Shown in pieces: positions 1-64,000 of a DNA stretch of 64,000 nt; the first letter of the stretch is position 1; each line of letters starts with the position of its first letter. Below the pieces are notes generated by a model, which ran no database searches, was not told the origin of the DNA, and saw only the letters and a list, made by a program, of their open reading frames with translations. Position numbers and translations under genes: made by a program. This DNA is from Tangfeifania diversioriginum (GTDB lineage: Bacteria > Bacteroidota > Bacteroidia > Bacteroidales > Prolixibacteraceae). The stretch covers positions 1 to 64,000 of the forward strand of contig NZ_FQZE01000024.1 in NCBI RefSeq assembly GCF_900141875.1, read 5' to 3'.

Positions 1-70
1 ATGCTATACAAAAGCAAAATACATGCTGATTCATTCAGTAAAATTATTAATGATGAAAAGAAACAATCAA

Positions 71-1762
71 TTAGCTATACTTTTTTAACAATGCCGAAAT
101 ATCTTCAGCTGTTAGTCCTCGATATTTTTTTCGATTTCTAATTAATTTCGCTTCGAGTATTGACTGCAGCAATAACTTACTTGTGATATTTGTTGAATTT
201 AAAAGATCAAATTCTAATGTCCACAGAGGTGATATAAAGATCTTAGTTTTGGATGATTTATCTTGATATGATTTCTTTTTCTTTTTTGCAGCACTTTTCA
301 ACTCTTCGATATTTTCATCTGCTTTTGGTATTAATTCCTCTTCGTAAATTTTCATTTCTACATCCAAATCAGAAATACAAGCAACAGGAATGTTTAAGCT
401 TTTGTCATCTTTTCGTTGAAAGATTCTAGCATATCTAAAAAAGTACGCATTTGATACATTTACTAATGAAACACCGTAATTTTGTAAAGGTCTATCTAAT
501 ATTTCAGCTATAGTGGGAACAAGAATATTTTCAGCATCACCCTCAACCATGATTACTCCACGAGCAAAGAACAAATTTGCTTTAGTTGCGTCAAGGAAAC
601 GTTCTAAAAATTCATAATCTCCTTCGCCTAATTTTGTTTTTCCCTTAAACATAGGATAAACATCATCTCTATGGCAAAGAATAAGATTGTCAAGTTTAAC
701 CTTAGAAGCTAAAGTAGTGCTATGGGTTGTTAAGATTAATTGTCCATCGGTAATTTTGTTGCTGCCTTGCAACGCATCAATGACTTTTAACTGCGCTTGT
801 GGATGTAAATGGGCTTCTAATTCTTCGATTAATGCCAGTTTTAAATCGCGTCCTTTTGATTGTTTTAGCAATAAGAACTCAGCCGCCATATAAAGCTTAT
901 TCAATGACCCTAAACCAGACTTATTGGAATCACTTACAAGCTTTAAAGTTTTAAGAATGTCGGCTATTTCTTCATCAGTCAATTCAAATGCTGGTTTATT
1001 AGCGAAATTTTGAAATGATAAGGCTTTTAAAAGGTCATAGATATCTTTGGTTATCTGTGCACCATCTTTTTCATCTTGTTCCTTTATTTTAAAATAATCT
1101 CGAATCAGATCATTTGCATCTTTTGCTTTTATTTCAAGTTCATGTTTTTTTCGTTCATGAGTTCCATTCTCATATTTAGTTTTAAAAATGTCATGTCCAC
1201 CTAAAATATCTGCTAATCTTGATTTATAACCTGGCGTTAATTCAGAGAGTGCATCTCTCAAAGGTTTTAGATATGTAACTTTTAAATTCTCGCGAGCTTC
1301 ACCTTCTAATTGAATACCCTCTTCGTCTTGACCGGCTCGGATTATCGAAAAAATCCTATTATCTTTACGATAAGCTGTTAGCCAAACTCTTAATTCATAG
1401 TTACCATCTTTATCAAATCCAATCCATTCAAGAAAGCTACCTCCTTCACGATTAGTAAATCCCTTGAATTTGCACTCAATACGAAGTTCAATTGCTCTTT
1501 GCCTCTTATTTGATTTTTTATCAATAAATTCATAAAAGTCTTTATCTTCAAGCCTAAAATATTCGAGACTTTTTGTATTCAAAACATACTTTATTGCATC
1601 AATAATAGAAGTCTTTCCAGAATCATTCTCACCTATTAATACATTTAAATTCGGTTTAAATTCAATAATTAAATCTGGTTTGGTTTCAGTTGAAATACTA
1701 TTTAAATGGTCTTTGTTACCATATTTTCTAAAATTCCAAAGTTTAAGTTCGGCTAAATACAT
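71..1762 (-). CDS. OLD-family ATP-dependent nuclease (AAA ATPase + Toprim)
   Basis: A 563-residue SMC/ABC-type ATPase fused to a Toprim nuclease domain, the architecture of the OLD (overcoming lysogenization defect) family. Visible: N-terminal strand and Walker A GENDSGKT (Lys50), an ABC-signature-like SGLGSLNK near 282, Walker B LALIEELEAHLHP near 309-321, H-loop His347, then Toprim residues VEGDAE (Glu408) and the DLD pair at 466-468, followed by the WTLEFDL motif near 514. All catalytic positions look intact. Family members cut DNA and several act in anti-phage defence (for example GajA of Gabija). The gene lies 12 bp downstream of an HNH endonuclease gene on the same strand, so the two are probably cotranscribed. 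Only about 45 residues follow WTLEFDL, shorter than usual for the family, so the C-terminus may be truncated. Function in defence is inference. Confidence 0.85.
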   Translation of the reverse strand: MYLAELKLWNFRKYGNKDHLNSISTETKPDLIIEFKPNLNVLIGENDSGKTSIIDAIKYVLNTKSLEYFRLEDKDFYEFIDKKSNKRQRAIELRIECKFKGFTNREGGSFLEWIGFDKDGNYELRVWLTAYRKDNRIFSIIRAGQDEEGIQLEGEARENLKVTYLKPLRDALSELTPGYKSRLADILGGHDIFKTKYENGTHERKKHELEIKAKDANDLIRDYFKIKEQDEKDGAQITKDIYDLLKALSFQNFANKPAFELTDEEIADILKTLKLVSDSNKSGLGSLNKLYMAAEFLLLKQSKGRDLKLALIEELEAHLHPQAQLKVIDALQGSNKITDGQLILTTHSTTLASKVKLDNLILCHRDDVYPMFKGKTKLGEGDYEFLERFLDATKANLFFARGVIMVEGDAENILVPTIAEILDRPLQNYGVSLVNVSNAYFFRYARIFQRKDDKSLNIPVACISDLDVEMKIYEEELIPKADENIEELKSAAKKKKKSYQDKSSKTKIFISPLWTLEFDLLNSTNITSKLLLQSILEAKLIRNRKKYRGLTAEDISALLKKYS

Positions 1763-1774
1763 AATTTGAATGTC

Positions 1775-2560
1775 TTATTGATTTAAATATTCTTTCCTAT
1801 GCCACTCCAAAAACTCCAATCCCGGTTTGGCTTTATAAGGCAGTTTCAATTCTAATCCTTCAAACTGTTTGAACCAGTTGTAGAAAAATGGTTTGGATCG
1901 ATTTTCTTCTAAAATGGGATTTAAGATCACACGGTAACCATTGTCGAAAGAAATTAATCCTTTATCAAAAGCTGTGTCGAAATGAGCACTCAGACAAATT
2001 CCGTTGGTAGGATTAAGTCGGTTTTCGGGATCTAAACTCCAAGGAATAATGTGGCTGGCAAACAAAATTTGCGAAATATCTATTCCAGTGAGGGCGCATT
2101 TTCCTTCATAATTCGCTAAAATCATTGCTCGGAAAAAATTTTGGTTAACGCGCGTTTTTACGTAGCGTTGTTTGTCTTCACCTTTCAAACTTTCTAAATC
2201 GGGTAAATCTTTTCTGTGTTTTTCTTCCACCGTTTTTTCTTCAAAATTGGCTAAGATGATTTCACTTTCAAAGGCTAAATCTTCCCGATTTTCATAAAAC
2301 CGGTCGAAAATTTCAGCATCTTTTTTAGAAGCATTTTTTAACCCTCTTATTCCACGTGCTTGTAATTCCGGATCGAAACTGGCGAAATTGGAAAGTTTTA
2401 ACGCCATTGCATTGGGACTGCGATTAATCAATTTCGCCAATTCAATAACTTTAGGATTTCGGTGATGAATACTACCAAAAGAAATTTTGCAGTATAAATT
2501 AAAAGCAGCAATTAATTCTTTCTCCGACCAATTTTTACGCAATCTATTTGAGGTTGCCAT
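1775..2560 (-). CDS. HNH endonuclease (HNH_2-type, restriction-like)
   Basis: A 261-residue protein with a C-terminal HNH nuclease domain: CALTG at 155-159, the SHI/PW segment with His170, the NPTNG asparagine near 183 and the second histidine in AHFDTAF (His193). This arrangement is that of the HNH_2 putative restriction endonucleases. The N-terminal about 140 residues look helical and charged (NWSEKEL, then a RSPNAMALKLSNF segment that resembles a small DNA-binding module). It is the upstream partner of the OLD nuclease gene, separated by 12 bp. A DNA-cutting role is well supported; the joint role of the pair against phage or plasmid DNA is inferred from context. Confidence 0.83.
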   Translation of the reverse strand: MATSNRLRKNWSEKELIAAFNLYCKISFGSIHHRNPKVIELAKLINRSPNAMALKLSNFASFDPELQARGIRGLKNASKKDAEIFDRFYENREDLAFESEIILANFEEKTVEEKHRKDLPDLESLKGEDKQRYVKTRVNQNFFRAMILANYEGKCALTGIDISQILFASHIIPWSLDPENRLNPTNGICLSAHFDTAFDKGLISFDNGYRVILNPILEENRSKPFFYNWFKQFEGLELKLPYKAKPGLEFLEWHRKEYLNQ

Positions 2561-2696
2561 AGAATTTAGATTTTAGAAGTATAAATGTAGTAATCATAAT
2601 TGAACAACAGGCAATTAACTGTTAAAAATTGAATCCATGAAGTTTTCAATGTTACTCATAATCCGTTGACAACTCTTCTTTTTTCAACTTCCTTTG

Positions 2697-3014
2697 ATGG
2701 AAAAAATGGCAGGCAACATCCGATTTCATTATTTGTATCGCGATTCGGGAAATTATAAAACTTTCGGGTTTCAGGATTTTGCAAATCCTAATAATTTATC
2801 GTTGGAAGAAGTTAAAAACCGAATAGTAGAAAAACTGATTAGCGGTGAATTTTTTTATCCCGAAGCATCCGGAATTGAAAAGTTTGAGTTTCACCTGTAT
2901 TGCGACGATTATTCGTGGTATGAATTTGATGGCATTGAATTCGTCGCGGAAACAAAACCGGAAACATCGGTTGAAGATTTCATTGCCGGAATAAGTAAAA
3001 GGCCGAAGTTATAG
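2697..3014 (+). CDS. Small hypothetical protein
   Basis: A 105-residue acidic, aromatic-rich cytoplasmic protein that I cannot assign to a named family. It has no signal peptide, membrane segment or nuclease motif. The sequence pattern (FHYLYRDSGNYK, then LSLEEVKNRIVEKL, then FEFHLYCDDYSWYEFDGIEF) suggests a compact alpha/beta fold. The ATG at 2697 follows a TTG in frame; a second ATG at 2706 is also possible. It is transcribed away from the HNH/OLD pair, with about 130 bp between the divergent starts, so it may or may not be part of that module. A palindromic repeat abuts its stop codon. Confidence 0.55.
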   Translation: MEKMAGNIRFHYLYRDSGNYKTFGFQDFANPNNLSLEEVKNRIVEKLISGEFFYPEASGIEKFEFHLYCDDYSWYEFDGIEFVAETKPETSVEDFIAGISKRPKL

Positions 3015-3052
3015 GAACCACCTCCCTCCGCTAAAGCGGAGTAGGTTGATTG
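3012..3052. repeat. Dispersed palindromic repeat, copy 1 (short)
   Basis: Sequence of the form GGAaCCACCTCCCTCCGCTAAAGCGGAG directly after a stop codon. The core CTCCGC-TAAA-GCGGAG is a perfect 6-bp stem with a 4-base loop. Longer relatives occur at 8163-8246 and 9979-10052; this copy lacks their downstream TACTCCCCGTCTGACTGCGCTG part. Confidence 0.7.
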
Positions 3053-3074
3053 TTTTAAGAGCCTGAAAATCAAC

Positions 3075-3692
3075 TTAGAATTTAAGTCCTGCGGTAAAAG
3101 CAATACTACTGTTTTTCAATTCTGAAATCGATTGAAAATCATTAATTTTTGCCAGACCATAATCATATCCGATTCTTAAATTTATACGACTTACTTCGAT
3201 GCCGGCTCCCAGACCAAGCCCAAAATCAAAACTCTTGTATGCACCATCTTCAAAGGCTTTCACTTCATAAGCCTCATAGTCTCCAATTGCTTTGTATTTA
3301 ATTTCCCCGCTTATACCGTAAGCCAAATACGGGCCAATGCCAGCTACAAGTTTTACATCTGGTGACAGTTCGTATTTGTAAGCAATGTGGACTGGTAATT
3401 GGAGGTAATTTAAATTAACTCTGTCGCCATTACCTTCACCGCCATCAACTTTAATTCCTTTTGCCACATACTCTAACCCCGACAATATAAAAAAATCACC
3501 TTCGATATTGTAATCAACGGTAATTCCTGCTACTGGTCCAGGTTTGCTCTTAGTATTTTTTGAGTCCTGAAGAGTGGCCATATTCACACCTCCTTTTACA
3601 CCGAAAATAATATTTTTTTCCTGTGCTGTGGCCAAAAGACAGGCGACCGAAAACCCAATTATTAAAATTGTTTTAAATGAATAATTCATCAT
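3075..3692 (-). CDS. Outer membrane beta-barrel protein (PorT/OMP_b-brl_2-like)
   Basis: A 205-residue protein with a clear signal peptide (cleavage likely after ATAQ near residue 24) and alternating hydrophobic/aromatic beta strands ending in a C-terminal phenylalanine (GLKF), typical of small 8-stranded outer membrane barrels. Features such as FGVKGGVNMATL at the mature N-terminus and GLGAGIEVSRINLRIGYDYGL near the end match the PF13568 outer-membrane family abundant in Bacteroidota. Two adjacent ATG codons (3692, 3689) could start it. It stands alone between a palindromic repeat downstream and the large repeat region upstream. Its ligand or role cannot be read from sequence. Confidence 0.8.
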   Translation of the reverse strand: MMNYSFKTILIIGFSVACLLATAQEKNIIFGVKGGVNMATLQDSKNTKSKPGPVAGITVDYNIEGDFFILSGLEYVAKGIKVDGGEGNGDRVNLNYLQLPVHIAYKYELSPDVKLVAGIGPYLAYGISGEIKYKAIGDYEAYEVKAFEDGAYKSFDFGLGLGAGIEVSRINLRIGYDYGLAKINDFQSISELKNSSIAFTAGLKF

Positions 3693-3879
3693 GATTTTTT
3701 TTTGTTATAGAAAACGCTCTAAAATACAGGTTTAGGTCGTATGAGAATTATCAAATTGTAAAAAAGAGTGCTCAGATCGTACATTTTATCATAAGATTAC
3801 CCTGCTACTGCCCGATTTTATTTTTTCCGTTATTGTACCTTTTGAATAGTTGTTGTCTGGTGCCTGACGCTGATACCGT
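3693..3879. other. Intergenic stretch before repeat array A
   Basis: AT-rich spacer holding the presumed promoter of the outer membrane protein gene on the minus strand. I see no coding potential and no clear two-part promoter match. The repeat array begins at its right end. Confidence 0.5.
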
Positions 3880-4243
3880 AACCTCACTCTGAAATCATAA
3901 CCTCACCCTGACATCGCAGGCGATGTCTTTCCCTCTCCGTATCGGAGAGGGGTGGGCTGCTGGCTTTGATTGAAGAAAATTGGGTATGGTGCAGTTGTAT
4001 TTTAATCAATACGTTGTTCAGAGCGATCTCTCCCTCTCCGTTTTTGGAGAGGGAAAAGTCCCGGCTTGCCGGGACAGGGTGAGGTTGTGTTGCGGTGGAA
4101 CCAAAACCCAGCCTCCGGCTCCGATTGAAGTTAAGAAAAACCGGGTGTGGTTGCAGTTTGTATTTTAATCAATACGTTGTTCAGAGCGATCTTCTGCCTC
4201 TCCGTTTTTGGAGAGGCACAGCACGTTGCGGCAGGGTGAGGTT
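3880..4243 (+). repeat. Palindromic repeat array A (MITE-like, left of DUF559 gene)
   Basis: The block opens with AACCTCACCCTG (3899-3910), preceded by a degenerate copy AACCTCACTCTG at 3880-3891, and ends with the inverse CAGGGTGAGGTT at 4232-4243. Inside are a head segment and two 161-bp units that start near GTGCAGTTGTATTTTAATC. Each unit holds a CCCTCTCCG-TTTTT-GGAGAGGG type hairpin and the first also a TCCCGGC-TT-GCCGGGA hairpin. The second unit has diverged (CTGCCTCTCC...GGAGAGGCA, compensated on both arms). Reading frames open across it are artefacts of the repeat, not genes. An array of the same design and orientation lies at 4756-5271. Confidence 0.85.
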
Positions 4244-4271
4244 ATTACAAGTGTGAAATTCTAATATTTTT

Positions 4272-4664
4272 CTACAATTCATTTTCTTCAATATATGTAT
4301 CCATCTCTTTTAGTACCTTAAAAATATCATTCAAAATCTCTTCATTGGAAAAACGAATTATTTTCAGTCCGTAGTCTTCCAAATCTGCTGTACGTTTCCG
4401 GTCATGTTCTATTTGTTCTGGTTTTTGATGGATTCCGCCATCAACTTCAATTACCAGCTTTTTTTCAATGCAGATAAAATCAACAATGTATTGGTCGATA
4501 GGGTGTTGGCGTCTGAATTTCAAGTGTTTGAATTTTCTGTTCCGCAGGAATCCCCAGAGCATTTTTTCTGCAGGAGTCAGTTTTTGTCTCAACTTCTGGG
4601 CTTTTTCAACTGTAACAGGTGCAGCATTAAACAGTATTCCGGGTATTTGGCTTTTTTGTGGCAT
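4272..4664 (-). CDS. DUF559 / Vsr-like endonuclease domain protein
   Basis: A 130-residue single-domain protein of the DUF559 family (PD-(D/E)XK superfamily, related to Vsr very-short-patch nicking enzymes). Visible family signature: LTPAEKMLWGFLRNR near 29-43 (Glu33), FRRQHPI near 50-56, YIVDFIC (Asp62), then LVIEVDGGIH with Glu73 and Asp75 and His79, then the RFSNEEIL segment. All candidate catalytic residues are present. It lies between two direct copies of a palindromic array whose ends are inverted repeats: array A starts 28 bp beyond its stop codon, array B 92 bp before its start. The substrate is unknown. A role in spreading or processing the flanking repeats is inference. Confidence 0.85.
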   Translation of the reverse strand: MPQKSQIPGILFNAAPVTVEKAQKLRQKLTPAEKMLWGFLRNRKFKHLKFRRQHPIDQYIVDFICIEKKLVIEVDGGIHQKPEQIEHDRKRTADLEDYGLKIIRFSNEEILNDIFKVLKEMDTYIEENEL

Positions 4665-4755
4665 GTATGAAAGATGTTTTTTTCAAAATTAACAAAATCA
4701 GAAAATTAAACATTAGCTGGTTCAGGTATTCTTAATTTTCTCATCGTGAAATCAC

Positions 4756-5271
4756 AACCTCACCCTGACATCGCGGGCGATGTCTTTCCCTCTCCGTATC
4801 GGAGAGGGGTGGGCTGCTGGCTTTGATTGAAGTTAAGAAAAATTGGATGTGGTGCAGTTGTATTTTAATCAATACGTTGTTCAGAGCGATCTTTCCCTCT
4901 CCGTTTTTGGAGAGGGAAAAGTCCCGGCTTGCCGGGACAGGGAGAGGTTGTGTGCGGTGGAACCAAAACCCAGCCTTCGGCTTCGATTGAAGTTAAAGAA
5001 AAACCGGGTATGGTGCAGTTGTATTTTAATCAATACGTTGTTCAGAGCGATCTTTCCCTCTCCATTTTTGGAGAGGGAAAAGTCCCGGCTTGCCGGGACA
5101 GGGAGAGGTTGTGTGCGGTGGAACCAAAACCCAGCCTTCGGCTTCGATTGAAGTTAAAGAAAAACCGGGTATGGTGCAGTTGTATTTTAATCAATACGTT
5201 GTTCAGAGCGATCTTTCCCTCTCCATTTTTGGAGAGGGAAAAGTCCCGGCTTGCCGGGACAGGGTGAGGTT
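4756..5271 (+). repeat. Palindromic repeat array B (MITE-like, right of DUF559 gene)
   Basis: Same design and orientation as array A: it opens with AACCTCACCCTG (4756-4767), carries the head segment ACATCGCGGGCGATGT plus CCCTCTCCGTATCGGAGAGGGG, then three tandem units with a 161-bp period (GTGCAGTTGTATTTTAATC at about 4851, 5012, 5173), and ends with CAGGGTGAGGTT (5260-5271). Each unit has two hairpins, CCCTCTCC...GGAGAGGG and TCCCGGC-TT-GCCGGGA. Internal unit junctions read CAGGGAGAGGTT, one base off the terminal form. The units are nearly identical, indicating recent expansion or gene conversion. Confidence 0.87.
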
Positions 5272-5407
5272 ATTTTTGTGACAGAAAGTACCGGCTTGCC
5301 GGGCTGGCTCACATAACCTTTTGCAGCAATAATTTTAGAGCCACCTTGTCTTCATCGTAGATGAACCCACTCCTCCGAAAATCACTATTCCCTGTTATCG
5401 TAAACGT

Positions 5408-7180
5408 TTACTCGGCAACCGTGGTAGTGGTAAATGTAACCTTCCCAACTTCTTTCAGTTTTCCGTTTTTTACATAGCAATATGGGTTATGAGTACCGGT
5501 TTCGGTGGGAATCCACCTGTTTTTTGTGGTACCTAAGGTTGTCATGGTAATCGGGTGTTCCCAGTGACCTCCACCTTCTGATACCCATTCTACAAACATC
5601 ATCGGGGCGGGCAGCGACCAGCTGTCTTTCACTTCTACTTCCACCTCTTTTCCCTGTTCCACTACAGAATGGGCAAAGTCATTGTCTTCCTTTTTCTCCA
5701 TCGAATTTGGAGTGTGCCAAATCGGAATGTTTGGAAGCAGCGGAAGTGTAGGAATGTCCCAGTGTTTATTCAGTACACCAAAAGCATCGATCCAAACTCC
5801 ACCGCCTGCACCTATTTTGGAAGATAACTTCCCGCCCCAGCCAATGTATGCCTGAGGCGCTTCGGAATCGTCGAGGCTGAAACTTGCGCCTGCTCCCACA
5901 TCAAAATCGTATTCGGCTCCAATGGCAAGATTGATCTCCGGGCCGGCCACCCTGTAAATACTAAAGCCCATGGTTGGTTTTAAGGTGTAAACCTGCTTTA
6001 TCGTTGTCATAGCCTCCAGTTTCAGGGGATGCATATGTTGATCGACAATTTCACCTTCTTTGTAATCATACCTCACACCGGAATGAAAATGCAGGTTTTC
6101 TTCCGAAATGTAACCTCCCACCATTAATTTTGGAATGTTGTACTTTACCGTGTATCCTGTTGATGCTTTGGCTTTTCCTTCTGCCGAAATCTCAACCCCC
6201 AAATCCAGTGCAAATTCAACTCCAATCATAACGGGGACTGCGCCAACAGGAAATTCGAAAGTTAGCTGTACCGGCAGCAACAGCGGGTCGGTTTCATTTA
6301 CCAACGGAACCTCTCCCTCCACAACGGCTGCCACATCGAACCAGGCTTCAATATCCATATCTTCTGCAGTTACATCCAGCTTGGCCGCTAAATAATAAGG
6401 CGGGTAAATATTATGTCCCCAAAACTTGTGGAATTTCTTTTCGGTATGATAATTTGCCTTCAGGTTGGAGTACCACGAAAATCCAAAATCTTCGAGTACA
6501 AGTTTAAGAGGACCAGCCGAAACGATTGTCTTGTTTGTGTTGAACTGGTGCTCAAATCCCACTTTATTGTTTTTTGTGGCCGATTTGGCAGAAGCAAGAG
6601 GGATATTTTTTTCAACGGAAAAAATCAGTTGTTCCGTATCACCAACCGTCATGCGAATTTCACTCGGATGGATACTTTTATTTTCATCGGTCAGTGCTTT
6701 GCTGAGTTCATCTCCCGTATAGGTGCTGATGCTTTTGGTTTGCAACTGCTGATTACTGTAATCGGGACTAAAGTCGAAGGTGAGATTGGCATCATCAAAA
6801 ACATCGGTAATATAACCTTTCCCGGTTTCGAGGATGTACTCTCCGTTTGACTTTTCCAGGTTGGTAATCCGCCGCAGGAGCACATCATCTTCCCGGTCGA
6901 TATGCAGAACAAGGCCTGTGTCCAGTTCCGTTTCCACAGTGGTTGCGTCAATTTTTAAAATCTGCGTCGATTCGTCGTACAGAACGCCGGGCTGACCTCC
7001 GGAGTGTGTCAGTTCGCTGTCGTTTAAAATAACCAGGTTGTTGCTTATTTTTAATCGTTCGCCTTTATCGTAATAGGCTTCCGGTTCTTCCGTAATGATT
7101 TCCTTTTGACAGGACGTGGGCACAACTGAAAGGAATAGAACAAAAAGAAGCGTTGATAGCGGGATATTTATTCGTTTCAT
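5408..7180 (-). CDS. Large predicted lipoprotein of unknown function
   Basis: A 590-residue protein with an N-terminal signal and a lipobox-like PTSC (Cys24), so probably anchored to the inner or outer membrane. The mature part is beta-rich: an N-terminal region with ILNDSELTHSGGQPG, a middle with long amphipathic strands and glycine-rich turns (GIGAEYD/FDVGAGASF, SSKIGAGGGVWIDAFG near 470-490), and a C-terminal domain with paired tryptophans (WSLPAPMMFVEW, GGGHWEHPITM) that looks like a small beta sandwich. I do not recognise the family. It follows the 124-residue lipoprotein gene at 7313-7687 on the same strand with a 132-bp gap, so the two may share a transcript driven from the promoter near 7740. 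Confidence 0.7.
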   Translation of the reverse strand: MKRINIPLSTLLFVLFLSVVPTSCQKEIITEEPEAYYDKGERLKISNNLVILNDSELTHSGGQPGVLYDESTQILKIDATTVETELDTGLVLHIDREDDVLLRRITNLEKSNGEYILETGKGYITDVFDDANLTFDFSPDYSNQQLQTKSISTYTGDELSKALTDENKSIHPSEIRMTVGDTEQLIFSVEKNIPLASAKSATKNNKVGFEHQFNTNKTIVSAGPLKLVLEDFGFSWYSNLKANYHTEKKFHKFWGHNIYPPYYLAAKLDVTAEDMDIEAWFDVAAVVEGEVPLVNETDPLLLPVQLTFEFPVGAVPVMIGVEFALDLGVEISAEGKAKASTGYTVKYNIPKLMVGGYISEENLHFHSGVRYDYKEGEIVDQHMHPLKLEAMTTIKQVYTLKPTMGFSIYRVAGPEINLAIGAEYDFDVGAGASFSLDDSEAPQAYIGWGGKLSSKIGAGGGVWIDAFGVLNKHWDIPTLPLLPNIPIWHTPNSMEKKEDNDFAHSVVEQGKEVEVEVKDSWSLPAPMMFVEWVSEGGGHWEHPITMTTLGTTKNRWIPTETGTHNPYCYVKNGKLKEVGKVTFTTTTVAE

Positions 7181-7312
7181 CTCATTAAAATTGTTTATTT
7201 CATTTGTATCCGATGTAACTCTCGATGAATTTTAATTCTTCTTGTTTGTGAATTTGAAGAATAAAAATTCATGTTCGTTTCATAAAAAGTTCATTTTGAT
7301 TGTTGAAGCGGT

Positions 7313-7687
7313 TTAGAAATTATTTTTCATGATTTTCACCAGCACTTCCGCTCTTTTTCCGGTTTTCAGCGGCTCGTGTGTTGCAGCAATATCTGCCAGA
7401 TTATTCAGTTCATCCTTTTCTACCAAAAAGTAGTATTTCTGCTCCCCAAGGTTTTCGAAGATCGCCTGTCCCTTCGAATCGGTTTGAAGTGTCTGAACAA
7501 CATTTGATTTCAACTCCCAGTCCTGCTGGTTACTGAAGAGTGAAACGGTTGCCCCTTCAACAAAGACCATGTTGTCGCGCACTACCGTAAATTCAAGTTG
7601 AGGATCGGCTTTTACATACTCTGTTTTTTCGCAAGCCTGGAACGTGAGCGCCACACACACCAGGATGAGGTAGATTTTTTGAATCAT
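7313..7687 (-). CDS. Small lipoprotein with carboxypeptidase-regulatory/SpaA-like fold
   Basis: A 124-residue lipoprotein with lipobox TFQAC (Cys19). The mature domain (FTVVRDNMVFVEGATVSLF then LQTDSKGQAIFENLGEQKYYFLV) follows the pattern of small surface beta-sandwich domains in which a variable ligand-like protein carries a prealbumin/CNA-B-type repeat. It is first in a likely two-gene unit with the 590-residue lipoprotein. A well-placed promoter lies at 7732-7762 and a phased repeat array lies farther upstream (7847-8040), which suggests regulated expression. Function unknown. Confidence 0.7.
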   Translation of the reverse strand: MIQKIYLILVCVALTFQACEKTEYVKADPQLEFTVVRDNMVFVEGATVSLFSNQQDWELKSNVVQTLQTDSKGQAIFENLGEQKYYFLVEKDELNNLADIAATHEPLKTGKRAEVLVKIMKNNF

Positions 7688-7731
7688 AAAGACTAGTTTT
7701 TGGTTTATACATTGATTTTGTGTTTATCGCA

Positions 7732-7762
7732 CAAAACTATTAAATCGCATAAAAAAAACAAC
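7732..7762 (-). promoter_or_regulatory. Bacteroidota-type promoter of the lipoprotein unit
   Basis: On the minus strand the -7 box TAGTTTTG (7739-7732) matches TAnnTTTG, and GTTG (7762-7759) lies exactly 19 bases upstream, matching the -33 TTG core. Transcription would begin near 7725, about 40 bases before the ATG at 7687. Confidence 0.55.
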
Positions 7763-7846
7763 AGCATTTATCATAAGTGCTATGGGGTGAAAGGTAAAAA
7801 TTTATGTTTTCAATTTTATATGGCTATTTTAGGAAAGGACATTCTC

Positions 7847-8040
7847 CTGTAAGCTTTTTTGCTGTTCTGTAGCATTTTTATGATTTTCTGTAGTTTTTTT
7901 TGCTGTTCTGTTAGGTTATTTATTGCCCTGTTACATTTTTATTGAATCCTGTTAACTTTTTTGCTGTCCTGTTTAACAGGAAAGTCCAAAAATGGTACAG
8001 GGAGGGTTAAAAACAAACAGGGCACCCGGAAATGTAGCAG
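7847..8040. repeat. Phased CTGT/ACAG array (20-21 bp period)
   Basis: CTGT occurs at 7847, 7867, 7888, 7908, 7928, 7949 and 7969, spacings of 20, 21, 20, 20, 21 and 20 bp, each usually followed by TTA or TAG and a T run. After the near-perfect palindrome CCTGTT-T-AACAGG (7968-7980) the motif flips: ACAG at 7976, 7997, 8017, then GCAG at 8037, again 20-21 bp apart. The period is not a multiple of three, so this is not coding. Two-helical-turn phasing puts all motifs on one face of the DNA. The array begins about 85 bp upstream of the lipoprotein promoter. Confidence 0.8.
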
Positions 8041-8162
8041 GACGTTGTTATTCAGCAGTATCACTGTTGTCTTTATTCTTTTTTCTATGTCATGAATGTC
8101 GGCTAAAAAAAAGATTGAAAAATCTATTTCAGGTTTGAATACAGAGGAAATAAATTTCTATA

Positions 8163-8246
8163 TAGGAGCCACCTCCCTCCGCCAGAAGCGGAGTACTCCC
8201 CGTCTGACTGCGCTGTCGGGCAGGCTTCTGGTCAGCACAGAAATAG
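8163..8246. repeat. Dispersed palindromic repeat, copy 2
   Basis: GGAGCCACCTCCCTCCGCCAGAAGCGGAG, followed by TACTCCCCGTCTGACTGCGCTG and a GC-rich tail (TCGGGCAGGCTTCTGG). Relative of the copies at 3012 and 9979. An open frame from 8096 to 8290 exists only because it runs through this repeat and is not annotated as a gene. Confidence 0.75.
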
Positions 8247-8286
8247 CTGGCCAGTTGAATTTCGTGTTACTAAAGCACATTGCAAA

Positions 8287-9825
8287 TTAACGGGGTACAA
8301 AATTTAACCACGAGCTGTTTTCTTCGTATTCTTCTACAACTTTTGTTTGCGATTTATCAGACAGTGCGGCCACTAATTTTGAAATTTCCTGTTGCAATAC
8401 ATGAATACTGTTTTCTGCAATATCCCTTCTGAACCCCTGGTCAGTGATATTCAGCACCTGGTTTAAGGAGATAATTCTGCCGGTAATTTTACCCATCTCA
8501 ACCATTTTTCGCTGAGGCATTTCAAAATTGAGGTTGAAATTTACCAGGTCTTTGATATATTCTGACGCACGTTTTGTCAGATCAAAATCTTTAAAGAACC
8601 GAAAAAGGTTGTTTTCTTTACTCCGTTTCATGAGCTTTAACAAGCTTTCGGAAATCTGGGCGTAAAGGATATCGTTGGAACCTTCGAATATCTGAAAGGG
8701 TCTGCTGTCAACTGTGCCACGTCCGGCAATATGATTTAACTGATAAGCCTTTGCCCCTATAAGCTGGAGCAACGACTGGGCTGCATCGTGCATCAGGTCA
8801 GTAATCACGCTTTTAACAGAATTTGCTTCAAGTCCGTGGGCAGTGAGATTGTTTTCTATTCCTGCCTTTTTGCTGCTGTTGGCACACATGGCTGAACTTA
8901 TGGTAAACGCTGCCTGAAGTTTCGATAAACGATGTTGTACCTGATCATATTCAAACAGGCTTTTACCACCAACAAACCGTTCTTTACAATGAGAAATGGC
9001 TTCATCAAGCATGCGTTTAATGAATCCCATGCCCAGGCCCGGAAAAGTCATGCGGCTCCGGTGTAACAAGTCCAGCATCATTTTTATTCCGGTTGTTTGA
9101 GGCTGCAGGCGATGGGTTGCAGGCACCTTAACGTCGATGTGGTTTCTGCCGTAAGGAATCATATACAGCCCCAGATTATTAAAATACTCTTCCACAACAA
9201 TTTCCTGCCCTGGTTCCTGCGCATCACAAACGAAAAAATCAATATCACGCTGCAAATCGCCATTCTTGTTTTTTCCCCGGGCAGTCAAAAGCCAGAAATC
9301 AGCCATGCCTGAAAGCCCTGCCCAATGCTTTTTCCCTTTTATGTGATAATTACCTTCAGCAGCTGTATAGGAGGTTTGCATATTAAGCGCATCACTTCCA
9401 AAGCCGGGTTCTGTTATCATCAGCCCTCCCATGCTTTTTTCTTCAAGAAACCTTTTAAATACGCTTTCCTTTACTTCAGTTGGCGCATATTTGGCAACCG
9501 GCTGTAAAAAAAGAGCTGTATTGATGCCCAATGTAAGGGATAATGGCAACGACTCGTAGGAAGCCATTGAAAGTAACGCGATATTTTCGTGCATGAAACC
9601 TCCTCTGCCTCCAAACTCACGGGGAATGCCTACCGAAAGGGGATTTCCCGACATGATTTCCCGCAATGATGAAGCAGGTATGTCACGTTGAAGGCTTAGC
9701 CTGTCATGAGTTTCCCGGTCATTAAAAACTTCTTGTATTTTCGATTTCAAAGTTTCGAGGAAAGTGGAAAACGGTGTTACTTCTTTAAGAACATTAACAA
9801 CCGGATTATCATTAAAACTACTCAT
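8287..9825 (-). CDS. Acyl-CoA dehydrogenase family protein
   Basis: A 512-residue FAD-dependent acyl-CoA dehydrogenase, longer than the usual 380-residue form. Visible family features: N-terminal helical domain with GIPREFGGRGG near 75-85, the middle beta domain signature MITEPGFGSDALNMQT near 135-150 and KGKKHWAGLSGMADFWLLTARG, then the C-terminal four-helix domain with the FAD contact PFQIFEGSNDILY near 378-390. The catalytic base cannot be fixed by eye; the Glu in FEGSND occupies the usual site of the short-chain enzymes. It would oxidise an acyl-CoA at C2-C3, passing electrons to electron-transfer flavoprotein. It stands alone, between repeat copies on both sides, with no other beta-oxidation gene nearby, so the substrate is unknown. 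Confidence 0.85.
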   Translation of the reverse strand: MSSFNDNPVVNVLKEVTPFSTFLETLKSKIQEVFNDRETHDRLSLQRDIPASSLREIMSGNPLSVGIPREFGGRGGFMHENIALLSMASYESLPLSLTLGINTALFLQPVAKYAPTEVKESVFKRFLEEKSMGGLMITEPGFGSDALNMQTSYTAAEGNYHIKGKKHWAGLSGMADFWLLTARGKNKNGDLQRDIDFFVCDAQEPGQEIVVEEYFNNLGLYMIPYGRNHIDVKVPATHRLQPQTTGIKMMLDLLHRSRMTFPGLGMGFIKRMLDEAISHCKERFVGGKSLFEYDQVQHRLSKLQAAFTISSAMCANSSKKAGIENNLTAHGLEANSVKSVITDLMHDAAQSLLQLIGAKAYQLNHIAGRGTVDSRPFQIFEGSNDILYAQISESLLKLMKRSKENNLFRFFKDFDLTKRASEYIKDLVNFNLNFEMPQRKMVEMGKITGRIISLNQVLNITDQGFRRDIAENSIHVLQQEISKLVAALSDKSQTKVVEEYEENSSWLNFVPR

Positions 9826-9978
9826 TAACTATTTATTTATAAAAGCAATATCAAAATTTATATTTCTGTTGGCTCTAAAACAATCCCGACAGTGGGAATG
9901 TTTTGAGGTTTTACCAGATGGATGTTTCAGGTATTAAAAGAAGTTTGGGGAGAAGAAAATTTCTGATTAGCAATTTTA

Positions 9979-10052
9979 AGAACCACCTCGCTCTGCTAAA
10001 GCGAAGTACTCCCCGTCTGACTGCGCTGCCGGGCAGGCTCCTCTTCGGGAGG
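9979..10052. repeat. Dispersed palindromic repeat, copy 3
   Basis: GAACCACCTCGCTCTGCTAAAGCGAAG followed by TACTCCCCGTCTGACTGCGCTG, nearly identical there to copy 2, and ending in a CTCCTCTTCGGGAGGAG hairpin. The first stem has shifted bases relative to copy 1 while keeping an AGCG/CGCT pairing. Confidence 0.75.
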
Positions 10053-10215
10053 AGAAATTCGTGCGACGCAGAATATTTGGAATACAAAATAAAATATTGG
10101 AATACGAAAATTCCCCTCCAGAAAATTCATTTATACCATATCTTTTTCCCATTTAGGGGAAATGGTCTGCGTAAGGAATGTGGGTCGGATGACCAAAGGG
10201 GTATAAAGGAGGGGG

Positions 10216-10247
10216 CATCCGGCCAGGGTATCCTGGTAGGCCGGATG
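10216..10247. repeat. Strong hairpin CATCCGGCC/GGCCGGATG
   Basis: A perfect 9-bp inverted repeat (10216-10224 with 10239-10247) around a loop that itself holds CCAGG/CCTGG. No U run follows on either strand, so it looks like a repeat or protein target rather than a terminator. It lies in the 480-bp gene-free stretch between the acyl-CoA dehydrogenase and the next gene (9826-10309), which otherwise holds only repeat copy 3. Confidence 0.6.
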
Positions 10248-10309
10248 GGGGTGGTTTTTAAAATACTCAAATTTATTGTGCCAGCCTTTTTCAGCAGGCT
10301 CCCGGCTGC

Positions 10310-10990
10310 TTATCCTTCTTCTTCCCCATTCTCTTCAAACGGCTCCACCGTACATTCATATTCCGGTTTTGTAATTTCGTCCTGTGTAAGCCATTTTTCT
10401 GAAATTGTCATTGAAAAGGCATTGTTGCCCTTGTTTTGAAGGTCCCACACAATGCCTTCGGCCTCGGGAAACGGTGCCTTGCCCTCCAGCTGGTCGCCGA
10501 ATAGCCGGTTGAGTAAATTGTTCTCAGAAAGACCGCAGCTCAGTGCTTTTAACGCGTTTTCCTTTGTTAATTCCACCGGGGCATTGTGTTCATCTTTTAG
10601 TTCAAACTCCAAAATGTTTATATTTAAATGGGGGAATTTTCCGTTGTAGGCTTCGTAAAGCAACTGGTTGATGTTGAATAAGTCCTGGTGAAGCTGGATG
10701 TCAGTATAAGTTTCAGCAACTTTTGCCCGCAGCATTTCGTGCGAAAGATTATCAATCTGTCCTTCGTTTAATACATCCGAAAGTTTGTAGTCGAGCAGAA
10801 CAGCCGCCGCCTCGTTGGGTTCAAAGTCGGAAATGGCCATAAAAAGGTATTCCTTCAATTCTGCCGGTTTTACCTGGTCCGCATCCGGGAATTCAAATCG
10901 TACCAGCAACTCTTTAAAATCATCGTTATTCCAGGCTTCTTCCAGCCTGTCGGTCGTTTTTACATCATTAATTTTCACTAAATACTTCAT
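10310..10990 (-). CDS. Hypothetical acidic cytoplasmic protein
   Basis: A 226-residue acidic protein with no signal peptide or membrane segment. It starts MKYLVKINDVKTTDRLEEAW and is mainly helical with many Asp/Glu; the last residues are an acidic tail. I do not recognise a domain or a motif suggesting enzymatic activity. It lies between the acyl-CoA dehydrogenase and the DMT transporter, all on the minus strand, but gaps of more than 100 bp argue against one transcript. Confidence 0.65.
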   Translation of the reverse strand: MKYLVKINDVKTTDRLEEAWNNDDFKELLVRFEFPDADQVKPAELKEYLFMAISDFEPNEAAAVLLDYKLSDVLNEGQIDNLSHEMLRAKVAETYTDIQLHQDLFNINQLLYEAYNGKFPHLNINILEFELKDEHNAPVELTKENALKALSCGLSENNLLNRLFGDQLEGKAPFPEAEGIVWDLQNKGNNAFSMTISEKWLTQDEITKPEYECTVEPFEENGEEEG

Positions 10991-11118
10991 ACTAAAATTT
11001 TTGGTTTCTACTTATCTAACTTCCGGAATGGATAAATGTTTCATTTTTATTGACCCCCACCACCAAAGAGTTACATCTGTCCCTACATGTTTGTGCTACT
11101 CACTGGGTTTCGTGTTTT

Positions 11119-12030
11119 TCACTTCATTTTTATGAGCGTGAGCATTACCCCTGCAAAAACCACTGCCAGGCCGGTTATGTCCATAATTTGAAGTGTATCC
11201 CCAAATGCAATCCATGCCATCAGCATGGTAACCGGCGGTCCCAGATAAAACAGGCTGGCTACCCGGGTGGCATCTAATCGTTCAACTAAACGCCACATTA
11301 ATGCGTATGCCACTAACGACACGCCAACCGTAAGCCAAATCATGGTGAAAATGAATTCGGGTTCCCATTGGGTCGCCAGTTTTTCAGCAAAAATGGCGGG
11401 TATTGCCAGTACTGCCATTGTGGCGAGGCTCTGGTAAAAGAGTGTAAGATCCAGTGGCAACCGGTAGTTTGTATTTATAATATCCATTTTCCGTTGTATC
11501 AATGTGGCCACGGTGATGGCAATTACCGAACCCAGGGGGATTAAATAGCCGAACACAGATTCCGGCGTATTAAAATCAATCCGGGAAAGTACAGTAATGG
11601 CCACACCTCCAAATCCGATTATTAAACCCAGCCACCGGTAAACCGGAGTTGGTTCCCCCACAACAATTCCCGAAAATGCACCGGTGGCTAACGGCTGCAG
11701 TGCAACTACCAGGGCAATAATGCCGGCAGGAACATCCTGCTCCAGCGCTAAAAGCACACAACTCAGCCAGATACCATGAGCGAGAAATCCAACCAGCATA
11801 TTATACGCTATCACAGGGCGGTTAATTCGCCGGAAGCGTTTTTTTATCAACAGGTATAAAAAGATAAGAATGGTGAGGGCCAGGTATCGCCAGAATACAA
11901 GGGTGAACGGCCCGGTGTAGGGTAATCCGTATTCTGCGCCAATAAATCCCGAGTTCCAGAACAATACAAATCCGATGGCCAAAAACAGATTTTTTTGCTT
12001 TCCGGATGGTATGGATGTAATGATTTTCAT
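11119..12030 (-). CDS. DMT-family (EamA) transporter
   Basis: A 303-residue integral membrane protein with about ten hydrophobic helices and the internal duplication of two EamA domains. Visible landmarks: the first helix IGFVLFWNSGFIGAEYGL, the conserved GPFTLVFWRY entry to the second helix, and in the second half MWRLVERLDATRVASLFYLGPPVTMLMAW, a classic EamA segment. Members export metabolites, amino acids or drugs by proton-coupled mechanisms; the substrate cannot be told. It is a single gene with gaps on both sides. Confidence 0.88.
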   Translation of the reverse strand: MKIITSIPSGKQKNLFLAIGFVLFWNSGFIGAEYGLPYTGPFTLVFWRYLALTILIFLYLLIKKRFRRINRPVIAYNMLVGFLAHGIWLSCVLLALEQDVPAGIIALVVALQPLATGAFSGIVVGEPTPVYRWLGLIIGFGGVAITVLSRIDFNTPESVFGYLIPLGSVIAITVATLIQRKMDIINTNYRLPLDLTLFYQSLATMAVLAIPAIFAEKLATQWEPEFIFTMIWLTVGVSLVAYALMWRLVERLDATRVASLFYLGPPVTMLMAWIAFGDTLQIMDITGLAVVFAGVMLTLIKMK

Positions 12031-12601
12031 TTACCGGCTTGTCAATTTTAATTATAAAGTTGAATAACTTTTCAGAATTTTCAAAATGGATATGAATGTG
12101 CAGGATGTTCAGTAGTGGCCAAAATTCTTGCATGTTAAATGGCAGGCCTGTTGAATGCCCTGAACCGTTTTGATTTTTGTGTCAGAGGGAGATTAGGGGC
12201 CCTGCCACGAAAATATTTCCGTGGGGTAGGACTTTGATGCACTGCCACCGGTCGCTTCAGCGATTTAAACAATATTCTGAAGCCTTTCAGTATTTACTTT
12301 TAAAAAATAAGATGTGATGAATGGCATTCGTCACCAATCAAGGTTGTCTGTATTTTTGAAGGGGTATTAAAACCAAATACAGACAAATTTATCCCTTTTG
12401 TTTTATTCAATTAGATTTACATTTTACGTTTATGTTCTGCAGCTGTTGGTGCCACCGGGTTTGGGATAAAATCCGGGGCTGGTAAACCTTCTGTCAGGCT
12501 TTATGTTTGAGTAATCGTACTTCGGGGCTAAAAGTTAACAACATTTTTCGCCGGGGTTTACGTAAAAAAAGGAATTTGCGAAAAGAATAATAAAGGAAAG
12601 T
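12031..12601. other. Gene-free stretch with hairpin upstream of desaturase
   Basis: No coding potential was seen in these 570 bases. A 10-bp inverted repeat with one mismatch, CCACGAAAAT/ATTTCCGTGG, lies at 12205-12224, followed by a small TCGC-TTCA-GCGA hairpin near 12253. Perfect TAnnTTTG boxes on the plus strand occur at 12351-12358 and 12502-12509 but neither has a TTG at the right distance, so the desaturase promoter is not fixed. Confidence 0.45.
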
Positions 12602-13675
12602 ATGATTAGATATTCAAAAAATAAAATTGATTTCTTAACCGAGTTAAGGACTTCAGTTAACGACTATTTTAAAGACAACAATATTGAACCGTACGGAAAC
12701 AAACGAATAATTGTGAAAACCGTTTTTATGGGCATTGTTTACCTGGCACCGCTGGTTCTGATGATTGCCGGAGTTTTTACTTCGGTGTGGGCCGTGCTGG
12801 CCTGCTGGCTGGTGATGGGACTGGGCAAGTCGGGCGTGGGCATGGCTACTATGCACGATGCCAACCACGGCTCTTTTTCAAAACAAAAACGGGTTAACAA
12901 GCTGTTTGGTAATTCAATGTACCTGCTGGGCGGTTTTCCTCCCAACTGGCGCTACCAGCACAACACGCTGCACCATGGCTACACCAACGTGGAAGGACAC
13001 GATGAAGATATCGCCCCGCCTGAAGTTTTGCGATTGTCGCCCCACCGTCCGCTGAAAAAAATACACCGCTACCAGCATTTGTATGCCTGGATTTTATATA
13101 GTTTAATGACTATTTCGTGGATTATTTCTAAAGATTTCAGCAGGTTTAAAAAATACAAAAATAATGGCGTTAGGTTGAGCGGCAAGCGCACATACCGCAG
13201 TTTGATGACGGAATTAATCATTTCAAAAATTGCGTACTACGCCATTTTTCTGGTTGTTCCGTTGCTCACCATACCGGTTGCCTGGTACTGGATTGTTGCC
13301 GGTTTTCTGCTGATGCACTTTACAGCGGGGTTGGTTTTGGCGAGCATTTTCCAAACAGCACATGTAGTGCCTACTTCTGAGTATCCGATGCCGGATGAAA
13401 ACGGCGAATTGAACAACAACTGGGCGGCACATCAGTTATACACCACCTGTAATTTTGCCCCGAAAAGCCGGATCTTTTCATGGTTGATAGGCGGGCTGAA
13501 TTACCAGGTTGAACATCATTTGTTTCCCAATATCAGCCACATTCATTATCCGAAAATTTCTGCTATTGTTCAAAAGAAGGCCAAAGAATTTGAATTGCCC
13601 TACCATGAAACCCGTACTTTTCTGGGAGCAGTGTGGCAGCATGCCCGGATGCTCAAAATGCTGGGGAGGGCCTGA
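12602..13675 (+). CDS. Membrane fatty acid desaturase (acyl-lipid/acyl-CoA, front-end type)
   Basis: A 357-residue di-iron membrane desaturase with the three histidine clusters in place: HDANH at 85-89, HNTLHH at 120-125 and QVEHH at 302-306. Glutamine in the third cluster is typical of front-end (delta-5/delta-6-like) desaturases, though no cytochrome b5 domain is fused. Two pairs of hydrophobic helices surround the clusters (about 40-75 and 210-245). It would use oxygen and electrons to put a double bond into membrane lipid acyl chains, which implies that the organism meets oxygen. It faces an SDR gene convergently across a 33-bp gap. Confidence 0.9.
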   Translation: MIRYSKNKIDFLTELRTSVNDYFKDNNIEPYGNKRIIVKTVFMGIVYLAPLVLMIAGVFTSVWAVLACWLVMGLGKSGVGMATMHDANHGSFSKQKRVNKLFGNSMYLLGGFPPNWRYQHNTLHHGYTNVEGHDEDIAPPEVLRLSPHRPLKKIHRYQHLYAWILYSLMTISWIISKDFSRFKKYKNNGVRLSGKRTYRSLMTELIISKIAYYAIFLVVPLLTIPVAWYWIVAGFLLMHFTAGLVLASIFQTAHVVPTSEYPMPDENGELNNNWAAHQLYTTCNFAPKSRIFSWLIGGLNYQVEHHLFPNISHIHYPKISAIVQKKAKEFELPYHETRTFLGAVWQHARMLKMLGRA

Positions 13676-13708
13676 AGTCAGTTCCGAAAAAGCGACTTTC
13701 AAAAACAA

Positions 13709-14512
13709 TTAATGTTTCCTATTTCCCATCTGCTTAACAATCATGTCAACTGCCCTTTTGGGACTCAGCCGGTAAAAAATATCCAACATCCGCGCGTCTC
13801 TGCCCACGGTAACGCGGAACTTGTTTTTTTCGATGGCTTTTATCATGATGGCTGCAGCCTTGTCGGCCGGGAGGGTTTTAGCCGAGCCGCTGTCTTCCCC
13901 TTCTTGCTGAGCATCCGATCTTTCTACCCCCGAATTTGACATGATGTTGGTGTTGATGGCTCCCGGAAAAATAATGGTAACACCAACGTTGGTATCTTTG
14001 AGTTCGGAATACAGCCCTTCGGTGAAAATTTTTACGGCCGCCTTCGATGCACTGTAAAGCGCCTGCCCGGGAAACGGGATAAAGCCGCCCATGCTCGATA
14101 CGTTGGCAATATGTGCCACGGGGCGTTTTAAAAGATGAGGCAGAAACGCTTTTGTCATGTACACGGTTCCGTAAAAATTGACATTGACAAGCCGTTCAAT
14201 GGTGCTGTAATCCAGTTCGCTTACATCGATAAACGGCTGGATGATTCCTGCATTGTTGATGATTCCGTCAACCGAACCGTGGTGCTGCATAACCTCCGCC
14301 GGAAATTTTTCAACACTTTCACGGTCGGCAATATTCAGCACGTGTTTCGAAACGTTTTTCGCTCCAACGATACTTTCTGTTTCATTTAAATTTTCTTCGT
14401 TAATATCGGCCATAGCTACTTTGGCTCCTTTTTGTAGCAGTTGAATGGTCAACTCACGTCCCATGCCGCTTCCGGCACCGGTAACAGCAATTATTTTATT
14501 TTTAATTTCCAT
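13709..14512 (-). CDS. SDR-family oxidoreductase
   Basis: A 267-residue short-chain dehydrogenase/reductase of classical type. Seen: the NAD(P)-binding TGAGSGMG near 10-17, the acidic residue of MADINEEN after strand 2, NNAG near 88, the catalytic serine in NVSSMGG, and YSASKAA with catalytic Tyr and Lys near 155-160. After the Rossmann core the tail (ARMLDIFYRLSPKRAVDMIVKQMG) resembles SDRs annotated as acting on lipid or long-chain carbonyl substrates. It is encoded convergently with the desaturase, so a shared lipid role is possible but not shown. Confidence 0.88.
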   Translation of the reverse strand: MEIKNKIIAVTGAGSGMGRELTIQLLQKGAKVAMADINEENLNETESIVGAKNVSKHVLNIADRESVEKFPAEVMQHHGSVDGIINNAGIIQPFIDVSELDYSTIERLVNVNFYGTVYMTKAFLPHLLKRPVAHIANVSSMGGFIPFPGQALYSASKAAVKIFTEGLYSELKDTNVGVTIIFPGAINTNIMSNSGVERSDAQQEGEDSGSAKTLPADKAAAIMIKAIEKNKFRVTVGRDARMLDIFYRLSPKRAVDMIVKQMGNRKH

Positions 14513-14674
14513 TGTGGTAATTTTTGGTTGATGATAAATGATTTTTATTTGCAGGATTTGTTGCTGGCTCTGTGAATTAAAACATTTTTGGAGATGAATA
14601 GTTTAACGGTGACAGTAGCTGAAAAACATTCCACATTTTCTGTTGTTTTCAAAGAAATCATTCAGAATGAATCA

Positions 14675-15040
14675 ATGAATAAACATCCTTTAAATCTGGC
14701 ATTGCGTTTTCTGCTGGAAATTGCTGCACTGGCAGCTTTTGCGGTGTGGGGATGGAAAGCAGCTTCGGGCTGGTGGGGGATTTTACTGGCAATCGGTTTG
14801 CCCGTGTTTTTTGCCACTGTTTGGGGAGTGTTTGCAGTGAAAAACGATCCCGGTCGCTCAGGGAAAACGGTTATTCCAACCAATGGAGTCGTCCGTTTGA
14901 TTTTGGAAATCCTGTTTTTTGGGCTGGCTGCACTGGCACTTTTCGATTTGGGGTTCAACATCGCGGGGCTTGCAATTTCAGTTCTGGTCCCGATTCATTA
15001 TGTATCTTCCTACGACCGGGTGATTTGGATGCTTAAATAA
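14675..15040 (+). CDS. YrdB-family (DUF2568) membrane protein
   Basis: A small membrane protein of about 121 residues with four hydrophobic helices, matching the YrdB/DUF2568 family: LNLALRFLLEIAALAAFAVWGW, then FFATVWGVFAVKNDPGRSG, then the closing RLILEILFFGLAALALF and a short final helix. The reading frame is open back to 14588, but the family length and N-terminal helix favour the ATG at 14675. Function is not known for the family. Confidence 0.75.
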   Translation: MNKHPLNLALRFLLEIAALAAFAVWGWKAASGWWGILLAIGLPVFFATVWGVFAVKNDPGRSGKTVIPTNGVVRLILEILFFGLAALALFDLGFNIAGLAISVLVPIHYVSSYDRVIWMLK

Positions 15041-15085
15041 AATTGAGAACAACTGCCATTTTGGAACCAGTGAAACGAATCATTT

Positions 15086-15382
15086 TTATTTCTTATCGTC
15101 CCCAGCTTCGTGCTTCCCACTTCCGTCTTCGGACTTTGTACTCCGATCTTCCGACTTCTTCTTAAAATATCGTTCCGATTTGCCCCACAATTTTCCGGCG
15201 CCGCGGAAAAGTTTTTTTGTGGCTTCTTCAACTGATTTGTCGGCTTTTTTGTAGGTTTTGCTCTCGTGAATTTTGTCTGCGGCTTCGTCAATGTAATCAT
15301 TGGCTTTGTCAATCCACTCGTCGGTTTTCTCTTTAGCTGTTTCCTTTTTCTTTTCCGGCTCGTTGTTTTTATTTTGATTCAT
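15086..15382 (-). CDS. Lysine-rich hypothetical protein with repeat-derived tail
   Basis: A 98-residue, strongly charged helical protein (DEWIDKANDYIDEAADKIHES, then KKADKSVEEATKKLF) with the look of small stress or histone-like/YtxH-type helical proteins but no firm family. The ATG at 15382 is preferred to the longer frame start at 15442. Its last about 20 residues are encoded by a heptanucleotide repeat (GAAGNNN units at 15106-15162), so the C-terminus is probably a recent addition from a dispersed repeat. Confidence 0.6.
   Translation of the reverse strand: MNQNKNNEPEKKKETAKEKTDEWIDKANDYIDEAADKIHESKTYKKADKSVEEATKKLFRGAGKLWGKSERYFKKKSEDRSTKSEDGSGKHEAGDDKK
15106..15162 (-). repeat. GAAG-N3 heptanucleotide repeat (inside a gene end)
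   Basis: On the minus strand eight consecutive GAAG or close variants (GGAG, AAAG) recur every 7 bp: GAAGTCG, GAAGATC, GGAGTAC, AAAGTCC, GAAGACG, GAAGTGG, GAAGCAC, GAAG. A shorter copy of the same family, with the same GAAGCACGAAG end, is at 58472-58503. Confidence 0.75.
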
Positions 15383-15702
15383 GTGCAATTTTCTGCTAAT
15401 GTTAACCTCATTCAAAGGTAATGAATAACCCGGAGGAAGCAAAAGCTTTCAGTTTGTAAGCTGGCAACCCAATAAACCTTGCAGAATTGAATTTGTAAAA
15501 ATGGTTGATGCAATATTTTTTCGTATTATTGGTTTGCTTTTGTGAGTACGCAATAAAATTGTGAAGCAATCGCAGGTTGGGTTGATTGTAGCCTGCTGAC
15601 CAGAACTAAAATCATTTTTATTCGTAACTTGTTTAACAGAATTTTAAACAGATGAGAGCCAAACGTAATTTCATATTTTACAAACCTGAAGATTTTACAA
15701 GG

Positions 15703-16296
15703 ATGAAGCGAATTTTTATTTTGCCGGTTTTACTGGTATGCTTGTCGGTTGCGGCATTTGCCCAAAAAGACATTAATGCCTGGAAGAGTGAACCAAACAT
15801 GGAACAGCAATTTGAGGTTTTTAAAGAGAATGTCAATTTTTGGGACGGGAAATATTTTATGACCCCGTCACAAATAAATGCCTTTTTTAATGCCCTGAAT
15901 GATACGGTTGCTGAGCTTGAAAATGAAATTGCCACCCAGGCGGACCGGATAAATTCGCTGGAAGAGGAACTGGCCCAAATCAACCGGAATTTGGAAGATA
16001 CGCGGAGCGAGCTGGAAACCAGTATTGAAAACCGAAACTCAATCAGCGTTTTGGGCCTGAATGTGGGGAAAGGTGCTTACACGCTTACCATGACCGTAAT
16101 TATTCTGGCTTTGCTGGCATTGCTGGGGTTTTTATTTATGCTTTACAAACGCAGCCACAGCGTCACCGCCAGATCCAAAAAGGATTACGATGATTTGAAA
16201 GAAGAGTTTGAAACGCATAAAAAAAGTGCACTCGACCGCTACACTAAAATAAATACTGAACTGCACCACGCCCGGATGAAACTGAAGAACAGGTAA
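15703..16296 (+). CDS. Coiled-coil membrane protein with signal peptide (often misnamed tRNA methyltransferase)
   Basis: A 197-residue protein from the ATG at 15703: signal peptide ending AAFAQ, a coiled coil (AELENEIATQADRINSLEEELAQ region), the family landmark NSISVLGLNVGKGAYTLTM, one transmembrane helix (VIILALLALLGFLFMLY) and a charged cytoplasmic coiled coil starting VTARSKKDYDDLKEEFETHKK. From memory, homologues in Bacteroidota carry the name tRNA (guanine-N1)-methyltransferase, but no methyltransferase motif is present here and the architecture argues against it. The upstream 51 bases of open frame probably are untranslated. Confidence 0.72.
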   Translation: MKRIFILPVLLVCLSVAAFAQKDINAWKSEPNMEQQFEVFKENVNFWDGKYFMTPSQINAFFNALNDTVAELENEIATQADRINSLEEELAQINRNLEDTRSELETSIENRNSISVLGLNVGKGAYTLTMTVIILALLALLGFLFMLYKRSHSVTARSKKDYDDLKEEFETHKKSALDRYTKINTELHHARMKLKNR

Positions 16297-16401
16297 AAAT
16301 TTTTCCTTCCCGGGCAACTCAACTGAACACTTTTGCATCTGTTCTGTAATCAGAAAAAAGGAGCAATTATGTTGCAAAAACAAACTGAAAACAGAAAGAG
16401 G

Positions 16402-17100
16402 ATGAAAACAATGAAAATGAAGTGGATGGCAGTTGCCGTATTGATGGCAGGAATTATTTCTTGCAATGACAAGCGAGACGTGGAGCGGGTTGAATACAGT
16501 TTTGAATTTACATCGGATGCTGAAGGATGGACCGGCGATTTTGCTGACTACCCCGTGGGCGAAGCTGAATCGTACGAACTGGAGTTTGAGCACACCACGC
16601 TTCCTGCTCCGCTTGATGAAACCGAGGGTGCACTGCGCCTGTCAGGCTTAAACAAAAGCGACGACCTGTTTATGTTCATTAAACGGAAAATCAGCGGATT
16701 GGAACCCAATACCACTTATTACGCCACGTTTTATGTGGAGTTCGCATCGAATGTGCCCGACGGCTTGTTTGGAGTGGGCGGCAGTCCCGGGGAGTCGGTT
16801 TTTGTGAAAGCGGGTGCCACCTTAACAGAACCGGACACGGAAGAAGACAACATGAATTACTACCGCATGAACATTGACAAAGGCGGCCAGAGCCAGGGCG
16901 GTGCCGAGATGGTGGTGGTTGGCGATTTCTCCAATGACACCGACAGCGACGATTACACCCTGAAAACCGTATCCAATGAAAACCGTTTTTCAGTAACTTC
17001 CGATGCCAACGGGGAACTTTGGCTCATAGCCGGAACCGATTCCGGGTTTGAGGCCACCACAACCATTTTCTATAATAAATTACTGATAGAATTGTATTGA
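16402..17100 (+). CDS. Lipoprotein of unknown function
   Basis: A predicted lipoprotein of 232 residues from ATG 16402, with lipobox GIISC (Cys21). The frame is open further upstream (ATG at 16369 and 16333), but the signal peptide fits best from 16402, which is preceded by AGAGG. The mature part begins with a FEFTSDAEGWTGDFADYP segment and continues as a single beta-rich domain (SGLEPNTTYYATFYVEFAS), resembling carbohydrate-binding or fibronectin-like surface domains. No named family was recognised. Confidence 0.65.
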   Translation: MKTMKMKWMAVAVLMAGIISCNDKRDVERVEYSFEFTSDAEGWTGDFADYPVGEAESYELEFEHTTLPAPLDETEGALRLSGLNKSDDLFMFIKRKISGLEPNTTYYATFYVEFASNVPDGLFGVGGSPGESVFVKAGATLTEPDTEEDNMNYYRMNIDKGGQSQGGAEMVVVGDFSNDTDSDDYTLKTVSNENRFSVTSDANGELWLIAGTDSGFEATTTIFYNKLLIELY

Positions 17101-17103
17101 TTT

Positions 17104-18891
17104 TTAGTGTTTTAAGGCTTGCTGTATGGCATTTAACAATTCTTCTTTTCTGAACGGTTTGGCAATGTAACCGCAGCAACCGTATTCAAAGCATTTATTG
17201 CGTTCATTTTCCATGGCATAGGCAGTTTGTGCCAATACCGGCAGCCGGGGATAGATTTTGTGAATGATTTTCATGGCTTCAAGTCCGTTCATTTCAGGCA
17301 TGTTTATATCGAGCAAAATCAGGTCGGGAATTTCTTCTGCAAGTAGTTGAATGAGTTCCTTCCCGGTGGTTGCTTTCCTCAGCCTGGCGCCGGTTGGTTG
17401 TAAAATTTCCGAGACATAATAAAAGGAGTTATTGTCATCTTCGGCAATGAAAAAGGTTTTGTCGTTAAACTGTGGCAGATCAAATATTTTTGTTTCTTTC
17501 TTACGGGCAGGGAATATGCTTTCCGAATCCATTGGTAGGGGCAATGTGAAATAAAAATTACTTCCTCTGTTCAGCTCCGATGTGAATCTGATTTTACCAC
17601 CCAGCATTTCCAGTAGTCCTTTGGTAATGCTAAGCCCCAACCCTGTGCCTTCCTGGAATCCAACATTTTCAGCCTGCGAGAAACGGTCGAAAATCAGTTC
17701 ATGGGCTTCCTCGGGAATACCACGCCCGGTATCTTTTATGAAAAAATCAACAACATGGCTATCATCTTCTTTTTTGAGTATATATCCTGTTTCAATTTTG
17801 CCTGAATCGGTATATTTTACAGCATTTCCAATAAGGTTATTCAGGATTTGCTTAAACCGTGTTACATCTGTTTCGATTACCAGATTTTCAATTTTTTTAT
17901 CAACCTGAAAATCAATGCGAATATCTTTTTTGAGTGATTTGATTTTGTTTTCCTGGGTTTCGACAATTTCCTGCATTACATCATAGATTTGTACCGGGCC
18001 AATATCGAAACTGATTTGATTGAGTTCAATTTTGGAAATGTCGATAATGTCTTCTATAATTCTGGTCAGTTGATCACCCGCCATACTGATTAACGAATTG
18101 TAGTGGTTAAATTTTTCGGGTGACAGGTTTTTGTTTGCAAGCAAGTCGGAAAAGCCGAGGATTGCATTGAGCGGTGTTCTGATTTCATGGCTCATATTTG
18201 CAAGAAATGCTGACTTTAGTTTGTCCGATTCCTCTGCCCGGTTTTTCTCAATTGCAAGTTTTTCCTTGTTTTCCCGTAAAAGCCGGGTCATCTTTTTTTG
18301 CTTTTTCAGCGATTTATCAATGTTGGAAATAACAATCATTAATGAAAAGGAGATGAAAGAAGTGATGGCAATAAAATTAATGGAATTAACAACCCAGCCA
18401 CCGGTATCGTACTGTGCAATTTCCCCGTAACCAAAATAAACCGGAATAGTTAAAACCGAAAGGGTAACAATATTAATCAGTGCAGATCCAATAAATCCGC
18501 GATCTCCGTAAAAGAAACTTGATAAAATGGGAAATACAAAAAGCCAGTTAAACCCGGCTCCTTCTTTTCCCAGGAGCACTAAAATAGCCACACCAAGAAT
18601 GTAAAAGGTTATTAAACAGGCTTTAACTTTTGATTCAGCAGAAATTTTTTTCGAGAAAATTACAATAAGCAAAATCAGGTAAGCTATTGTATCAACAGCT
18701 ACAACAGCCCACAACTGTTCTTTAACCGATAGAATTACGCTGGGAATGTAGGCTATAAAACCAATTATTGCAAGCCCGGTAAGGGTAACAAAAAGCAACC
18801 TGTTCTTCCATTCAACAAAAGATTGTGCCTTTTCCAGCTCAGGATAGGGAATTAACGTGGCAAGGGTTTTTATTTGTTTGTAAAATTTCAT
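17104..18891 (-). CDS. Hybrid sensor histidine kinase/response regulator
   Basis: A membrane-bound hybrid kinase. Six or so hydrophobic helices near the N-terminus form an unclassified sensor, followed by a coiled linker, a HisKA domain with SHEIRTPLNAILGFSDLL (His257 counted from the longer start at 18957), an HATPase_c domain with LIGNAVKYTD, DTGRGIPEE and GTGLGLSI boxes, and a receiver domain with the phosphoacceptor LLDINMP (Asp550, same count) and the closing AKPF lysine. There is no separate output domain, so the signal must pass to another protein by phosphotransfer. The start at 18891 avoids a short hydrophobic extension, but 18957 cannot be excluded. Confidence 0.92.
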   Translation of the reverse strand: MKFYKQIKTLATLIPYPELEKAQSFVEWKNRLLFVTLTGLAIIGFIAYIPSVILSVKEQLWAVVAVDTIAYLILLIVIFSKKISAESKVKACLITFYILGVAILVLLGKEGAGFNWLFVFPILSSFFYGDRGFIGSALINIVTLSVLTIPVYFGYGEIAQYDTGGWVVNSINFIAITSFISFSLMIVISNIDKSLKKQKKMTRLLRENKEKLAIEKNRAEESDKLKSAFLANMSHEIRTPLNAILGFSDLLANKNLSPEKFNHYNSLISMAGDQLTRIIEDIIDISKIELNQISFDIGPVQIYDVMQEIVETQENKIKSLKKDIRIDFQVDKKIENLVIETDVTRFKQILNNLIGNAVKYTDSGKIETGYILKKEDDSHVVDFFIKDTGRGIPEEAHELIFDRFSQAENVGFQEGTGLGLSITKGLLEMLGGKIRFTSELNRGSNFYFTLPLPMDSESIFPARKKETKIFDLPQFNDKTFFIAEDDNNSFYYVSEILQPTGARLRKATTGKELIQLLAEEIPDLILLDINMPEMNGLEAMKIIHKIYPRLPVLAQTAYAMENERNKCFEYGCCGYIAKPFRKEELLNAIQQALKH

Positions 18892-19111
18892 CTGCTGCAA
18901 ATGATTTAATTGTATATTCTTGTAAAATGGCTGGGAAAGTATTAAAAAACTTTTCATACCAAGTAAAAGCTATTGTGAATTTTTATTTCAGGATGTATTA
19001 AACCAGGGGTCAGGATTACTTAATCCACGATAAAATATCAGCAAAAACAGCAGTTGTTTTACTTACAGGGCAATAATGCTGCCTTGTCTGTTATGAATTG
19101 TCATAATTATT

Positions 19112-19154
19112 TGGCAAAAAAGAAACCCGCACCACAAATTAATGCAGCACGGGT
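19112..19154 (-). terminator. Probable terminator of tpx
   Basis: On the minus strand downstream of tpx, ACCCG...CGGGT pair around an AT-rich loop, followed by TTTCTTTTTT. The stem is short (5 bp plus imperfect pairs). Confidence 0.5.
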
Positions 19155-19198
19155 GAACCATAATTCAAATAATAATTCAAGACTATTCCGGAGGCTGG

Positions 19199-19699
19199 CT
19201 ATTTCAGAACTTTCAGAACGTCTTCGTAGTCGGGTTCATGCGAATTTTCAGTCACTTGTTGCACGTATGAAACGGTGCCTTTTTCATCAATAACAATTAC
19301 TGTGCGGGAAAGAAGTCCTTCCAGCGGCTCGTTGGTAATTGCAATTCCGTAGTCTTTCCCAAATTGGCCGGTTGCAAAATCGGATAACATGATTACGTTT
19401 TCTATGCCTTCCGCTTCACAAAAACGAGACTGTGCGAAAGGAAGGTCTTTTGAAATACAAAGTACTTTCGTGTTTTCGAGATTAGCGGCCGCTTTGTTGA
19501 AATTTCTGACAGAAGCCGCACAAGTGCCGGTATCGAGACTGAGAAAAACATTCAAAACGAGTCGTTCGCCTTTAAAATCTTTTAAACTAACCCGTGACAA
19601 ATCTCCTTTAACCAGTGTAAAATCTTTTGCCTTATCACCTACCTTGGGTGGTTCGCCTGCTATTTGAATGGGATTTCCTTTAAATGTAAGTTGCGCCAT
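19199..19699 (-). CDS. tpx: Thiol peroxidase (Tpx, atypical 2-Cys peroxiredoxin)
   Basis: A 166-residue peroxiredoxin that reduces lipid and hydrogen peroxides with thioredoxin. The peroxidatic cysteine lies in SLDTGTCAASVRNFN and the resolving cysteine in RFCEAEGIENV, the standard Tpx spacing. MAQLTFKGNPI at 19699 matches the family N-terminus, so the upstream open frame to 19768 is not coding. The gene diverges from the S9 peptidase gene with a 130-bp shared control region. Confidence 0.93.
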   Translation of the reverse strand: MAQLTFKGNPIQIAGEPPKVGDKAKDFTLVKGDLSRVSLKDFKGERLVLNVFLSLDTGTCAASVRNFNKAAANLENTKVLCISKDLPFAQSRFCEAEGIENVIMLSDFATGQFGKDYGIAITNEPLEGLLSRTVIVIDEKGTVSYVQQVTENSHEPDYEDVLKVLK

Positions 19700-19829
19700 A
19701 GTTTTTATGTTTTTTTTGATTACTGTTAGCAAAACACTTTCGGGGAAAGAAAGTTTATTGTTTGGCAAATTTCTTAATCAACGAAAAGCTTTTAATTTTA
19801 AGGCTTGGTTCAATTCAAAAATTTTAATT

Positions 19830-21911
19830 ATGCGAAAGTTGCCGGTAATTTTTTTGCTTATGATTTTATTTGCTTGTTCTGAAAAAGAAAGTACTGTTGA
19901 AAAGCATGGATATGTTTCCAAAACACCCGATCTGTCGGCTGGGGTAATGATGCCCGAAATCCTCTGGTCGTTTGGCCGGGTAGGAGGGGCACAGGTTTCT
20001 CCCGGCGGAGAAAATATTTTATATTCAGTGACATACTACGATATTGAAGAGAACAAGCCGTACAATGATATTTACAGCGTGCCCGTTGAGGGTGGTGAGC
20101 CTGAAAACCTCACCCGGTCAACAAGCAATGAGTCGGGAGCCATGTGGCGGCCCGACGGCAAAAAAATCGGTTTCCTTTCAGCTGTCTCGGGCAGTACACA
20201 ACTTTGGGAGATGGAAACTGACGGCTCCCGCCCCCGGCAGGTTACTGAAATTGAAGGTGGCATCTCCGGGTTTAAATACTCTCCCGACGGAACAAAAATA
20301 TTCTACATAAAGAGCATGAAACTGGATGAAAGTGTCAACGATATGTACCCCGACCTTCCCAAAGCCAATGCCCGCATTGAATCCGACCTGATGTACCGCC
20401 ACTGGGACAAGTGGCACGATTATACTTACAATCATATTTTTGTGGCTGATTATTCGGACGGCAAAGTGGGCGAGGGAAAAGATATTATGGAAGGCGAACG
20501 TTACGACTCACCCATGAAGCCTTTTGGCGGAACCGGCCAGATTGCCTGGAGCCCCGACGGGAAAACACTGGCCTATACCTGCAAGAAGAAAACCGGCAAA
20601 GCATATTCTGTTTCTACCAATTCCGATATTTACTTTTATGATATGGAAACCGGTGAAACCACTAATTTTACAGAGGGAATGATGGGGTACGATAAAAATC
20701 CGGTTTTTTCGCCCGACGGAAAATACCTGACCTGGGAAAGCATGGAACGCGATGGCTACGAATCGGATAAAAACAGGCTGTTTGTGGCTAATCTCGAAAC
20801 AGGGGAGAAAACAAATTATTCCGAAGGTTTCGATCAGAATGCCCACAACCTGAGCTGGAGCAGCGACGGGCAAACCATTTTTTTTATCAGTAATATCCAC
20901 GCCACCGACGAGATTTTTAAGTTGCAGCTGACCGATCGAAAAATCGAACGACTGACCGACGGCATTCACAATTACCAGTCGGTTGAGCAGGCCGGAGATC
21001 AGTTGGTAGCCCAGCGTGTCTCCATGTCGCACCCGGCCGATTTGTACAGCGTGAATCCGGAATCGGGCGAAGCGCAGAACTTAACATCGGTAAACGATGA
21101 ACTGCTCGGTGCAATTACCATGGGCAATGTGGAAGAACGCTGGATGGAAACCACCGACGGCAAGCAGATGCATTCATGGGTAATTTATCCGCCCGATTTC
21201 GATCCCAATAAAAAATACCCGGTGCTGCTATACTGCCAGGGAGGGCCGCAGGGAACCGTGAGCCAGTTTTGGTCGTACCGCTGGAATTTCCAGATGATGG
21301 CGGCTAACGGCTACATTGTTGTGGCACCCAACCGCCGCGGGTTGCCCGGATTTGGCCAGGAATGGAACGAACAGATTTCGAAAGATTACGGCGGGCAGAA
21401 CATTAAAGATTATCTCACAGCCATCGACGAGGTGGCCAAAGAACCGTTTGTGGATAAAAACAGGTTGGGCGCTGTAGGTGCCAGTTACGGCGGATTTTCA
21501 GTGTATTACCTTGCCGGCCACCACGACGGGCGTTTCAGCGCTTTTATCTCGCACGATGGCATGTTCAACTTTGAGCAGATGTATTCTACTACCGAAGAGA
21601 TGTGGTTTGTTAACTGGGATATCGGCGGCCCCTTCTGGGAGAAAGAAAATGAGGCTGCACAGCGTTCGTACTCTTTTTCGCCACATAAATATGTGCAAAA
21701 CTGGGATACCCCGATTTTGGTCATTCATGGTGAAAAAGATTTCCGTGTGCCGCCGGGGCAGGGACTGGCAGCCTTCAATTCGGCAGTGCTGCGCGATGTG
21801 CCGGCCAAGTTGCTTTATTTCCCGGAAGAAAATCACTGGGTGCTGCAACCGCAAAACGGTATTTTATGGCAACGCGAATTTTTTGGCTGGCTGGATAAGT
21901 GGCTGAAGTAG
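19830..21911 (+). CDS. S9-family prolyl oligopeptidase-type peptidase (lipoprotein)
   Basis: A 693-residue serine peptidase with a lipobox ILFAC (Cys16) and so anchored in the envelope. The N-terminal part is a seven-bladed beta-propeller made of PD40-type repeats (SPDGKKI, SPDGTKIFY, SPDGKTLAYT, SPDGKYLTWESM, SSDGQTIFF). The C-terminal alpha/beta-hydrolase domain has the nucleophile GASYGGF, the aspartate in HGEKDFRVP and the histidine in ENHWV. Members are dipeptidyl or acylaminoacyl peptidases digesting oligopeptides. ATG 19830 is chosen because the signal peptide begins there; the frame is open farther upstream into the divergent tpx region. Confidence 0.92.
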   Translation: MRKLPVIFLLMILFACSEKESTVEKHGYVSKTPDLSAGVMMPEILWSFGRVGGAQVSPGGENILYSVTYYDIEENKPYNDIYSVPVEGGEPENLTRSTSNESGAMWRPDGKKIGFLSAVSGSTQLWEMETDGSRPRQVTEIEGGISGFKYSPDGTKIFYIKSMKLDESVNDMYPDLPKANARIESDLMYRHWDKWHDYTYNHIFVADYSDGKVGEGKDIMEGERYDSPMKPFGGTGQIAWSPDGKTLAYTCKKKTGKAYSVSTNSDIYFYDMETGETTNFTEGMMGYDKNPVFSPDGKYLTWESMERDGYESDKNRLFVANLETGEKTNYSEGFDQNAHNLSWSSDGQTIFFISNIHATDEIFKLQLTDRKIERLTDGIHNYQSVEQAGDQLVAQRVSMSHPADLYSVNPESGEAQNLTSVNDELLGAITMGNVEERWMETTDGKQMHSWVIYPPDFDPNKKYPVLLYCQGGPQGTVSQFWSYRWNFQMMAANGYIVVAPNRRGLPGFGQEWNEQISKDYGGQNIKDYLTAIDEVAKEPFVDKNRLGAVGASYGGFSVYYLAGHHDGRFSAFISHDGMFNFEQMYSTTEEMWFVNWDIGGPFWEKENEAAQRSYSFSPHKYVQNWDTPILVIHGEKDFRVPPGQGLAAFNSAVLRDVPAKLLYFPEENHWVLQPQNGILWQREFFGWLDKWLK

Positions 21912-21932
21912 AATGTGCTTGCTTTAACTTCT

Positions 21933-22418
21933 TTAATTTATTGGCGCTTCCCCCGTTTTTGAAAGGATTTCGTTTAAGAGTTTTTTGGAGAAATATCTTT
22001 CGTTTTTCTGCCATACTTTAAAAATTGAACGAAGATCATGAATGAGTCCTTTTTGTTTGGCCAGGATTAATAAACTAACAGAACGGATGCAATTTACACC
22101 CAATGATTCGGCCATGAGTCGAGCTTTTTGGTCGTCGATTAGAAGATAATTTGCGTTCAGTTCCTGATACAAAATTACGGATTCAGATTCGCCATAATCC
22201 ATTAGCAGAGAAAGCTGATTTTTCGATTTTATTTTTAAAATGTGCTTTTTGAGTATTGCTTTGTGTTTTTCTGGAAAAGCCGGATTTTCATACCTTTCAA
22301 GCTCTTCCCAAACAGCCTGGGGAATATAAAATTCATCGAAAAGATTTTTTATAATATCTATTTTATCAATTATTCCAAGCGAAATTAAAACCCCTGTATC
22401 AGCAATTACAATCTTCAT
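21933..22418 (-). CDS. DUF3368 PIN-like toxin
   Basis: A 161-residue PIN-fold protein of the DUF3368 family. Acidic active-site residues are visible: Asp7 in IADTGVLISLG, Glu in VWEELE, the GESESVILYQEL glutamate and the LLIDDQKARLMAESLG aspartates, followed by the SVSLLILAKQKGLI helix. PIN proteins are divalent-metal RNases; paired with UPF0175 proteins they form type II toxin-antitoxin modules. The upstream antitoxin gene ends 2 bases before this start, which implies translational coupling. Confidence 0.87.
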   Translation of the reverse strand: MKIVIADTGVLISLGIIDKIDIIKNLFDEFYIPQAVWEELERYENPAFPEKHKAILKKHILKIKSKNQLSLLMDYGESESVILYQELNANYLLIDDQKARLMAESLGVNCIRSVSLLILAKQKGLIHDLRSIFKVWQKNERYFSKKLLNEILSKTGEAPIN

Positions 22419-22420
22419 AA

Positions 22421-22687
22421 TTACAATTTCTGCAATTTCTCTACATCACCAAAAATCTGGTCAATTTTTAAGTTGGAAATCGGAATTTTATTTTTTGCCA
22501 ATAATTTTTCAAATTCAAAACGAGATAATCCTGAAAGTTGAGTTGCTTTTCCAATTGTCAGTTTCTCCTCTTTAAATAACATCATGGCTATTGAAGCTTG
22601 GAAATGTGATTTAATTTCCTGTTCCGATTCATTTAATACAATCATTAAATCAGAAGGAATCTCGATTGGTATGGTAATATTTTTCAT
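22421..22687 (-). CDS. UPF0175-family antitoxin
   Basis: An 88-residue UPF0175 protein: a beta-strand start ITIPIEIP followed by helices with FQASIAMMLFKEEKLTIGKATQLSGLSRFEFEKLLAKN, which holds a helix-turn-helix-like motif as expected for a DNA-binding antitoxin. It precedes the DUF3368 toxin, as usual. A TATCTTTG (-7 type) lies at 22706-22699 on the minus strand, 12 bases before the start, without a proper -33 element. Confidence 0.85.
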   Translation of the reverse strand: MKNITIPIEIPSDLMIVLNESEQEIKSHFQASIAMMLFKEEKLTIGKATQLSGLSRFEFEKLLAKNKIPISNLKIDQIFGDVEKLQKL

Positions 22688-22775
22688 CGCTCTTTTTTCA
22701 AAGATAGTGAATTGATTACAATTTTTTCCTGTTGATTTTGTTCTTGTTTAAATAGAAGTACTGTCATGGTGAAAA

Positions 22776-22806
22776 ATTGCTCTTTCTTTCCATTTCACTA
22801 TTTTTG
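22776..22806 (+). promoter_or_regulatory. Bacteroidota-type promoter of the Gfo/Idh-malQ unit
   Basis: ATTG (22776-22779), 19-base spacer, TATTTTTG (22799-22806, full TAnnTTTG match). Transcription would start near 22813, which supports translation from ATG 22831 and excludes the upstream frame start. Confidence 0.6.
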
Positions 22807-22830
22807 AGAAAATTTAGAAATACTGTTTCT

Positions 22831-23928
22831 ATGCAAAAAATACATATCGGATTTTTGGGCGCCGGCGGAATTGCAAGAGCTCATGCCTACGCGGCCCAAT
22901 CTTTAAAGTTTTATTACAATGATGCTGCGGTACTGGTTTTTGAATCGGTGGCATCGGCCAGGGCGGAAAGCCGCGAAAGTTTCGCTGAAAATTTCGGGTT
23001 TAACAAAGCACAGTCGGTGGAAGAATTTTCGAAAAATGAAAACATTGAAGCCGTGTTTATCATGGGGCCGAACAGTGTGCATTTCGAGCACCTGAAGCTG
23101 GCACTTGAAATGCCGAACGTAAAACGGATTTACCTCGAAAAGCCGGTGTGTGCATCCCTTCAGGAAGAGAAGGAAATGAAAGCACTGCTCGATAATACCG
23201 GCGATTCGGTAAAAATCCAGGTGGGATTTCAGTACCTGCAAACTTCGGCTGTGCGCGAAGCATTGCAGTTTTGGCAAGCCGGCGAATTGGGCAAACCCAT
23301 TCATTTCGACCTGAAATATTACCATGGCGATTACCTGCAAGAATCATATCGTGAAAAACGAGTGACTCGCCTCACGCCGGCACCCGACGGCGGTGCCATG
23401 GCCGACTTGGGCTCGCACGGAATTAGTTTGCTGATGGCGTTTATGGGCGAAAATATGCAAATAACCAGTGCCTTGCAGGGAGGTAAATTTAATGATGTGC
23501 CAGCAGGTTCCGATCTTTTTAGTTCGCTGTCGATGGTTGAACCGCAATCGGGAGCAGTGGGAAACATGTCGGCCAGCCGTATCAGCTCGGGCACCGGCGA
23601 TTTGGTGCACCTCGAAATTTATGCTGAAAATGGTGCGTTGCGTTACTCTTCGCACAACTCCGAATATTTTGAATATTACCTGGAGGGCAGCAACCAGTGG
23701 GTGAAAAAAATGGTGGGCAGTAATTACAAGCCGGTTACCAGTTTCCCGTCGGGGCACGTGCCGCCCGGTTGGCTGCGCAGCATGGTTCATGCACACTACC
23801 TGTTTTTTACAGGCAATGACGAAAAAGCATTCAATCCCGATTTAAAACACGGACTGGCGGTGCAGCGCATTGTGCGCGAAACAGCTGATCATTTGTCCAC
23901 TTTCAGAAAAAAATACAAAAATGGGTGA
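22831..23928 (+). CDS. Gfo/Idh/MocA-family oxidoreductase
   Basis: A 365-residue NAD(P)-dependent sugar or polyol dehydrogenase-type protein. The Rossmann motif GFLGAGGIARAHA opens the protein and the cofactor/catalytic lysine segment EKPVC is near residue 100; the GGAMADLGSHGIS segment near 190 carries the conserved DxGxH of the C-terminal domain. The substrate cannot be told. Its stop overlaps the start of malQ by 8 bases (ATGGGTGA), so the two are translated in coupling, hinting at a role in sugar metabolism. Confidence 0.88.
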   Translation: MQKIHIGFLGAGGIARAHAYAAQSLKFYYNDAAVLVFESVASARAESRESFAENFGFNKAQSVEEFSKNENIEAVFIMGPNSVHFEHLKLALEMPNVKRIYLEKPVCASLQEEKEMKALLDNTGDSVKIQVGFQYLQTSAVREALQFWQAGELGKPIHFDLKYYHGDYLQESYREKRVTRLTPAPDGGAMADLGSHGISLLMAFMGENMQITSALQGGKFNDVPAGSDLFSSLSMVEPQSGAVGNMSASRISSGTGDLVHLEIYAENGALRYSSHNSEYFEYYLEGSNQWVKKMVGSNYKPVTSFPSGHVPPGWLRSMVHAHYLFFTGNDEKAFNPDLKHGLAVQRIVRETADHLSTFRKKYKNG

Positions 23929-25405
23929 CCGAAGCAGCGGAATTCTTTTACATATTACCTCGCTTCCCGGCTCGGAGGGAATCGGGACACTTGGGAATGA
24001 GGCTTGTCGTTTTGTTGATTTTCTGGCAGGATCTAATCAAAAACTTTGGCAAATTCTGCCGCTGGGACCGGTTGGGTTCGGAAATTCACCCTACCAGTGT
24101 TTTTCAGCTTTTGCCGGAAATCCGCTGCTAATCGATTTGGCCTCGTTGATTAAGGATTCCCTTTTAACACAGGAGGATTTGGCTAAACAGCCGAAATTTT
24201 TGAGCCCGCGGGTTGATTACAGTCGCGTTGAAAAGTGGAAGCAACCAATTTTGAAAAAAGCATTTGAACGCTATCAAAAAAAACGGCCCGAAAAATTGGA
24301 AATTGAGTTTGTTCGTTTTTTAGATGAACACAACTGGTGGCTGCACGATTACGCGATGTTTATGTCGGCAAAAAAACATTTTAACAACAAACCCTGGGGT
24401 GAATGGGACGATGAATTGAAATTCAGAAAAAAAAGTGCACTGAAAGATTTTGAGTCATTGCTTTCTGATGAGATTGGTTATATAAAGTTTATTCAGTTTC
24501 TTTTTTTCAGGCAATGGTTTCAGCTAAAGAATTATGCGAACCAGAAAGGGATAAGCATTATTGGCGATTTGCCGCTTTACGTGTCGGGCGATAGTGCTGA
24601 TGTGTGGTCGAACACCGATATTTTTCTGCTCGATAAAAACCTGAAACCGCAAAAAGTAGGCGGTGTACCTCCCGATTATTTCAGTGAAACCGGTCAGTTG
24701 TGGGGAAACCCGGTATTCGACTGGCAAAAGCTCGAAAAACGCGATTACGACTGGTGGCTGGCACGCCTGCATTTTAACCTAAACTTGTTCGACCAGGTAC
24801 GCATCGATCATTTTCGGGGGCTGGAAGCTTATTGGTCGGTGCCGGCAGAAGACAGAACGGCAATGAACGGCGAGTGGGTGCCCGCCGGTGGTTTTAAACT
24901 GCTGAAAAAATTCCGGGAGCAAATTGGTGAGCTGCCTTTGATTGCTGAAGATCTCGGTTTTATTACCCCTGAAGTGCATAAATTGCGTGAAGATTTTAAT
25001 TTGCCCGGAATGAAAGTGCTGCAGTTTGCTTTTGGATCCGACGAAACAAACATCAATTTGCCTCATAATTATGAACCTAACTTTGTGGTTTACACCGGCA
25101 CGCACGACAACGATACCACATTGGGCTGGCTGGAAAAACTGGAAGGCGAAGAAAAAGAGCTGGCACGTGAATACATAGGAAAACCACGCAAAAAAGCGCT
25201 ACACAAATGTATTGAAATGGCGTGGGCATCGTGTGCGAAAATGGCTGTTATCCCCATGCAGGATTTGCTGGAACTGGGAACCAAAGCCCGGCTTAATACC
25301 CCGGGAACATCAAGTGGAAACTGGGAATGGCGTTTCCGATGGTGGCAATTGAAAAACAGGCACCGCAGGTTTTTGAAAGAGATTACCCGAAAATATAATC
25401 GGTAG
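23921..25405 (+). CDS. malQ: 4-alpha-glucanotransferase (GH77)
   Basis: A 494-residue amylomaltase that transfers alpha-1,4-glucan segments between oligosaccharides. The start MGDRSSGILLHITSLPG fits the family. Active-site landmarks: IGDLPLYVSGDSADVW, the nucleophile in VRIDHFRG, the acid/base in LIAEDLGF and the third carboxylate in YTGTHDNDT. This is the short bacterial form; many Bacteroidota carry a longer MalQ with starch-binding domains in front. It works with the glycogen synthase encoded at 34502 in alpha-glucan turnover. Confidence 0.94.
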   Translation: MGDRSSGILLHITSLPGSEGIGTLGNEACRFVDFLAGSNQKLWQILPLGPVGFGNSPYQCFSAFAGNPLLIDLASLIKDSLLTQEDLAKQPKFLSPRVDYSRVEKWKQPILKKAFERYQKKRPEKLEIEFVRFLDEHNWWLHDYAMFMSAKKHFNNKPWGEWDDELKFRKKSALKDFESLLSDEIGYIKFIQFLFFRQWFQLKNYANQKGISIIGDLPLYVSGDSADVWSNTDIFLLDKNLKPQKVGGVPPDYFSETGQLWGNPVFDWQKLEKRDYDWWLARLHFNLNLFDQVRIDHFRGLEAYWSVPAEDRTAMNGEWVPAGGFKLLKKFREQIGELPLIAEDLGFITPEVHKLREDFNLPGMKVLQFAFGSDETNINLPHNYEPNFVVYTGTHDNDTTLGWLEKLEGEEKELAREYIGKPRKKALHKCIEMAWASCAKMAVIPMQDLLELGTKARLNTPGTSSGNWEWRFRWWQLKNRHRRFLKEITRKYNR

Positions 25406-25413
25406 AAAAAACG

Positions 25414-26217
25414 TTAACAACATTTCACCACAGCATCCATAAATTCATCGGGTTTTTCGGCATGGAGCCAGTGTCCGGCACCAGGAATGTCTTTGATGCT
25501 GGCTTCGGGGTAAATTTTTTTGATCAATTCAAAATCCTCGTCCATAATGTAATTGGACTCCAGCCCGCGGATAAAAACTACCGGATAGGTGGTAATCGGG
25601 ATGCGGTCTTCAAACCATTTAAGATTAACACCACCAACAATTTCATCGAGGTATTCGTATAATACATCAACATTTAACCGCCAGCGGTATTTTTTTGTCT
25701 TTTTGTCTTTGGTTACATTTTTCAAAAGAAACTGCCTGATGCGCGCACTGTCAATTCGCTCTGAGAGGAGTTTATCCACTTCTTTTCGCTTTTTAATTTT
25801 GCTGAAATCCAGCTCCTGCATGGCCAGTAAAATATTTCGGTGCAGGTGATACTGACTGCTGTCTTTGTGCTGTGTGTAATCTTTTGGGGCAATGTCGGCA
25901 ATAACCAGTTTTTCAACCTTTTCGGGGTAATCAGCTGCAAACCACATGGCTGTTTTTCCGCCCATGCTGTGCCCGATTATTATTGCTTTTTCAATCTCGT
26001 GTGTATTGAAAAATTCAGCCAAATCATCGCGCATGGCATCAAAAGACTGCTCATCGGCAAACGGCGATCTTCCGTGGTTCCGCTGGTCAATCATGTAAAC
26101 AGTGTGGTTTTCGGCAAGTCGTTTGCCCATGTTCATCCAGTTATCCGATGAACCATAGAGGCCGTGGATCACAACTATTACCGGTCCTTTTCCTTCTTTC
26201 CTGTAATATAGTTTCAT
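25414..26217 (-). CDS. Alpha/beta hydrolase (YbfF-like esterase family)
   Basis: A 267-residue alpha/beta-hydrolase with the oxyanion HGLYGSSDNW near 22-31, nucleophile elbow GHSMGG near 95-100, an aspartate in the FIRG/ESNYI region and the catalytic histidine in GAGHWLH near the C-terminus. It resembles esterases such as YbfF. The ATG overlaps the TGA of pdxJ (ATGA), fixing the start and showing cotranscription with pdxJ; the metabolic link is not evident. Confidence 0.87.
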   Translation of the reverse strand: MKLYYRKEGKGPVIVVIHGLYGSSDNWMNMGKRLAENHTVYMIDQRNHGRSPFADEQSFDAMRDDLAEFFNTHEIEKAIIIGHSMGGKTAMWFAADYPEKVEKLVIADIAPKDYTQHKDSSQYHLHRNILLAMQELDFSKIKKRKEVDKLLSERIDSARIRQFLLKNVTKDKKTKKYRWRLNVDVLYEYLDEIVGGVNLKWFEDRIPITTYPVVFIRGLESNYIMDEDFELIKKIYPEASIKDIPGAGHWLHAEKPDEFMDAVVKCC

Positions 26218-26930
26218 TTTTTTAAGCAATCGAGGTATTTCTGAATAGTGGTTTCCAGTCCGAGGTAGAGCGAATCAGCAATTAGCGCATGGCCTATTGA
26301 AACTTCTGCAATGGTGGGGATATTTTTATACATGTAATTCAGGTTTTCCAGGCTGAGATCGTGGCCGGCATTAACTTTCAGTCCTGCGTTTTTAGCAAAT
26401 TTTGCTGCTTCAATGAAAGGCGCGATGGCTTTATCGCGGCCTAGCGGATAGAGGCGTGCATAAGGTTCAGTGTAAAGTTCAATACGGTCGGTTCCGGTTT
26501 CGGCAGCACCTTCAATGGCTTCCGGGTCGGGGTCAACAAAAATGGAAGTGCGGATTCCGTTTTCCTGAAGCCGGGCAATAACTTCTTTTAAAAAAGACAG
26601 ATTATTCCAGGTGTCCCATCCGTGGTCGCTGGTGAGCTGGTTGTGCGTGTCGGGTACCAGCGTGGCCTGGTCGGCTTTCACCTCGGCAACCATTTTCAGA
26701 AAATCTTCGCCGGGATATCCTTCAATGTTAAATTCTGTGGTTATCAGTGGCTTGATTTCATATACATCTTTACGTGTTATGTGCCGCTCGTCGGGGCGTG
26801 GGTGGATTGTAATTCCCTGGGCACCAAATTTCTGGCAGTTAACTGCTGCGTCTTTCACACTGGGGATTTCCCCTCCCCGTGAGTTTCTCAGTGTCGCAAT
26901 TTTGTTTATATTTACGCTAAGTCTTGTCAT
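26214..26930 (-). CDS. pdxJ: Pyridoxine 5'-phosphate synthase
   Basis: A 238-residue TIM-barrel enzyme joining 1-deoxyxylulose 5-phosphate with 3-amino-2-oxopropyl phosphate to pyridoxine 5'-phosphate in the DXP-dependent vitamin B6 pathway. Seen: SVNINKIATLRNSRG, ITIHPRPDERHI near 40-50, the LVPDTHNQLTSDHGWD segment, and NAGHDLSLENL with EVSIGHALIADSL near the end, all family-defining. First gene of a two-gene unit with the hydrolase. Confidence 0.95.
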   Translation of the reverse strand: MTRLSVNINKIATLRNSRGGEIPSVKDAAVNCQKFGAQGITIHPRPDERHITRKDVYEIKPLITTEFNIEGYPGEDFLKMVAEVKADQATLVPDTHNQLTSDHGWDTWNNLSFLKEVIARLQENGIRTSIFVDPDPEAIEGAAETGTDRIELYTEPYARLYPLGRDKAIAPFIEAAKFAKNAGLKVNAGHDLSLENLNYMYKNIPTIAEVSIGHALIADSLYLGLETTIQKYLDCLKK

Positions 26931-26997
26931 GACAAAAAAAATTAGTAGCGCAAGTTACAATTTTTCGTTTTGAAAGGATAATTTAAAACAGAGAGAA

Positions 26998-27663
26998 TTG
27001 CTGGCAAATAAATTAATATCAGACGTTATAACTCCGGTGCAGAGCACCGACAAAGGCCAAAAGGTCCTTAATTCCATGGATGTTTACAGGGTTTCGCACC
27101 TGCCGGTTGTAAAGGGAAACAATTATCTTGGACTGGTTTCGGATAAGCTGATTTATGACCTGAACTTGTTGAATGAGCCCGTTGAAAAAGAAGCCGCAAA
27201 ATTCAACAGTACGCATGTTCATGAGGATCAGCATATTTTTGAGGTAGCTGCATTGATGTACAAACTCAAACTGAGTGTTATTACCGTGGTTTCTGCCGGT
27301 CACGATTACCTTGGAGCCATTACACTTTATGATTTGGCAAGGCGTTTTGCACGGTTTTTTTCGCTGCAGGAAGTTGGCGGAGTGATTGTCCTGGAAGTTA
27401 ATGAGAACGATTATTCACTTGCCCATATCAGCCAGATTGTGGAAAACAACGACACCAAAATTCTGAGTTCATTCATGGACCGCATTCCGGGGACTCAAAC
27501 CCTCGACATAATTCTGAAACTCGACAAGGAAGATCTTTCACCGGTAATTCAAACTTTTATGCGTTACGATTACAATGTGAAAGGCGTGTACCTCGATCAT
27601 TCCATGCTTAGCGATTTATACCTCGATCGTTACGATCAGTTTATGAAATTTATGAACATTTAA
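26998..27663 (+). CDS. CBS-domain protein
   Basis: A 221-residue protein with two CBS motifs in the N-terminal 120 residues (MDVYRVSHLPVVKGNNYLGLVSD and KLSVITVVSAGHDYLGAI) and a C-terminal domain of about 80 residues with an ACT-like strand pattern (GGVIVLEVNENDYSLAHISQIVENND). The start appears to be TTG at 26998, since no ATG occurs before MDVYRV. It is followed 9 bases later by nadK, and CBS-nadK adjacency is common in Bacteroidota, so adenylate or NAD(P) sensing is plausible but inferred. Confidence 0.83.
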   Translation: MLANKLISDVITPVQSTDKGQKVLNSMDVYRVSHLPVVKGNNYLGLVSDKLIYDLNLLNEPVEKEAAKFNSTHVHEDQHIFEVAALMYKLKLSVITVVSAGHDYLGAITLYDLARRFARFFSLQEVGGVIVLEVNENDYSLAHISQIVENNDTKILSSFMDRIPGTQTLDIILKLDKEDLSPVIQTFMRYDYNVKGVYLDHSMLSDLYLDRYDQFMKFMNI

Positions 27664-27672
27664 AGAATATTG

Positions 27673-28554
27673 ATGCAAGTTGCCGTTTTTGGAATTTCCG
27701 TTCCCGAAAGTTTTTTACCTGTTTTACAAGAATTTTTTGGTTTTTTTGAAAAAGAAAACATTGAAATCCAGCTTTTTCGGCCATTTTATAATTTCCTGAC
27801 TGAAAACTTTGGAACAAAACCCTATTTTACTTCTTTTTTTGAATCATACTCCGATTTCGACACTGACAACAGTTTCATTTTTAGTATTGGTGGCGATGGT
27901 ACGTTTTTGCATTCGGTAGTTAATATCCGCAATTTCGATATTCCTGTTGTTGGTGTTAACAGTGGGCGCCTCGGTTTTTTGGCCGATGTGTCGAGAGAAC
28001 ATATCCAAAGTGCACTTGCCGATATTTTCAATAATAACTATTCTGTTATAGAACGTTCGTTGCTCCGTGTGGAATACAATAATGGAGACACTCCTGAATT
28101 TAACTATGCCCTCAACGAGCTGGCCGTGTTTAAGTCAGATTCTTCATCAATGATTAGAATTACCTCGATGTGCGATGAGGTGTTATTGAATAATTACTGG
28201 GCCGATGGACTGATAATTGCCACCCCAACCGGCTCAACTGCATACTCGCTAAGTGTTGGCGGGCCAATTCTCACGCCCGATTCCGAGAACTTTGTGATTA
28301 CCCCGTTGGCACCTCACAATCTTACCATCCGGCCGGTTGTGGTGCCCGATAAATATGAAATTAATTTGAAGGTTGATGGCAGGGGCACCCATTTTCTTAC
28401 ATCGCTCGATTACCGTTCGGAGGCGGTTGAATTTTCCACTGAATTGAAAATTAAAAAAGCAAACGTTACTTTAAAAACACTTCAGTTGCCCGGACAGGAT
28501 TTCTTTAATACGCTGAGAAACAAGTTGATGTGGGGGTACGACAAGCGAAATTAA
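27673..28554 (+). CDS. nadK: NAD kinase
   Basis: A 293-residue kinase that makes NADP from NAD. The catalytic GGDGT motif is in FSIGGDGTFLHSV, followed by GVNSGRLGFLADV and the NAD-binding LNELAVFKSD; the ATPTGSTAYSLSVGGPI segment with YSLS is diagnostic. A TTG precedes the ATG at 27673 and is not taken as start. It opens the envelope biogenesis run that follows. Confidence 0.95.
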   Translation: MQVAVFGISVPESFLPVLQEFFGFFEKENIEIQLFRPFYNFLTENFGTKPYFTSFFESYSDFDTDNSFIFSIGGDGTFLHSVVNIRNFDIPVVGVNSGRLGFLADVSREHIQSALADIFNNNYSVIERSLLRVEYNNGDTPEFNYALNELAVFKSDSSSMIRITSMCDEVLLNNYWADGLIIATPTGSTAYSLSVGGPILTPDSENFVITPLAPHNLTIRPVVVPDKYEINLKVDGRGTHFLTSLDYRSEAVEFSTELKIKKANVTLKTLQLPGQDFFNTLRNKLMWGYDKRN

Positions 28555-28613
28555 ATATTCAGGCGAGCTTAACAATTTTTAATCTTTCTTTGGGTTTTAT
28601 AATAACATTCGGG

Positions 28614-28643
28614 TATGTTATTTTTAGAATTATATTACTTTTG
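28614..28643 (+). promoter_or_regulatory. Probable promoter of the outer-membrane biogenesis operon
   Basis: TATG (28614-28617), 18-base spacer, TACTTTTG (28636-28643, full TAnnTTTG). It lies in the 300-bp gap before the PorG-like gene, leaving a leader of about 200 bases in which I see no further structure. Confidence 0.45.
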
Positions 28644-28855
28644 TACCTCTTGAAAGCTGAATGATAAAGGGGCAAGCAAGGTAAGTTCGTTGAAATCAGG
28701 TGGTTGTGAAATTTTTTTTGATGTTTTTAAAGGGGAAAACAGGTGTTTAATCAACCTTTAAAACATTGATTAATTCGCTATAAATCACAATTATCAGATT
28801 CACCGGCCTGTAACATGCCTGAGGCTATTGTTGAATAAACGATTTGGAATACCAA

Positions 28856-29629
28856 ATGAGAAAAATAGTATTGGTGTTTATAGCAGTTGTTCTTACTGTT
28901 TCAGGTTTTGCCCAAAAAACAGCTGACATAGGTATTTGGGGAGGTTCATCAACTTATTGGGGAGATGTAAAAGAGGCTTCGCCTTTGCAAACGTTCAATT
29001 TAAATTATGGGGGTTATTTCAGGTATAATTTTAACAAACGCGCCGCGTTGAGGCTGATGTTTTTAAATGGCACTTTTGCCGCCGATGGAACAGTTGAAGA
29101 TGTTAAATGGGATTTTAACAAAACAGCCCAGGATTTGTCGGTGTCTGTTGAAATCAATTACCTGGAGTATATACTTGGGGATAAGAAAACTCCTTTTACA
29201 CCATATATTATGGGTGGGCTGGGGGTAATGTATTTTCCGTATGAGCTTTTAAGTTCTGGAGATCCGAATAACCCGGGGGAGTTAGATGTTTTGTTTAATA
29301 TCAATCCGGAGCATCCCCTGGTAGTGAACGGAAATGAAGTTCAAGAATCAGTTATTGCACCCACAATACCTTTTGGGTTTGGTGTAAAATTTAATGTTGG
29401 CGAGCGCATAGGAATTGGAGCAGAGTACCTGATGAGAAAAATTTTTAGTGACAAGCTGGATGATTTGGACGATCCTTTATCGTTCAGTAAAACAAATAAT
29501 GCAGAAGCAGTTAAATATACCGATTTTTTGCATAATAACGACTGGTCGGGATATTTGGGAGTTCATGTAACTTATAAAATTTACCTGAACAAAAAAGCTT
29601 GCCCGGCTTACGACAGGAAATACTGGTAA
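28856..29629 (+). CDS. DUF6089/PorG-like outer membrane beta-barrel protein
   Basis: A 257-residue barrel with signal peptide (cleavage after SGFAQ) and the family opening TADIGIWGGSSTYWGDVKE, then RYNFNKRAALRLMFLNG and GERIGIGAEYLMRKIFSDKLDDL. These are features of the DUF6089/PorG family linked to type IX secretion and always found next to uppS and bamA in Bacteroidota. ATG 28856 is chosen over an upstream TTG. Its stop codon overlaps the uppS start (TAATG). Confidence 0.85.
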   Translation: MRKIVLVFIAVVLTVSGFAQKTADIGIWGGSSTYWGDVKEASPLQTFNLNYGGYFRYNFNKRAALRLMFLNGTFAADGTVEDVKWDFNKTAQDLSVSVEINYLEYILGDKKTPFTPYIMGGLGVMYFPYELLSSGDPNNPGELDVLFNINPEHPLVVNGNEVQESVIAPTIPFGFGVKFNVGERIGIGAEYLMRKIFSDKLDDLDDPLSFSKTNNAEAVKYTDFLHNNDWSGYLGVHVTYKIYLNKKACPAYDRKYW

Positions 29630-30375
29630 TGAAATCGTTTAAAGAAAAATTAAATACTGAGAAGATTCCACAACACGTTGCCATTATAATGGATGGTAAC
29701 GGCCGTTGGGCTGCCAAACACGGCAGTGCCCGCATTCAGGGGCACGAGCACGGAGTGGAGGCTGTGCGTTCAACAGTTGAGGGAGCCGGCGAAATTGGAA
29801 TAAAATACATCACACTCTACGCGTTTTCCACCGAAAACTGGGGAAGGCCAAGAAATGAGGTAGATGCCCTGATGGGATTGCTGGTGCATGCCATTGAAAA
29901 TGAAACCGACAATTTGATGAAGAACAATGTTCGGCTGGGCGCAATTGGCGATTTGGAAAAATTACCCAACCAGGTAACCAAAAAATTGAACGATTGTATC
30001 GACTCCCTGAAATCGAACACCGGGTTAAACCTGATTCTTGCGCTTAGTTACAGCTCGAAATGGGAAATTACCGATGCAGCCCGTAAAATTGCCATCGAAA
30101 CAAAAAACGGAAAATTAAATCCCGAAGACATAGACGATAAACTGTTCGAAAAATACCTGTCAACTTCGCACCTGCCAAACCCCGAAATATTAATTCGGAC
30201 CAGTGGCGAGTACAGAATTAGTAATTTTTTACTCTGGCAAATAGCCTATGCAGAGCTGTATTTCTTACCGAAATTATGGCCCGATTTTAGGAAAGAAGAC
30301 TTGTTTGAGGCAGTTTATGATTTTCAAAACAGAGAACGGAGATTTGGAAAAATCAGTGAACAGTTATTTACATAA
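29629..30375 (+). CDS. uppS: Undecaprenyl diphosphate synthase (cis-prenyltransferase)
   Basis: A 248-residue isoprenyl transferase that builds the C55 carrier for peptidoglycan and other wall polymers. Seen: IIMDGNGRWAAKHG with the catalytic aspartate, TLYAFSTENWGRP, and near the end ILIRTSGEYRISNFLLWQIAYAELYF and FQNRERRFG. Start overlaps the previous stop by one base. Confidence 0.95.
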   Translation: MKSFKEKLNTEKIPQHVAIIMDGNGRWAAKHGSARIQGHEHGVEAVRSTVEGAGEIGIKYITLYAFSTENWGRPRNEVDALMGLLVHAIENETDNLMKNNVRLGAIGDLEKLPNQVTKKLNDCIDSLKSNTGLNLILALSYSSKWEITDAARKIAIETKNGKLNPEDIDDKLFEKYLSTSHLPNPEILIRTSGEYRISNFLLWQIAYAELYFLPKLWPDFRKEDLFEAVYDFQNRERRFGKISEQLFT

Positions 30376-30391
30376 TTTTATGATGATCAGA

Positions 30392-33103
30392 ATGCGAAAG
30401 CAAATTATATTCCTGTTATTTTTTTTGGTAATAATAACCCCGAGAGCTTTTTCACAAATTGATGATGGAAGCAATTTTTCCATTTATTATTCCAGCCCGC
30501 GTACTTATACAATTGCAGATATTCAAATTTCAGGAATTGAATACCTCGATAAAACAGTACTCATTCAACTTTCAGGTTTGGCCGTAGGCCAGGAGATTGA
30601 AGTGCCCGGTGAAGCAATCACCAATGCCATAAAAAAACTCTGGCAGCAAGGCTTGTTTTCCGATGTAAAAATTACAGCACAGAAAGTTGTTGATGATGAA
30701 ATTTGGCTCGATATTTATTTGCAGGAACGACCAAGGCTTTCAGATGTAAATTTTTATGGCGTTTCAAAATCGGAGCAAGATGATATTACCGAAAAAGTAT
30801 TGCTGCTCAAAGGCAGCCAGATTACCGACAACCAGGTAAACAACGCCGAGCGCACAATCAAAAATATTTTTCTGGAAAAAGGTTTTCTGAATACCGAGGT
30901 CAATATTGTGCAGCGCGATGATACCACTCAAAACAACAGCATAATACTCGATATTAACGTTGATAAAAAAGAAAAAGTAAAAGTTAACGATGTTATAATT
31001 CATGGCAACGAAGCCATCAGCGACAGGGTACTTGAGCGGGCCATGAAAAAAACCAATGCCAAAGAGCTGAAAAACTTTTTCAGAACCAAAAAATTCCTTC
31101 AGGAAGAATATGAAAATGACAAAGTTAATCTGATTAATAAATACAATGAAGAGGGCTATCGCGATGCCATGATTGTGGATGATACCGTTTACCAGGTTGA
31201 AGTGGGCCGCAAGAATAAACCCAGGGTAAATGTTGAACTTTGGATTGACGAAGGCGAAAAATATTACTTTGGCGATATTAAATGGGTAGGAAATACTGTG
31301 TATTCATCAAGGGAATTAAATAATTATCTCGGTATTGAAAAAGGGGAGGTTTTTAACCAGTCGATACTTGAGAAACAGTTGTTCGATCAGGAACAGGGAC
31401 TTAACAACCTTTACTTGAACGACGGGTATCTTTTCTTCGATCTTCAACCCGTTGAGGTGAACATCAATAACGATACTATCGATTATGAAATGCGCATCAG
31501 GGAAGGAAACCAGGCCACAATTGACCAGGTGAAAATTACCGGCAACACCAAAACACACGAACATGTTGCCCGTCGTGAACTGCGTACCTATCCGGGCGAT
31601 CTTTTCAGCAAGGAAGCAATCATCCGTTCGGTGAGGGAGCTGGCCCAGTTGGGACATTTCGATCCTGAAGCCATAAATCCTGATGTTCAGCCAAACCCCG
31701 AAGATGGAACGGTTGACATTGAATACCAGCTTCAGGAAAAAGCCAATGACCAGATTGAACTTTCTGGAGGTTGGGGAGCAGGCATGTTCGTTGGTTCCGT
31801 GGGATTGAAATTTGCCAACTTTTCAGTGCGCAACATATTAAATAAAGAAGCATGGAGGCCACTTCCCACAGGAGACGGACAAACACTCAGCTTGCGTTAT
31901 CAAACCAGCGGACGTTATTACCGAACCGTGAGCCTTTCGTTTGTAGAACCCTGGCTGGGAGGTAAAAAACCAAATTCATTCTCGCTTTCGCTTTCACACT
32001 CACGAATTAACTACAGCGCCAATAAATATTATCAGAATTATAGCCCATATGGTGGCTATGGCGGCGGTTATTCCCCTTATGGGTATGGAAGCAGCTACGG
32101 TTATTCTCCTTATGGTTATGGCGGTTACGGCGGTTATGGTTATTCTCCTTACGGCGGTTATGGTGGTTATGGCGGATACCCGCAGTACACCTATAATTAC
32201 GATGCTGAAGACGATAATGAAGAGAATGACCAGATTTGGGAAACCACAGCAGTGGCCCTGGGGTATGGTTACCGTCTGTCCTTCCCGGATGACTATTTTA
32301 CTGTATATCACGAGTTGTCGATGGAGCATTACCGTCTTCAGAATATGGGGACTATGTTCTATTTCCTCGCGGACGAGTCTGGCGAGCAGGTAAATGGTTC
32401 ATTTAACAATCTGAGTATCAGTACTGTTTTGAGCCGCAACTCTGTCGATAACCCGCTTTACTCACGAAGGGGCTCTCAGTTTTCGCTTTCATTAAAAGCA
32501 ACGCCTCCATATTCTGTGTTTAGTGGAAAAGATTACAGTTCATCCGATATTTCAAACAAAGAAAAATACAAATGGATTGAATACCACAAATGGCTGTTTA
32601 AAGGGCAGGTTTATAACCCGATAAGCAGAAACAGCGATTTGGTTTTGCGCACTGCTGTAGAGCTCGGATTCCTGGGGTATTACGATGCTTACAGGCAGTC
32701 ACCATTCGAAGGGTTTATTGTGGGCGGATCTGGTATGTCCGGGTATAATATTTACGGAACTGATTACATTGCTTTGCGAGGATATAAAGACTACAGCCTG
32801 AGTCGAGAAAGGCGTGGTTCTAATATGTACTCAAAGTTCACTATGGAATTGCGCTACCCCGTAACATTAAAACCCAGCGCCACAATTTACGGCCTTGCCT
32901 TTTTGGAAGGTGGTAATGCCAACATGAATTTCCAGAATTACAATCCGTTTAAATTGTATCGTTCGGCAGGTGTTGGGGTGCGTATCTTCCTGCCCATGTT
33001 TGGTTTGATGGGAATTGACTGGGGGTATGGTTTTGATGATGTGCCCTGGTCTTCTGATGCCAGCGGAAGTAATTTCCACTTTGTTATTGGTCAGCAGTTC
33101 TGA
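30392..33103 (+). CDS. bamA: Outer membrane protein assembly factor BamA
   Basis: A roughly 900-residue Omp85 protein: signal peptide (ending RAFSQ), five POTRA repeats (for example YTIADIQISGIEYLD, RLSDVNFYGVSKSE, VKVNDVIIHGNE, KYYFGDIKWVGN, ATIDQVKITGNTK) and a 16-strand barrel ending in QQF with the GLMGIDWGYGFD segment. It inserts barrel proteins in the outer membrane. A tyrosine/glycine-rich insert (encoded at 32040-32200, SPYGGYGG-type repeats) followed by an acidic stretch occurs in the barrel region, probably in a loop. Starts at 30380, 30383 or 30392 are all possible; the upstream open frame overlaps uppS out of frame and is not coding. Operon member with skp genes. Confidence 0.95.
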   Translation: MRKQIIFLLFFLVIITPRAFSQIDDGSNFSIYYSSPRTYTIADIQISGIEYLDKTVLIQLSGLAVGQEIEVPGEAITNAIKKLWQQGLFSDVKITAQKVVDDEIWLDIYLQERPRLSDVNFYGVSKSEQDDITEKVLLLKGSQITDNQVNNAERTIKNIFLEKGFLNTEVNIVQRDDTTQNNSIILDINVDKKEKVKVNDVIIHGNEAISDRVLERAMKKTNAKELKNFFRTKKFLQEEYENDKVNLINKYNEEGYRDAMIVDDTVYQVEVGRKNKPRVNVELWIDEGEKYYFGDIKWVGNTVYSSRELNNYLGIEKGEVFNQSILEKQLFDQEQGLNNLYLNDGYLFFDLQPVEVNINNDTIDYEMRIREGNQATIDQVKITGNTKTHEHVARRELRTYPGDLFSKEAIIRSVRELAQLGHFDPEAINPDVQPNPEDGTVDIEYQLQEKANDQIELSGGWGAGMFVGSVGLKFANFSVRNILNKEAWRPLPTGDGQTLSLRYQTSGRYYRTVSLSFVEPWLGGKKPNSFSLSLSHSRINYSANKYYQNYSPYGGYGGGYSPYGYGSSYGYSPYGYGGYGGYGYSPYGGYGGYGGYPQYTYNYDAEDDNEENDQIWETTAVALGYGYRLSFPDDYFTVYHELSMEHYRLQNMGTMFYFLADESGEQVNGSFNNLSISTVLSRNSVDNPLYSRRGSQFSLSLKATPPYSVFSGKDYSSSDISNKEKYKWIEYHKWLFKGQVYNPISRNSDLVLRTAVELGFLGYYDAYRQSPFEGFIVGGSGMSGYNIYGTDYIALRGYKDYSLSRERRGSNMYSKFTMELRYPVTLKPSATIYGLAFLEGGNANMNFQNYNPFKLYRSAGVGVRIFLPMFGLMGIDWGYGFDDVPWSSDASGSNFHFVIGQQF
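32040..32200 (+). repeat. Low-complexity GGY/SPYG repeat tract within bamA
   Basis: Imperfect tandem units of about 9-30 bp (GGC/T-TAT and TCTCCTTATGG types) encode about 50 residues made almost only of Gly, Tyr, Ser and Pro. Such tracts are prone to slippage, so the insert length may vary between strains. Confidence 0.8.
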
Positions 33104-33167
33104 TGGTTACGGTTTTGGCACAGAATATGATATGTGAAAAGTCAGTTGAATTAAAAAAATAGTTGCC

Positions 33168-33680
33168 ATGAAAAAATTAATATTCACCATTGCCTCGATA
33201 CTTCTGTTTACAGGAGCTACACTTGCCCAAAAATATGGCTATATCGATTCCGGTTACATCCTTGAAAATATACCCTCGTTCAGGGCAGCACAGGAACAGT
33301 TGGATCAGCTTTCGGCGCAATACCAGAAAGAGCTGGAAGGAATGCATGCTGAAATTGAACAAATGTATAAAGATTTTCAGGCCGAAAGTGTGTTGCTTTC
33401 GGAAGACATGAAACGCAAACGCGAGGATGTGATTATTTCGAAAGAGAAAGAATACAAACAATTACAGCGAAAATATTTTGGACCCGAAGGTGATTTGTAC
33501 CAAAAACGACAGGGTCTTGTTAAACCCATTCAGGACGATATTTTTGCCGCCGTACAGGAAATTGCCAACGAAGGCAGTTATGCTGTTATTTTCGACAAAG
33601 CAGCCGGAACTACTTTGTTTTACACCAATCCAAGGTATGATTTAAGCGACGAGGTGCTGCAAAAACTCGGATATAAATAA
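33168..33680 (+). CDS. OmpH/Skp-family periplasmic chaperone (first copy)
   Basis: A 170-residue protein: signal peptide ending TLAQ, the OmpH opening KYGYIDSGYILENIPSF, a long helical hairpin of charged coiled coil (about 45-110) and the closing beta segment YAVIFDKAAGTTLFYTNP. Skp trimers hold unfolded barrel proteins on the way to BamA. It follows bamA by 64 bp and precedes a second paralogue. Confidence 0.92.
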   Translation: MKKLIFTIASILLFTGATLAQKYGYIDSGYILENIPSFRAAQEQLDQLSAQYQKELEGMHAEIEQMYKDFQAESVLLSEDMKRKREDVIISKEKEYKQLQRKYFGPEGDLYQKRQGLVKPIQDDIFAAVQEIANEGSYAVIFDKAAGTTLFYTNPRYDLSDEVLQKLGYK

Positions 33681-33724
33681 TTAATAATTATATTTGTGAC
33701 CAAAAATTTAATATTACGTTGACT

Positions 33725-34246
33725 ATGAGAAATTTAATGAAATTATTTACACTGCTGGTTTTGTTGGGAGTAACCGCAACAGCAAGTGCACAAGATTTAA
33801 AATTCGGCCATATCGATTTGCAGGCACTGGTACAGTTGATGCCTGAAAGAGCAACTGCCGAAACTGATTTTAATACTTTTCAAACCGAGCTGGAAGATGT
33901 TTTGGGTGAAATGCAGCAAAACTACCAGCAAAAGTTGCAGGAACTGGAACAATTGGGTGAAGAGGTATCTGAGGTAAAAAGAAATGCTAAAATTACTGAA
34001 TTGCAGGACCTTCAGCAGCGCATGCAAAACTACCAGCAAACTGCCCAACAGCAGTTGCAACAAAAACAAGGTCAGTTGTTACAGCCTGTTTTCGAAAAAG
34101 CTGAAAACGCTATTGAAAAAGTAGCAAAAGAGCAAGGCCTTATTTATGTTTTCGATGCAGGTGCAGGAGTTGTTCTCTACAAATCAAATCAAAGTATGGA
34201 TTTACTCCCGCTTGTAAAAGAAGAGTTGGGACTCAGCAACAACTAA
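33725..34246 (+). CDS. OmpH/Skp-family periplasmic chaperone (second copy)
   Basis: A 173-residue paralogue of the preceding gene: signal peptide ending TASAQ, KFGHIDLQALVQLMPER, a glutamine-rich coiled-coil hairpin (QNYQQKLQELEQL, then QTAQQQLQQKQGQLL) and the closing IYVFDAGAGVVLYKS. ATG 33725 is preferred to an upstream TTG. Last gene of the operon, followed by a strong terminator. Confidence 0.92.
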   Translation: MRNLMKLFTLLVLLGVTATASAQDLKFGHIDLQALVQLMPERATAETDFNTFQTELEDVLGEMQQNYQQKLQELEQLGEEVSEVKRNAKITELQDLQQRMQNYQQTAQQQLQQKQGQLLQPVFEKAENAIEKVAKEQGLIYVFDAGAGVVLYKSNQSMDLLPLVKEELGLSNN

Positions 34247-34284
34247 ACATCGGTTTTAGAAAAAATTAATCAAAAATAGTATAA

Positions 34285-34314
34285 CCTGTGTGGCTTCCAC
34301 GCAGGTTTTTTTTT
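34285..34314 (+). terminator. Intrinsic terminator of the bamA-skp operon
   Basis: CCTGTGTGG-CTT-CCACGCAGG (one G-U pair) followed by nine T. The stem-loop and U run are as expected for a factor-independent terminator, 39 bp after the second skp stop. Confidence 0.88.
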
Positions 34315-34501
34315 GTATAAATTGCATTGTAACAATGAATATTAGATTGATTTTTGCACTTTTCTGTTTTAAAAACCAGCCGCGATATTCGATATAATCG
34401 TTCTGAAATGCTTTTATAACAGGTTTTCTTACCTGATTTTTGCTCCATTTTTTGTTGGTTGTCAAATGAATTCAAGCTATATTTATTGAATACGTTTATG
34501 A

Positions 34502-36358
34502 ATGAAAATTGGACCTATGACAACTGATAAAAATAGTGCAGATGCAAGTGAAATCCGTATTCCTGAGAATACATTTTTATTTGAAATAGCCTGGGAAGTG
34601 TGCAATCAGGTAGGGGGCATTTATACCGTTATTCGCTCCAAGGTGCCATCAGCTATCGAAAAATGGGGAGTGGAGAACTACTTTTTAATCGGTCCCTATT
34701 TCGAGGAACAGGCTGCTGCCCACTTCGATCCGGCCACCGATTTTTCTACGCCGGTGGGCAAGGCGGTGCTCGAAATGCAGGAACGTGGTTTCGACGTGCA
34801 TTACGGCCAGTGGATAGTTTCCGGAAGGCCAAATGTAGTCCTTTTTAATCCTTTTTCGGTTTACGACAAACTGGGAGAAATCAAACATTTTGTTTTGCAG
34901 GATTATCATATTGCACTGCCCGGGCAGGATGAACTGCTCGATAAAGTGGCCGCGTTTGGTTTTCAGGTGAAAGAATTTCTGCGCTTTTTGTGTGGGGCCG
35001 AATTGTGCAGCGGCCACAAGGTGATTGCCCATTTTCACGAATGGATGGCCGGCCTGCCCATTCCTGGTATCAGAAAAGAAAACCTGGACATTAAAATTGT
35101 TTTCACAACGCATGCCACTCTGCTCGGGCGCTATCTGGCAATGAATGACAACAGGTTTTACGACCATCTTCCGTTTTATAACTGGGAGGTGGAAGCCACC
35201 AATTTTAACGTGAAACCCATTGTTGAAATTGAACGCGCTTCGGCACATGGCGCCCATGTGTTTACAACTGTGAGTGAACTTACCGGCCGCGAATGCACCC
35301 ACCTGCTTGGCCGAACTCCTGATATGATTCTTCCGAACGGCCTGAATATCGAACGGTTTGAAGCATTGCACCAGGTACAGAACCAACATTTCCAGTTTAA
35401 AGAAAAAATCCATGATTTTGTGATGGGGCACTTTTTTCAGAGCTACTCCTTCGATTTGGATAACACCCTGTATTTTTTTACATCAGGAAGGTACGAATAC
35501 CACAATAAAGGATACGATTTAACCCTGGAAGCCCTTGCCCGGCTCAACTACAAAATGCAGCAGGCCAATTCGAAAATGACAGTGGTATCGTTTTTTATTA
35601 CTAAACAGCCCTACTATTCATTTAATCCTGAAGTGTTGCATTCCAAGGCAATGATTGAAGACATTCAGCGTGTTTGCGAGGAAATAAAAACGCAGGTGGG
35701 ACGAAGATTATATACCGACATAACCGCCACGAACGGGACTTACGATTTTCCCGATTTGAAAGAGATGGTTGATGATTACCTTCGCCTGAAACTCCGGAGA
35801 AATGTTCAAACCTGGAAATCGAAGAACCTGCCTAAAATAGTTACCCATACATTAATCGACGATTCCAAAGATCAGATTTTGAATTTCCTGCGCACTGCCA
35901 ACCTGGTGAACAACGAACACGATAAAGTTAAAGTGGTTTATCACCCTGATTTTATATCCACATCCAACCCGCTGTTTAAAATGGATTACAACCAGTTTGT
36001 GCGGGGGTGCCATTTGGGCATTTTCCCCAGTATGTACGAACCCTGGGGCTATACACCACTCGAGTGCCTGGCCAGCGGATTGCCATCCATTACAAGTAAC
36101 CTGGCTGGTTTTGGCGATTATGTTTCGCGCTATATTCAGGATCACGAAAAACAAGGTATGTTTATTATCGACCGGAAAAGCAATGATTTTCACCGGGCGG
36201 CCGAAGAACTGGCCGAAATCATGTTCAGGTTTGTTGGGATGACACGGCGCGAACGGATTGCCCTGCGTTATCAATGCGAAGAAGCGTCACTGCATTTCGA
36301 CTGGTCGAACCTCGGTGAATATTACGATAAAGCTTATAACCTGGCAGTTGAACGTTAA
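34502..36358 (+). CDS. Glycogen synthase, GT3 family
   Basis: A 618-residue glycosyltransferase of the eukaryote-like GT3 class, which in Bacteroidota replaces the GT5 GlgA. Seen: FEIAWEVCNQVGGIYTVIRSK near the N-terminus, AHFHEWMAGLPI, FTTHATLLGRYLA, ILPNGLNIERF, and the C-terminal E-x7-E region in SMYEPWGYTPLECLASGLPSITSN. It extends alpha-1,4-glucan from UDP-glucose (by family). The start may be ATG 34502 or 34517. No glycogen branching gene is adjacent; malQ is 9 kb away. Confidence 0.92.
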   Translation: MKIGPMTTDKNSADASEIRIPENTFLFEIAWEVCNQVGGIYTVIRSKVPSAIEKWGVENYFLIGPYFEEQAAAHFDPATDFSTPVGKAVLEMQERGFDVHYGQWIVSGRPNVVLFNPFSVYDKLGEIKHFVLQDYHIALPGQDELLDKVAAFGFQVKEFLRFLCGAELCSGHKVIAHFHEWMAGLPIPGIRKENLDIKIVFTTHATLLGRYLAMNDNRFYDHLPFYNWEVEATNFNVKPIVEIERASAHGAHVFTTVSELTGRECTHLLGRTPDMILPNGLNIERFEALHQVQNQHFQFKEKIHDFVMGHFFQSYSFDLDNTLYFFTSGRYEYHNKGYDLTLEALARLNYKMQQANSKMTVVSFFITKQPYYSFNPEVLHSKAMIEDIQRVCEEIKTQVGRRLYTDITATNGTYDFPDLKEMVDDYLRLKLRRNVQTWKSKNLPKIVTHTLIDDSKDQILNFLRTANLVNNEHDKVKVVYHPDFISTSNPLFKMDYNQFVRGCHLGIFPSMYEPWGYTPLECLASGLPSITSNLAGFGDYVSRYIQDHEKQGMFIIDRKSNDFHRAAEELAEIMFRFVGMTRRERIALRYQCEEASLHFDWSNLGEYYDKAYNLAVER

Positions 36359-36375
36359 TACAGCAAAATATATTT

Positions 36376-37203
36376 ATGGAACATGCACCCATTGGAGTTT
36401 TCGATTCAGGCTATGGCGGACTGACCGTTTTAAAAGAATTGCTGAAAAAACTTCCCGGTTACGATTTTCTTTACCTGGGCGATAATGCCCGCACTCCCTA
36501 CGGAACACGATCATTTAAAGTAGTTTATGAATATACGTTGGAGGCTGTAAACTATCTTTTTGAAAAGAATTGTCCGCTGGTAATAATTGCCTGCAATACG
36601 GCCTCGGCAAAAGCGCTGCGCAATATTCAGCAGCTCGATTTACCCCGTATTGGACCCGACCGCAGAGTGCTCGGGGTAATACGCCCGAGCGTAGAAAGGG
36701 TGGCTGAAATTACCCGGAACGGACATGTAGGAGTTCTGGGAACATCGGGTACCGTTGCCTCGGAATCGTATCCCATTGAATTGGAAAAGTGGTCGGAAGG
36801 GAAAGTGAAATCAACGGTTCAGGAAGCTTGTCCGATGTGGGTGCCTCTGGTTGAGAATAACGAGATTGAAACAGAAGGCGCTGAATTTTTTGTGCGAAAA
36901 AACATTCAGAATATATTTCAGAAAGATAAAGATATTGACACACTGATTCTGGGTTGCACGCATTATCCACTCCTTGGGCACGTTATTCGGAAATATGTTC
37001 CCAACGGGGTTCAAATACTGGAGCAGGGTGAAATTGTGGCCGGGAAACTAATCGATTACTTACGCCGGCACCCGGAGATTGACGATAAAATTTCTAAAAC
37101 CGGGTCGCTTGAATTTTTGACAACAGAATCGACCGGGAATTTTGAAAATCAGGCAGCACTTTTTTTAGGTAAAAAAGTAACTGCCCAAACTATTCATCTT
37201 TGA
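36376..37203 (+). CDS. murI: Glutamate racemase
   Basis: A 275-residue cofactor-independent racemase supplying D-glutamate for peptidoglycan. Seen: GVFDSGYGGLTVL, YLGDNARTPYG, first catalytic cysteine in IACNTASAKA and second in LGCTHYPLL. It follows the glycogen synthase by 17 bp and is convergent with the kinase gene. Confidence 0.95.
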   Translation: MEHAPIGVFDSGYGGLTVLKELLKKLPGYDFLYLGDNARTPYGTRSFKVVYEYTLEAVNYLFEKNCPLVIIACNTASAKALRNIQQLDLPRIGPDRRVLGVIRPSVERVAEITRNGHVGVLGTSGTVASESYPIELEKWSEGKVKSTVQEACPMWVPLVENNEIETEGAEFFVRKNIQNIFQKDKDIDTLILGCTHYPLLGHVIRKYVPNGVQILEQGEIVAGKLIDYLRRHPEIDDKISKTGSLEFLTTESTGNFENQAALFLGKKVTAQTIHL

Positions 37204-37209
37204 TTTTTT

Positions 37210-38298
37210 TTACTGAGCCAGCTGCTTTATCGCGGCATTCATGGCATTGAACTTTTCCTCCATATCGGTAAGAAGTTTGTACTGTGCTCTTGTACGCACA
37301 AGGTTGTGGTCTTCCGATTTGGTTTTGTAATAGTTATCGCCATCAATATAATCCATCAAAAAACGCAACACCTGCTCGTAGGTAATGTATTTAGCTGAAA
37401 ATGCCAGGTATTCCAGTTCTTTTTCAGTAAGAAATGAAGCCGCTTCTTCGAGGTACCCTTTGGTAAATGCCCTGAAAATTTCCATGTCCATCGACACGTT
37501 ATCCAGGTTTTCGTCGTCTTCTTTTCCGGTATTGGTATAAAATCGGATGGCATCGCCAAAATCATTTAAAACAGTGCTGTTCAGTACAGTATCGAGGTCG
37601 ATGACACAAAGCACTTCGCCGTTTTTGTCGAAAAGAATATTGTTGATTTTGGTGTCGTTGTGGCTAACGCGCGTGGGGATTGTTCCGTCTTCAACCAGTT
37701 TCCAGAAGCTGAGCATTTCCTCGCGCCTGCTGTCAATCCAGTCGATTTCTTCCTGTACCTTGGCTTTCCGCCCAACCGGATCGCGCTGTAAAACATCGTC
37801 CCATTGTTCAAAACGGATTCTGATGTTATGAAACCCGGGCAGAATATCGGTCAGTGGTTCTTTCAAATCGGCTACCTGCGATTGAAATTTACCCACTCCT
37901 TTTCCGCCGGCATAAGCCAGTTCAGGTGTTTCTGCTGCATCGTAGGCTATGGTATCGTCAATGAACAGGCTGACTGCCCAGTATTCGTCATCTTGGTCGA
38001 GGTAATAGAGTTTTCCGTCGTGCGCAGGAATTATGGTCATCGCCTCGCGCATAGGATCACCGCCGGCTTTTTCAACTTTGGTTTTAATGTGATTGCATAC
38101 TTTCTGTATGTTTTCCATCATGGCCGGTATCGGCGAGAAAACATTTTTGTTTTTCCGCTGGAGAATGTAGCTGGGAGAGTTCCCTTTAGTTTTGATTATA
38201 AATGTGTCATTAATAAAACCTTCTCCGAGTTGTGTTACTTCGTCAATTTTTCCATCAAGTTGAAACTTGCCGGCAATTTCAGTTAAATCAGTATTCAT
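37210..38298 (-). CDS. APH-fold sugar kinase (NahK/AmgK-like)
   Basis: A 362-residue kinase of the aminoglycoside-phosphotransferase fold. Visible: the nucleotide-loop region LGEGFINDTFIIKTKG, YILQRKN with the candidate lysine, the catalytic loop SHNDTKINNILFD and the metal-binding VIDLDTV. This set is typical of anomeric N-acetylhexosamine kinases (NahK) and resembles AmgK of the peptidoglycan recycling route. The gene ends a two-gene unit with a sugar-1-phosphate nucleotidyltransferase 10 bp upstream, so the pair probably turns a free amino sugar into a nucleotide sugar. The sugar is not known. Confidence 0.82.
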   Translation of the reverse strand: MNTDLTEIAGKFQLDGKIDEVTQLGEGFINDTFIIKTKGNSPSYILQRKNKNVFSPIPAMMENIQKVCNHIKTKVEKAGGDPMREAMTIIPAHDGKLYYLDQDDEYWAVSLFIDDTIAYDAAETPELAYAGGKGVGKFQSQVADLKEPLTDILPGFHNIRIRFEQWDDVLQRDPVGRKAKVQEEIDWIDSRREEMLSFWKLVEDGTIPTRVSHNDTKINNILFDKNGEVLCVIDLDTVLNSTVLNDFGDAIRFYTNTGKEDDENLDNVSMDMEIFRAFTKGYLEEAASFLTEKELEYLAFSAKYITYEQVLRFLMDYIDGDNYYKTKSEDHNLVRTRAQYKLLTDMEEKFNAMNAAIKQLAQ

Positions 38299-38308
38299 TT
38301 GAATGTTT

Positions 38309-39214
38309 TTATTTAAAAATTTCCTGGGGATATTCTCCCTCTTTTATAAGCGATTTAATTTTTTCTACCACAATGGGTTTGTCTTCTTTGTAGGTTACGC
38401 CAAACCAGGGGGAGTTTGTATTCAGTACTTTAACGGAAGCTTTGCCTTCATCAATCATTTCAAAAACAACCGATGGGATGTACATTTCCGATTTTGGTTT
38501 ATCGATTTCATTTTTCAGAAACTCGGTAAATTTTTGCTCGAGTACTTCAAAAATGGAGGTTTTAAATCCCCATATATTCATCGAAACGGTTTCTTCTCCG
38601 GTAAGTACTTTCTCGCTGCCATCGGGTTCTATTGAAATAATTTTCCCGTCTTTTTTGAGAATTTTTTTGGTTTCTACTATTGATTCCAGCAGGTTGTTCT
38701 CATTTACCTGGCAGATTCCTCTCGATACCGAACCGAAATCTGACAATGTATTGTGGAGTTGATATCCCACCATGGAATATTCATTCGTATTTTCAGAATT
38801 CATCAGGAAATCGGCCATAACTTTGTAGGCATTGAGCCCGTAAAAATCATCGGCATTTAATGCACAAAACGGCTCGTTGATAACATCTTTGGCTACAAGG
38901 ATGGCATGGGCAGTTCCCCATGGTTTTTCGCGGCCTTCAGGAAGTGAAAAGCCTTCCGGCAAGTTATCCAGTTCCTGGAACACATATTCCACCTCTACTT
39001 TTCCGGCCAGTTTATTGCCGAATTTTTCTTTAAATGCATCGGCAAAACTTTCCCGAATTACAAAAACTACTTTCCCAAATCCGGCACGTATGGCATCAAA
39101 AATGGAATAATCAATTATTGCCTCTCCGTTGGGGCCAACTGGTTCAACTTGTTTCAGCCCGCCAAACCGGCTGCCCATTCCGGCAGCGAGAATTACTAAT
39201 GTTGGTTTCATCAT
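38309..39214 (-). CDS. Sugar-phosphate nucleotidyltransferase
   Basis: A 301-residue NTP_transferase. The signature LAAGMGSRFGGLKQVEPVGPNGE occupies the N-terminus, with CALNADDFYG providing the metal-binding aspartate and a second acidic site in the middle (VSMNIWGF). It would couple a sugar 1-phosphate with a nucleoside triphosphate. Together with the downstream kinase it forms a salvage-type pair; AmgK-MurU is the known parallel, but MurU is usually shorter. Confidence 0.85.
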   Translation of the reverse strand: MMKPTLVILAAGMGSRFGGLKQVEPVGPNGEAIIDYSIFDAIRAGFGKVVFVIRESFADAFKEKFGNKLAGKVEVEYVFQELDNLPEGFSLPEGREKPWGTAHAILVAKDVINEPFCALNADDFYGLNAYKVMADFLMNSENTNEYSMVGYQLHNTLSDFGSVSRGICQVNENNLLESIVETKKILKKDGKIISIEPDGSEKVLTGEETVSMNIWGFKTSIFEVLEQKFTEFLKNEIDKPKSEMYIPSVVFEMIDEGKASVKVLNTNSPWFGVTYKEDKPIVVEKIKSLIKEGEYPQEIFK

Positions 39215-39357
39215 GGTATTTTGTTTTTATTACGAAAAAAGGAAATCTTTTTGATAAAAGAAAACGATTGTTCGAAAAGTTTTTAATTTTTTTCAAAAGA
39301 AGTTAACTGTTTGCAGTTTTATTTCAAAAGCAAACCGATCTCCTGATTCAAAAATAA

Positions 39358-39870
39358 TCATTTATACCAACTGGCATACATTCCGTAAGCCTTTGCAATT
39401 CGTTTGATTTCTCCGTCGAGTAGTTCGGGGCTTATTTCTTTTATTTTTTTTGCAGGAGTCCCGGCATACACACTTCCCGATTTCACCACGGTTCCTTTGG
39501 TAACTACCGACCCTGCTGCAATAATGGAGTTGCTTTCTATAACTGCATCGTCCAAAACCACTGCGTTCATCCCAATCATAACATTGTCATTAACGGTGCA
39601 ACCGTGAACAATTGCACCATGTGCAATGGTTACGTTACTGCCAATATTGGTGGGCGATTTTTGGTAGGTTGCATGTATTACGGCGTTATCCTGGATGTTT
39701 GTATTGTCGCCTATTTTTATATAATGAACATCGCCTCTCACTACAGCATTAAACCAAATACTGCAGTTATCTCCCATTTCAACATTGCCGATTACAGTGG
39801 CTGTTTCTGCCAGGAAACAATTTTCCCCAACTATGGGTGTTTTGTTATTTAATGTTTTTATGAGTGCCAT
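39358..39870 (-). CDS. Gamma-class carbonic anhydrase family protein
   Basis: A 170-residue left-handed beta-helix protein with hexapeptide repeats (GDNCSIWFNAVVRGD, IGDNTNIQDNAVIHA, IGSNVTIAHGAIVHGC, IGMNAVVLDDAVI). The three metal-ligand histidines are in VIHATY and AHGAIVHG, as in YrdA-type gamma carbonic anhydrases. A TATATTTG box on the minus strand at 39904-39897 may be its -7 element. Single gene. Confidence 0.9.
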   Translation of the reverse strand: MALIKTLNNKTPIVGENCFLAETATVIGNVEMGDNCSIWFNAVVRGDVHYIKIGDNTNIQDNAVIHATYQKSPTNIGSNVTIAHGAIVHGCTVNDNVMIGMNAVVLDDAVIESNSIIAAGSVVTKGTVVKSGSVYAGTPAKKIKEISPELLDGEIKRIAKAYGMYASWYK

Positions 39871-40076
39871 TTGCTGTTTGAAATTTAAATTGATTCCAAA
39901 TATATTAAAACCTTTAAATAATTGGATATGTCATTCCCAACTTGTTAAATAATGGTTATTTTTGTTTTGTAAGTTTAGTATTAAAAAAAGTATAGCAGAT
40001 TCCGAAATTAAGATTACTTAGTTTTGGAATCGTTTTGCTTATAGATTGAAATTTTCAGAACAAAAAATATAATTAA

Positions 40077-41915
40077 ATGAAGGATGCAAAAGTGATTCAG
40101 CTGGAGGAAGTCGCTATCCGTTTCTCGGGAGACTCCGGAGATGGTATGCAACTTACCGGAACACTGTTTTCAGATGCCACGGCTTTTTTAGGTAACGACA
40201 TTTCAACATTCCCCGATTACCCATCCGAAATACGGGCCCCGCAAGGTACGGTTGGCGGAGTTTCCGGATTTCAGGTGCAATTTGGGGAGAAAAGAATAAG
40301 CACACCGGGCGATTATGCTCATGTGCTTATTGCCATGAACCCCGCAGCAATTAAAGCAAATGCAAAATTTATGAAACCAGGCGGGACCATTATTTATGAT
40401 TCCGATGCGTTTACAGAGAAGAATTTGAAGAAAGCAAATTTTACGACTGACGAACCATTTCTGGAGTGTGATCTGCAGGATTACAATAAAATTGCCGTGC
40501 CAATTTCAAGCCTCACCCGCGAAGGATTGAAAGACTTCGGGCTCGACAATAAAAGCATCCTGAGAAGCAAAAATATGTTTGCACTTGGGTTGGTTTGCTG
40601 GATGTTTAACCGGCCTCTCGATTATATTGAAGAATTTCTGCAATCGAAGTTTGCCAAAAAACCTGTTGTTGTTGAGTCAAATATTAAGGTGTTGCACGAT
40701 GGGTATAACTACGGGTTAAACATGCAGCACATGACCCCCAGCTACATTGTGCATCCGGCAAATATTGAAAACGGAACCTACAGGAATATTAACGGCAACC
40801 AGGCAACAGCCTGGGGCCTGCTTGCGGCTGCCGAAAAAGCAGGGGTGGAACTGTTTCTCGGATCTTATCCAATTACTCCTGCAACCGAAATTCTGATCGC
40901 ACTTTCAGAACGCAAGGACCTTGGAGTAAAGACATACCAGGCCGAAGATGAAATTGCTGGTATCACTTCAGCTATCGGAGCGGCTTTTGCAGGCGATTTG
41001 GCAGTCACAACTACTTCGGGGCCGGGGTTGGCTCTCAAATCAGAAGCTATAGGGCTGGCAGTTATGGCCGAGCTTCCGCTGGTTATTGTAAATGTACAAC
41101 GCGGCGGCCCCTCCACAGGATTGCCAACCAAAACCGAACAGTCGGATTTGATGCAGGCTCTGTATGGAAGAAACGGTGAAAGTCCGGTTGTGATTCTTGC
41201 TGCAACCACTCCGTCCGATTGTTTCTTTTATGCATTCAAAGCCGCTAAAATTGCACTGGAACGAATGGTGCCGGTTATTCTGCTTACCGATGGATTTTTA
41301 GGCAACGGAAGCGAGCCGTGGAAAGTGCCCAAAGTTGCTGAACTCCCATCCATCACGCCAAGAATTGCGAAAGATGCTTCCACGTTCAAGGCCTATAAAA
41401 GAGATGAAAAAATTTTAGCACGCGACTGGGCTTTCCCGGGAATGAAAGATTTTGAACATTTGATTGGTGGACTTGAAAAGAATGTTTCTGGCTCGGTTAG
41501 TCACGACCCTGAAAACCACCAGTGTAATACAGATATAAGAGAAGAAAAAGTTCAGCAGGTGGTTGATTTGGTTCCCGATTTGGAAACTTGCGGCGATGAA
41601 GACGGCGATGTGCTTGTAGTTGGCTGGGGGGGGACTTATGGTCACTTAATCAGTACAGTTAGAGAACTCAGGGAGGAAGGCAAAAATGTGAGCCTGGCTC
41701 ATTTTAATTATATCAAGCCGCTTCCGGCAAATACCAGGGATGTTTTCAGTAAGTTCAAAAAAATAATTGTTTGCGAATTAAACATGGGGCAGTTTGCCAG
41801 TTACCTGCGCGACAAAGTTCCGGGGTTTAATTATCATCAGTTTAACAAAGTGAAAGGGTTGCCTTTTACTGTTTTTGAATTGAAACAAGGAATTAACAAA
41901 TTACTGGAGGAATAA
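40077..41915 (+). CDS. korA: 2-oxoacid:ferredoxin oxidoreductase, fused gamma-alpha subunit (KorA-type)
   Basis: A 612-residue subunit that carries the gamma domain at the N-terminus (RFSGDSGDGMQLTG near 15-28, then the IRAPQGTVGGVSGFQ segment) and the alpha domain after residue 210 (GNQATAWGLLAAAEKAG, SYPITPATEIL, YQAEDEIAGITSAIGAAFAG, TTSGPGLALKSEA, VQRGGPSTGLPTKTEQSDL). Together with KorB it oxidatively decarboxylates 2-oxoglutarate or a related 2-oxoacid to the acyl-CoA with ferredoxin, typical of anaerobes. The beta subunit gene starts 3 bases after its stop. Confidence 0.93.
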   Translation: MKDAKVIQLEEVAIRFSGDSGDGMQLTGTLFSDATAFLGNDISTFPDYPSEIRAPQGTVGGVSGFQVQFGEKRISTPGDYAHVLIAMNPAAIKANAKFMKPGGTIIYDSDAFTEKNLKKANFTTDEPFLECDLQDYNKIAVPISSLTREGLKDFGLDNKSILRSKNMFALGLVCWMFNRPLDYIEEFLQSKFAKKPVVVESNIKVLHDGYNYGLNMQHMTPSYIVHPANIENGTYRNINGNQATAWGLLAAAEKAGVELFLGSYPITPATEILIALSERKDLGVKTYQAEDEIAGITSAIGAAFAGDLAVTTTSGPGLALKSEAIGLAVMAELPLVIVNVQRGGPSTGLPTKTEQSDLMQALYGRNGESPVVILAATTPSDCFFYAFKAAKIALERMVPVILLTDGFLGNGSEPWKVPKVAELPSITPRIAKDASTFKAYKRDEKILARDWAFPGMKDFEHLIGGLEKNVSGSVSHDPENHQCNTDIREEKVQQVVDLVPDLETCGDEDGDVLVVGWGGTYGHLISTVRELREEGKNVSLAHFNYIKPLPANTRDVFSKFKKIIVCELNMGQFASYLRDKVPGFNYHQFNKVKGLPFTVFELKQGINKLLEE

Positions 41916-41918
41916 GCA

Positions 41919-42986
41919 ATGACGGAACAAAAATATACCATAAAAGATTTTAAAAGCGAAAACGAAGTACGCTGGTGCCCGGGGTGTGGCGACTATGCCA
42001 TTATGAATGCCGTGCAACGAACCATGGCCGATATGGGAATTCCTAAAGAAAAATTTGCTGTAATATCAGGAATTGGTTGTTCATCACGATTCCCCTATTA
42101 TATGAATACATTTGGTTTTCACACCATACATGGAAGAGCGGCGGCTGTTGCTTCAGGTGTAAAAATGGCCAACCCCGATTTGAGTGTTTGGGTAGTTACC
42201 GGCGATGGCGATGCCATGGCAATTGGCGGGAATCATTTTATTCATACTATCCGCAGAAATATGGATTTGAATATTGTTCTTTTCAATAACCGGATTTATG
42301 GTTTGACCAAAGGACAGTATTCGCCTACATCCGACAGAGGGTTCAGAAGTAAAACTTCGCCTTTCGGCACAATTGAAGATCCCTTTGTGCCGGGGCAATT
42401 GGTAGTTGGAGCAAAAGGTACTTTTTTTGCCCGCACAATTGATGGTAACCTGAAGGTCAGCCAGTCGGTATTTCAGCAGGCTGCTGCTCACAAAGGTGCC
42501 TCAGTGGTCGAGGTTTTGCAAAACTGTGTAATTTATAATAACGGCGTTCATAAGGCAATTACTGACCCGGAACACCGCGCCGACAGGCAACTAATACTTG
42601 AACAGGGAAAACCCATGTTATTTGGTGCCGAAAATGAAAAAGGCCTCATTATGGAAAACGGGCGCCTGAAAGTGGTGAAGATTGGCAAAAACGGTATTAC
42701 AGAGAATGATATTCTTGTGCATGATGCTACGGACTCTGATCCTTCAGTGCACCTGTCGCTCATTAGCATGGGGCTTCCCGATTTTCCGGCTGCTTTTGGT
42801 GTTATCCGTAATGTTGACTCGCCGGCTTACGACACTGAAATGGAAAATCAAATAAAACAGGTTCAGCAAAAGCGCAAAATTACCTGTGTGGATGATTTGC
42901 TGGTTTCGGGGAATACCTGGGAAGTTACGGGCAATGGAAATGGCAATGGAAAAACAGAAGAATGCCCTGACAAGAAGCTCAAATAA
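41919..42986 (+). CDS. korB: 2-oxoacid:ferredoxin oxidoreductase, beta subunit (KorB-type)
   Basis: A 355-residue thiamine-diphosphate-binding subunit: VRWCPGCGDYAIM near 17-29, ISGIGCSSRFPYYM, and the TPP-binding GDGDAMAIGGNHFIHTIRRN with the NNRIYGLTKGQ downstream. The C-terminus carries an unusual glycine/asparagine tail (GNGNGNGKTEE). Partner of KorA. Followed by a strong hairpin terminator. Confidence 0.93.
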   Translation: MTEQKYTIKDFKSENEVRWCPGCGDYAIMNAVQRTMADMGIPKEKFAVISGIGCSSRFPYYMNTFGFHTIHGRAAAVASGVKMANPDLSVWVVTGDGDAMAIGGNHFIHTIRRNMDLNIVLFNNRIYGLTKGQYSPTSDRGFRSKTSPFGTIEDPFVPGQLVVGAKGTFFARTIDGNLKVSQSVFQQAAAHKGASVVEVLQNCVIYNNGVHKAITDPEHRADRQLILEQGKPMLFGAENEKGLIMENGRLKVVKIGKNGITENDILVHDATDSDPSVHLSLISMGLPDFPAAFGVIRNVDSPAYDTEMENQIKQVQQKRKITCVDDLLVSGNTWEVTGNGNGNGKTEECPDKKLK

Positions 42987-43036
42987 CAGCAAATTTTAAA
43001 TAGAAGAAGAAAAGTTATTTACCTGGTTTTCATAAC

Positions 43037-43070
43037 AAAAGGCTGATCCAAACGGGTCAGCCTTTGTGTT
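43037..43070. terminator. Terminator shared by korB and the convergent OMP gene
   Basis: AAAGGCTGATCC-AAAC-GGGTCAGCCTTT (bulge at the top) with T-rich sequence on the plus side and A-rich sequence on the other, so it can stop transcription from both directions. Confidence 0.8.
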
Positions 43071-43091
43071 TTTTATGAATTTCTTTTTTGT

Positions 43092-43643
43092 TTAAAGCTT
43101 AATGGCAACGCCAATGTTCAGGTAGGCAATACCATACCCCAGCTCCATCATTCCTGCAAAAGTTTCATTAAAGTAGTAGCGGCCACCCACATAAAATGCA
43201 GAAGTAAAGCCACTGCTTGCAGCCGAGCCATAGTTAAAATCACCACTGCTCGATTTCCAGCTTACAATTCTGTATCCCAGCATAAGGCCGGCATAAGTGT
43301 CCAGCTGATCGATAAACTGGTAGTGGAGAGCGCCCCTTGCCCCAATAATGATATTATTGAAGCTGTAGCTGCTACCCCAACCGGTGTATTTAGAACCGCT
43401 GTATCCAAGGTAGCCGCCAACACCCAGCGAGCTGTTTTCGTCAAACAGTTCATCTTTTACTCCAACCTCGTAGGAGGCAGAAAGCGGAGGTACGCTGCTT
43501 GAATAGTACGATCCTGTGTACAAGGTATTCCCAATCCCGAGCCCAAGGTTCAAAACATTATCGCCTTCATTAAAAGTGTTTTGGGCACTTAGTGAAGCTG
43601 TTAAAAATAATGCGAATAAAACAGGTAGAATTCGTTTTTTCAT
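43092..43643 (-). CDS. Small outer membrane beta-barrel protein
   Basis: A 183-residue protein with signal peptide (cleavage after SLSAQ) and alternating strands of an eight-stranded barrel (NVLNLGLGIGNTLYTG, SFNNIIIGARGALHYQF, TYAGLMLGYRIVSWK, FYVGGRYYFNETFAGMMELGYGI). Rich in Ser, Gly and Tyr. No named family or ligand; the barrel at 3075 is similar in design only. Confidence 0.75.
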   Translation of the reverse strand: MKKRILPVLFALFLTASLSAQNTFNEGDNVLNLGLGIGNTLYTGSYYSSSVPPLSASYEVGVKDELFDENSSLGVGGYLGYSGSKYTGWGSSYSFNNIIIGARGALHYQFIDQLDTYAGLMLGYRIVSWKSSSGDFNYGSAASSGFTSAFYVGGRYYFNETFAGMMELGYGIAYLNIGVAIKL

Positions 43644-43775
43644 AATAGTTTTTTTACTGTTTAATAATTAATACAATTTATGATAATATTCAGTTCATGT
43701 CAACAAAATTCCTCATTTATCGTTCAATAAATTTGTTTTTTCCTTCACAGAAATATTTCTCATTTAAATTGTGAT

Positions 43776-43806
43776 TTTACTTATGAGGCAGTTTTGGGTA
43801 TTTTTG
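43776..43806 (+). promoter_or_regulatory. Candidate promoter of the GNAT-like pair
   Basis: TTTA (43776-43779), 19-base spacer, TATTTTTG (43799-43806). The -7 box is a full TAnnTTTG match, the -33 box has one mismatch. It lies 44 bases before the ATG. Confidence 0.45.
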
Positions 43807-43849
43807 TTCAATATATTATTTTCGGCGCATGATTAAACAGGATTGAATT

Positions 43850-45013
43850 ATGAACGTAGTTCAGGTTACCGGAAAAAATTTAATAACCCAGTTTCATGAG
43901 GTTCCGCAAATCATTTTTAAAAATGATCCCAATTACACTCCGCAATTGAGACCAATGATTGAGAATACTTTTAATCCTCAGAAAAACAATAAGTTCAAGA
44001 AAGGTGATGCCTGCAGGTGGTTGGTGAAAAAACAGGGGGAATTTGTAGGCAGAATTGCTGCTTTCTACGATTCTGATTATTACGAAGGTTACAATCAACC
44101 AACCGGGTGCATTGGTTTTTTTGAATGTATTAACGATAAAGAAGCTGCATTTTTTCTTTTCGATACGGCCCGAAAATGGTTGCACAAAAATGGCATGGAA
44201 GCCATGGATGGCCCGGTGAATTTTGGCGAAAACTTTTTTTACTGGGGGCTGCTTATCGATGGTTTTCAACCGCAAACGTTTGGCATGCAGTATCATCCCC
44301 CATACTATCGCGAGTTGTTTGAAGATTACGGGTTTAAAATTTTTTACAAGCAACTGAGCTATTCAATGGATGTTACCAATCCTGATCTGCCCGACAGGTT
44401 TTGGAAAATTGCCGGGTGGGTTGCCAAAAAGAAGGAATATTCGTTCGAGCATTTCACCTTCCGAAACCAGGAGAAATTTATTAGCGATTTTATTGAAATT
44501 CACCGGCAGGCCTGGTCGGATCACGGAAATTACAAACCGGTAAGGTTTTCTCAGCTAAAGAATATGATTCAGGATGCCCGCCTTATTCTGGATGAAGAGT
44601 TTATTTGGTTTGTTTACCACAACAATAAACCCATCGCCTTTTTTATGATGATTCCGGATTTGAACCAGATTATTCGAAAACTGAAAACGGGTAAGATCAA
44701 TATATTAAACCTGTTGAAATTGCTTTATTACCGAAAGACCAATACAATTACACGTTGCAGGGTAATTGTTTTGGGCGTTGTGCCAAAGTTTCAGCGGCTG
44801 GGAATTGAATCGGGAATTTTCTATCACTTAAAAAAAGTGATGCTCCGTAAAAGTTGGTATAACGATATGGAAATGAGTTGGGTTGGTGACTTTAACCCCA
44901 AAATGAATGCGCTTTTTAAATCGTTTGGCGCGCAACAAACACTAACCCATGCAACTATGCGTTATTTATTTAATCGCGAAAAAGAATTCGAAAGGGCACC
45001 TGTTATTAACTAA
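43850..45013 (+). CDS. GNAT-like N-acyltransferase paralogue 1
   Basis: A 387-residue protein whose C-terminal third has the GNAT acyl-CoA-binding pattern (RVIVLGVVPKFQRLGIESGIFYHL near 300-325) and whose N-terminal part has a conserved HEVPQIIFKNDPNYTPQLRP segment and the unusual block GMEAMDGPVNFGENFFYWG. No signal peptide. The next gene encodes a close paralogue, 55 bp downstream. I do not know a defined substrate for this family; acyl transfer to an amine or a lipid precursor is inference. Confidence 0.72.
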   Translation: MNVVQVTGKNLITQFHEVPQIIFKNDPNYTPQLRPMIENTFNPQKNNKFKKGDACRWLVKKQGEFVGRIAAFYDSDYYEGYNQPTGCIGFFECINDKEAAFFLFDTARKWLHKNGMEAMDGPVNFGENFFYWGLLIDGFQPQTFGMQYHPPYYRELFEDYGFKIFYKQLSYSMDVTNPDLPDRFWKIAGWVAKKKEYSFEHFTFRNQEKFISDFIEIHRQAWSDHGNYKPVRFSQLKNMIQDARLILDEEFIWFVYHNNKPIAFFMMIPDLNQIIRKLKTGKINILNLLKLLYYRKTNTITRCRVIVLGVVPKFQRLGIESGIFYHLKKVMLRKSWYNDMEMSWVGDFNPKMNALFKSFGAQQTLTHATMRYLFNREKEFERAPVIN

Positions 45014-45068
45014 TCATCATTTACCTTTGTAGTAATAACACTTACCAGAGGTAGATTAAATTAAGAAA

Positions 45069-46262
45069 ATGCAACTAATTGAAGTAACCGATAAAAAATC
45101 AAAAAAATATTTTCATAAAACACCACATTTCATTTATCGTGATGACCCAAACTGGGCTTGTCCGCTCGAAGGAATGGTAGAAAATACTTTTGACCCCCAA
45201 AAAAATCCGTCTTTCAAAAACGGCGAAGCCAAAAGGTGGGTATTAAAAAACAGCAGTGGAGAGTTGGTTGGGAGAATAGCTGCTTTTTACAATCTCGATA
45301 AAGCCAAAATTTTTGAGCAGCCTACCGGAGGGTGCGGTTTTTTTGAATGTATGGATAACCAGGAGGCTGCCAACCTGCTTTTCGACACCGCACGCGACTG
45401 GCTGAAAACAAAAGGAATGGAGGCCATGGATGGCCCGGTTAACTTTGGCGAAAATTATATGAACTGGGGCGTACTGGCCGACGGATTTATGCCTCAGGGT
45501 TTTGGCATGCCCTACAATCCTTCGTACTACGTAAAACTGTTCGAGAATTACGGATTTAAAGTTTATTTTGAACAATACAGTTATCACCTCGATACCACAT
45601 TGCCCGAGCTGCCCGATCGTTTTTGGAAAGTGGCCGAATGGGTAGCCAAAAAGCCACAGTACAGTTTCAGGCATTTTTCATGGAAAGAAAAAGAAAAATT
45701 TATTGACGATTTTGCGCAAATTTACGATAATGCCTGGCGGTTTCACGAGCATTTCAAACCCATCGACAAGGATGATTTGAATGAGTTTATAAACAGTGCG
45801 AAATTTTTAATTGAAGAAGATTTAATATGGTTTGCCTATCACGAGGGCGAACCCATTGCACTTTTTGTTGCCGTACCAGACTTTAACCAGATTTTGGCCA
45901 AACTGAATGGCCGGATTACAACCTGGAATTTCCCGAAAGTATTGTGGTTGAAGTGGAGGAAAACCATGACACGCACGCGCAGCCTTATTATTGGAATTGT
46001 TCCTAAATTTCAGCGCTCTGGTATTGATGCCGCCATTTTCTGGCATCTTCGCCCTGCAATGTACCGCAAGCCCTGGTACACCGAAATGGAACTTTCCTGG
46101 GCCGGCGATTTCAATCCCAAAATTGTAGCCCTTTACGAATCGGTTGGCGGCAAACGGGCAAAAACGCATTATACCATGCGCTATTTGTTCGATCGGGACA
46201 AACCTTTCACCAGGGCACCCATTATTACCACTGAGCCGGGGAAAGAAAAAAGCCGTTCATGA
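45069..46262 (+). CDS. GNAT-like N-acyltransferase paralogue 2
   Basis: A 397-residue tandem paralogue of the gene before it. Shared landmarks: KTPHFIYRDDPNWACPLEG at the start, GMEAMDGPVNFGENYMNWG in the middle and SLIIGIVPKFQRSGIDAAIFWHL followed by ELSWAGDFNPKIVALYESVGG at the end. Conservation of the putative acyl-CoA loop in both copies suggests that both are active. Probably cotranscribed with copy 1. Confidence 0.72.
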   Translation: MQLIEVTDKKSKKYFHKTPHFIYRDDPNWACPLEGMVENTFDPQKNPSFKNGEAKRWVLKNSSGELVGRIAAFYNLDKAKIFEQPTGGCGFFECMDNQEAANLLFDTARDWLKTKGMEAMDGPVNFGENYMNWGVLADGFMPQGFGMPYNPSYYVKLFENYGFKVYFEQYSYHLDTTLPELPDRFWKVAEWVAKKPQYSFRHFSWKEKEKFIDDFAQIYDNAWRFHEHFKPIDKDDLNEFINSAKFLIEEDLIWFAYHEGEPIALFVAVPDFNQILAKLNGRITTWNFPKVLWLKWRKTMTRTRSLIIGIVPKFQRSGIDAAIFWHLRPAMYRKPWYTEMELSWAGDFNPKIVALYESVGGKRAKTHYTMRYLFDRDKPFTRAPIITTEPGKEKSRS

Positions 46263-46282
46263 AAAATGAAATTAAAAATCGT

Positions 46283-46313
46283 TTTGGTTTCTTGAATACA
46301 ATATTTATCTTTG
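46283..46313 (+). promoter_or_regulatory. Consensus promoter of rpmE2
   Basis: TTTG (46283-46286), spacer of exactly 19, TATCTTTG (46306-46313): a complete match to the Bacteroidota -33/-7 consensus. Transcription would start near 46320, giving a leader of about 78 bases in front of L31. Confidence 0.78.
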
Positions 46314-46397
46314 CAGACCTTTAAAAAGTTAAAAATGAATTAGGAATGGATTACAGTGAAAAATGTAACCATTCAAAAACAATTAAAAGAATAAGCA

Positions 46398-46661
46398 ATG
46401 AAAAAGGGAATTCATCCAACAGATTACAGACTGGTTGCCTTCAAAGATATGTCGAACGGGGATACCTTTATCACCCGCTCAACAGTTGAAACAAAAGAGA
46501 CCGTTGAAGTTGAAGGAACAGAGTATCCGTTGTACAAATTAGAGATTTCAAATACTTCGCATCCTTTCTATACCGGTAAAGTTAAACTGGTTGACTCCGC
46601 TGGTCGGGTTGATAAGTTTATGAGCCGCTATGGAAAACACATGGAAAAAAAGAAAAAGTAA
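46398..46661 (+). CDS. rpmE2: Ribosomal protein L31, type B (zinc-free)
   Basis: An 87-residue L31: [29 protein letters not shown] and the closing KFMSRYG. No cysteine is present, so this is the zinc-independent type B form (C-minus). Monocistronic, with its own promoter and terminator. Confidence 0.95.
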
Positions 46662-46680
46662 TCAATTTTACTGATAATTG

Positions 46681-46709
46681 AAAAGCTCCGTATTGCGGGG
46701 CTTTTTTTA
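46681..46709 (+). terminator. Intrinsic terminator of rpmE2
   Basis: AAAAGCTCC-GTATTGC-GGGGCTTTT with one G-U pair, followed by more T. It lies 20 bases after the L31 stop. Confidence 0.85.
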
Positions 46710-46928
46710 TGAAAAGTAGTTTATAATTCTTCAATATCAGGTAACCAAAAAAAAGCTCCCGGTAATACTTAAATGTCACGCGCCTGAAAAAATGTCGGTA
46801 AAGAAGCCGTATTTCTATGAACATACGGCATTTATTATTCGTTTCGGGGAGTGGCATGGCTATTGCCAGTTACCTCTGTTGTATTTTTGCGGATTCAGTT
46901 CCGTCAGTTTGACATTAATTAATTGAAT

Positions 46929-49379
46929 ATGGGTAAAATAAAAAATTCAGGATTACAAGATATATTATTGAACGGTTCGATGGAAAGTGACTCGGATTAT
47001 ATACCGATTATTGCCGACGGAGATGACAATGAACTTAAAAATACCGACATCCCCGATGTGTTACCTGTTCTGCCCCTGCGAAACACGGTTTTGTTCCCCG
47101 GAGTAGTGCTTCCCATCACGGTAGGGCGTAAAAAATCGTTGCAGTTAATTCAGGATGTTTACAAAGGCAGCCGGCTTCTGGGAGCATTGGCCCAGCGCGA
47201 TTATACCATTGACGATCCCAAAAAAGAGGATTTGTTTTCAATTGGTACTGTGGCTGAGATTCTGAAAATATTGGAGATGCCCGACGGTTCAACATCGGTA
47301 ATTATCCAGGGGAAAAGGCGTTTTACTACTATGGAATTTGTTGCCGACGAACCCTACTACAAAGCATCTGTTCAGCCACTCAACGATATCACATCGAAAA
47401 ACGATTCAGAATTCAATGCAATTGTGGGTTCTTTAAAAGATTTGTCAATTAAAATTGCGCAGTTCTCTGCCAATGTTCCGCCCGAGGCTACTTTTGCTGT
47501 AAAAAATATTGAAAACTCCACATTCCTTATCAACTTCATTTGCTCAAACACCGATATCAATGTTGAAAACAAACAAACCTTGCTTGAAATCGACAGTTTA
47601 AAAGATCGGGGCGTGCAGGCAATCAGCTACCTTGTAAAAGAGGTTCAAATGCTGGAGCTGAAACAGGATATCCAGAAAAAGGTGAAAACCGACATGGATA
47701 AGCAGCAACGCGAATTCATGCTCAACCAGCAAATGAAAACCATTCAGGACGAGCTGGGCGGCAATCCGGTGGAACAGGAAATAAATGAGTTAAAAGAAAA
47801 GGGCAAAGACAAAAAGTGGAGCAAGGAGGTGGCGCGCTTTTATGAAAAAGAAGTAGAAAAACTTCACCGGTTAAACCCCGCTGCCGGAGAATATTCAGTG
47901 CAATATACTTTCTGTCAAACATTGGCCGAACTTCCGTGGAATGAATTCACCGAAGATAATTTCGATTTGAAAAATGCCAGCAAAGTGCTGGATGAAGATC
48001 ATTACGGGCTTGAAAAAGTGAAGGAAAGAATTCTGGAACACTTGGCCGTGCTTAAATTGAAAAACGATATGAAAGCCCCGATTCTTTGCCTTTATGGCCC
48101 TCCCGGGGTGGGTAAAACTTCGCTCGGAAAATCAGTTGCACGAGCCCTCGACCGCAAATACGTGCGAATGAGCCTGGGCGGCCTGAGCGACGAATCAGAA
48201 ATTCGCGGACACCGCAAAACCTATATTGGCGCCATGCCCGGCCGGATTATCCAAAATATTAAGAAAGTCAAAACATCCAACCCGGTATTTATTCTTGACG
48301 AGATTGACAAGGTTTCCAAACATTTTCATGGCGATCCGGCTTCGGCACTGCTCGAAGTGCTGGACCCGGAGCAAAATTCGGAATTTCACGACAATTACGT
48401 GGAAATGGACTACGACCTTTCGAAAGTGATGTTTATTGCAACCGCCAATACGTTAAATACAATTGCCCCGCCACTGCGCGACAGGCTCGAGTTGATTGAA
48501 GTGAGCGGTTATTTGGTGGAAGAGAAGATAGAAATTGCCAAACGGCACCTCATTCCCAAACAGCTGGAAAATCATGGTTTGAAAAAGAGCGAAGTCACTT
48601 TCCCGAAAAAAACTATCGAACTGATAATTGACGGGTACACCCGGGAGTCCGGTGTCAGGGAACTGGATAAAAAAATTGCTAAAATTATTCGCCGCGTGGC
48701 CAAAAAAATCGCATTCGAAGAGCCTTACAACAAAAAGCTTACAAAAGACGACGTGCGCGAGTATTTGGGAGTAACTGAATATTCAAAAGAACGCTACCAG
48801 GGAAATGAGTTTGCCGGTGTGGTTACCGGACTGGCCTGGACAGCAGTTGGTGGCGAAATCCTGTTTGTGGAAACAAGCCTGAGCAAGGGGAAAGGCACAC
48901 TCACACTTACCGGAAACCTGGGCGATGTGATGAAAGAATCGGCAATGTTGGCGCATGAATATTTAAAATCGCACGCAGAAGATTTGGGACTAAACCCTGA
49001 AATTTTCAGTAACTGGAATGTGCATGTTCACGTACCAGAAGGTGCCATACCAAAAGATGGACCTTCGGCAGGAGTAACAATGGTTACTTCGCTGGCTTCT
49101 GCATTTACCCAGCAAAAAGTGAAAAAGAATTTGGCCATGACCGGTGAAATTACACTTCGGGGTAAAGTACTGCCGGTTGGCGGTATTAAAGAAAAAATAC
49201 TGGCGGCCAAAAGAGCTGGCATAACTGAAATCATCCTTTCGGAAGAGAACAAAAAGAATTTGGAGGAGATCAAGGATGAGTACCTGAAAGGATTGAATTT
49301 TCACTTTGTGAAAACAATTATGGATGTGCTCGATTTTGCTTTACTGAAAACAAAAGTTAACAGGCCTGTAAAATTGTAA
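46929..49379 (+). CDS. lon: ATP-dependent protease Lon
   Basis: An 816-residue LonA protease: N-terminal substrate-binding domain starting LPVLPLRNTVLFPGVVLP, the AAA module with Walker A GPPGVGKT (about 390-397) and Walker B VFILDEIDK, and the protease domain with catalytic Ser713 in KDGPSAGVTM and the lysine in GGIKEKILAAKRAG (about 756). It degrades damaged and regulatory proteins in the cytoplasm. ATG 46929 is preferred to the TTG two codons before. A perfect TATTTTTG at 46882-46889 is upstream without a well-spaced -33. Confidence 0.95.
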   Translation: MGKIKNSGLQDILLNGSMESDSDYIPIIADGDDNELKNTDIPDVLPVLPLRNTVLFPGVVLPITVGRKKSLQLIQDVYKGSRLLGALAQRDYTIDDPKKEDLFSIGTVAEILKILEMPDGSTSVIIQGKRRFTTMEFVADEPYYKASVQPLNDITSKNDSEFNAIVGSLKDLSIKIAQFSANVPPEATFAVKNIENSTFLINFICSNTDINVENKQTLLEIDSLKDRGVQAISYLVKEVQMLELKQDIQKKVKTDMDKQQREFMLNQQMKTIQDELGGNPVEQEINELKEKGKDKKWSKEVARFYEKEVEKLHRLNPAAGEYSVQYTFCQTLAELPWNEFTEDNFDLKNASKVLDEDHYGLEKVKERILEHLAVLKLKNDMKAPILCLYGPPGVGKTSLGKSVARALDRKYVRMSLGGLSDESEIRGHRKTYIGAMPGRIIQNIKKVKTSNPVFILDEIDKVSKHFHGDPASALLEVLDPEQNSEFHDNYVEMDYDLSKVMFIATANTLNTIAPPLRDRLELIEVSGYLVEEKIEIAKRHLIPKQLENHGLKKSEVTFPKKTIELIIDGYTRESGVRELDKKIAKIIRRVAKKIAFEEPYNKKLTKDDVREYLGVTEYSKERYQGNEFAGVVTGLAWTAVGGEILFVETSLSKGKGTLTLTGNLGDVMKESAMLAHEYLKSHAEDLGLNPEIFSNWNVHVHVPEGAIPKDGPSAGVTMVTSLASAFTQQKVKKNLAMTGEITLRGKVLPVGGIKEKILAAKRAGITEIILSEENKKNLEEIKDEYLKGLNFHFVKTIMDVLDFALLKTKVNRPVKL

Positions 49380-49418
49380 GGCCACCTGATAGAAATATTA
49401 ACCAGTAATAAAATAGCG

Positions 49419-49742
49419 ATGTCAAAATTTATTTTAGTTATTTTTTTGGCCCTGTTTTTTGGATGCCAGTCGGGCAGCAAAAACCAATCTGTTGGTGAAG
49501 ACCAGGAAAACAGTACAGCTGCTGTGGTTGAAAAAACCATTAACATTGGCGGAATGCATTGCGATATGTGCGTGGCTTCTATCGAAAAAGGAATTAATCA
49601 ACTTGAAGGGATTGAGTCGGTAACAGCCAGTTTGAGTGATTCAACTGCTATTGTGGTTTTTGATGAATCGAAAGCCAGTCTCAGTCAAATTGAAACAGCA
49701 ATAGAGAAAAGAGGCTACAAGGTTAAAGCGGTATCTGAATAA
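49419..49742 (+). CDS. HMA-domain (heavy-metal-binding) lipoprotein
   Basis: A 107-residue lipoprotein (lipobox LFFGC, Cys16) with one ferredoxin-like HMA domain: IGGMHCDMCVASIEKGINQLEGI, with metal ligands Cys48 and Cys51, then the strands ESVTASLSDSTAIVVFDES. It probably binds Cu or a similar soft metal at the cell surface or in the periplasm. No P-type ATPase gene is next to it. Likely read from the lon transcript or its own promoter. Confidence 0.85.
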   Translation: MSKFILVIFLALFFGCQSGSKNQSVGEDQENSTAAVVEKTINIGGMHCDMCVASIEKGINQLEGIESVTASLSDSTAIVVFDESKASLSQIETAIEKRGYKVKAVSE

Positions 49743-49806
49743 GAGCTTTTCGGGAGATTAATTTTAATTTTTTCATTTTTTTTCGAAATTTGTCGCTTCC
49801 TCACTT

Positions 49807-49986
49807 ATGTTACAAACAATGAAATTTTCATTGTTCTTTTCTCTTTTGCTATTGGCTACCGAAGTTCCATTTGGACAAAGGAATAATTTAACCCAGAATA
49901 TTAGAGGCACAGTAATTACTGCCGATTCATTAGTGCTTTTAAAAACAAACGCACTTTTCTATGTCAAATACCGTGTCTGTTTTTAA
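49807..49986 (+). pseudogene. Decayed start of a TonB-dependent receptor or similar
   Basis: An ATG at 49807 opens a 59-codon frame with a signal peptide (MKFSLFFSLLLLATEVPFGQ) and then NLTQNIRGTVITADS, the usual mature start of SusC/TonB-dependent receptors (a carboxypeptidase-regulatory plug segment), after which the frame drifts and stops at TAA 49984. No receptor body follows in any frame, so this looks like a truncated remnant. Confidence 0.6.
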
Positions 49987-50076
49987 TGTTTTTAAACAGG
50001 CTTTTTGTCCACAATTTCAGTGGTTTTTGGCATTCGGTTTGCTTTAAAACAGCAAATTAATTTGTTGCCTGAAGTC

Positions 50077-50223
50077 ATGAAAAACAATTCAAATCATAAA
50101 ATAGAAACTTTTTCGGGAAAATCAGTCTGGAAAGTAGAAATTACCTTCCTGTCTTACGATGAAAACGGACATCACTTTTTACCCACTGAAAAACCGGTAC
50201 AGTTGAAGGTGTTACTCAATTGA
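50077..50223 (+). CDS. Possible short protein or gene remnant
   Basis: A 48-codon frame (MKNNSNHKIETFSGKSVWKV then TFLSYDENGHHFLPTEK) in the gap after the receptor remnant. The composition looks coding-like, with a beta-strand pattern, but it is short, has no recognised family and could be the tail of a degraded gene. Confidence 0.25.
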   Translation: MKNNSNHKIETFSGKSVWKVEITFLSYDENGHHFLPTEKPVQLKVLLN

Positions 50224-50248
50224 TTACAAAAGTTATATGAAAGTCATG

Positions 50249-50267
50249 CCCTCACTTAAAGTGAGGG
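50249..50267. repeat. Perfect hairpin CCCTCACTT-A-AAGTGAGGG
   Basis: A 9-bp perfect inverted repeat 22 bases beyond the carB stop. No T run follows on the carB strand, so it is a poor terminator and more likely a small palindromic repeat or an mRNA 3' protective hairpin. Confidence 0.6.
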
Positions 50268-50288
50268 TACGACTATTCCATCCTGAGT

Positions 50289-53200
50289 CTAATATTCATC
50301 CCAGCTTTTTATCGAAATATCCTTCAGTTCATATTTGCAGATTCCGTAAATAAATGCACTGGCAACCCGGGCATTTGTAATTAACGGAATGTTGAAATCA
50401 ATTGCATTTCTTCGAATCTGATATCCGTTTTTCAACTCACGTTTGGTATAGTTTTTCGGAATATTTATTACCAGATCGATTTTTTTCTTCTTAATGTATT
50501 CAATGGTATTCGGATGCCGGTCTTCTTCGTCGGGCCAGTTGAGCAGTGTGTTGTTGATGCCGTTGTCCATGAAAAACTTGTGGGTTCCTTCAGTCGCAAA
50601 AAGGTTGTATCCTCTCTGCGTCAGCATCTGCGCACTTTTCAACAGTTCCACTTTTGAACGCGACGGACCTGATGAGATGAGTACATTTTTTATCGGAATG
50701 TTATAACCTACCGAAAGCATCGACTTTAAAATGGCTTCGTAGTAGGTTTCTCCAATACAGGCCACTTCGCCTGTTGAAGCCATGTCCACGCCCAACACCG
50801 GGTCGGCATTCAGCAATCGCGAAAATGAAAACTGAGGTGCCTTTACGCCCACATAATCCAGTTCGAAAAGCGATTTGTCCGGCTTTGCAACCGGTACGCC
50901 CAACATTACTTTTGTAGCTATTTCAATGAGGTTCAACTTCATTACTTTCGACACGAACGGGAAACTGCGCGATGCCCTCAGATTGCACTCAATAACTTTT
51001 ATGTCGTTGTCTTTTGCAAGAAACTGCATGTTGAACGGCCCCGTTATTTCCAGTCCCTGGGCGATTTCCCGTGCAATTTTTTTCACCCGCCTGATGGTTT
51101 CAATATATAGTTTTTGTGGTGGAAAAACTATGGTTGCATCGCCCGAGTGAACACCGGCAAACTCCACATGTTCCGAAATGGCATAAGCAATAATTTCCCC
51201 TTCGCGGGCTACGGCATCGATTTCAATTTCTTTGGCCTCCTCAATAAATTCGCTTACCACCACCGGGTGTTCTTTGGAAACATTGGCAGCCATCTGAAGC
51301 AAATGCTCCAGCTGTTCAGGGTTCGAAACCACATTCATGGCTGCACCCGAAAGAACATAGGAGGGGCGAATGAGTACTGGGTAGCCCACTTCATCGATAA
51401 ACTTGTAAATTTCTTCGAAGGTGGAAAGCTTTGCCCAGCGGGGCTGGTCGATTTTTAATTTATCGAGCAGGGAAGAGAATTTTTCGCGATCCTCGGCATT
51501 GTCAATTTTTATTGGCGAAGTTCCCAGTACCGGCACCTCCTGGCTGTGCAGTTTCATGGCCAGGTTGTTTGGTATCTGGCCGCCCGTCGAAATAATTACC
51601 CCGTAAGGATTTTCCAGATCAATAATGTCCATCACCCGTTCAAAAGTGAGTTCATCGAAATAGAGCCGGTCGCAGGTGTCGTAGTCGGTACTTACCGTTT
51701 CGGGGTTGTAATTGATCATCACCGATCGGTAGTTTTCCTTTTTTATGGAATTGATTGCATTTACGCTGCACCAGTCGAATTCCACCGAACTCCCAATCCG
51801 GTAGGCACCCGATCCCAGCACAATCACCGATTTATTGTCGTTGAAAAATTCGATGTCATTTTCATCTCCGTTGTACGTAAGATAAAGGTAATTGGTCAGT
51901 GCAGGATATTCACCGGCAAGGGTGTCAATTTGTTTTACTACCGGTACAATGCCTTTCATTTTGCGGTATGCCCTTACTTTTAGCAAATCTTCCTGAATTC
52001 TTTCATTAGGGCTTTCAAATACGAGACGGGCAAGCTGGAAGTCGGAATACCCCGCTTTTTTGGCCAGTTTCAGCAACTCGTCCGGAAGGTCTTCAAGTCG
52101 GTTAACTTTTTCAAGTTCGTTTTTTATCTTGAAAATGTTTTTGAGGCGGTATAAAAACCAGCGATCGATTTTTGTTTTTTCGCAAAGTTCATCTATTGAA
52201 TAACCTTTGTTGAAAGCTTCTGCAATGGCAAAAATACGGCGGTCGGTCGGGTAGGTCAGTTCCGATTCAATTTCTTCAATATTAATTTCTTCTTTGTTGG
52301 CTACAAAACCGTGCATTCCGAGGCCCACCATCCGAATGCCTTTTTGAATGGCTTCTTCAAAAGTACGGCCGATGGCCATAATTTCGCCCACACTCTTCAT
52401 GGAACTCCCAATGTTTTTGGAAACGCCGATGAATTTGTTGAGGTCCCAGCGCGGAATTTTAACCACGCAATAATCCAGTGCCGGCTCAAAAGCAGCGGTG
52501 GTCACTTTGGTTACCGAGTTCCTGAGTTGGTGCAAACCGTAGCCCAGTCCCAGTTTGGCAGCCACAAAGGCCAGCGGGTAGCCGGTTGCTTTCGATGCCA
52601 GTGCCGACGAACGCGACAGGCGTGCATTGACTTCAATTACACGGTAATCTTCGGAGTGCGGATCGAGCGCGAACTGCACGTTACATTCGCCAACAACACC
52701 TACACGACGAATGATTTTGATTGAAATTTCCCGCAACTTGTGGTATTCTGAATTATTGAGTGTTTGCGACGGAGCCACAACAATACTTTCGCCCGTGTGA
52801 ATGCCCAGCGGGTCGAAATTTTCCATGTTGCAAACCGTAATGCAGTTGTCGAACTGGTCGCGCACAACCTCATATTCAACTTCTTTCCAACCTTTAATCG
52901 ATTCTTCAATCAGAATTTGGGGTGAATATGAAAAAGCTTTTGAGGCCAGGTTTTCCAGCTCTTTTTCATTCTCGCAAAAACCGCTGCCCAAACCTCCGAG
53001 GGTGTAGGCTGCCCTTACGATAATAGGGAACCCTACTTTTTGTGCGGCAGCATGGGCTTCTTCCATATTGGAAGCGGCAATGCTTTGCGGTGTTTTTACG
53101 TCGATTTCGCCAAGCATTTGTCGGAAAATATCGCGGTCTTCGGTGTCAATAATCGATTGCACCGGTGTTCCTACCACTTCAACATTGTATTTTTCCAGCA

Positions 53201-53516
53201 CTCCGGCTTCGAATAATTTCACCCCGCAGTTGAGGGCAGTTTGTCCGCCAAATGCGAGTAAAATCCCCTGGGGCTTTTCTTTCTTAATAATTTCTTCCAC
53301 AAAATATGGAGTAACCGGAAGGAAATAAATTTTGTCGGCAATCTCTGTCGAGGTTTGAATGGTGGCTATGTTTGGATTGATAAGAACAGTTTCAACACCT
53401 TCTTCTTTCAGTGCTTTTAATGCCTGCGATCCCGAGTAATCAAATTCCCCGGCCTCGCCGATTTTAAGTGCTCCGGACCCGAGGATAATTGCTTTTTTTA
53501 TCTTTTTATTTATCAT
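50289..53516 (-). CDS. carB: Carbamoyl phosphate synthase, large subunit
   Basis: A 1075-residue synthetase with the internal duplication of two ATP-grasp halves (IIVRAAYTLGGLGSGFCENEKEL in the first, VLIRPSYVLSGAAMNVVSN in the second), the oligomerisation domain between, and the C-terminal MGS-like allosteric domain (KSAQMLTQRGYNLFATEGTHKF). With CarA it makes carbamoyl phosphate from bicarbonate, glutamine-derived ammonia and two ATP for arginine and pyrimidine synthesis. Follows carA by 26 bases on the same strand. Confidence 0.97.
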   Translation of the reverse strand: MINKKIKKAIILGSGALKIGEAGEFDYSGSQALKALKEEGVETVLINPNIATIQTSTEIADKIYFLPVTPYFVEEIIKKEKPQGILLAFGGQTALNCGVKLFEAGVLEKYNVEVVGTPVQSIIDTEDRDIFRQMLGEIDVKTPQSIAASNMEEAHAAAQKVGFPIIVRAAYTLGGLGSGFCENEKELENLASKAFSYSPQILIEESIKGWKEVEYEVVRDQFDNCITVCNMENFDPLGIHTGESIVVAPSQTLNNSEYHKLREISIKIIRRVGVVGECNVQFALDPHSEDYRVIEVNARLSRSSALASKATGYPLAFVAAKLGLGYGLHQLRNSVTKVTTAAFEPALDYCVVKIPRWDLNKFIGVSKNIGSSMKSVGEIMAIGRTFEEAIQKGIRMVGLGMHGFVANKEEINIEEIESELTYPTDRRIFAIAEAFNKGYSIDELCEKTKIDRWFLYRLKNIFKIKNELEKVNRLEDLPDELLKLAKKAGYSDFQLARLVFESPNERIQEDLLKVRAYRKMKGIVPVVKQIDTLAGEYPALTNYLYLTYNGDENDIEFFNDNKSVIVLGSGAYRIGSSVEFDWCSVNAINSIKKENYRSVMINYNPETVSTDYDTCDRLYFDELTFERVMDIIDLENPYGVIISTGGQIPNNLAMKLHSQEVPVLGTSPIKIDNAEDREKFSSLLDKLKIDQPRWAKLSTFEEIYKFIDEVGYPVLIRPSYVLSGAAMNVVSNPEQLEHLLQMAANVSKEHPVVVSEFIEEAKEIEIDAVAREGEIIAYAISEHVEFAGVHSGDATIVFPPQKLYIETIRRVKKIAREIAQGLEITGPFNMQFLAKDNDIKVIECNLRASRSFPFVSKVMKLNLIEIATKVMLGVPVAKPDKSLFELDYVGVKAPQFSFSRLLNADPVLGVDMASTGEVACIGETYYEAILKSMLSVGYNIPIKNVLISSGPSRSKVELLKSAQMLTQRGYNLFATEGTHKFFMDNGINNTLLNWPDEEDRHPNTIEYIKKKKIDLVINIPKNYTKRELKNGYQIRRNAIDFNIPLITNARVASAFIYGICKYELKDISIKSWDEY

Positions 53517-53542
53517 GATGTTCGCTTGATTTTCGAAATTGA

Positions 53543-54619
53543 TTAATCTTTTTTGATGCTGTCAATAAAATCATCAAATAAAAACTCTGTATCGGTTGGC
53601 CCGCTTGAGGCTTCAGGGTGAAATTGTGTCGAGAAAAACGGTTTTGTTTTGTGTTTTATTCCTTCGTTGGTATTGTCGTTGGCATTGGTAAACAAAGGTT
53701 CCCAGTCGTTGGGTAGTGTTTCGGTGGCAACGGCAAACCCGTGGTTTTGCGAAGTGATAAAACACCTGTCGGTTCCCTGAAGAATTACCGGCTGGTTGTG
53801 GCTGCGGTGTCCGAACTTTAGCTTGTAGGTATCGGCACCGGCAGCTCGTGCCAGTAGCTGGTTGCCCAGGCAAATACCCATTACCGGTTTTTCGCCCCCA
53901 ATGGCTTTTTTCACATTTTGCACTGTTTCCTCGCACATGGCAGGGTCGCCCGGTCCGTTGGAAATAAATACACCATCGTAATCTTCGTTCGAGAAATCAT
54001 AGTTCCACGGAACGCGAATCACGGTTGTCCCTCTTTTCAGCAGGCAGCGGATAATGTTATTTTTTACACCGCAGTCAATCAGGACCACTCTTTTTTCTCC
54101 GTCGCCATATACTTCTCGTTCAGTGCAGCTGGCCCGTGCCACCAGGTTTTCTTTGTTGGGATCGTAAAAATCAGTTTCTTCTCCCTCAAACTCAATTTTA
54201 CCCAGCATTGAACCTTTGTCGCGTAAAATTTTTGTCAATGCCCTGGTGTCGATATCGAAAATGCCGGGAACATTGTATTCTTTTAGCCAGTCGGAAAGGC
54301 TTTTTTCGGCATTCCAGTGGCTGAATTCAAAAGAGTAATCGGAAATTACAAGCCCGCTGATGTGTAACTTGTTCGACTCATAATATTTATGAATGCCATT
54401 TTCTTTGTGGCCATGAGGCACTCCGTAATTGCCAATCATCGGGTAGGTTGAAACCAGAATCTGGCCCGTGTACGATGGGTCTGTCAAACTTTCGGGATAA
54501 CCCGTCATGGCTGTGTAGAAAACCACTTCGCCGGCAGTCGATTTTTCACTTCCAAATGATTTCCCGGTGAATACAGTTCCGTTTTCAAGAATGAGTTTTG
54601 CTTGTTTTGCTTTTAACAT
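53543..54619 (-). CDS. carA: Carbamoyl phosphate synthase, small (glutaminase) subunit
   Basis: A 358-residue subunit with the N-terminal CPSase domain (ILENGTVFTGKSFGSEKSTAGEVVFYTAMTG) and a class I glutamine amidotransferase domain with catalytic cysteine in MGICLGNQLLARA and His/Glu in STQFHPEASSGPTD. It supplies ammonia to CarB. It is transcribed away from argR; the ArgR boxes at 54798-54836 lie upstream of its start. Confidence 0.97.
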   Translation of the reverse strand: MLKAKQAKLILENGTVFTGKSFGSEKSTAGEVVFYTAMTGYPESLTDPSYTGQILVSTYPMIGNYGVPHGHKENGIHKYYESNKLHISGLVISDYSFEFSHWNAEKSLSDWLKEYNVPGIFDIDTRALTKILRDKGSMLGKIEFEGEETDFYDPNKENLVARASCTEREVYGDGEKRVVLIDCGVKNNIIRCLLKRGTTVIRVPWNYDFSNEDYDGVFISNGPGDPAMCEETVQNVKKAIGGEKPVMGICLGNQLLARAAGADTYKLKFGHRSHNQPVILQGTDRCFITSQNHGFAVATETLPNDWEPLFTNANDNTNEGIKHKTKPFFSTQFHPEASSGPTDTEFLFDDFIDSIKKD

Positions 54620-54797
54620 TTTAACCGCTCTGTTTAAAAAAATGCGCTTGCCCCAAAACGGTTCAAACGCATTTTAATGTATTACCTGTAAATTATACTT
54701 TTTAACTTTCCCATAAAGGTTTAATATGATGGATTCACATTCATAACCGCGACAAAATTAATAATATTTCTTGATTTTTCGTTTGTTTTTTGAAAAT

Positions 54798-54836
54798 AAT
54801 GCATAATTTTGCACCAGAAATGTATAATTATTCAGT
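54798..54836. promoter_or_regulatory. Tandem ARG boxes (ArgR operators)
   Basis: Two imperfect palindromes, TGCATAATTTTGCA (54800-54813) and TGTATAATTATTCA (54821-54834). Taken as 18-bp boxes they are separated by 3 bp, the exact arrangement bound by one ArgR hexamer in E. coli. They lie between the divergent carA and argR genes, so one operator could control both sides. Confidence 0.7.
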
Positions 54837-54881
54837 GCAAAATAAATGGTCACAGTAAAATAGGCAGATGACATTATTTTT

Positions 54882-54912
54882 TTTGTATTGAAAAGTTTAG
54901 TCGATACATTTA
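54882..54912 (+). promoter_or_regulatory. Promoter of the argR operon
   Basis: TTTG (54882-54885), 19-base spacer, TACATTTA (54905-54912, one base off TAnnTTTG). About 40 bases ahead of argR and 50 bases downstream of the ARG boxes. Confidence 0.6.
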
Positions 54913-54951
54913 ATTAGATCAGGTTAAATTAAAAAGAAACAACTATTGGAA

Positions 54952-55431
54952 ATGAAAAACCGGGTTCAGCGGCAGCTTGAAATCAGAAAAATAATTTCGA
55001 AGGGGAAGGTACGCAGCCAGGAGGAATTGCTTGCCGTATTAAAACACAGAGGTTATGATTTAACACAGGCTACTTTGTCGCGCGATTTGAAATTTCTTCA
55101 GGTTGCAAAAGTGCCTCATCCGGTAAGAGGATATGTTTACGAAATTCCGGAAAATGGCCAGAACGAAAGCAGAAAAAGACAGGTTCGCGAAAATTATCTG
55201 GCCGACGGCTTTATGAGCTTGCAGTTTTCCGGCAATCTGGCTGTAATGAAAACCCTGCCCGGATACGCAAGTAGTTTGGCGGTTGTGATCGACAGCGCGA
55301 GGAAATGGGAAATTTTAGCTACCGTTGCAGGCGACGATACGATTCTGGTTATTCAGCGCGAGGGAACTACAAAAAACGATTTGATTAATGCACTGGTATC
55401 GATTATGCCAAAATTGAAAAACAAATTGTAG
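54952..55431 (+). CDS. argR: Arginine repressor ArgR
   Basis: A 159-residue ArgR-type regulator: N-terminal winged helix (IRKIISKGKVRSQEELLAVLKHRGYDLTQATLSRDLKFL, with the recognition SQEE/TLSRDL helix) and the C-terminal arginine-binding oligomerisation domain with GDDTILVIQREG. It would repress arginine synthesis when arginine is plentiful. First gene of the arginine operon; the GNAT gene starts 3 bases after its stop. ATG 54952 is preferred to the upstream TTG. Confidence 0.95.
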   Translation: MKNRVQRQLEIRKIISKGKVRSQEELLAVLKHRGYDLTQATLSRDLKFLQVAKVPHPVRGYVYEIPENGQNESRKRQVRENYLADGFMSLQFSGNLAVMKTLPGYASSLAVVIDSARKWEILATVAGDDTILVIQREGTTKNDLINALVSIMPKLKNKL

Positions 55432-55433
55432 GA

Positions 55434-56099
55434 ATGAAAGAGATAAAAAACATGAAAGTGGTGGTAGCCGGGGAGGAACATGTTAAATATGTGGATGAAA
55501 TTAACGACGCTATTGATGAGGCATCGAAACAAAGAGGGACCGGTATCGCACGCAGGACATTTGAATACCTTGCATCGAAAATAACTGATGGAAAGGCTGT
55601 AATTGCTTTGCATGATGATAAATTTGCAGGGTTTTGTTACATCGAATCCTGGGGGAACAAAGGTTTTGTGGCCAACTCAGGATTAATTGTGGTACCAAAG
55701 TACCGCGGTTACGGACTTGCCAAAGAAATTAAACGGAAGGCATTTCAGCTTTCAAGAAAAAAATATCCCGAGGCAAAAATTTTCGGCCTTACAACCGGAC
55801 TGGCCGTGATGAAAATTAACCATGAACTGGGTTACCGACCTGTTACATTTTCAGAATTAACAACCGACGACCAGTTTTGGAATGGCTGCAAGGGGTGTGT
55901 GAATTACGATATCCTGGAGCGGATGGATCGGACCAAGTGTTTGTGTACCGGTATGTTATACGATCCGGCCTGGGAAAAAACTGCCAAAAAGAATGGTAGT
56001 ATACGGAAGCGCAGTCTATTAGATATTGCTCACAAATTAAAACCCAAAAACGGTTTTAAAAAGCAAAAATCAGAATCAGTAAAAAAAAAGAAAAACTAA
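55434..56099 (+). CDS. GNAT-family N-acyltransferase, candidate glutamate acylating enzyme of arginine synthesis
   Basis: A 221-residue GNAT protein in the position where arginine operons place the first enzyme. The acyl-CoA loop VVPKYRGYGLAKEIKR is at about 87-100. A distinctive four-cysteine cluster follows, Cys152-x2-Cys155-x13-Cys169-x-Cys171, with spacing suited to a zinc or iron-sulfur site. The lysine-rich tail (IRKR, then KKQKSESVKKKKN) is unusual. Either ATG (55434 or 55452) could start it. Acylation of glutamate with acetyl- or succinyl-CoA is inferred from context. Confidence 0.72.
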   Translation: MKEIKNMKVVVAGEEHVKYVDEINDAIDEASKQRGTGIARRTFEYLASKITDGKAVIALHDDKFAGFCYIESWGNKGFVANSGLIVVPKYRGYGLAKEIKRKAFQLSRKKYPEAKIFGLTTGLAVMKINHELGYRPVTFSELTTDDQFWNGCKGCVNYDILERMDRTKCLCTGMLYDPAWEKTAKKNGSIRKRSLLDIAHKLKPKNGFKKQKSESVKKKKN

Positions 56100-56196
56100 A
56101 GAGTGACGGATGGTCAATTGATAATTAAGCAGTAATTAATAATCACTCCGTAAATGGATAGTTTTAAAGATGGAATTGACTCTTCTGTCACTCTTT
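56098..56196 (+). other. Long-range inverted repeat in the argG leader
   Basis: AAAGAGTGAC at 56098-56107 is the exact reverse complement of GTCACTCTTT at 56187-56196, flanking 79 bases with a TAATTA-AGCAG-TAATTA hairpin. The structure lies between the GNAT gene and argG and could act as an attenuator or processing site. No ribosomal or small-RNA family was recognised. Confidence 0.45.
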
Positions 56197-56212
56197 TATA
56201 TAAAAATATGTT

Positions 56213-57406
56213 ATGGGCAAGAAATTAGTTTTGGCATTTAGTGGCGGTCTCGACACTTCGTTTTGTGTTAAGTATTTAAAGGAAGAAAAAGGATTTGAAG
56301 TTTATACCGCCATTGCAAATACAGGTGGTTTTTCTAGTGATGAGTTAAAAATTATTGAAGAAAAAGCGTACCGGCTTGGAGCCAAAGAACACGTAACGCT
56401 TGATGTTACCGGCGAGTACTACGAAAAATGCATTCGCTACATGGTTTACGGCAATGTTTTGCGAAACAACACCTATCCTGTTTCAGTAAGTTCTGAGCGG
56501 GTTTTTCAGGCTATTGCCACCATTGAATATGCAAAAAAAATTGGCGCATCATACATTGCCCACGGTAGTACCGGGGCGGGTAACGACCAGGTGCGGTTCG
56601 ACCTCACTTTTCAGGTGCTGGCACCCGAAATTGAAATTATTACACCCACTCGCGACCTGATGCTCAGCCGTCAGGAGGAAATCGACTTCCTGAAAAAATA
56701 TGGGGTGGAAGATGATTTTGAAAAAATGCAGTATTCCATCAATCAGGGAATCTGGGGAACCAGCGTGGGGGGCAAGGAAACGTTGACTTCCGATAAGGGA
56801 TTGCCAAACGAGGCTTTTCCAAGTCAACTAAAAACGGAATCAGAAAAGAATATTGAGTTGGGTTTTGAAAAGGGCGAACTGAAAACCATCAACGGCAAGT
56901 CGTATGACAATGGCCCAGCCACCATTCAGGCTTTGGAAGAGATCGCTTCGGAATACGCCATAGGCCGCGATATCCATGTGGGCGACACTATTATTGGCAT
57001 TAAAGGCCGGGTGGGATTTGAAGCCGCCGCACCGCTCATCATTATTAAAGCGCACCACCTGCTCGAAAAACATACCCTCACCAAATGGCAGGCCTACTGG
57101 AAAGAGCAACTGGCCAACTGGTACGGCATGTTTCTGCACGAGGCAATGTACCAGGAACCAGTAATGCGGAATATTGAAACGTTCCTTGAGGCTACTCAGG
57201 AAAATGTGACCGGGAAAGTGTTCGTGAAATTATTGCCTTATCGTTTTGAATTGCAGGGAATTGAATCTGAACACGACCTGATGAAATCCGGTTTTGGCGA
57301 TTATGGTGAAACCGTGAACGAATGGTCGGCTGAAGATATAAAAGGCTTTACAAATATTATGGCCAACTCACTGAAAATTTACCACAAGGTCAACAACAAA
57401 ATCTGA
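56213..57406 (+). CDS. argG: Argininosuccinate synthase
   Basis: A 397-residue ligase joining citrulline and aspartate with ATP. The ATP-pyrophosphatase motif AFSGGLDTSFCVKYL is at the N-terminus; later NDQVRFDLTFQVLAPE and the closing tail (HKVNNKI) fit the family. It precedes argC by 3 bases. Substrate identity is firm, independent of whether the upstream route uses acetyl or succinyl groups. Confidence 0.96.
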   Translation: MGKKLVLAFSGGLDTSFCVKYLKEEKGFEVYTAIANTGGFSSDELKIIEEKAYRLGAKEHVTLDVTGEYYEKCIRYMVYGNVLRNNTYPVSVSSERVFQAIATIEYAKKIGASYIAHGSTGAGNDQVRFDLTFQVLAPEIEIITPTRDLMLSRQEEIDFLKKYGVEDDFEKMQYSINQGIWGTSVGGKETLTSDKGLPNEAFPSQLKTESEKNIELGFEKGELKTINGKSYDNGPATIQALEEIASEYAIGRDIHVGDTIIGIKGRVGFEAAAPLIIIKAHHLLEKHTLTKWQAYWKEQLANWYGMFLHEAMYQEPVMRNIETFLEATQENVTGKVFVKLLPYRFELQGIESEHDLMKSGFGDYGETVNEWSAEDIKGFTNIMANSLKIYHKVNNKI

Positions 57407-57409
57407 TAA

Positions 57410-58378
57410 ATGATTAAAGTTGGAATCATAGGAGGTGCAGGTTATACGGCAGGAGAGTTGCTGCGGATTTTGCTTTATCATCCGCAGACTGAAATTATTT
57501 TTGTGCATAGCTCGAGCAATGCCGGAAACACGGTTTCCGATGTGCATGTTGATTTGCTGGGCGATACCGGTTTGAAGTTTACCAGTACCATGCCTTTAAG
57601 CGATGTGGATGTGATTTTTCTTTGCATGGGGCATGGAAAATCGAAAGAGTTCATTGAAAAAAATGAATTGCCAGGAAGGTTGAAAGTGGTGGATTTGAGC
57701 CACGATTTCCGGCTGAAACGGGAAGGTAATGAATTTGTTTACGGATTGCCCGAACTGAATCGCGAGGAGATTAAAACTGCGAAAAAAATTGCCAATCCCG
57801 GTTGTTTTGCTACCGGAATTCAACTGGCTTTGCTGCCTCTGGCTGCCGGAAATTTATTGGTTGACGAAGTGCATGTGCAGGCCATAACCGGTTCCACCGG
57901 TGCTGGCCAGAAACCTACCGAAACTTCGCATTTCAGCTGGCGAAACAGCAACCTTTCGGCCTATAAAATTTTCGAACATCAACATCAGGGTGAAATTTTG
58001 CAAAGCCTCGGCCAGTTGCAACCCGGATTTTCTAACGGATTCAATTTTGTTCCCATTCGCGGAACCCATACACGAGGCATTTTTGTTTCGGCCTACACCA
58101 AATTTGAGGGGCCCCTGGAAGAAGCAAATGAATTGTACCAGGCATTTTACATAGGTCACCCTTTTGTGGTTTTGTCAGAAAAAAATCCTTCACTCAAACA
58201 AGTGGTGAACACCAACAAAGCCGTCCTGTATCTTGAAAAACATCACGATAAGCTGGTGATTATCAGCCTGACCGACAACCTTATAAAAGGCGCTTCGGGC
58301 CAGGCGGTGCAAAATATGAATTTGATGTTTGGTTTGGATGAAAAAGCCGGATTGAATTTAAAGCCGGTTGCATTTTAA
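57410..58378 (+). CDS. argC: N-acyl-gamma-glutamyl-phosphate reductase
   Basis: A 322-residue NADP-dependent reductase with Rossmann motif GIIGGAGYTAGELLRILLYHPQ and catalytic cysteine in ANPGCFATGIQLALLP, plus HTRGIF and closing histidine segment. It reduces the acyl-glutamyl phosphate to the semialdehyde. Followed by argD after a 132-bp gap that contains a heptanucleotide repeat. Confidence 0.95.
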   Translation: MIKVGIIGGAGYTAGELLRILLYHPQTEIIFVHSSSNAGNTVSDVHVDLLGDTGLKFTSTMPLSDVDVIFLCMGHGKSKEFIEKNELPGRLKVVDLSHDFRLKREGNEFVYGLPELNREEIKTAKKIANPGCFATGIQLALLPLAAGNLLVDEVHVQAITGSTGAGQKPTETSHFSWRNSNLSAYKIFEHQHQGEILQSLGQLQPGFSNGFNFVPIRGTHTRGIFVSAYTKFEGPLEEANELYQAFYIGHPFVVLSEKNPSLKQVVNTNKAVLYLEKHHDKLVIISLTDNLIKGASGQAVQNMNLMFGLDEKAGLNLKPVAF

Positions 58379-58471
58379 AAATAAATAGCCACAGATTCAC
58401 AGATTTTTAGTTTGCGGTTATGATTTAAAAATTGAAAATAATTGAAGAATGGATAGTATATTTTGCATAAA

Positions 58472-58503
58472 CTTCGTGCTTCCAACTTCCATCTTCCAAC
58501 TTC
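58472..58503 (-). repeat. GAAG-N3 heptanucleotide repeat, copy 2
   Basis: On the minus strand GAAGTTG, GAAGATG, GAAGTTG, GAAGCAC, GAAG in strict 7-bp register, in the argC-argD gap. Shares the GAAGCACGAAG end with the copy at 15106-15162. Confidence 0.75.
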
Positions 58504-58510
58504 TTAAAAC

Positions 58511-59680
58511 ATGAAACTTTTTGACGTATATCCGCTTTTTAATATTACCCCGGTAAAAGCCCGCGGCTGCTATGTTTGGGATTCGGTGGGCAACCGCTAC
58601 CTCGATTTGTACGGGGGCCACGCCGTAATTTCAATCGGACACAGCCATCCGCACTATGTTTCGTTCATTTCTGAGCAGATTAGAAAAATAGGTTTTTACA
58701 GCAACTCCATTCAAAACCCGCTGCAGCAGGAACTGGCGGATAAACTGGGCGAGATTTCCGGTTACAACGATTATCAGCTTTTTCTTTGCAACTCGGGCGC
58801 AGAAGCTAACGAGAATGCCATTAAACTGGCGTCATTTGTTTCCGACCGGAAAAAATTCATTAGCTATCAAAAAGCATTTCACGGGCGTACATCGGCTGCC
58901 GTAGCGTTAACCGACAACCCAAAAATTACTGCTCCTGTAAATGAAACAGAGAATGCAGTTATTTTGCCGCTGAACGATTTGGAAGCCACAGAAGAAGTGC
59001 TGAAAACCGGTGAAGTTGCAGGAGTTATAATCGAAGGCATACAGGGAATAGGCGGGGTAAATATTCCGGATAGCCATTTTATGGAAGGCCTGGCCACCTT
59101 AACGCGTAAATACGGAACACTTTTTATTGTCGATGAAATTCAGTCGGGTTACGGGCGCAGCGGACGTTTTTTTGCTCACCAGTATGCCGAAGTCAAACCC
59201 GATATCATTACAGTTGCAAAAGGAATGGGAAATGGCTTCCCCATTGGCGGGGTACTCATTCAACCCGGAATAAAGGCGTGGCCCGGAATGCTGGGCACTA
59301 CTTTTGGTGGTAACCACCTGGCATGTGCCGCGGGTATAGCAGTTCTCGATATAATTAATAATGAAAAACTGGTTCAGAATGCGGAAACCGTTGGAAATTA
59401 TTTCATAAATGAATTAAAGGCATTAAATTTCGATGTTAAAATTCGCGGTAAGGGTTTGATGATTGGACTGGAATTTTCCTTTCCTGTGCAGGAGCTGAGG
59501 AAAAGTCTTCTTTTTAAACACAAGATTTTTACGGGTGTTTCCGATACAAACATGATTCGGTTATTGCCTCCGCTGAAGATAAATGCAGAACAGTCCGATG
59601 AATTCATCAAGGCTTTTGCCGAAGCTTTTTCAGATTACAAAAATATCGGGAATTATGAAGAAACAACAAACGAAAAGTAA
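58511..59680 (+). CDS. argD: Acyl-ornithine aminotransferase (class III)
   Basis: A 389-residue PLP enzyme: YVWDSVGNRYLDLYGGHAV, the aromatic/GAEANE cofactor segment SGAEANENAIKLA, FHGRTSAAVALT and the PLP lysine in TVAKGMGNGFPIGG. It transaminates N-acyl-glutamate semialdehyde. The stop is followed after one base by the proC start. Confidence 0.94.
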   Translation: MKLFDVYPLFNITPVKARGCYVWDSVGNRYLDLYGGHAVISIGHSHPHYVSFISEQIRKIGFYSNSIQNPLQQELADKLGEISGYNDYQLFLCNSGAEANENAIKLASFVSDRKKFISYQKAFHGRTSAAVALTDNPKITAPVNETENAVILPLNDLEATEEVLKTGEVAGVIIEGIQGIGGVNIPDSHFMEGLATLTRKYGTLFIVDEIQSGYGRSGRFFAHQYAEVKPDIITVAKGMGNGFPIGGVLIQPGIKAWPGMLGTTFGGNHLACAAGIAVLDIINNEKLVQNAETVGNYFINELKALNFDVKIRGKGLMIGLEFSFPVQELRKSLLFKHKIFTGVSDTNMIRLLPPLKINAEQSDEFIKAFAEAFSDYKNIGNYEETTNEK

Positions 59681-59681
59681 A

Positions 59682-60485
59682 ATGGAAAATAAAAAAATTG
59701 CCATAATCGGTGCCGGAAATATGGGAGGAGCCATTGTAGTTGGGCTGCTGAAATCAGGTTTTATAAAAGCCACGAATATTTTTGTTTCCGACAGGCGGGA
59801 GCACGTTCTGGAAGAGATGAAAGCCCGCGGTGTAAATGTGGCTCAAAATAATAGTGAAGCCGCCCGAAAAGCTGATGTGGTTATCACCGCGGTAAAACCC
59901 TATCATATCGAAAATGTTTTGTCAGAAATTAAGTCGGAATTGAATGAAGATAAAATCTTGATTTCAATTGTGGCCGGAGTAGGAATCGATGAGTTGGGAG
60001 CTATGGCAGGAAAAGAAATCCCGATTTTCAGGGTAATGCCAAACACAGCTATTGCTTTACAGGAATCGCTTACATGTGTTTCAGCGAACGGAAATACCCA
60101 CGCACATAAAGAATACGTTATGAACTTATTCAACCAGCTGGGCGAAACTGTTGAAATTCAGGAAGAGCTGATGGCTGCTGCAACAGCGCTTTCTTCCTGC
60201 GGCATTGCATTTGCACTTCGCTATATCAGGGCGGCAATGCAGGGCGGCATTGAAATAGGCTTCAGTGCAGAGCTGGCACAATTTATTACTGCACAAACAG
60301 TGAAAGGTGCTACAGAGCTGGTGCTGCAAACAGGCCATCATCCCGAACGCGAAATCGATAAAGTTACTACACCACGCGGAGTCACAATTACCGGCCTGAA
60401 TGAAATGGAGCATAAAGGATTCAGTTCTTCGCTGATACAGGGCATTCTGGCATCTTATAATAAAATTGAAAAAGATTTAAGGTAG
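59682..60485 (+). CDS. proC: Pyrroline-5-carboxylate reductase
   Basis: A 267-residue reductase making proline from pyrroline-5-carboxylate. Rossmann IAIIGAGNMGGAIVVGL, FRVMPNTAIALQESLT and near the end DKVTTPRGVTITGLNEME are family landmarks. ATG 59682 is chosen, one base after argD; the longer in-frame start (59655) lies within argD. Confidence 0.94.
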   Translation: MENKKIAIIGAGNMGGAIVVGLLKSGFIKATNIFVSDRREHVLEEMKARGVNVAQNNSEAARKADVVITAVKPYHIENVLSEIKSELNEDKILISIVAGVGIDELGAMAGKEIPIFRVMPNTAIALQESLTCVSANGNTHAHKEYVMNLFNQLGETVEIQEELMAAATALSSCGIAFALRYIRAAMQGGIEIGFSAELAQFITAQTVKGATELVLQTGHHPEREIDKVTTPRGVTITGLNEMEHKGFSSSLIQGILASYNKIEKDLR

Positions 60486-60490
60486 ATTAA

Positions 60491-61591
60491 ATGGAATTCA
60501 GGTACAGCAAAATAACCGTAAAAATTGGCAGTAATGTGCTCACAAAACCAGATGGGACATTAAATGTTTCGCGCATTGCCCATTTGGTTGACCAGATAGC
60601 TTTTCTCCATAAAAATGGGGTGGAGGTAATTCTGGTTTCATCCGGTGCAGTAGCCGCCGGACGTGCTGTGCTCAAACCTTCACACAAAACTGATGCTGTT
60701 TCGAAACGGCAACTTTGGGCCGCCCTTGGGCAGGTAAAACTTATCGGGAGGTATTCCGATTTTTTCGGTGAACACGGGTTAACCTGCGCACAGGTTTTAA
60801 CCACAAAAGAGAATTTCTCGAGCCGCGGCCACTACCTGAATATGAAGAACTGCATGACCACTTTGCTCGAAAACAGGGTCATTCCAATAGTAAACGAAAA
60901 CGATACTATTTCAGTAACCGAGCTGATGTTTACTGACAATGATGAGCTTTCAGGTTTGATTGCTTCAATGGTAAATTCGGAGGCATTAATTATACTGAGC
61001 AATGTGGACGGTGTTTTTACAGCGCATCCTGAAAATGAAAATGCTGAGTTGATTCAAAAAGTGGGCATTAACGATGGTGAACCCGAAAATGCCATTTCAG
61101 GAAATCATTCGGAGTTCGGGCGCGGCGGAATGCGCACCAAGTTCCGGATTGCCAAAAAACTGGCCAAAGCAGGTATTGGGGTTTATCTGGCCAATGGGTT
61201 AAAAGAAAATATATTGACGAAAATATTAAGCAGTGACGAAATCTCAGCACATACCTTTTTTGAACCCAGTGACAAAAGTTCAAGTGGCATAAAAAAATGG
61301 ATTGCCTATTCCGATGGGTTTACCAAAGGGAGTGTGGTGGTGAACAAAGGAGCTGCTGCTGCTTTGAAATCGGAAAAAGCGGTGAGCCTTTTGCCGGTTG
61401 GAATTGTTACCATTAAAAATGAGTTCAAAAAAGGTGACCTGATTCGAATTGTGGAAGAATCAGGAGATATAATTGGATTGGGGAAGGCGCAGTACAGCTT
61501 CGACAAGGTTGAAGCTGAAAAACAATCGGTAAAGCAAAAGGCGCTGGTACACTACGATTATTTGTACATAGAAACTACAACAAACCATTAG
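60491..61591 (+). CDS. proB: Glutamate 5-kinase with PUA domain
   Basis: A 366-residue amino-acid kinase: [18 protein letters not shown] at the N-terminus, [12 protein letters not shown], the substrate segment [22 protein letters not shown] and [19 protein letters not shown], followed by a PUA domain (about 280-360). First enzyme of proline synthesis and normal target of proline feedback. The stop is separated by one base from proA. Confidence 0.95.
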
Positions 61592-61592
61592 C

Positions 61593-62843
61593 ATGAAGAT
61601 TGAAAAACAACTGCAACAGGTTTTGACTGCTTCACGAACACTGAACCTGGTGGAAAATGAAACGATTAATAAGGTTTTGCTTGAACTGGCTGATGAGGCA
61701 GAAAAAAATACGAATTTTATTCTGGCCGAAAACGAAAAAGATTTGAGCCGGATGGAGCCGGAAGACCCGAAGTTCGACCGGTTGAAACTTTCCAAAGAAC
61801 GGATCAAAGGGATTGCATCGGATATTCGCAATGTGGCTGGTTTGGAAAGTCCGGTGGGAAAAGTATTGAAAGAAACTGTTCGGCCCAACGGACTGAAAAT
61901 AAGCAAAGTGACCGTTCCTTTTGGGGTGATCGGTATCATTTACGAAGCCCGCCCTAATGTAACTTTTGATGTTTTTTCGCTTTGCCTGAAATCAGGAAAT
62001 GCATGCGTGTTGAAAGGCGGAAGCGATGCCATTTATTCCAACACCGCCATCGTTTCCATTATTCAGAACGTACTTAAAAACAATAACCTCGACGAAAATA
62101 CAGTGGCGCTTTTGCCTGCCGGTCGCGAAGAAACCAACGAAATGCTGCGGGCGCATGGTTACATCGATTTAATTATTCCGCGCGGCAGTCAGGGACTTAT
62201 CAACTTTGTACGCGAAAATGCCACCATTCCTGTGATTGAAACCGGCGCCGGCATTTGCCATACCTATTTCGATGAGTTTGGCGATGCTGAAAAAGGCCGC
62301 GAAATTATTTTCAACGCCAAAACACGCCGTCCTTCGGTGTGCAATGCGCTGGATTGCCTTGTCATTCATCAGAGCCGGCTGGATGAACTGCCGGCATTTG
62401 GCCAGCGTTTGGCCGAGTCGGAAGTAATCATTTGCGCCGATGAAAAAGCTTACGAAAAGCTGAACGGAAATTATCCGGGAAACCTGCTGTTCCCGGCTAC
62501 TGAAGAATCGTTTGGCACAGAATTTCTTTCGCTGAAAATGGCAGTTAAAACGGTGGAGTCGTTTGATGAGGCGCTGGAACAAATCAACAAAAACAGTTCA
62601 AAACATAGCGAAGCCATTATTTCTGAAAACCGGGAGCACATTGAAAAGTTCCAAAAACTGGTGGATGCATCTTCGGTGTATTCAAATACTTCAACTGCTT
62701 ATACCGACGGTGCGCAGTTTGGGCTCGGTGCCGAAATCGGTATCAGCACCCAAAAACTGCATGCACGTGGTCCAATGGCACTGGAAGAACTCACCAGTTA
62801 CAAATGGATTATCGAAGGCGACGGCCAGGTGAGGCCGAAATAG
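61593..62843 (+). CDS. proA: Gamma-glutamyl phosphate reductase
   Basis: A 416-residue aldehyde-dehydrogenase-fold reductase: [34 protein letters not shown] and the catalytic cysteine in [15 protein letters not shown]. Product glutamate semialdehyde cyclises and is reduced by ProC. Completes a proCBA set placed inside the arginine locus. Confidence 0.95.
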
Positions 62844-62881
62844 TCGATCAGAAATTGTATATTTGTTTAAATTAGAATAAT

Positions 62882-63091
62882 ATGGAAGCTGACATTTTAA
62901 TACATAAATTTCAAGATTTGCCCAAAAGTGCAAAAAAAGAATTATTGGATTTTCTGGACTTTTTATCATCTAAATATGAAATGAAAAAAAAAGAAGGAAA
63001 TGAATGTTTTTCTTTTGACTGGAGTGGTGGATTGAAAGATTTAGATGATACATCGGTAGGATTACAACATAAAGCAAATCAATGGAGGTAA
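62882..63091 (+). CDS. DUF2281-family antitoxin
   Basis: A 69-residue protein with the helical MEADILIHKFQDLPKSAKKELLDFLDFL and the DUF2281 tail FDWSGGLKDLDD. It precedes a PIN gene and overlaps it by 10 bases, as type II antitoxin genes do. A perfect TATATTTG box (62858-62865) lies 17 bases upstream, without a clear -33. Confidence 0.82.
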   Translation: MEADILIHKFQDLPKSAKKELLDFLDFLSSKYEMKKKEGNECFSFDWSGGLKDLDDTSVGLQHKANQWR

Positions 63092-63471
63092 AGTATTTGA
63101 TAGATACTAATATTTTCCTTGAGATTCTTTTAAACCAGGAAAAGAATGAAATATGTAAAACATATTTGAATGACTCGATTGGAAAAATTTGCATGTCGGA
63201 TTTCTCGTTATATTCAATTGGAGTTATTCTTTTCAGAAATAAAAAAAATAAATTGTTTAAAGATTTTATCAATGATGTTTTGCCTAAGGTTAAACTTGTG
63301 ACTTTGCAATCAAAAGATTATTACGAGGTAGCAGATATTGCAAATCAATTTAATCTTGATTTTGATGATGCCTACCAGGTAGCTGTTGCAAAAAGTTTAA
63401 ATCTGTCAGTTTCAACTATGGATAAAGATTTTACCAATGTTGAGCAATTCTGCAAAATCAATTTTGTATAA
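63082..63471 (+). CDS. PIN-domain toxin (VapC-like RNase)
   Basis: A 129-residue PIN protein: LIDTNIFLEILLNQEKNE (first aspartate), DFSLYSIGVIL, then LDFDDAYQVAVAKS (acidic pair) and STMDKDFTNV (last aspartate). The four acidic residues expected of a Mg-dependent RNase are present. Toxin partner of the overlapping DUF2281 gene. Confidence 0.87.
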   Translation: MEVKYLIDTNIFLEILLNQEKNEICKTYLNDSIGKICMSDFSLYSIGVILFRNKKNKLFKDFINDVLPKVKLVTLQSKDYYEVADIANQFNLDFDDAYQVAVAKSLNLSVSTMDKDFTNVEQFCKINFV

Positions 63472-63561
63472 TAAAAATTACCAGGAAAAGAATATCTCCA
63501 TTTGTTTTCCAAACTTAATTATCCATCATCAATTCAGTTATTGATTTATAGTAAAAATAAA

Positions 63562-64000
63562 ATGAAACACTTCACTTCAGTAAAAGATATTCCCGATTTA
63601 AAAAAGGCGGTAGAAACTGCCTTGGAAATCAAAAAGAACCGGTTTGACTACAAGCATTTTGGGAAAAATAAAACAATGGTTTTGATATTCTTCAACCCCA
63701 GTTTGCGTACCCGTCTGAGCACTCAGAAGGCGGCCATGAATTTGGGCATGAATACCATGGTGATGAACGTTAGCGAAGACGGCTGGCAGTTGGAATCGGA
63801 ATTGGGCGTTGTAATGGACAGCGATAAACCGGAGCACCTGAAGGAAGCCATCCCGGTTATTGGTAAATACTGCGATGTGATTGGCGTGCGCTCATTTGCA
63901 AGATTTCAGAATAAGGAAGATGATTACGCTGAAAAAATATTGAATCAGTTTATTGACTATGCCGGCGTTCCGGTGGTGAGTATGGAGGGCGCAACCCGCC
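63562..64000 (+). CDS. argF': N-succinylornithine carbamoyltransferase, partial (runs off window)
   Basis: The first 146 residues of a transcarbamylase of the acyl-ornithine class. Carbamoyl phosphate loop SLRTRLST is at 47-54, Trp75 with LESELG follows, and residue 90 is proline in SDKPEH. In the Bacteroides succinylornithine enzyme the same position is Pro90, whereas acetylornithine enzymes of xanthomonads have glutamate there, and this residue sets substrate choice. SFARF at about 107-111 is also conserved. Makes N-acyl-citrulline from N-acyl-ornithine. The rest of the gene, and probably argB, argE and argH, lie beyond the right edge. Confidence 0.92.
   Translation, partial: MKHFTSVKDIPDLKKAVETALEIKKNRFDYKHFGKNKTMVLIFFNPSLRTRLSTQKAAMNLGMNTMVMNVSEDGWQLESELGVVMDSDKPEHLKEAIPVIGKYCDVIGVRSFARFQNKEDDYAEKILNQFIDYAGVPVVSMEGATR

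Follow-up and report, generated by a model that had tools for sequence, protein, structure and literature searches.

Homing endonucleases of the EDxHD family, such as I-Bth0305I, have been described previously (PMC3943268), and a DUF559 gene has been classed with them (PMC9403480). YcjD has been placed in the PD-(D/E)XK superfamily (PMC1189080), and the Caulobacter DUF559 protein VsrA has been proposed as a mismatch-repair nuclease and linked to the SOS response (PMC12907096). Furthermore, segments that carry a transposase together with DUF559 have been presented as possible recombination hotspots (PMC12308824). In the open-access literature searched, no report was found of DUF559 joined to palindromic repeats.

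Several families of short palindromes offer a comparison for the elements considered here. REPIN/RAYT systems likewise combine short palindromes, one dedicated enzyme gene and gene-less copies, but their enzyme is a Y1 transposase, whereas that of the DUF559 elements is a Vsr-fold nuclease. The Rickettsia palindromic elements are palindromes inserted in frame in protein genes, as are DUF559 palindromes, and we know of no nuclease gene that accompanies them. The BoxC/PIT/TM repeat of E. coli is of the intrastrand-triplex type, has 23 copies in MG1655 and is unstable between strains; it is described as having neither a known function nor a link to mobile elements, and as always intergenic in E. 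coli (PMC4666352). The main text of that report contains neither "ycjD" nor any word starting with "nuclease". Finally, whalefall-1 has been presented as certainly an RNA, known from environmental sequences only (PMC2864571).

Here we describe a locus in a 64,000-nucleotide stretch of the Tangfeifania diversioriginum genome (the window) where a DUF559 gene lies between two palindromic arrays (Table 1). With a probability of roughly two in three, we take it to be an intergenic representative of a mobile element that is widespread, in which a homing-like DUF559 nuclease is enclosed by palindromes with a pyrimidine arm. Both arrays open with AACCTCACCCTG (3899 and 4756) and close with CAGGGTGAGGTT (last bases 4243 and 5271), and their heads show 95% identity across a 93-bp stretch that starts 16 bp ahead of each. 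The preliminary description had credited the two arrays with the same start, head, 161-bp units and inverse ends, which holds for both except in two details: in the right array, whose period is 161 bp, both inner units end in CAGGGAGAGGTT, one base off CAGGGTGAGGTT, and the left array has one such unit followed by a diverged second one (spacing 157-163 bp). Allowing up to one mismatch, the 12-mer end has 9 matches in the 64 kb, 8 of them within 3880-5271, against 0.19 expected, so that this clustering is not due to chance. With regard to hairpins with a pyrimidine arm, the window contains 8, of which 7 are at the 3880-5271 locus.

Table 1. Features of the DUF559 locus (positions in the 64,000-nucleotide window)
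Feature	Position	Strand	Basis or remark
One-mismatch end copy AACCTCACTCTG	3880..3891	+	just beyond the left array
Proposed whole element, repeat-nuclease-repeat, outer ends inverted	3899..5271	.	repeat comparison
Left palindromic array	3899..4243	.	repeat comparison; RF01762 arm matches below gathering score
Left array, start AACCTCACCCTG	3899		followed by hairpin ACATCGC/GCGATGT
Left array, hairpin CCCTCTCC/GGAGAGGG	3931-3951		followed by a spacer
Left array, second hairpin CCCTCTCC/GGAGAGGG	4032-4053		
Left array, first unit, end CAGGGTGAGGTT	4075-4086		preceded by hairpin GTCCCGGC/GCCGGGAC
Left array, diverged second unit, end CAGGGTGAGGTT	4232-4243		
RF01762 arm, left array	3899-3953	-	sub-gathering score
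RF01762 arm, left array	4030-4086	+	sub-gathering score; diverged last arm unmatched
DUF559 (PF04480) Vsr-fold nuclease gene, 130 aa	4272..4664	-	PF04480 E=5e-36
Right palindromic array	4756..5271	.	head as in left array, 161-bp units, end CAGGGTGAGGTT
RF01762 arm, right array	4756-4810	-	sub-gathering score
RF01762 arm, right array	4893-4949	+	sub-gathering score
RF01762 arm, right array	5054-5110	+	sub-gathering score
RF01762 arm, right array	5215-5271	+	sub-gathering score

The enclosed reading frame reaches 123 bits against PF04480, well over the curated cut-off of 20.6, which places it in the family. It carries the conserved family residues E33, D62, E73, D75, H79 and D88; among 78 sequences, D62 and E73 are found in all 78, H79 and D88 in 76 and D75 in 75. 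The predicted structure (pLDDT 73, five rows only) resembles 3hrl, an endonuclease-like protein of the DUF559 family (Z 12.8), the catalytic domain of the homing endonuclease I-Bth0305I (Z 10.3 over 92 residues) and Vsr (1cw0; Z 9.5). Moreover, the protein matches I-Bth0305I in a phmmer search (E=8e-4) and a PADLOC homing endonuclease model (3e-6), and the modelled fold is shown to be related to that of I-Bth0305I. No transposase was found among the four window reading frames that were profile-scanned, and the enclosed gene matches only PF04480 and a related nuclease model. Elsewhere in the window (71-2560, minus strand), a GajA-type ATPase (PADLOC GajA, E=2e-196) is followed by an HNH protein (PDLC04132, E=3e-84), which looks like a Gabija-like defence pair with the HNH gene in the expected place of GajB.

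In the 4.78-Mb genome, the exact 12-mer end has 6 copies, 5 of them at the window locus, and the sole copy away from it is surrounded by no repeats of at least 16 bp. The CCCTCTCC...GGAGAGG hairpin occurs at 9 places and a slightly altered pattern at 8, in each case with 6 at the window locus. An abundance of repeats unrelated to DUF559, which would have counted against the initial idea, is thus not seen for this repeat in this genome, although other genomes commonly hold gene-less copies. PF04480 has 8 matches at 7 places, with one gene broken and one reduced to a fragment. At 6 of the 7 places, the two flanks of the gene align to one another with at least 35 bits (the window and contigs C24, C39, C54, C52 and C60), and in the same comparison no such match was seen at the fragment on C33. 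The repeats vary from one place to another but are built alike, from a C-rich pyrimidine arm and a purine arm with a short loop between them; those on C24 were negative in the strict hairpin test. The five intact DUF559 genes are scattered in the DUF559 tree and are therefore not recent copies of one another, and the genome carries one DUF559 insert in valS. On C33, a 16-kb stretch (L053) holds a BoxC-like hairpin at contig positions 53408-53426, about 2.5 kb from the DUF559 fragment, and also a valS-type hairpin; these are perhaps the remains of elements.

The association between DUF559 genes and bracketing palindromes was then counted with a hairpin defined as an arm of C and T only, at least 6 bp long with at least 4 C, a loop of 2-14 and a perfect complement, no more than 350 bp away; this definition was fixed after the first loci had been seen and used unchanged from then on. 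The set of 41 genes, which favours good scores, comprised the window gene, six loci of the same genome and 34 of the 36 best-scoring places elsewhere among the matches listed, two at contig ends having been skipped. Hairpins are present on both sides of 31 of these 41 genes (phylum inferred as Bacteroidota) compared with 0 of 420 positions on the same contigs, kinship being ignored, and on at least one side of 36 compared with 20 of the 420. Reading frames taken as controls gave 0/323 for both sides and 27/323 for any side (p=1e-36, kinship ignored), and short ones of up to 200 aa gave 0/112 and 7/112. Vsr genes, the structurally nearest family tested, have hairpins on both sides in 0/30 cases and on any side in 1/30 within a 550-bp search window, where DUF559 genes reach 23/30 and 26/30, three loci being cut by contig ends and mis-centred. 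The flanking of DUF559 genes by such repeats thus exceeds that of the controls, and the suggestion in the preliminary description that they accompany DUF559 in other phyla was borne out on plasmids. Out of 52 plasmid records, 20 loci were picked for diversity (cyanobacteria, Deinococcus, proteobacteria and one Geobacillus), and 12 of them have hairpins on both sides and 19 on any side, against 0/61 and 6/61 positions and 0/49 and 4/49 reading frames, kinship again being ignored. On the other hand, 10 of the 41 genes and 8 of the 20 plasmid loci miss a hairpin on at least one side, the Geobacillus locus on both, which counts against the homing reading. An earlier flank comparison (22/41 vs 4/225 at 40 bits) was superseded, as its 45-bp padding had removed the gene-proximal arms and the valS locus failed it. 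In phages, the window protein was matched in 2 of 50,697 records. Among the plasmids, the same hpa operon of two Deinococcus species carries a DUF559 gene with palindromes, at a different point in each (L157, L158), and in a Sphingomonas plasmid (L166) DUF559 lies between the gene of the NAD(P) transhydrogenase subunit alpha and the next transhydrogenase gene, one base from the latter.

At the genome level, 247 genomes were compared, with a DUF559 match called strong at E <1e-15 (102 genomes, out of 138 that had any match among those listed). At least five hairpin copies are found in 38 of the 102 genomes with a strong match and in 14 of the 145 without (p=2e-7, kinship ignored, among the matches listed). 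The reversed hairpin pattern reaches at least five copies in 1/102 and 5/145 genomes, and at least one copy in 14/102 and 43/145, the opposite direction (p=0.0035). Since 14 of the 145 genomes with a weak or no DUF559 match have at least five copies, and the 23 BoxC copies of MG1655 are described without a link to mobile elements (PMC4666352), the repeats are maintained or multiply even where no nuclease lies close by, which counts against the homing reading.

The palindromes resemble the BoxC/PIT/TM triplex repeats, which are tied to genome instability, in their pyrimidine arm, purine arm and, often, a candidate mirror third block. In 129 hairpins at 52 DUF559 loci, the mirror third block has a mean match of 0.78, where shuffled flanks give 0.58 and the arm taken without mirroring 0.72; asymmetric arms favour mirror over direct by 66 to 18, and in 69 of the 129 hairpins the third block is better than 95% of shuffles. 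A third block at 0.8 or above is found in 73/129 hairpins adjacent to DUF559 and in 18/40 elsewhere in the same loci, as would be expected if the latter were gene-less copies. The candidate third block of the window, GGGTGAGG, stands at a distance, with a second hairpin intervening. Whereas BoxC/PIT/TM repeats are described as always intergenic and unlinked to mobile elements, DUF559 palindromes lie in frame and bracket a nuclease, with in-frame arms in ValS and other genes. In E. coli itself, a BoxC-like repeat adjoins the DUF559 gene ycjD on the side of fabI. Of 5426 E. coli genomes, 3362 contain 80% or more of the region sapF-ycjD-fabI, and an empty ycjD site was rejected, as two of the remaining genomes, when read, carry an efflux operon instead, which indicates a replacement; an efflux operon in place of the ycjD stretch has been described in E. 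coli (PMC12817139).

Many of the copies are found inside other genes. In 16 of the 41 genes, the DUF559 domain is part of an open frame of at least 280 aa, although one of these frames contains N runs and some hosts are not clear genes. Pfam confirmed the hosts in eight proteins: ValS, LeuRS (two loci), MetH, HsdR, a UvrD/AddA-type helicase, HsdM and RecG. No intein domain was found in these eight Pfam-scanned proteins and no RNA family, and hence no known intron, matched above the Rfam gathering score at six in-frame loci. The palindromes are translated through as peptides, for example PSPTGRGAGGEG (L057), and peptides of the same kind occur in frame without a nuclease at other points of LeuRS in L056 and L059 and of HsdR in L062, as judged by peptide resemblance. 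In a cyanobacterial plasmid (L154), the DUF559 domain lies within a long gene, with an annotated CDS of 4866 bp. A scan of genome contigs for close relatives returned four loci, all of them Leeuwenhoekiella LeuRS inserts, three in named species, and in Leeuwenhoekiella sp. HyVt-349 (L018) the nuclease lies in frame in LeuRS between two palindromic units, in a layout much like that of the window.

The sites of these inserts recur. They lie directly ahead of TIATTRPETI in ValS and of FTTRPDTI in LeuRS, which looks like the equivalent point of two related editing domains. A second LeuRS site precedes TMPGWAGSSWY (L246-L248), RecG is entered between DEQHRFGV and MTATPIPRTLA (L256-L258), HsdR ahead of HTQGSGKS (L062, L250, L259) and MetH directly ahead of the GDVHDIG motif. 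We take these flanking motifs to be catalytic or cofactor motifs of the hosts. In three other loci (L238, L239, L241), a different in-frame repeat, with peptides like QHD...HSELVSES, occupies the LeuRS loop used by DUF559 elements, so that this loop is a shared landing site.

Alleles in relatives were read for three of these sites. valS was searched in 81 relatives and its insert site was read in 39 loci, of which four carry a full insert of 429-444 bp (the genome of the window, G263, G291 and G280). Both ends are kept in L123 (93 bp) and in L127 (75 bp), which also keeps a piece resembling the last codons of the nuclease and is thus a deletion derivative. Only the right end remains in L105 and L113, L128 has an unrelated loop, and the remaining 30 loci are empty, with a loop of 15-18 bp. 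L123 and L127 are gene-less in-frame inserts, a layout that may be comparable to that of the Rickettsia palindromic elements. MetH, searched in 79 genomes, has inserts of DUF559 size in six and also in G236 of another family, confirmed by translation. For LeuRS, searched in 120 genomes, 13 of about 20 split loci were read together with two earlier ones: seven have a DUF559 frame and one is frameshifted, two (L235, L236) retain the domain in frame but have lost the palindromes and the conserved residues D75 and H79, as if these inserts had decayed or been domesticated, and two (L240, L242) have other short loops at the insert site. Occupied and empty alleles of one site are therefore present in relatives for the valS, MetH and LeuRS inserts. 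No target-site duplication is visible in these three genes, where the native loop is partly replaced.

The comparison of relatives for empty sites, proposed in the preliminary description, was thus successful for the valS copy, with its 30 empty loci, and less so for the window locus, where no two-sided empty site was found and one neighbour alone is conserved. A relative (G275) has a 63%-identical homologue of the 590-aa window neighbour, with neither an array nor DUF559 on the downstream side; the second neighbour is not syntenic there, which rules G275 out as a clean empty site.

The distribution of the inserts bears on their movement. Carriers and remnants are found at three places among the empties of a 37-row ValS tree with moderate branch support, and this patchiness could also result from one old insertion followed by many losses. 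In the pair L048/L125, fourfold sites differ at 9/44 positions in the insert and at 81/129 in flanking valS (p=1.3e-6), with the excess identity mostly in its 3' two thirds. At synonymous sites the two inserts are thus closer to each other than the valS sequences around them, so that the valS insert itself moved. In the other five valS pairs the difference is weak or absent (p 0.03 to 0.49). The inserts have a dN/dS of 0.10-0.23, a rough estimate as dS is high, and by this measure they are shown to be under purifying selection. Furthermore, nucleases that share a site group for the most part into a single clade (MetH 100/99, ValS 100/95, RecG 100/94, HsdM 100/99, the bootstrap being unsettled), with three changes required for LeuRS and two for HsdR in the nuclease tree. 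Homing lineages that are site-specific and switch now and then show this pattern. The idea of a mobile nuclease-repeat unit, first raised for the window locus, is supported by the empty, full and deleted valS series and by the L048/L125 insert exchange: the in-frame members have good support for homing-like mobility, and for the window copy we infer it.

These data are best read as a homing-like element that ends in palindromes, is housed in neither an intron nor an intein and leaves copies without the gene behind. The nuclease would nick or cut an unoccupied target, often DNA that encodes a conserved active-site motif, and repair of the break would then copy the element into the target. The palindromes may mark or protect the element ends, or aid strand invasion, while in-frame copies would occupy tolerated surface loops. 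The gene-less palindromes of the BoxC/TM and whalefall-1 types would be non-autonomous derivatives. Several results weigh against this reading: no target-site duplication is visible, no clean empty site was seen at the window locus, the exchange signal comes from one valS pair and mostly from one part of its insert, the mirror third block also occurs at hairpins away from DUF559, and a mismatch-repair role has been proposed for Caulobacter VsrA (PMC12907096). Such elements share with the EDxHD homing endonucleases a related catalytic fold, insertion at conserved sites and the existence of empty alleles. They differ from them in that no intron or intein was found, a housing that is optional for free-standing EDxHD members, and in that they are bounded by palindromes, form an additional domain within the reading frame of the host and consist of a catalytic domain of about 110 aa alone. 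Spread of the insert independent of the host gene, which marks EDxHD elements, was seen in one of the six valS pairs.

An improbable alternative, though the strongest of those considered, is a RAYT-like enzyme: DUF559 would nick the single-stranded hairpin or triplex arms at replication and thereby move gene-less palindromes, with its own gene as one cargo. This would fit the variation of the arms from one DUF559 gene to another, the existence of gene-less copies, the richness in arms of genomes with DUF559 and the mirror third block, present at the arms above its frequency in shuffled flanks. However, no strand joining is expected from a hydrolytic-nuclease fold accompanied by no other kind of Pfam domain, and the same-site lineages beside conserved motifs indicate recognition of a target. 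Fold and same-site lineages together favour a homing-type cut of the target over an action on the hairpins, so far as sequence comparison can separate the two.

Less probable still is that the palindromes are moved by a host or repair process that favours hairpins, and that DUF559 was captured by them as a passenger and kept for mismatch repair or restriction. The 14 of 145 genomes that hold palindromes without a strong DUF559 match (among the matches listed) and the other repeat in frame at the same LeuRS site agree with this view, as does the tie of Caulobacter VsrA to the SOS response (PMC12907096). Against it, the palindromes associate with DUF559 and not with Vsr genes, which share the fold (Z 9.5) but lack bracketing palindromes (0/30), and the nucleases of one site are mostly a single lineage.

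With regard to whalefall-1, the RF01762 covariance model aligns over the full length of six of the seven arms in the window with 28-33 bits, under the cut-off of 37. In the 247 genomes, 31 have a match and 11 one above the cut-off, some of them beside DUF559 (among the matches listed). The distance between RF01762 and DUF559 was examined in 72 rows, made up of the top 64 by score and 8 hand-picked ones; 12 of the best 64 are within 500 bp of a listed DUF559 gene, representing seven genes in seven genomes, five of them both-sided. That the arms are RNAs that work with the nuclease or guide it, as omega RNA does with TnpB, is very unlikely: RF01762 does match six of the seven arms and adjoins DUF559 at further loci, and whalefall-1 has been listed as certainly an RNA, but the window matches are under the gathering score, RF01762 is found in 31 of 247 genomes against 138 for DUF559 (among the matches listed), and inverted DNA repeats explain the paired bases equally well. 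Filed as a noncoding RNA of whale-fall samples, whalefall-1 here looks like the end of a DNA element.

The homing-like reading is thus carried by the pairing of gene and palindromes, the recurrent in-frame inserts at shared sites of several essential genes and the valS allele series, all of them seen at the level of sequence, and the pairing across bacteria suggests a widespread and overlooked kind of selfish mobile DNA. A broader proposal is possible and is put forward tentatively. DUF559 genes with triplex-prone palindromic ends would form a new selfish class in Bacteroidota, Cyanobacteriota, Deinococcota and Proteobacteria, which homes in frame and without splicing into DNA encoding the catalytic motifs of essential genes; BoxC/TM and whalefall-1 would be its gene-less derivatives and ycjD a resident member. 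The elements offer a candidate partner and origin for two orphan features, the BoxC/triplex repeats and whalefall-1, and since E. coli K-12 has ycjD next to a BoxC-like repeat, the idea is testable there. DUF559, a common domain of unknown function, would become a probable selfish homing gene and, if this is true, homing genes can persist in essential enzymes merely as tolerated in-frame inserts.
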